DNA from: Cytophagales bacterium
GTDB taxonomy: Bacteria; Bacteroidota; Bacteroidia; Cytophagales; Cyclobacteriaceae
Direction: 5' to 3'
DNA length: 10,486 bases
Assembly (NCBI GenBank): GCA_003541895.1
Contig: DPLR01000457.1
Span: 1-10,486, forward strand
Under the pieces are notes generated by a model that was not told the DNA's origin, ran no database searches, and was given only the letters and a program-made list of their open reading frames with translations. Below, one piece after another: positions 1-10,486 of this stretch. Within the stretch, counting starts at the first letter, position 1; every line of letters starts with the position of its first letter. The position numbers and the translations under genes are program-made.

Positions 1-50
1 CTGTACTATCATTTTATTAGTAATTAGTTAATAGTAATTTTTTTTATAGT

Positions 51-92
51 TCTGACATCTGACTTCATACCTCATAATTCAGACCTCAGTGA
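51..92. repeat. Degenerate 7-bp tandem array at the 3' end of trpA
   Basis: Six consecutive heptads read in exact register: TCTGACA, TCTGACT, TCATACC, TCATAAT, TCAGACC, TCAGTGA. Every unit begins with TC and most fit TCWKACY. The array spans the last codons and stop of trpA (minus strand) and continues into the AT-rich spacer beyond. The period is seen directly. Whether the array has a function, or is a decayed low-complexity tract of the kind scattered between genes in some Bacteroidota, is inference. Positions 1-50 are AT-rich, and no GC-rich terminator hairpin for the operon is visible there. Confidence 0.55.
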
Positions 93-851
93 ATGTATAA
101 ACCGTTTTATCTTATTCATTAAACTCCCTTTTTCTGATATTGCCTTTATGAAAGCGCTTCCAACAATTGCTCCGTTGCTGTATTTAGAGGCAGTTGAGAA
201 TGTTTCGTTATTCGAAATTCCAAAACCCAGAAAAATAGGGTTCTTCAAATTCAGCGAATTCAATTTTTTGAAATAGACAATCTGTTCATCAGTAAAATTT
301 CCTTTCGCTCCTGTCGTACTCGAAGCAGACACGGCATAAATAAATCCGCTGGAAACTGAATCAATCTTTTTTATTCTCTCTTCAGAAGTTGTTGGTGAAA
401 CCAGAAAAATATTCAGCAAGTTATTCGCTTCAAAAAACTTACCGTATTCATTTTCATATTCAAACATCGGCAAGTCAGGAAGAATTAATCCGTCTATACC
501 AACCTCAGAAGCATCCTTACAAAATTTTTCTAAGCCATATTGCATCACTGGATTTAAATAGCCCATGAGGATAATGGGAATGGTTACCTCTTGACGAATT
601 TCTTTTACTTGTTGCAAGAGTAATTTCAAATTCATCCCATTGTCGAGTGCTACCTTGTTGCTCTCTTGAATAACGGGCCCGTCAGCCACTGGGTCTGAAA
701 ATGGAATTCCAATTTCAATAATATCAGCTCCCGCACTCTGCAATTCTTTTGCAATAGCAATGGTGTCATTCAGTTTTGGGAAACCAGCTGTGTAAAAGAC
801 CGAGAGCAAATTATTTTTCTTTTGGTCAAAGAGTTGAGTGATTCGATTCAT
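72..851 (-). CDS. trpA: Tryptophan synthase alpha subunit
   Basis: Cleaves indole-3-glycerol phosphate to indole and glyceraldehyde 3-phosphate; the indole is channelled to TrpB in the cytoplasmic alpha2-beta2 complex. The 259-residue protein is of normal family length. It shows the signature EIGIPFSDPVADGP at residues 46-58, giving the catalytic pair Glu46 and Asp57 (Glu49 and Asp60 of the E. coli enzyme). The phosphate-binding end of the TIM barrel is visible in the GFGISN stretch and the later GAIVGSAFIKAI stretch. It is the last gene of the trp operon, starting 42 nt after the trpB stop. Its final codons (SLRSEL) and stop fall inside a heptameric repeat, so the extreme C-terminus may differ from relatives. 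The protein contains no tryptophan. Confidence 0.98.
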   Translation of the reverse strand: MNRITQLFDQKKNNLLSVFYTAGFPKLNDTIAIAKELQSAGADIIEIGIPFSDPVADGPVIQESNKVALDNGMNLKLLLQQVKEIRQEVTIPIILMGYLNPVMQYGLEKFCKDASEVGIDGLILPDLPMFEYENEYGKFFEANNLLNIFLVSPTTSEERIKKIDSVSSGFIYAVSASSTTGAKGNFTDEQIVYFKKLNSLNLKNPIFLGFGISNNETFSTASKYSNGAIVGSAFIKAISEKGSLMNKIKRFIHSLRSEL

Positions 852-861
852 CAGATATTAT

Positions 862-901
862 TTTTCAAATTTTCAAATTATCGCATTTCCAAATTAGTAC
901 T
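862..901. repeat. Degenerate 8-bp tandem array in the trpB-trpA gap
   Basis: Units in register are TTTTCAAA (862-869), TTTTCAAA (870-877), TTATCGCA (878-885), TTTCCAAA (886-893) and a poorly matching TTAGTACT that contains the trpB stop. Two units are identical, one differs by one base and the others have decayed. The array fills nearly the whole gap between trpB and trpA. On the transcribed strand it reads as repeated TTTGAAAA. I see no hairpin or promoter match in it that would imply separate expression of trpA. Confidence 0.5.
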
Positions 902-2075
902 TTCCCCAACGGATATACGTTTCCAAATCTTTGTCTCCCCTTCCCGATAAGTTGACCACAACAACATCGTCTTGCTCCAAATTCAGTTTCGCTAACGCTG
1001 CCACAGCGTGCGCACTTTCAATGGCAGGAATAATTCCCTCAAGCCTGCTTAATGCAATGCCTGACTCCATCGCCTCATCATCAGTTGCACTTACAAACTG
1101 AACTCGGCCTGTGTCGAACAAATGAGAGTGTAATGGACCAATACCGGGGTAATCCAATCCAGCAGAAATAGAATACGGTTCGATTACCTGACCATCTTCT
1201 GTTTGCATCAACAACGATTTACTTCCGTGAAGAATTCCAATTTTTCCGAGAGCCGTTGTTGCAGCAGACTCATTTGTATCAACGCCTTTTCCTGCGGCTT
1301 CAACACCCACCAAATTGACATGCTCATCATTTAAGAAATGATAGTATGCACCGGCCGCGTTGCTGCCACCACCCACACAAGCAATTACGTAATCAGGAAA
1401 AGGATTCCCCTGCTCACCGATCAATTGATTTTTTATTTCTTCGCTGATTACCGATTGAAATTTGGCTACCATATCCGGATATGGATGTGGTCCAACCACC
1501 GAACCTATGATGTAGTGCGTATCCGTAGGGTGATTTATCCAATGGCGCATTGCTTCGTTGGTAGCGTCTTTCAAAGTCATGTTGCCTGATGTAGCAGGTA
1601 TCACTTTCGTTCCAAGAATTCGCATGCGTTCAACATTTGGCCGTTGACGATCCATGTCGAGTTTGCCCATGTAAACAATACACTCCATGCCCATCAGTGC
1701 ACACACCGTAGCTGTTGCAACACCGTGCTGACCAGCACCTGTCTCTGCAATAATTTTTTGTTTACCTAATCGCTTCGCCAATAAGATTTGCCCAATGGTG
1801 TTATTGATTTTATGAGCACCGGTGTGGCAAAGGTCTTCGCGCTTTAAATAGATTTTTGCTTTATGCTTTTCTGACAATCGCTTAGCGAAATACAATGGGG
1901 TTGGCCTGCCGACATAATTTTTTAGCAAGTAATCAAATTCCTTCTTGAACTCAGGCGATTCAATGATCGATAAATAATTCATGCGAAGCTCCTCTACGTT
2001 GGGATACAACATTTCTGGAATGAACGCTCCTCCAAACTTTCCGTAGTAGCCGTTCGCGTCAACTTGGTATTTCAT
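894..2075 (-). CDS. trpB: Tryptophan synthase beta subunit
   Basis: PLP enzyme that condenses indole with L-serine to make L-tryptophan, working with TrpA. Its 393 residues match the usual TrpB1 length. The PLP Schiff-base lysine is Lys89 in [10 protein letters not shown], the catalytic glutamate is Glu111 in ETGAGQHG, and the phosphate-binding loop GGGSNA lies at 235-240; these correspond to Lys87, Glu109 and the 232-236 loop in E. coli. The N-terminal [13 protein letters not shown] motif is typical of TrpB1 rather than TrpB2. It starts 11 nt after the trpF stop, so it is transcribed with the rest of the operon. The only tryptophans are one in the HWINHP stretch and one near the C-terminus. 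Confidence 0.99.
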
Positions 2076-2086
2076 AAAAAGAAATT

Positions 2087-2719
2087 TTATAATTCATTCA
2101 ACATAATCTCTTGAACCGATTTTATTGCATCAGCATTTTTCAATCCTGAGGCAAGTTCAACACCGCTATTCATATCCAATGCAAAGAGCATGGGGTGATT
2201 TAATTTTTTTACAGACAAAATATTTTCGAGCGACAATCCGCCACTCAGAAAAAAAGGAATATTGCCCTTGTATTCCTTAAGGATATTCCATTCGAACGTT
2301 TTACCACTTCCTCCATATACTTCACTTTTTGTGTCAAATAAAAAATAATCAGCACATGAGGAAAATTGAGAAGTCAACTCAAAACCAAATCGGTCATCAA
2401 CTCTGAACACTTTTATCACTTTTACTTTGTCACGGATAGCCAAGCACATAGCTGGGTTTTCATCGCCATGCAATTGAACATAATCTAATTGATGAACAAT
2501 AACCTTATCAAAAATGTTTTCCAAACTCTCATTGACGAAAACCCCTACCCGCTTTACATTTTCAGGAAATGCTTTTGGGATTGAAAATTCATTGCCGACA
2601 AAACGCTTCGATCTCTCAAAGAAAATAAAACCCATGAAGTCGGGATTTAAAGATGCGATCTCACGGATATTTTCCGGGTCACGCATTCCGCAAATCTTCA
2701 ACTTCAATTTACTTTTCAC
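2087..2719 (-). CDS. trpF: Phosphoribosylanthranilate isomerase
   Basis: Catalyses the Amadori rearrangement of N-(5-phosphoribosyl)anthranilate to CdRP, the third pathway step. This is a 210-residue stand-alone TIM barrel. The general base Cys10 lies in KICGMRD and the general acid Asp129 in [14 protein letters not shown], which also carries the conserved glycine-rich phosphate loop; FFLSGGL is the next phosphate-binding element. The start is a GTG whose last bases overlap the trpC stop (GTGA, 2716-2719). No in-frame ATG precedes the KICGM motif, so the GTG start is the only sensible choice. The 4-nt overlap suggests translational coupling to trpC. The gene is separate from trpC, unlike the fused enzyme of enterobacteria. 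Confidence 0.97.
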
Positions 2720-3513
2720 TTCATCATCGATTTAAGAGCACGAATAAATTCATGGGCTGCCATTTCCGGTTGGGTGTTTTTCATAAAATTCTCGCCCATC
2801 AAGAAACCTTGATATCCAAACTTCCTTAACTCTATAATTGTGGCAGGATCACTAATTCCACTCTCAGATACCTTCACAACTTGATTGGGTATAAATTCTG
2901 CCAATTTCTTGGAGATGTCAAGGCTTACTTCAAACGTTTTTAAGTTACGATTGTTCACACCAATTAAATCAACATTGGCGTTCAAATTCGAATTCAATTC
3001 TTCAATTGAGTGAACCTCAAGCAACACTTCCATTGCTAAAGAGTGAGCAAAGTCGGCCAGAGATTTTAACTGCTTTGAATCAAGACATGCCGCGATTAAC
3101 AAAATCACATCTGCACCGATGGAACGAGCTTCCACAATTTGATATTCGTCAATTATAAAATCCTTCCGTAAAATCGGGCAATTGTTTACCAACCGCGCTT
3201 TGATCAAATCAGTACTGCTACCTCCAAAAAAATTAGAATCCGTTAACACCGACAAGCCAGCTGCACCCGCATCGACATAACCTTTTGTGATTTTCTCGAC
3301 ATCGGCATTTGAATTGATCACTCCTTTAGAGGGCGACTGACGTTTAAACTCAGCGATTATTCCCGAGCTTCCGTTTCTACTCAATGATTCTTTTAGTGAT
3401 TTTGTTTGTCGGTTGAACGAGTCAGTTTGCTCGAGTTGCTTTATTGAAGCTAACTTTTTTCTTTCCGAAACTTCAATGCGCTTGTGATCAATTATTTTAT
3501 CAAGTATGTTCAT
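2716..3513 (-). CDS. trpC: Indole-3-glycerol phosphate synthase
   Basis: Closes the indole ring by decarboxylating CdRP to indole-3-glycerol phosphate. I place the start at the ATG at 3513 (MNILDKIIDHKR), giving 265 residues, normal for a monofunctional TrpC. The reading frame stays open up to 3603, but that extension lies within the 3' end of trpD and has no TrpC-like sequence. Active-site residues are Glu55 and Lys57 (IIAEFKRQSPSKG), Lys117 (LRKDF), Glu166 (LLEVH), Asn187 (GVNNRNL) and Glu217/Ser218 (VSESGI). It begins 19 nt after the trpD stop and ends in a 4-nt overlap with trpF. It contains no tryptophan. Confidence 0.97.
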   Translation of the reverse strand: MNILDKIIDHKRIEVSERKKLASIKQLEQTDSFNRQTKSLKESLSRNGSSGIIAEFKRQSPSKGVINSNADVEKITKGYVDAGAAGLSVLTDSNFFGGSSTDLIKARLVNNCPILRKDFIIDEYQIVEARSIGADVILLIAACLDSKQLKSLADFAHSLAMEVLLEVHSIEELNSNLNANVDLIGVNNRNLKTFEVSLDISKKLAEFIPNQVVKVSESGISDPATIIELRKFGYQGFLMGENFMKNTQPEMAAHEFIRALKSMMK

Positions 3514-3532
3514 GTAAAAGTGAATTGATCTT

Positions 3533-4519
3533 TTAGTTATTGAGTAAATTCTTAAAGGCACGTAAAGCCTTCCCCGATTCAAGCGCTTCTTTTGCCTTGT
3601 CAAGTGCGGCCATCAATCCTGCGCTTTGATCAGCAGCATACAGGGCCATGCCTGCATTTGCAATCACAACACTTTTCTGCGCTGGCGTACCATTTCCTTC
3701 GAGCACACTCATAAATATTTTTGCAGACTCTTCCATGGTATTCCCTCCCGCCAAATCACTTGATGTCAACTTACTAAAATTAAGATCTGCCGGCTCTAGC
3801 ATAGCTTCACCGCCATTGAAAAAATATTTGAATCCGCTGGTCAAAGAAATTTCATCATAGCCATCAAGCGAATGAAGAATCAAATAATTTTTGTTGGTCT
3901 CCTGGTACAAGTACCCATATTGCCGAGCCAGTTCCAAACTAAAAACACCCACCAACTGCCGTGTTGGGAAAGCCGGGTTTACCATTGGGCCAAGCATATT
4001 GAAAAACGTCTTTACACCGAGCTCCTTTCTGATGGGCGCCACATTTTTCATGGCCGGATGAAAGAGCGGAGCATGCATGAAACAAATGTTTGCACGCTCT
4101 AAACTTCGCTTCAACTCATCGTGATTGTTAGTGAACTTATAACCAAAATATTCAAGAATGTTGGATGAACCAGAAAGCGATGACACACCGTAGTTTCCGT
4201 GCTTCGCCACGGGTTGCCCAGCAGCTGCGACCACAAAAGACGACAGTGTAGAGATATTGAATGTATTCTTGGCATCGCCACCAGTGCCGCAAAGATCCAT
4301 AACGGGTTGCTCAAATCGTACGGCAATACAAAGTTCAAGCATCGCATCGCGGAAGCCGGCCAATTCATCCACAGTAATTCCGCGCATCATGTACACTGTC
4401 ATGAATGCCGAAGTCTGACTTGGATTGTATTTTCCTGAGGCCAAATCAATGAGCACGCTTCTCGCAGTCTCTTTCGTTAGCGACCGCTGATCGATCAATT
4501 CCGATAGAATATTTTTCAT
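3533..4519 (-). CDS. trpD: Anthranilate phosphoribosyltransferase
   Basis: Transfers the phosphoribosyl group of PRPP to anthranilate, the second pathway step. The 328-residue protein has a helical N-terminal domain followed by the nucleoside-phosphorylase-like alpha/beta domain. The PRPP-binding loop CGTGGDAKNTFNIST starts at residue 77, and KHGNYGVSSLSGSSN at 106-120 is the second signature. The usual KHGNRG/KHGNRA reads KHGNYG here, a substitution I believe is common in this phylum. The MKNVAPIRKELGVKTFFN stretch supplies anthranilate-site residues. It starts 12 nt after the trpG stop. It is not fused to the glutaminase domain, and it contains no tryptophan. Confidence 0.98.
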   Translation of the reverse strand: MKNILSELIDQRSLTKETARSVLIDLASGKYNPSQTSAFMTVYMMRGITVDELAGFRDAMLELCIAVRFEQPVMDLCGTGGDAKNTFNISTLSSFVVAAAGQPVAKHGNYGVSSLSGSSNILEYFGYKFTNNHDELKRSLERANICFMHAPLFHPAMKNVAPIRKELGVKTFFNMLGPMVNPAFPTRQLVGVFSLELARQYGYLYQETNKNYLILHSLDGYDEISLTSGFKYFFNGGEAMLEPADLNFSKLTSSDLAGGNTMEESAKIFMSVLEGNGTPAQKSVVIANAGMALYAADQSAGLMAALDKAKEALESGKALRAFKNLLNN

Positions 4520-4531
4520 ACCCAGTTCAAT

Positions 4532-5098
4532 TTAATTATTTAACCAATTCTGAATCATCTTGGGGCCTTCAGGTGTCATCACCGACTCTGGATGAAACTG
4601 TAAACCTTTTACATCATATTTTACATGGCGCAAACCCATAATCAATCCATCGTTATTAGTCGCGGTAACTTTCAGCTCTCGGGTCAACGAATTCACTTTT
4701 ACAGCCCACGAGTGATAATGCGTACACTGAAATGAGGAAGGAATATTTTTAAAAAGTACTTCTTCCGAATCTGTTACCGTAGCAGTCGAAGTCACGCCAT
4801 GAAGAACATCGGGTATGTTGTACAACTGTGCACCGAAAACTTCAGCTATACCTTGATGCCCAAGGCAAATTCCTAAAATACTTTTTGAAGATGCATAGGT
4901 TTTAATCAACGCTTTCATGATACCGGCTTCATCGGGAATTCCAGGACCTGGCGAAAGTAAAATTTTATCATAGCGATTTACATCTTCAATTAAAATCTTG
5001 TCATTTCTATAAACATCGGGTTGATGACCCAGTGCGCGAATGATGTGAACCAAATTGTAAGTGAAGGAATCGTAATTATCGAGGACTAATATTTTCAT
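4532..5098 (-). CDS. trpG: Anthranilate synthase glutamine amidotransferase component
   Basis: Class I (triad) glutamine amidotransferase that hydrolyses glutamine and passes ammonia to TrpE. At 188 residues it is the usual size for a stand-alone TrpG/PabA. The nucleophile Cys78 is in GICLGHQG, and the His169/Glu171 pair is in QFHPES. The oxyanion motif SPGPGIPDE (residues 49-57) and the THYHSW motif near 126-131 are intact. It lies 30 nt downstream of the trpE stop. No separate pabB is in view, so it cannot be judged whether this subunit also serves folate synthesis, as happens in bacteria with a single trpG/pabA. Confidence 0.96.
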   Translation of the reverse strand: MKILVLDNYDSFTYNLVHIIRALGHQPDVYRNDKILIEDVNRYDKILLSPGPGIPDEAGIMKALIKTYASSKSILGICLGHQGIAEVFGAQLYNIPDVLHGVTSTATVTDSEEVLFKNIPSSFQCTHYHSWAVKVNSLTRELKVTATNNDGLIMGLRHVKYDVKGLQFHPESVMTPEGPKMIQNWLNN

Positions 5099-5128
5099 GG
5101 TCGGTAAATAGAATTAGTATTACATTTT

Positions 5129-6526
5129 TCAAATCGTCTCTGCCATCTTAACCGCTTTTCGCAGCGCTTCAAGTTTGTTGTTTACTTCTTGAAGTTCTTT
5201 CACTTTATCCGACTTCGAAACGATTCCTGCGCCTGCCTGATAAATCAATTGGTTATTCTTACTCAAAAAAGTCCGAATCATAATGGCTTTATTCAAAGAG
5301 CCATCAAAACCAATAACGCCAATTGCTCCACCGTAAAAACTTCGGTTTACATTTTCATATTGATTGATCAAATTCATGGCCATCACTTTGGGCGCACCCG
5401 AAAGTGTGCCTGCGGGAAAGGTGTCAGCAAACATTTGAACTGTTGATGACTTATCACTCAATCGTCCTGAAACTTTTGAAACCAAATGGATGACATGTGA
5501 ATAATATTGGATCTCTTTAAACACTTCTACTTTCACATCGTGTGCGTTTCTACTCATGTCATTTCGGGCTAAATCAACCAACATCACGTGCTCCGCATTT
5601 TCCTTTTCATCGGCACTGAGTTGAGAGGCAATTTTAGCATCCTCCTGATCATTGCCCGTTCTGCGGAAGGTGCCGGCAATCGGATAAATGAATGCTTGAC
5701 TGTTTTTTATTTGCAATTGAGCTTCAGGTGATGAACCGAATAATTTGAAACTCCCGAAATCAAAATAGAATAAATAAGGTGAGGGATTGATTGACCTCAA
5801 CGCGCGATAGACATTGAACTCATCGCCCTTGAATGTGTTCACAAATCTTCGCGACAACACAATCTGAAAAACATCGCCTCTAAAACAATGTTGTTTACCT
5901 TTCTCCACCATCTCCATAAACTCCTGGTCCGTAACATTCGAAGTTTCGTTTCCTTCCAATTTAAATTGGAAAGTTGAAAAGCGATTGCCGAAGATCAATT
6001 GCTCAATTCGGTCCAAGCCAGACTCCGCTTGATCACCATAATAAAATTCATGCAAGCGAAGTTCATTGAAGAAGTGATCGACCACAATCACATAGCGAAA
6101 TAATTTATAGATCATGTCAGGGATACCCTCTTTCGAAGAAGTGATCGTGACATCTTCAAAGTAACGAACGGCATCATAGGTAGTATAACCGAAAAGACCA
6201 AACGCCTCAGTGTTACTTTCATTCTTCTCAAACTCAAAGGAGTTTTTGAATTGCCCTAAAACTTCGGCTAGTTTTAAATCTTTGGTCAAGGGGTCTTCTT
6301 TCTTGATTCCGTCAGGGAAAATTTCGGTCACCATTCCGTTTTGCACAGTGAAAGATGCTATTGGCGAGCAACAGATCAGCGACAGACTGTTTTCTCTCGC
6401 ATGGTAATCCGAGCTTTCAAGGAGAATGCTACCGGCAAAAACATCGCGAAGCTTTAAATAAATATTGACTGGCGTAAGTGTGTCGGCCAGTAATTTCTTG
6501 TAGTTGGTACGAAGTTTATATTTCAT
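5129..6526 (-). CDS. trpE: Anthranilate synthase component I
   Basis: Converts chorismate to anthranilate with ammonia from TrpG; first committed step of the pathway. The 465 residues fit the family. The N-terminal part carries LLESSD (residues 35-40) and the central part NPSPY (247-251), the two elements that form the tryptophan feedback site in characterised TrpE, so allosteric inhibition is likely retained. The chorismate-binding domain shows IAGTFRR (283-289), DEKENAEHVMLVDLARND (306-323) and GTLSGAPK (373-380). The protein has no tryptophan, so its synthesis does not depend on the end product. The ATG lies 17 nt after the terminator T-tract with no Shine-Dalgarno sequence, as is usual in Bacteroidota. 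Transcription into the gene is probably controlled by the attenuator directly upstream. Confidence 0.98.
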   Translation of the reverse strand: MKYKLRTNYKKLLADTLTPVNIYLKLRDVFAGSILLESSDYHARENSLSLICCSPIASFTVQNGMVTEIFPDGIKKEDPLTKDLKLAEVLGQFKNSFEFEKNESNTEAFGLFGYTTYDAVRYFEDVTITSSKEGIPDMIYKLFRYVIVVDHFFNELRLHEFYYGDQAESGLDRIEQLIFGNRFSTFQFKLEGNETSNVTDQEFMEMVEKGKQHCFRGDVFQIVLSRRFVNTFKGDEFNVYRALRSINPSPYLFYFDFGSFKLFGSSPEAQLQIKNSQAFIYPIAGTFRRTGNDQEDAKIASQLSADEKENAEHVMLVDLARNDMSRNAHDVKVEVFKEIQYYSHVIHLVSKVSGRLSDKSSTVQMFADTFPAGTLSGAPKVMAMNLINQYENVNRSFYGGAIGVIGFDGSLNKAIMIRTFLSKNNQLIYQAGAGIVSKSDKVKELQEVNNKLEALRKAVKMAETI

Positions 6527-6543
6527 AATACGATGGTTAAAAC

Positions 6544-6576
6544 AAAAAAGCCCGCTCGATGAATCGGGCGGGCTTT
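6544..6576 (-). terminator. Intrinsic terminator of the trp attenuator
   Basis: On the minus strand AAAGCCCGC (6576-6568) pairs perfectly with GCGGGCTTT (6555-6547). An inner CGA/TCG pairing extends the stem past one C/A mismatch and closes a TTCA loop. Six T residues follow (6549-6544). GC-rich stem plus T-tract is a canonical Rho-independent terminator, facing trpE and ending 17 nt before its ATG. The position, between the Trp-rich leader peptide and trpE, makes it the terminator arm of an attenuator. It would also end transcripts coming from the THX gene. Confidence 0.88.
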
Positions 6577-6599
6577 CTTTATAAGTTTATGCTTTTCAA

Positions 6600-6671
6600 C
6601 TAAGCAATAGCACGACACCGATCAATTTTAGATCTGTGCCACCACCATGCTTGAGTTGTTATTCTTTTCAT
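6600..6671 (-). CDS. trpL: trp operon leader peptide (WWW)
   Basis: A 23-codon reading frame, ATG at 6671 to TAG at 6600, beginning MKRITTQAWWWHR and ending CRAIA. Three consecutive TGG codons lie at 6647-6639. Three tryptophans in 23 residues contrast with none in TrpE, TrpD, TrpC and TrpA together, so this is very unlikely to be chance. The peptide itself probably has no function; its translation senses charged tRNA-Trp. The start lies 3 nt after the TAG of the THX gene, which could allow reinitiation by the same ribosome, and no Shine-Dalgarno sequence is needed to explain the start. The stop lies about 23 nt before the terminator stem, beyond arm 2 of the regulatory hairpin, as attenuation requires. 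Confidence 0.88.
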   Translation of the reverse strand: MKRITTQAWWWHRSKIDRCRAIA

Positions 6672-6674
6672 TAC

Positions 6675-6854
6675 CTATTCTTCTTTTTTCTTAGCTGCTT
6701 TACGGGCCTTTGGCTTTTCGTCTCCTTTTGCTTTCGCTGATGATTTACTTGCCGTTCTTTTCAACCTTGCCTTTATCTTCTTACGGTTACGAGTGTTACC
6801 ATAAGAACCTTTAGTGCGTTTTCCCTTTGTTGATTTTTTATCTCCGCGTCCCAT
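6675..6854 (-). CDS. thx: 30S ribosomal protein THX family
   Basis: A 59-residue, extremely basic protein beginning MGRGDKKSTKGKRTKGSYGN. The pattern MGxGDKKxxKGKRxxGSYGxxR is the signature of the small-subunit protein THX (bS31), first known from Thermus, where a short peptide sits in the head of the 30S subunit. Bacteroidota versions carry a Lys/Ala-rich tail such as the one here (residues 36-59). The start is the ATG at 6854; the stop is TAG at 6677-6675. It is followed 3 nt later by the trp leader peptide and is the first coding sequence of the apparent transcript. The only terminator between it and trpE is the attenuator, so its transcript should either end there or continue through the trp genes. 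Confidence 0.9.
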   Translation of the reverse strand: MGRGDKKSTKGKRTKGSYGNTRNRKKIKARLKRTASKSSAKAKGDEKPKARKAAKKKEE

Positions 6855-6903
6855 TTATGATTTAGAATTTATGCCGCAAGTATAAGGATGATTTTTGGAG
6901 TTA

Positions 6904-6934
6904 CAAAAATAGACAACAATTTTTTTTGACTAAC
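6904..6934 (-). promoter_or_regulatory. Candidate Bacteroidota promoter for THX and the trp operon
   Basis: The minus strand reads TATTTTTG (6911-6904), an exact match to the Bacteroidota -7 consensus TAnnTTTG. A degenerate -33 element, GTTAG (6934-6930, consensus TTTG/TTG), lies 18 nt upstream. Transcription would start near 6897, leaving a leader of about 43 nt before the THX ATG. I saw no comparable -7 match inside the THX gene that would give trp its own promoter. The -33 half is weak and the region is AT-rich, so a chance match is possible. Confidence 0.45.
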
Positions 6935-7029
6935 GTGCATTTGTCCTGTTCAAAATCCGTGACCGCAGAACAATTTTGATGCTATGAAAATATTTAAGAG
7001 AATTGTGCCTAGTATCAATTCAAAAATTG

Positions 7030-8346
7030 ATGAAGAACACCCTCCTTCTCGTTGTTACCTTGTTGCTCTACATAAATTCGTTGGGTCAATTCAAAAATAT
7101 AAAACTACTCGAGCAAGATGATCAAGGGTATCCTCCAGTAGAGCCTTCAATCACCATCAACAAAAAGAACACAAAAAATATTGTTGCCGCTGCCGTATTA
7201 GATTGGGTGATCGTGAGCAATGATGGAGGCGAAACCTGGAACAAATCACACCTCAAATCTCCCTCTGGAGTTTATGGCGATCCTGCGTTGATATCAAACT
7301 TTAAAGGCCACCTATTCTATTTTCATTTGGCTGATCCTTCAGGGAAAGGTCGCTCGGACGATGCGTGGCTCGACCGTATTGTTTGCCACACTTCAGAAGA
7401 TGAAGGAGCTACTTGGAATGAAGGTGTAACAATTGGCAACAACCCTCCTGCCGATCAGGATAAAGCGTGGCCGGCTATTCATCCCAAAAGAAATTCAGTT
7501 TACGTAACGTGGACTCAGTTCGATAAATATGGAAGCTCTGATTCAACTTGCCACTCCAACATCATGTTTAGCAAAGCGCTTTTTGGAAATAAGTTTTCGA
7601 AAGCAATCAGTATCAATGAAACTCCTGGTGATTGTTTAGACAAAGACGACACTACCGAAGGTGCTGTGCCAGCTGTCGGCAACGATGGTAAAATCTACGT
7701 TGCTTGGGCAAATCATGGAAAAATATATTTTGACCGCTCTTATGATGATGGCAATACATGGTTATCGAACGATTTGCTTATCACCAAACAAGAAGGCGGT
7801 TGGGATTTAGACATACCTGGCATACAACGGAGTAACGGACTTCCTGTTTTAACAATCGATAATAGCGCCAGTCGATTTCAGGGAACACTTTACTTGCTGT
7901 GGGCCGATCAAAAAAATGGAACAAACAACACCGACATCTGGCTGATGCGTTCAAGAAATCGTGGCGACTATTGGTCGAAGCCCTTGCGCATCAATAAAGA
8001 CGAAGGTGAACACCATCAATTCTTCCCTTGGATTACAGTAGATCAAACCAATGGAAATGTTTACATCGTGTATTATGACCGGAGAAATTATAATGACTCG
8101 CGCACCGATGTTTACTTGGCTTATTCATTTGATGGTGGCAATACCTTTGATGAAATGAAAATTAGTGACGAACCTTTTATTCCAGATGCATCAAAATTTT
8201 TTGGTGATTACACTAATATTGATGCCCATGGAGGAATCATCACACCCATTTGGACGCGCATGGACAACGGTCGCACCAGCGTGTGGACTTCTGTTATCAA
8301 AGAAAAGGATTTACCCAAGCCCACTGCGCCAATAAAAAAGAAATAG
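7030..8346 (+). CDS. Secreted Asp-box (BNR) beta-propeller protein
   Basis: The ATG at 7030 is chosen because it begins a clean signal peptide (MKNTLLLVVTLLLYINSLGQ), giving 438 residues; an upstream TTG at 7003 would only add nine residues ahead of it. The mature protein carries Asp-box motifs (SxDxGxTW) at residues 63-70 (SNDGGETW), 122-129 (SEDEGATW), 237-244 (SYDDGNTW), 308-315 (SRNRGDYW, degenerate) and 366-373 (SFDGGNTF). Their spacing of about 60-115 residues fits a sialidase-type beta-propeller. I see no FRIP-type motif near the N-terminus and cannot identify a sialidase arginine triad, so enzymatic activity is unproven and the substrate unknown. The C-terminus is a Lys/Pro-rich tail with no sorting domain. 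A weak -7-like element (CAATTTTG, 6971-6978) lies upstream. The downstream transporter gene follows after 18 nt. Confidence 0.85.
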   Translation: MKNTLLLVVTLLLYINSLGQFKNIKLLEQDDQGYPPVEPSITINKKNTKNIVAAAVLDWVIVSNDGGETWNKSHLKSPSGVYGDPALISNFKGHLFYFHLADPSGKGRSDDAWLDRIVCHTSEDEGATWNEGVTIGNNPPADQDKAWPAIHPKRNSVYVTWTQFDKYGSSDSTCHSNIMFSKALFGNKFSKAISINETPGDCLDKDDTTEGAVPAVGNDGKIYVAWANHGKIYFDRSYDDGNTWLSNDLLITKQEGGWDLDIPGIQRSNGLPVLTIDNSASRFQGTLYLLWADQKNGTNNTDIWLMRSRNRGDYWSKPLRINKDEGEHHQFFPWITVDQTNGNVYIVYYDRRNYNDSRTDVYLAYSFDGGNTFDEMKISDEPFIPDASKFFGDYTNIDAHGGIITPIWTRMDNGRTSVWTSVIKEKDLPKPTAPIKKK

Positions 8347-8364
8347 TCATTTGCTTCTTCAAAA

Positions 8365-9492
8365 ATGTCTCCATCGAGATTAGCAGTCAACATTATTTTC
8401 TTTCTCAACGGATTTGTTCACGCCAATTATTTTTCACGCTTACCGCGGATACAAGATCAATTTGCAATTGATAACGGAGTAATCAGTTTGGTATTGATGT
8501 CTTCATCTATCGGTGCATTTATTGCCATGCCTTTCACGGGATGGCTCATCATCCGCAATGGAAGTAGAAGAATCGTCATCTTCGGGATATTCCTTTATAT
8601 TTTTCTCATTTCGTTTATTCCATTGATGCCATCGCTGGGAGCATTGATTGTTTTGTTTTTTATTCTTGGAGTAGCCTCGGGTATGTCTGATGTTGCCATG
8701 AACTCGCAGGCTGTGATGGTAGAGAAGCAAATGCAGAAACCAATCATGACTTCGTTTCATGCTTTGTTCAGCGTGGGCATGGCGTTAGGAGGTTTTGCCG
8801 GAGCCTTTTTTGCCAAGCTTGATACAACTCTTTTCGTTCACTTTTTCTCGGTTTCTATTTTAAGTCTGGTCACCATTTTTATTGCTCGCTACCATCTCAT
8901 TCACGACAAACCAGAAATAAGATCGAGTGATGAGCCTGCATTTCGTTTGCCCAATGCCGCAATGGTTAGCATTGGCGTAATTGCCTTTTGCTCGATGCTC
9001 GGAGAAGGTGCTATGGCCGACTGGAGCACCAATTACATGGAAAATGTTGCACATGCAACCAAAGCACTTGCGCCCATTGGGCTTTCGAGTTTTGCTTTCG
9101 CGATGACTATTGGAAGATTTTTTGGAGATGCCGCCCGGATAAAATTCGGAGATCGAAAGCTGATGATTGTCTGCGGGTTGATTGCCACGATTGGACTAAT
9201 CATTGCCATTATGTTTACTCATCCCTATGCCGTTATTGCCGGATTGTTTGTAGTGGGCATTGGGCTTTCATCCATTGTTCCAATTGCGTATAGCATTGCT
9301 GGGCACACCAAAGACCTTCCACCGGGCGTTGGCCTTGCTATGGTTACTACGGTGGGTTACAACGGCTTTTTATTTGGTCCGCCTATTATTGGTGCAATCG
9401 CTCAATGGCAAAACCTGCGCGTTGCACTCGCGGTAGTAGTCCTCCTTTTTCTGGTGATGACGTTCTTAAGTTTTAGGAGAAAGGAAAATTGA
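8365..9492 (+). CDS. MFS transporter, YbjJ/MosC-like
   Basis: A 375-residue inner-membrane protein with about twelve hydrophobic segments: roughly residues 5-23, 37-63, 69-88, 91-116, 128-150, 155-176, 199-218, 234-255, 265-284, 288-312, 321-346 and 351-370. Motifs resembling the YbjJ/MosC branch of the major facilitator superfamily are SDVAMNSQA (108-116) in helix 4, SFHALFSVG (130-138) in helix 5 and GEGAMADWS (213-221) in helix 7. RNGSRR (64-69) matches the cytoplasmic loop 2-3 position of motif A in loose form. Relatives include the rhizopine-associated MosC, but the substrates of most members are unknown and cannot be read here. The gene starts 18 nt after the BNR gene on the same strand, suggesting co-transcription and possibly uptake or efflux of a related compound. 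Confidence 0.88.
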   Translation: MSPSRLAVNIIFFLNGFVHANYFSRLPRIQDQFAIDNGVISLVLMSSSIGAFIAMPFTGWLIIRNGSRRIVIFGIFLYIFLISFIPLMPSLGALIVLFFILGVASGMSDVAMNSQAVMVEKQMQKPIMTSFHALFSVGMALGGFAGAFFAKLDTTLFVHFFSVSILSLVTIFIARYHLIHDKPEIRSSDEPAFRLPNAAMVSIGVIAFCSMLGEGAMADWSTNYMENVAHATKALAPIGLSSFAFAMTIGRFFGDAARIKFGDRKLMIVCGLIATIGLIIAIMFTHPYAVIAGLFVVGIGLSSIVPIAYSIAGHTKDLPPGVGLAMVTTVGYNGFLFGPPIIGAIAQWQNLRVALAVVVLLFLVMTFLSFRRKEN

Positions 9493-9505
9493 GTTAACAA
9501 TTTTT
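9485..9505. terminator. AT-rich inverted repeat between convergent genes
   Basis: AAAATTG (9485-9491) and CAATTTT (9498-9504) form a 7-bp stem around a 6-nt loop, and the stop codons of the two converging genes (TGA at 9490-9492, TAA at 9496-9494) lie within it. T-runs follow in the plus direction and, more briefly, in the minus direction. It could act as a weak bidirectional terminator, but only one of the seven pairs is G-C, so the call is tentative. Confidence 0.35.
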
Positions 9506-10180
9506 ATCGTCAACATCGCACGACTCACCAGTACTAACTTCTGCTCCTATTTCAGAGAAGGCGTTCACAAAAGCTTCGGTTGGCTGCGCGCCTGAAACTC
9601 CGTACTTATTATTGATGATATAGAATGGCACTCCAGAGATTCCTCTTTGGTAATTGATTTGCTCCTCCAATTTTACTTCGGAAGCAAGTTCATCACTTTT
9701 CAAAAAAGCTTCTGTTTCTAATGAGTTCAATCCATTTTCAACTGCTACCTTAACAAGGTTTTGAATTTTTGACAGATCAATTCCTTTTTCAAAATAGGCA
9801 CTCATCAAAGCTTCTTTTACCTGTGCTTGTTTGCCTTTTTGTTTTGCGAACATGATTAGCCGATGCGCATTCAACGTGTTGGGTGATACTTTTTGAATGG
9901 AAAAATTAAATTTCAAGCCTTCGCTTGCTGCGGTCTTCTCTGTATGACTTGTTATCTGATGATAGCGCTCCTCACCACCAAACTTCTCTGACAAATATTC
10001 CTTTTGATCCCGGCCCTCGATAGGCATCGTAGGATTCAACTCAAACGGATGATATTCTACTTCAAAATCAAAATCATTTTTTAGTTGATCGATGGCTCGC
10101 TCTAATCTTCTTTTGCCAATGTAACACCAAGGGCACACTACATCCGAAACAACATCGATTTTAATGACGGGCTTATTCAT
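9494..10180 (-). CDS. DsbA-family oxidoreductase, FrnE-like
   Basis: A 228-residue thioredoxin-fold protein with the active site CPWC (Cys16, Cys19) in VVSDVVCPWCYIGKRRLE, the helical insertion typical of DsbA/FrnE proteins (roughly 60-170), and the cis-proline loop GVPFYI (Pro185). YGVSGAQP follows as in FrnE and 2-hydroxychromene-2-carboxylate isomerase relatives; the CxxC favours a redox role. There is no signal peptide, so it should act in the cytoplasm. A second cysteine pair, Cys221 and Cys228, sits at the extreme C-terminus (CX6C), comparable in placement to the extra C-terminal CX4C reported for Deinococcus FrnE. It lies 53 nt downstream of the sugar-porter gene on the same strand and converges with the MFS gene, with 1 nt between stops. 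Confidence 0.9.
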   Translation of the reverse strand: MNKPVIKIDVVSDVVCPWCYIGKRRLERAIDQLKNDFDFEVEYHPFELNPTMPIEGRDQKEYLSEKFGGEERYHQITSHTEKTAASEGLKFNFSIQKVSPNTLNAHRLIMFAKQKGKQAQVKEALMSAYFEKGIDLSKIQNLVKVAVENGLNSLETEAFLKSDELASEVKLEEQINYQRGISGVPFYIINNKYGVSGAQPTEAFVNAFSEIGAEVSTGESCDVDDKNC

Positions 10181-10233
10181 TATTATTTAAAATTTGAAAG
10201 TAACAACAGAAGCTCAGCGAAGAAGGTTCAATT

Positions 10234-10486
10234 TTAATGCAGTACTCTACCGCTGCCCATACTTTCAAGTGATAGCCCTTTGGTCTCGGGCATCATTCGC
10301 CAAACAAATAAGAATTGTAATACCATCATTATGGCGAAGAATCCAAAAATGCTGGCACCACCGAGACTGTTGGCAAAGAATGGAAACGTCTGCGATATCA
10401 CTGCAGCAAAAAACCAATGCGTTAAACAACCGAATGATGTACCCGAAGAACGGACGGAGTTCGAGAGAATTTCAGAGATAAAACGC
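10234..10486 (-). CDS. Sugar-porter family MFS transporter, C-terminal part
   Basis: Only the last 83 codons and TAA stop are in the window; the gene continues past 10486. The fragment begins RFISEILSNSVRSSG, matching the conserved loop after helix 10 of the sugar-porter family (PF00083; usually ISEIFPxxxRxxG). It continues with two hydrophobic segments, FAAVISQTFPFF and IFGFFAIMMVLQFLFVW, corresponding to helices 11 and 12. It ends with PETKGLSLE, the family's diagnostic motif just after helix 12. The likely role is proton-coupled sugar uptake in the inner membrane; the substrate cannot be told from this part. The 53-nt spacer to the FrnE-like gene contains no evident terminator, so the two may share a transcript. 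Confidence 0.88.
   Translation of the reverse strand, partial: RFISEILSNSVRSSGTSFGCLTHWFFAAVISQTFPFFANSLGGASIFGFFAIMMVLQFLFVWRMMPETKGLSLESMGSGRVLH

What the first reader, a model, noticed from the sequence alone, without database searches (positions are those of the whole stretch)
6600..6671. Unannotated trp leader peptide with three tandem Trp codons in a Bacteroidota-type trp operon
A 23-codon frame with TGGTGGTGG at 6639-6647 precedes an intrinsic terminator and trpE. Four of the seven Trp enzymes here contain no Trp at all, so WWW in such a short frame is strong evidence for Trp sensing. Trp leader peptides are best described in Proteobacteria and Actinobacteria; leaders in this phylum are much less studied, and this one would be missed by standard gene calling.
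Basis: partly seen in the sequence, partly recalled or inferred. Interest (0 to 1): 0.7.

Follow-up and report, generated by a model that had tools for sequence, protein, structure and literature searches.

The report
Trp attenuator behind ribosomal-protein gene THX
The short reading frame with three tryptophan codons looks like a real tryptophan-sensing switch in front of the tryptophan operon, of a kind already known in this phylum; the unusual part is that in this lineage it sits directly behind, and probably borrows its promoter and its ribosomes from, a ribosomal-protein gene.

Summary
None of 20,000 dinucleotide shuffles gave such a frame. Of 197 distinct trpE-upstream regions, 161 have a short ATG frame with three or more tandem Trp codons; the next commonest run occurs in 10. 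Leader bases after WWW can pair with the Trp-codon region or with the terminator's 5' arm. The second complementarity is kept between loci of different letters (0 of 2000 permutations), and a folding model of the growing transcript switches as attenuation requires. The kind is known: Rfam RF01692 "Bacteroid-trp", although the window scores 28.9 bits against a cut-off of 49. I found no report of the architecture in this clade. A leader ATG lies -4 to +6 nt from the stop codon of ribosomal protein THX in 52 of 59 THX-type loci, and a near-consensus promoter lies before THX in 51 of 59 but between THX and leader in 1. So the trp operon looks like a regulated read-through extension of the THX message, with the attenuator also serving as THX terminator. 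Coupling and shared transcription are inferred, not measured.

The parts
6877..6907 (-). Bacteroidota-type promoter match: TTTG, 19 nt, TATACTTG (one mismatch to TAnnTTTG); 22 nt before the THX start codon
   Evidence: L001 is the window's own locus; consensus TTTG/TANNTTTG from a passage of PMC6847099; near-consensus match (at least 3 of 4 and 5 of 6) within 60 nt before THX in 51 of 59 THX-type loci, shuffle expectation 1.1
6675..6854 (-). gene for 30S ribosomal protein THX (59 aa), the proposed first cistron of the transcript
   Evidence: TIGR04560 35.3 bits, cut-off 26; only THX match in the genome as held, 73.9% complete
6600..6671 (-). trp leader peptide frame MKRITTQAWWWHRSKIDRCRAIA*, ATG 3 nt after the THX stop
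6639..6647 (-). three tandem Trp codons (the sensor)
   Evidence: run of three or more in 161 of 197 regions
6631..6640 (-). RNA region 1, GGCACAGATC; pairs with region 2 when no ribosome is stalled
   Evidence: hairpins 1:2 plus 3:4 in 29 relatives: 8 of 15 pairs changed on both sides, 0 of 500 shuffles
6614..6623 (-). RNA region 2, GATCGGTGTC; its GATCGG (6623-6618) is the antiterminator half; codons of the conserved D-R-C
6562..6567 (-). RNA region 3 core, CCGATT, in the upper 5' arm of the terminator; pairs with GATCGG
   Evidence: own-arm complementarity across 163 loci, 0 of 2000 permutations
6544..6579 (-). intrinsic terminator (5' arm 6579-6568, 3' arm plus T run ending 6544); the attenuator and, by inference, also the THX terminator
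5129..6526 (-). trpE, first structural gene under the attenuator; followed by trpG, trpD, trpC, trpF, trpB, trpA on the same strand
   Evidence: NCBIfam: trpA, trpB, trpC, trpD and trpG_papA over their cut-offs; trpE_most 404.5 bits, cut-off 517.7, and TrpF 158.7, cut-off 215, are the best families but below cut-off

Best explanation
This is a ribosome-mediated transcription attenuator for the trp operon, placed as the second cistron of the THX ribosomal-protein transcript. Shown by sequence and comparison: the WWW leader frame, the 1:2 hairpin, the terminator (3:4), a competing 2:3 complementarity, a promoter match before THX, and the near-zero gap between THX and the leader. Inferred: RNA polymerase starts before THX, and ribosomes that finish THX pass to the leader start codon. 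When charged tRNA-Trp is plentiful the ribosome reaches the leader stop codon and covers part of region 2, so the terminator forms and the message ends as THX plus leader. When Trp is scarce the ribosome stalls on WWW and disrupts region 1; region 2 then captures the terminator's 5' arm as it emerges and polymerase reads into trpEGDCFBA. With no ribosome on the leader, 1:2 forms and transcription also ends. The confidence given is for attenuation; the THX-dependent part I hold at 0.6.
For: Tandem Trp codons at the same place in 161 of 197 regions; next amino acid Gly in 10; among the 179 regions with at least two, 159 have three, 18 two and 2 four. Terminator hairpin of -10 kcal/mol or better in 178 of those 179. 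Leader-to-own-terminator complementarity over 163 distinct loci: mean -13.55 kcal/mol against -10.0 (sd 0.21) with arms permuted, 0 of 2000; the control segment upstream of WWW shows none (-6.95 against -7.14, 446 of 500 permutations as low). Helix letters differ widely while matching: GATCGG/CCGATC, GAATCGG/CCGATTC, TGAACAGC/GCTGTTCA, TGAACACA/TGTGTTCA, GCGATAAGTC/GACTTATCGC. Hairpins 1:2 and 3:4 in 29 relatives: 8 of 15 pairs with changes on both sides, 0 of 500 shuffles. Folding with a masked ribosome, transcript ending before the 3' arm: window 5'-arm bases paired to the leader are 1.3 with no ribosome, 13.4-13.7 stalled on W1-W3, 3.1 at the stop codon; stalled exceeds stop in 150 of 152 loci. 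THX: gap -4 to +6 nt in 52 of 59. Promoter match before THX in 51 of 59 and between THX and leader in 1 of 59, while loci without THX have it before the leader in 84 of 120.
Against: No expression data. Within the close alignment A1, read in fixed columns, the 2:3 helix shows no pair changed on both sides and no excess over shuffles; the number of pair types was not above shuffles either (196 of 500 reached it). The support for 2:3 comes from comparison between groups and from permutations that do not correct for relatedness; the own arm ranks in the top tenth of all arms in only 62 of 163 loci. Only 60 of 167 distinct loci (about 8 expected) beat all but 5 of 100 dinucleotide shuffles for the longest unbroken helix, and the window is not among them; its core helix is 5 standard pairs plus one G-U. 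In the full-length transcript the terminator is in the predicted best structure under every ribosome position tried, so the switch depends on 2:3 forming before the 3' arm is made, which is assumed. 18 of 197 regions have no tandem-Trp frame. Promoters are consensus matches, and the exact -7 box TAHHTTTG occurs before THX in only 1 of 59 (0.7 expected); the THX sites are one-mismatch forms such as TATACTTG and TATTATTG. The gap of 52 in 59 takes the most upstream in-frame ATG near the THX stop; with the ATG nearest WWW the gap is -1 to +6 in 37 of 59 (my count of the rows).
Confidence: 0.85

Rival explanations
1. Trp attenuator as above, but the leader is translated by independent initiation (A-rich, Kozak-like context) and THX adjacency matters only for transcription.
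For: Bacteroidota lack Shine-Dalgarno sequences and A at -3 favours initiation (abstract passage of PMC6847099). A stands at -3 of the leader ATG in 31 of 59 THX-type loci, much as in the others (58 of 120).
Against: The gap to the THX stop is -4 to +6 nt in 52 of 59 and falls in all three reading-frame phases, as expected for termination-reinitiation. A at -6 is less common in THX-type loci (12 of 59) than in others (55 of 120). The window itself has G at -3.
Confidence: 0.3
2. A second promoter inside or just after THX drives the trp operon, and THX is merely a neighbour.
For: L074 (Fulvivirga imtechensis) has THX upstream but TTTG-N19-TACTTTTG between THX and its first leader. L066 has a THX-like tail, then a spacer with a promoter match 50 nt before the leader. 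An exact -7 box is commoner before leaders without THX (84 of 120) than before THX (1 of 59).
Against: In THX-type loci a near-consensus promoter lies between the THX start and the leader in 1 of 59 (shuffle expectation 0.2); the L074 site meets that rule, so it is the one. Relaxed -7 elements there are at the chance level (8 of 59, expected 10.2), against 58 of 59 (expected 11.2) in the 50 nt before THX.
Confidence: 0.15
3. The leader peptide acts in trans after release, like peTrpL of Sinorhizobium, besides or instead of cis attenuation.
For: Trans action of a trp leader peptide is reported elsewhere (start of the abstract of PMC7298713 in a search listing). Residues outside WWW (H, D-R-C) recur in many close relatives.
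Against: Those residues are encoded by regions 1 and 2, whose RNA pairing can explain them, and the N-terminal part varies. No test of trans action was possible.
Confidence: 0.04
4. The terminator is only the THX terminator, and the WWW frame is a chance reading frame.
For: The hairpin is in the right place to end a THX transcript.
Against: 0 of 20,000 shuffles and 161 of 197 regions with WWW; competing helices; the same element before trpE in 120 loci without a THX match.
Confidence: 0.02

Closest known systems
Rfam RF01692 Bacteroid-trp (Bacteroidete tryptophan peptide leader RNA)
   Same: Same phylum, same place before trpE, tandem UGG codons, hairpin overlapping them; the match lies on the right strand and span (6694-6567).
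   Different: 28.9 bits against a cut-off of 49. In the alignment shown the family's consensus ends in the terminator's 5' arm and pairs only the leader hairpin, so it holds neither the terminator nor the antiterminator helix. Over its cut-off in 27 of 296 phylum genomes, 25 of them one family code, f26, and in 1 of 96 relatives; both searches used stricter filters that lose some weak matches, and the control rang in 1 of 14 genomes (Bacteroides ihuae).
Rfam RF00513 Trp_leader (tryptophan operon leader; the proteobacterial attenuator, as I recall)
   Same: Same logic: Trp codons, leader hairpin, terminator with a T run.
   Different: 27.4 bits against a cut-off of 41; here the leader follows a ribosomal-protein cistron.
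Termination-reinitiation coupling of overlapping or abutting genes
   Same: TAATG-type overlap or near-zero gap between two cistrons; described generally in PMC6728339 (start of abstract in search listing only).
   Different: Here the downstream cistron is a sensor peptide rather than a protein gene. I recall no described case, and the searches listed none by title and start of abstract.

Membership tests
Ribosome-mediated trp attenuator (functional class) | short leader frame with tandem Trp codons upstream of trp genes | tested here: met
Ribosome-mediated trp attenuator (functional class) | intrinsic terminator between leader and first trp gene | tested here: met
   (178 of 179 leader-bearing regions at -10 kcal/mol or better)
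Ribosome-mediated trp attenuator (functional class) | mutually exclusive antiterminator using the terminator's 5' arm | tested here: met
   across loci; fixed-column count within A1 gives no support; the window's own helix is short (5 standard pairs + 1 G-U) and does not stand out from shuffles
Ribosome-mediated trp attenuator (functional class) | Trp-dependent read-through | not testable with these tools
   needs RNA data with and without Trp
Rfam RF01692 Bacteroid-trp | score at or above the curated gathering score (49 bits) | tested here: not met
   28.9 bits; no match at gathering
Rfam RF00513 Trp_leader | score at or above the gathering score (41 bits) | tested here: not met
   27.4 bits
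T-box riboswitch (RF00230) | match in the window or genome | tested here: not met
   no gathering match in the window; none in the genome as held, 73.9% complete; control rang in 5 of 14 genomes, 2 over the cut-off
TrpR-controlled trp operon | Trp repressor (PF01371) encoded in the genome | tested here: inconclusive
   no match in G000, but the genome is 73.9% complete; control rang in 2 of 14 genomes
TRAP-controlled trp operon | TRAP protein (MtrB) and its repeated binding sites | not tested
   not searched

The most novel reading that the evidence does not exclude
In one clade of Cytophagales-type bacteria the trp operon has lost its own promoter and become a conditional read-through extension of the mRNA of ribosomal protein THX. 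The trp attenuator doubles as the THX terminator, and the sensor ribosome is handed over from THX by termination-reinitiation, so that trp expression is read against both charged tRNA-Trp and the rate of ribosomal-protein synthesis.
Probability: 0.6. Interest if true: 0.65.

Novelty: new variant of a known kind. Interest (0 to 1): 0.5.

Why it matters
Trp attenuation is the textbook case of transcription control by translation, yet in this phylum the one Rfam family named for it passes its cut-off almost only in one family code of the sample. The comparison here finds leaders with three or more tandem Trp codons in 161 of 197 sampled regions, and tandem-Trp frames in 10 of 15 regions from outside the window's class, and gives an antiterminator helix that can be mutated and tested. 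If the THX coupling holds, it is a leader peptide that relies on a ribosomal-protein cistron for its ribosomes, in bacteria that lack Shine-Dalgarno sites. It also warns that a ribosomal-protein gene's apparent terminator can be a metabolic switch.

Tried and rejected
Peptide family models: no NCBIfam or Pfam match to the 23-aa peptide at E up to 1, so membership had to be judged on RNA and comparison. The simple promoter/terminator scan found no terminator and one sigma-70-like site (6906-6879 minus; 1.5 expected by chance) that overlaps the Bacteroidota-type site I name; I replaced the scan by folding and by a TTTG/TAnnTTTG scan.

First terminator finder required a T4 run and found 152 of 179; a relaxed tail rule found 179 of 179, 178 at -10 kcal/mol or better. 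Fixed-column covariation of the 2:3 helix within alignment A1 gave no support; the changes I see are insertions (GATCGG to GAATCGG) or whole-group switches. Alignment A2 (18 sequences with the TGAACAGC helix) was made but no pair count was run on it; A1 holds 29 of the 55 close sequences listed. T-box and Trp repressor searches of the genome found nothing, weak evidence in a 73.9% complete genome.

Rows dropped: of 219 loci, L064 and L065 had too little upstream DNA, and regions identical over the 200 nt before trpE were counted once, leaving 197; near-copies remain. Of the 253 phylum genomes with a TrpE match (its table was cut), I took upstream DNA for 78 through that call (29 new loci, 49 stretches). 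For 15 of the short fetched stretches tblastn did not find the trpE start and the strand was taken from the search table. THX-type counts use 59 distinct leader-bearing loci. One search counted 51 rather than 52 loci with a gap of -4 to +6; I take the difference to be L020, where masked bases in THX would give a false early stop when read from the predicted start codon (not checked separately), and I use. 18 of the 179 tandem-Trp hits have only WW and some may be chance (for instance L076, L149, L166). The pattern TGGTGGTGGCAY occurs at 4 places in the genome as held, 1 for the reversed control. Of the three others, two overlap longer open frames in another frame and one (L222) was not resolved.

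Papers: PMC2864571, PMC4833913, PMC6414381, PMC7366714, PMC9723704 and PMC6847099 were read as passages only; PMC7298713 and PMC6728339 were seen in search listings only. The view that the THX arrangement is not in print rests on searches, in an open-access library only.

Full report
What is there. On the minus strand the window reads: promoter-like TTTG-N19-TATACTTG (6907-6877), the THX gene (6854-6675), a 23-codon frame with TGGTGGTGG (6671-6600), a terminator hairpin with a T run (6579-6544), then trpE and the other six trp genes. NCBIfam names trpA, trpB, trpC, trpD and trpG over their cut-offs; for TrpE and TrpF the best families are the right ones but below cut-off. A frame with WWW did not arise in any of 20,000 dinucleotide shuffles of the 148 nt between THX and trpE.

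Is it conserved? I collected 219 loci around TrpE relatives: 80 named genome records, 30 loci of relatives, 29 new ones from a sample of the phylum, and 80 further upstream stretches. After dropping two with too little upstream DNA and counting identical regions once, 197 remained. A short ATG frame with at least two adjacent Trp codons lies before trpE in 179 of 197: 159 with three, 18 with two, 2 with four. Frames with three or more within 300 nt are found in 161 of 197; runs of three of any other amino acid occur in at most 10 (Gly). Eighteen regions have no tandem-Trp frame; for one of these genomes (G329, locus L184) an RF01692 match lies about 1.3 kb upstream of trpE, outside the 600 nt I fetched. 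Of 15 regions from outside the window's class 10 have one. In many close relatives the peptide core is A-WWW-H, with D-R-C, D-M or D-W further on.

What is known. Bacteroid-trp, RF01692, is in Table 1 of Weinberg et al. 2010 (PMC2864571, passage: RNA y, cis-reg y, switch n, Bacteroidetes). A 2019 paper says it is conserved upstream of the Flavobacterium psychrophilum trp operon (PMC6414381, passage), and a 2021 transcriptome paper of that species found clues of leader-peptide attenuation upstream of amino-acid operons (PMC9723704, passage). The window matches RF01692 on the right strand and span but at 28.9 bits, below its cut-off of 49, and RF00513 at 27.4, below 41. RF01692 passes its cut-off in 27 of 296 phylum genomes, 25 of them in one family code, f26, and in 1 of 96 relatives, with filters that lose some weak matches. 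So the kind is known and the model is narrow. The alignment shown has no terminator or antiterminator pairing.

The switch. In 29 close relatives the hairpin that overlaps the last Trp and the His codon (1:2) and the lower terminator stem (3:4) together show 8 of 15 pairs with changes on both sides; none of 500 shuffles reached this, and slid registers gave at most 3. The number of pair types was not above shuffles (196 of 500). Leader bases downstream of WWW are complementary to the 5' arm and loop of the same locus's terminator. Over 163 distinct loci the mean duplex energy is -13.55 kcal/mol with the own arm against -10.0 (sd 0.21) with arms permuted, 0 of 2000; the own arm ranks 27th of 163 at the median and in the top tenth in 62. 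The 70 nt upstream of WWW show no such effect. The letters differ between groups while matching within each locus: GATCGG/CCGATC (window: GATCGG/CCGATT), GAATCGG/CCGATTC, TGAACAGC/GCTGTTCA, TGAACACA/TGTGTTCA, GCGATAAGTC/GACTTATCGC. In many relatives of the window the TGAACAGC helix begins at the leader's TGA stop codon itself, so a terminating ribosome would cover it. Against this: in fixed columns of alignment A1 the 2:3 helix shows no change on both sides; only 60 of 167 loci (about 8 expected) beat all but 5 of 100 dinucleotide shuffles in the longest unbroken helix, the window not among them; and the permutation test does not correct for relatedness.

A folding model with a ribosome mask, on the transcript before the 3' arm is made, gives for the window 1.3 arm bases paired to the leader without a ribosome, 13.4-13.7 with a ribosome stalled on W1-W3, and 3.1 with it at the stop codon. 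Over 152 distinct loci with three or more Trp codons the means are 3.9, 10.9-11.4 and 2.3, and stalling exceeds termination in 150 and the empty leader in 150. In the window's full-length transcript the terminator is present in the best structure under every mask tried. So the switch needs 2:3 to form first, as in textbook attenuation. This is a thermodynamic model with an assumed footprint, not a measurement.

The recurring His and D-R-C codons need no function of the peptide: they lie in regions 1 and 2 of the RNA.

The THX coupling. Of the 179 leader-bearing loci 59 have a THX match upstream. Taking the most upstream in-frame ATG near the THX stop, the leader starts -4 to +6 nt from that stop in 52 of 59, most often +3 (18), -1 (9, TAATG) and 0 (7), in all reading-frame phases; 57 lie within 12 nt and the other two at 18 and 202. 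The 202 is L074, counted to the second of its two leaders. Taking instead the ATG nearest WWW, 37 of 59 lie at -1 to +6 (my count of the rows). With the Bacteroidota consensus TTTG/TANNTTTG (PMC6847099 passage), allowing one mismatch in all or so (at least 3 of 4, 5 of 6, and 9 of 10), a promoter lies within 60 nt before THX in 51 of 59 (shuffle expectation 1.1) and between the THX start and the leader in 1 of 59 (expectation 0.2). In the 120 loci without a THX match it lies within 80 nt before the leader in 84 (expectation 5.1). A relaxed -7 element occurs in the 50 nt before THX in 58 of 59 (expected 11.2) and inside THX up to the leader in 8 of 59 (expected 10.2). The exact box TAHHTTTG occurs before THX in only 1 of 59 (expected 0.7), against 84 of 120 before leaders without THX: the THX sites are one-mismatch forms, often TATACTTG or TATTATTG.

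On a TrpE tree of 119 sequences, labelled for THX within 600 nt, THX-bearing loci make up 57 of the 59 rows on one side of a branch with 98% SH-aLRT support, with 4 label changes in all against about 40 in shuffles; it is a quick tree in which two long branches of the group, L071 and L097, meet. Of the two exceptions in that group, L049 has a THX reading frame broken by frame changes and L066 has a THX-like tail, then a spacer with a promoter match. The one THX-bearing row outside, L074, has a promoter match TTTG-N19-TACTTTTG between THX and its first leader. It may resemble the state before the promoter was lost; that is inference. THX has one match in the window's genome, this one, in an assembly that is 73.9% complete.

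Reading. The trp operon in this clade most likely lacks a promoter of its own. It is transcribed from the THX promoter and reached only by read-through at an attenuator that otherwise ends the THX message. The sensing ribosome is most likely handed on from THX. Attenuation as such I hold at 0.85; the full THX-dependent reading at about 0.6. No search in the open-access library found the arrangement described (titles and starts of abstracts seen).

Verdict. The leader itself is a diverged member of a known kind; the arrangement is a new variant.

Noticed in passing
L074:1188-1469 (Fulvivirga imtechensis) and L077:328-571 (Fulvivirga lutimaris): Two trp attenuators in tandem before trpE: each has its own WWW leader frame and its own terminator hairpin.
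   Followed up: partly
RF01692 hits G351:C1:2390025-2390148, G232:C8:40166-40295, G305:C1:1291511-1291631: Bacteroid-trp matches (40-43 bits, below cut-off) away from the listed TrpE match of the same genome, perhaps another Trp-controlled locus.
   Followed up: no
18 of 197 trpE-upstream regions (e.g. L148, L154, L158: three genomes of one genus code, g4): No tandem-Trp frame within 450 nt of trpE; these lineages may have lost the attenuator or use another control.
   Followed up: no
L049, upstream of trpE: THX reading frame broken by several frame changes in a single-contig genome while the leader frame is intact; may be sequencing error or decay.
   Followed up: no
L199 and L213: Leader frames with four tandem Trp codons (FFWWWWH, IWWWWH), the longest runs seen; 159 of 179 have exactly three.
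   Followed up: no
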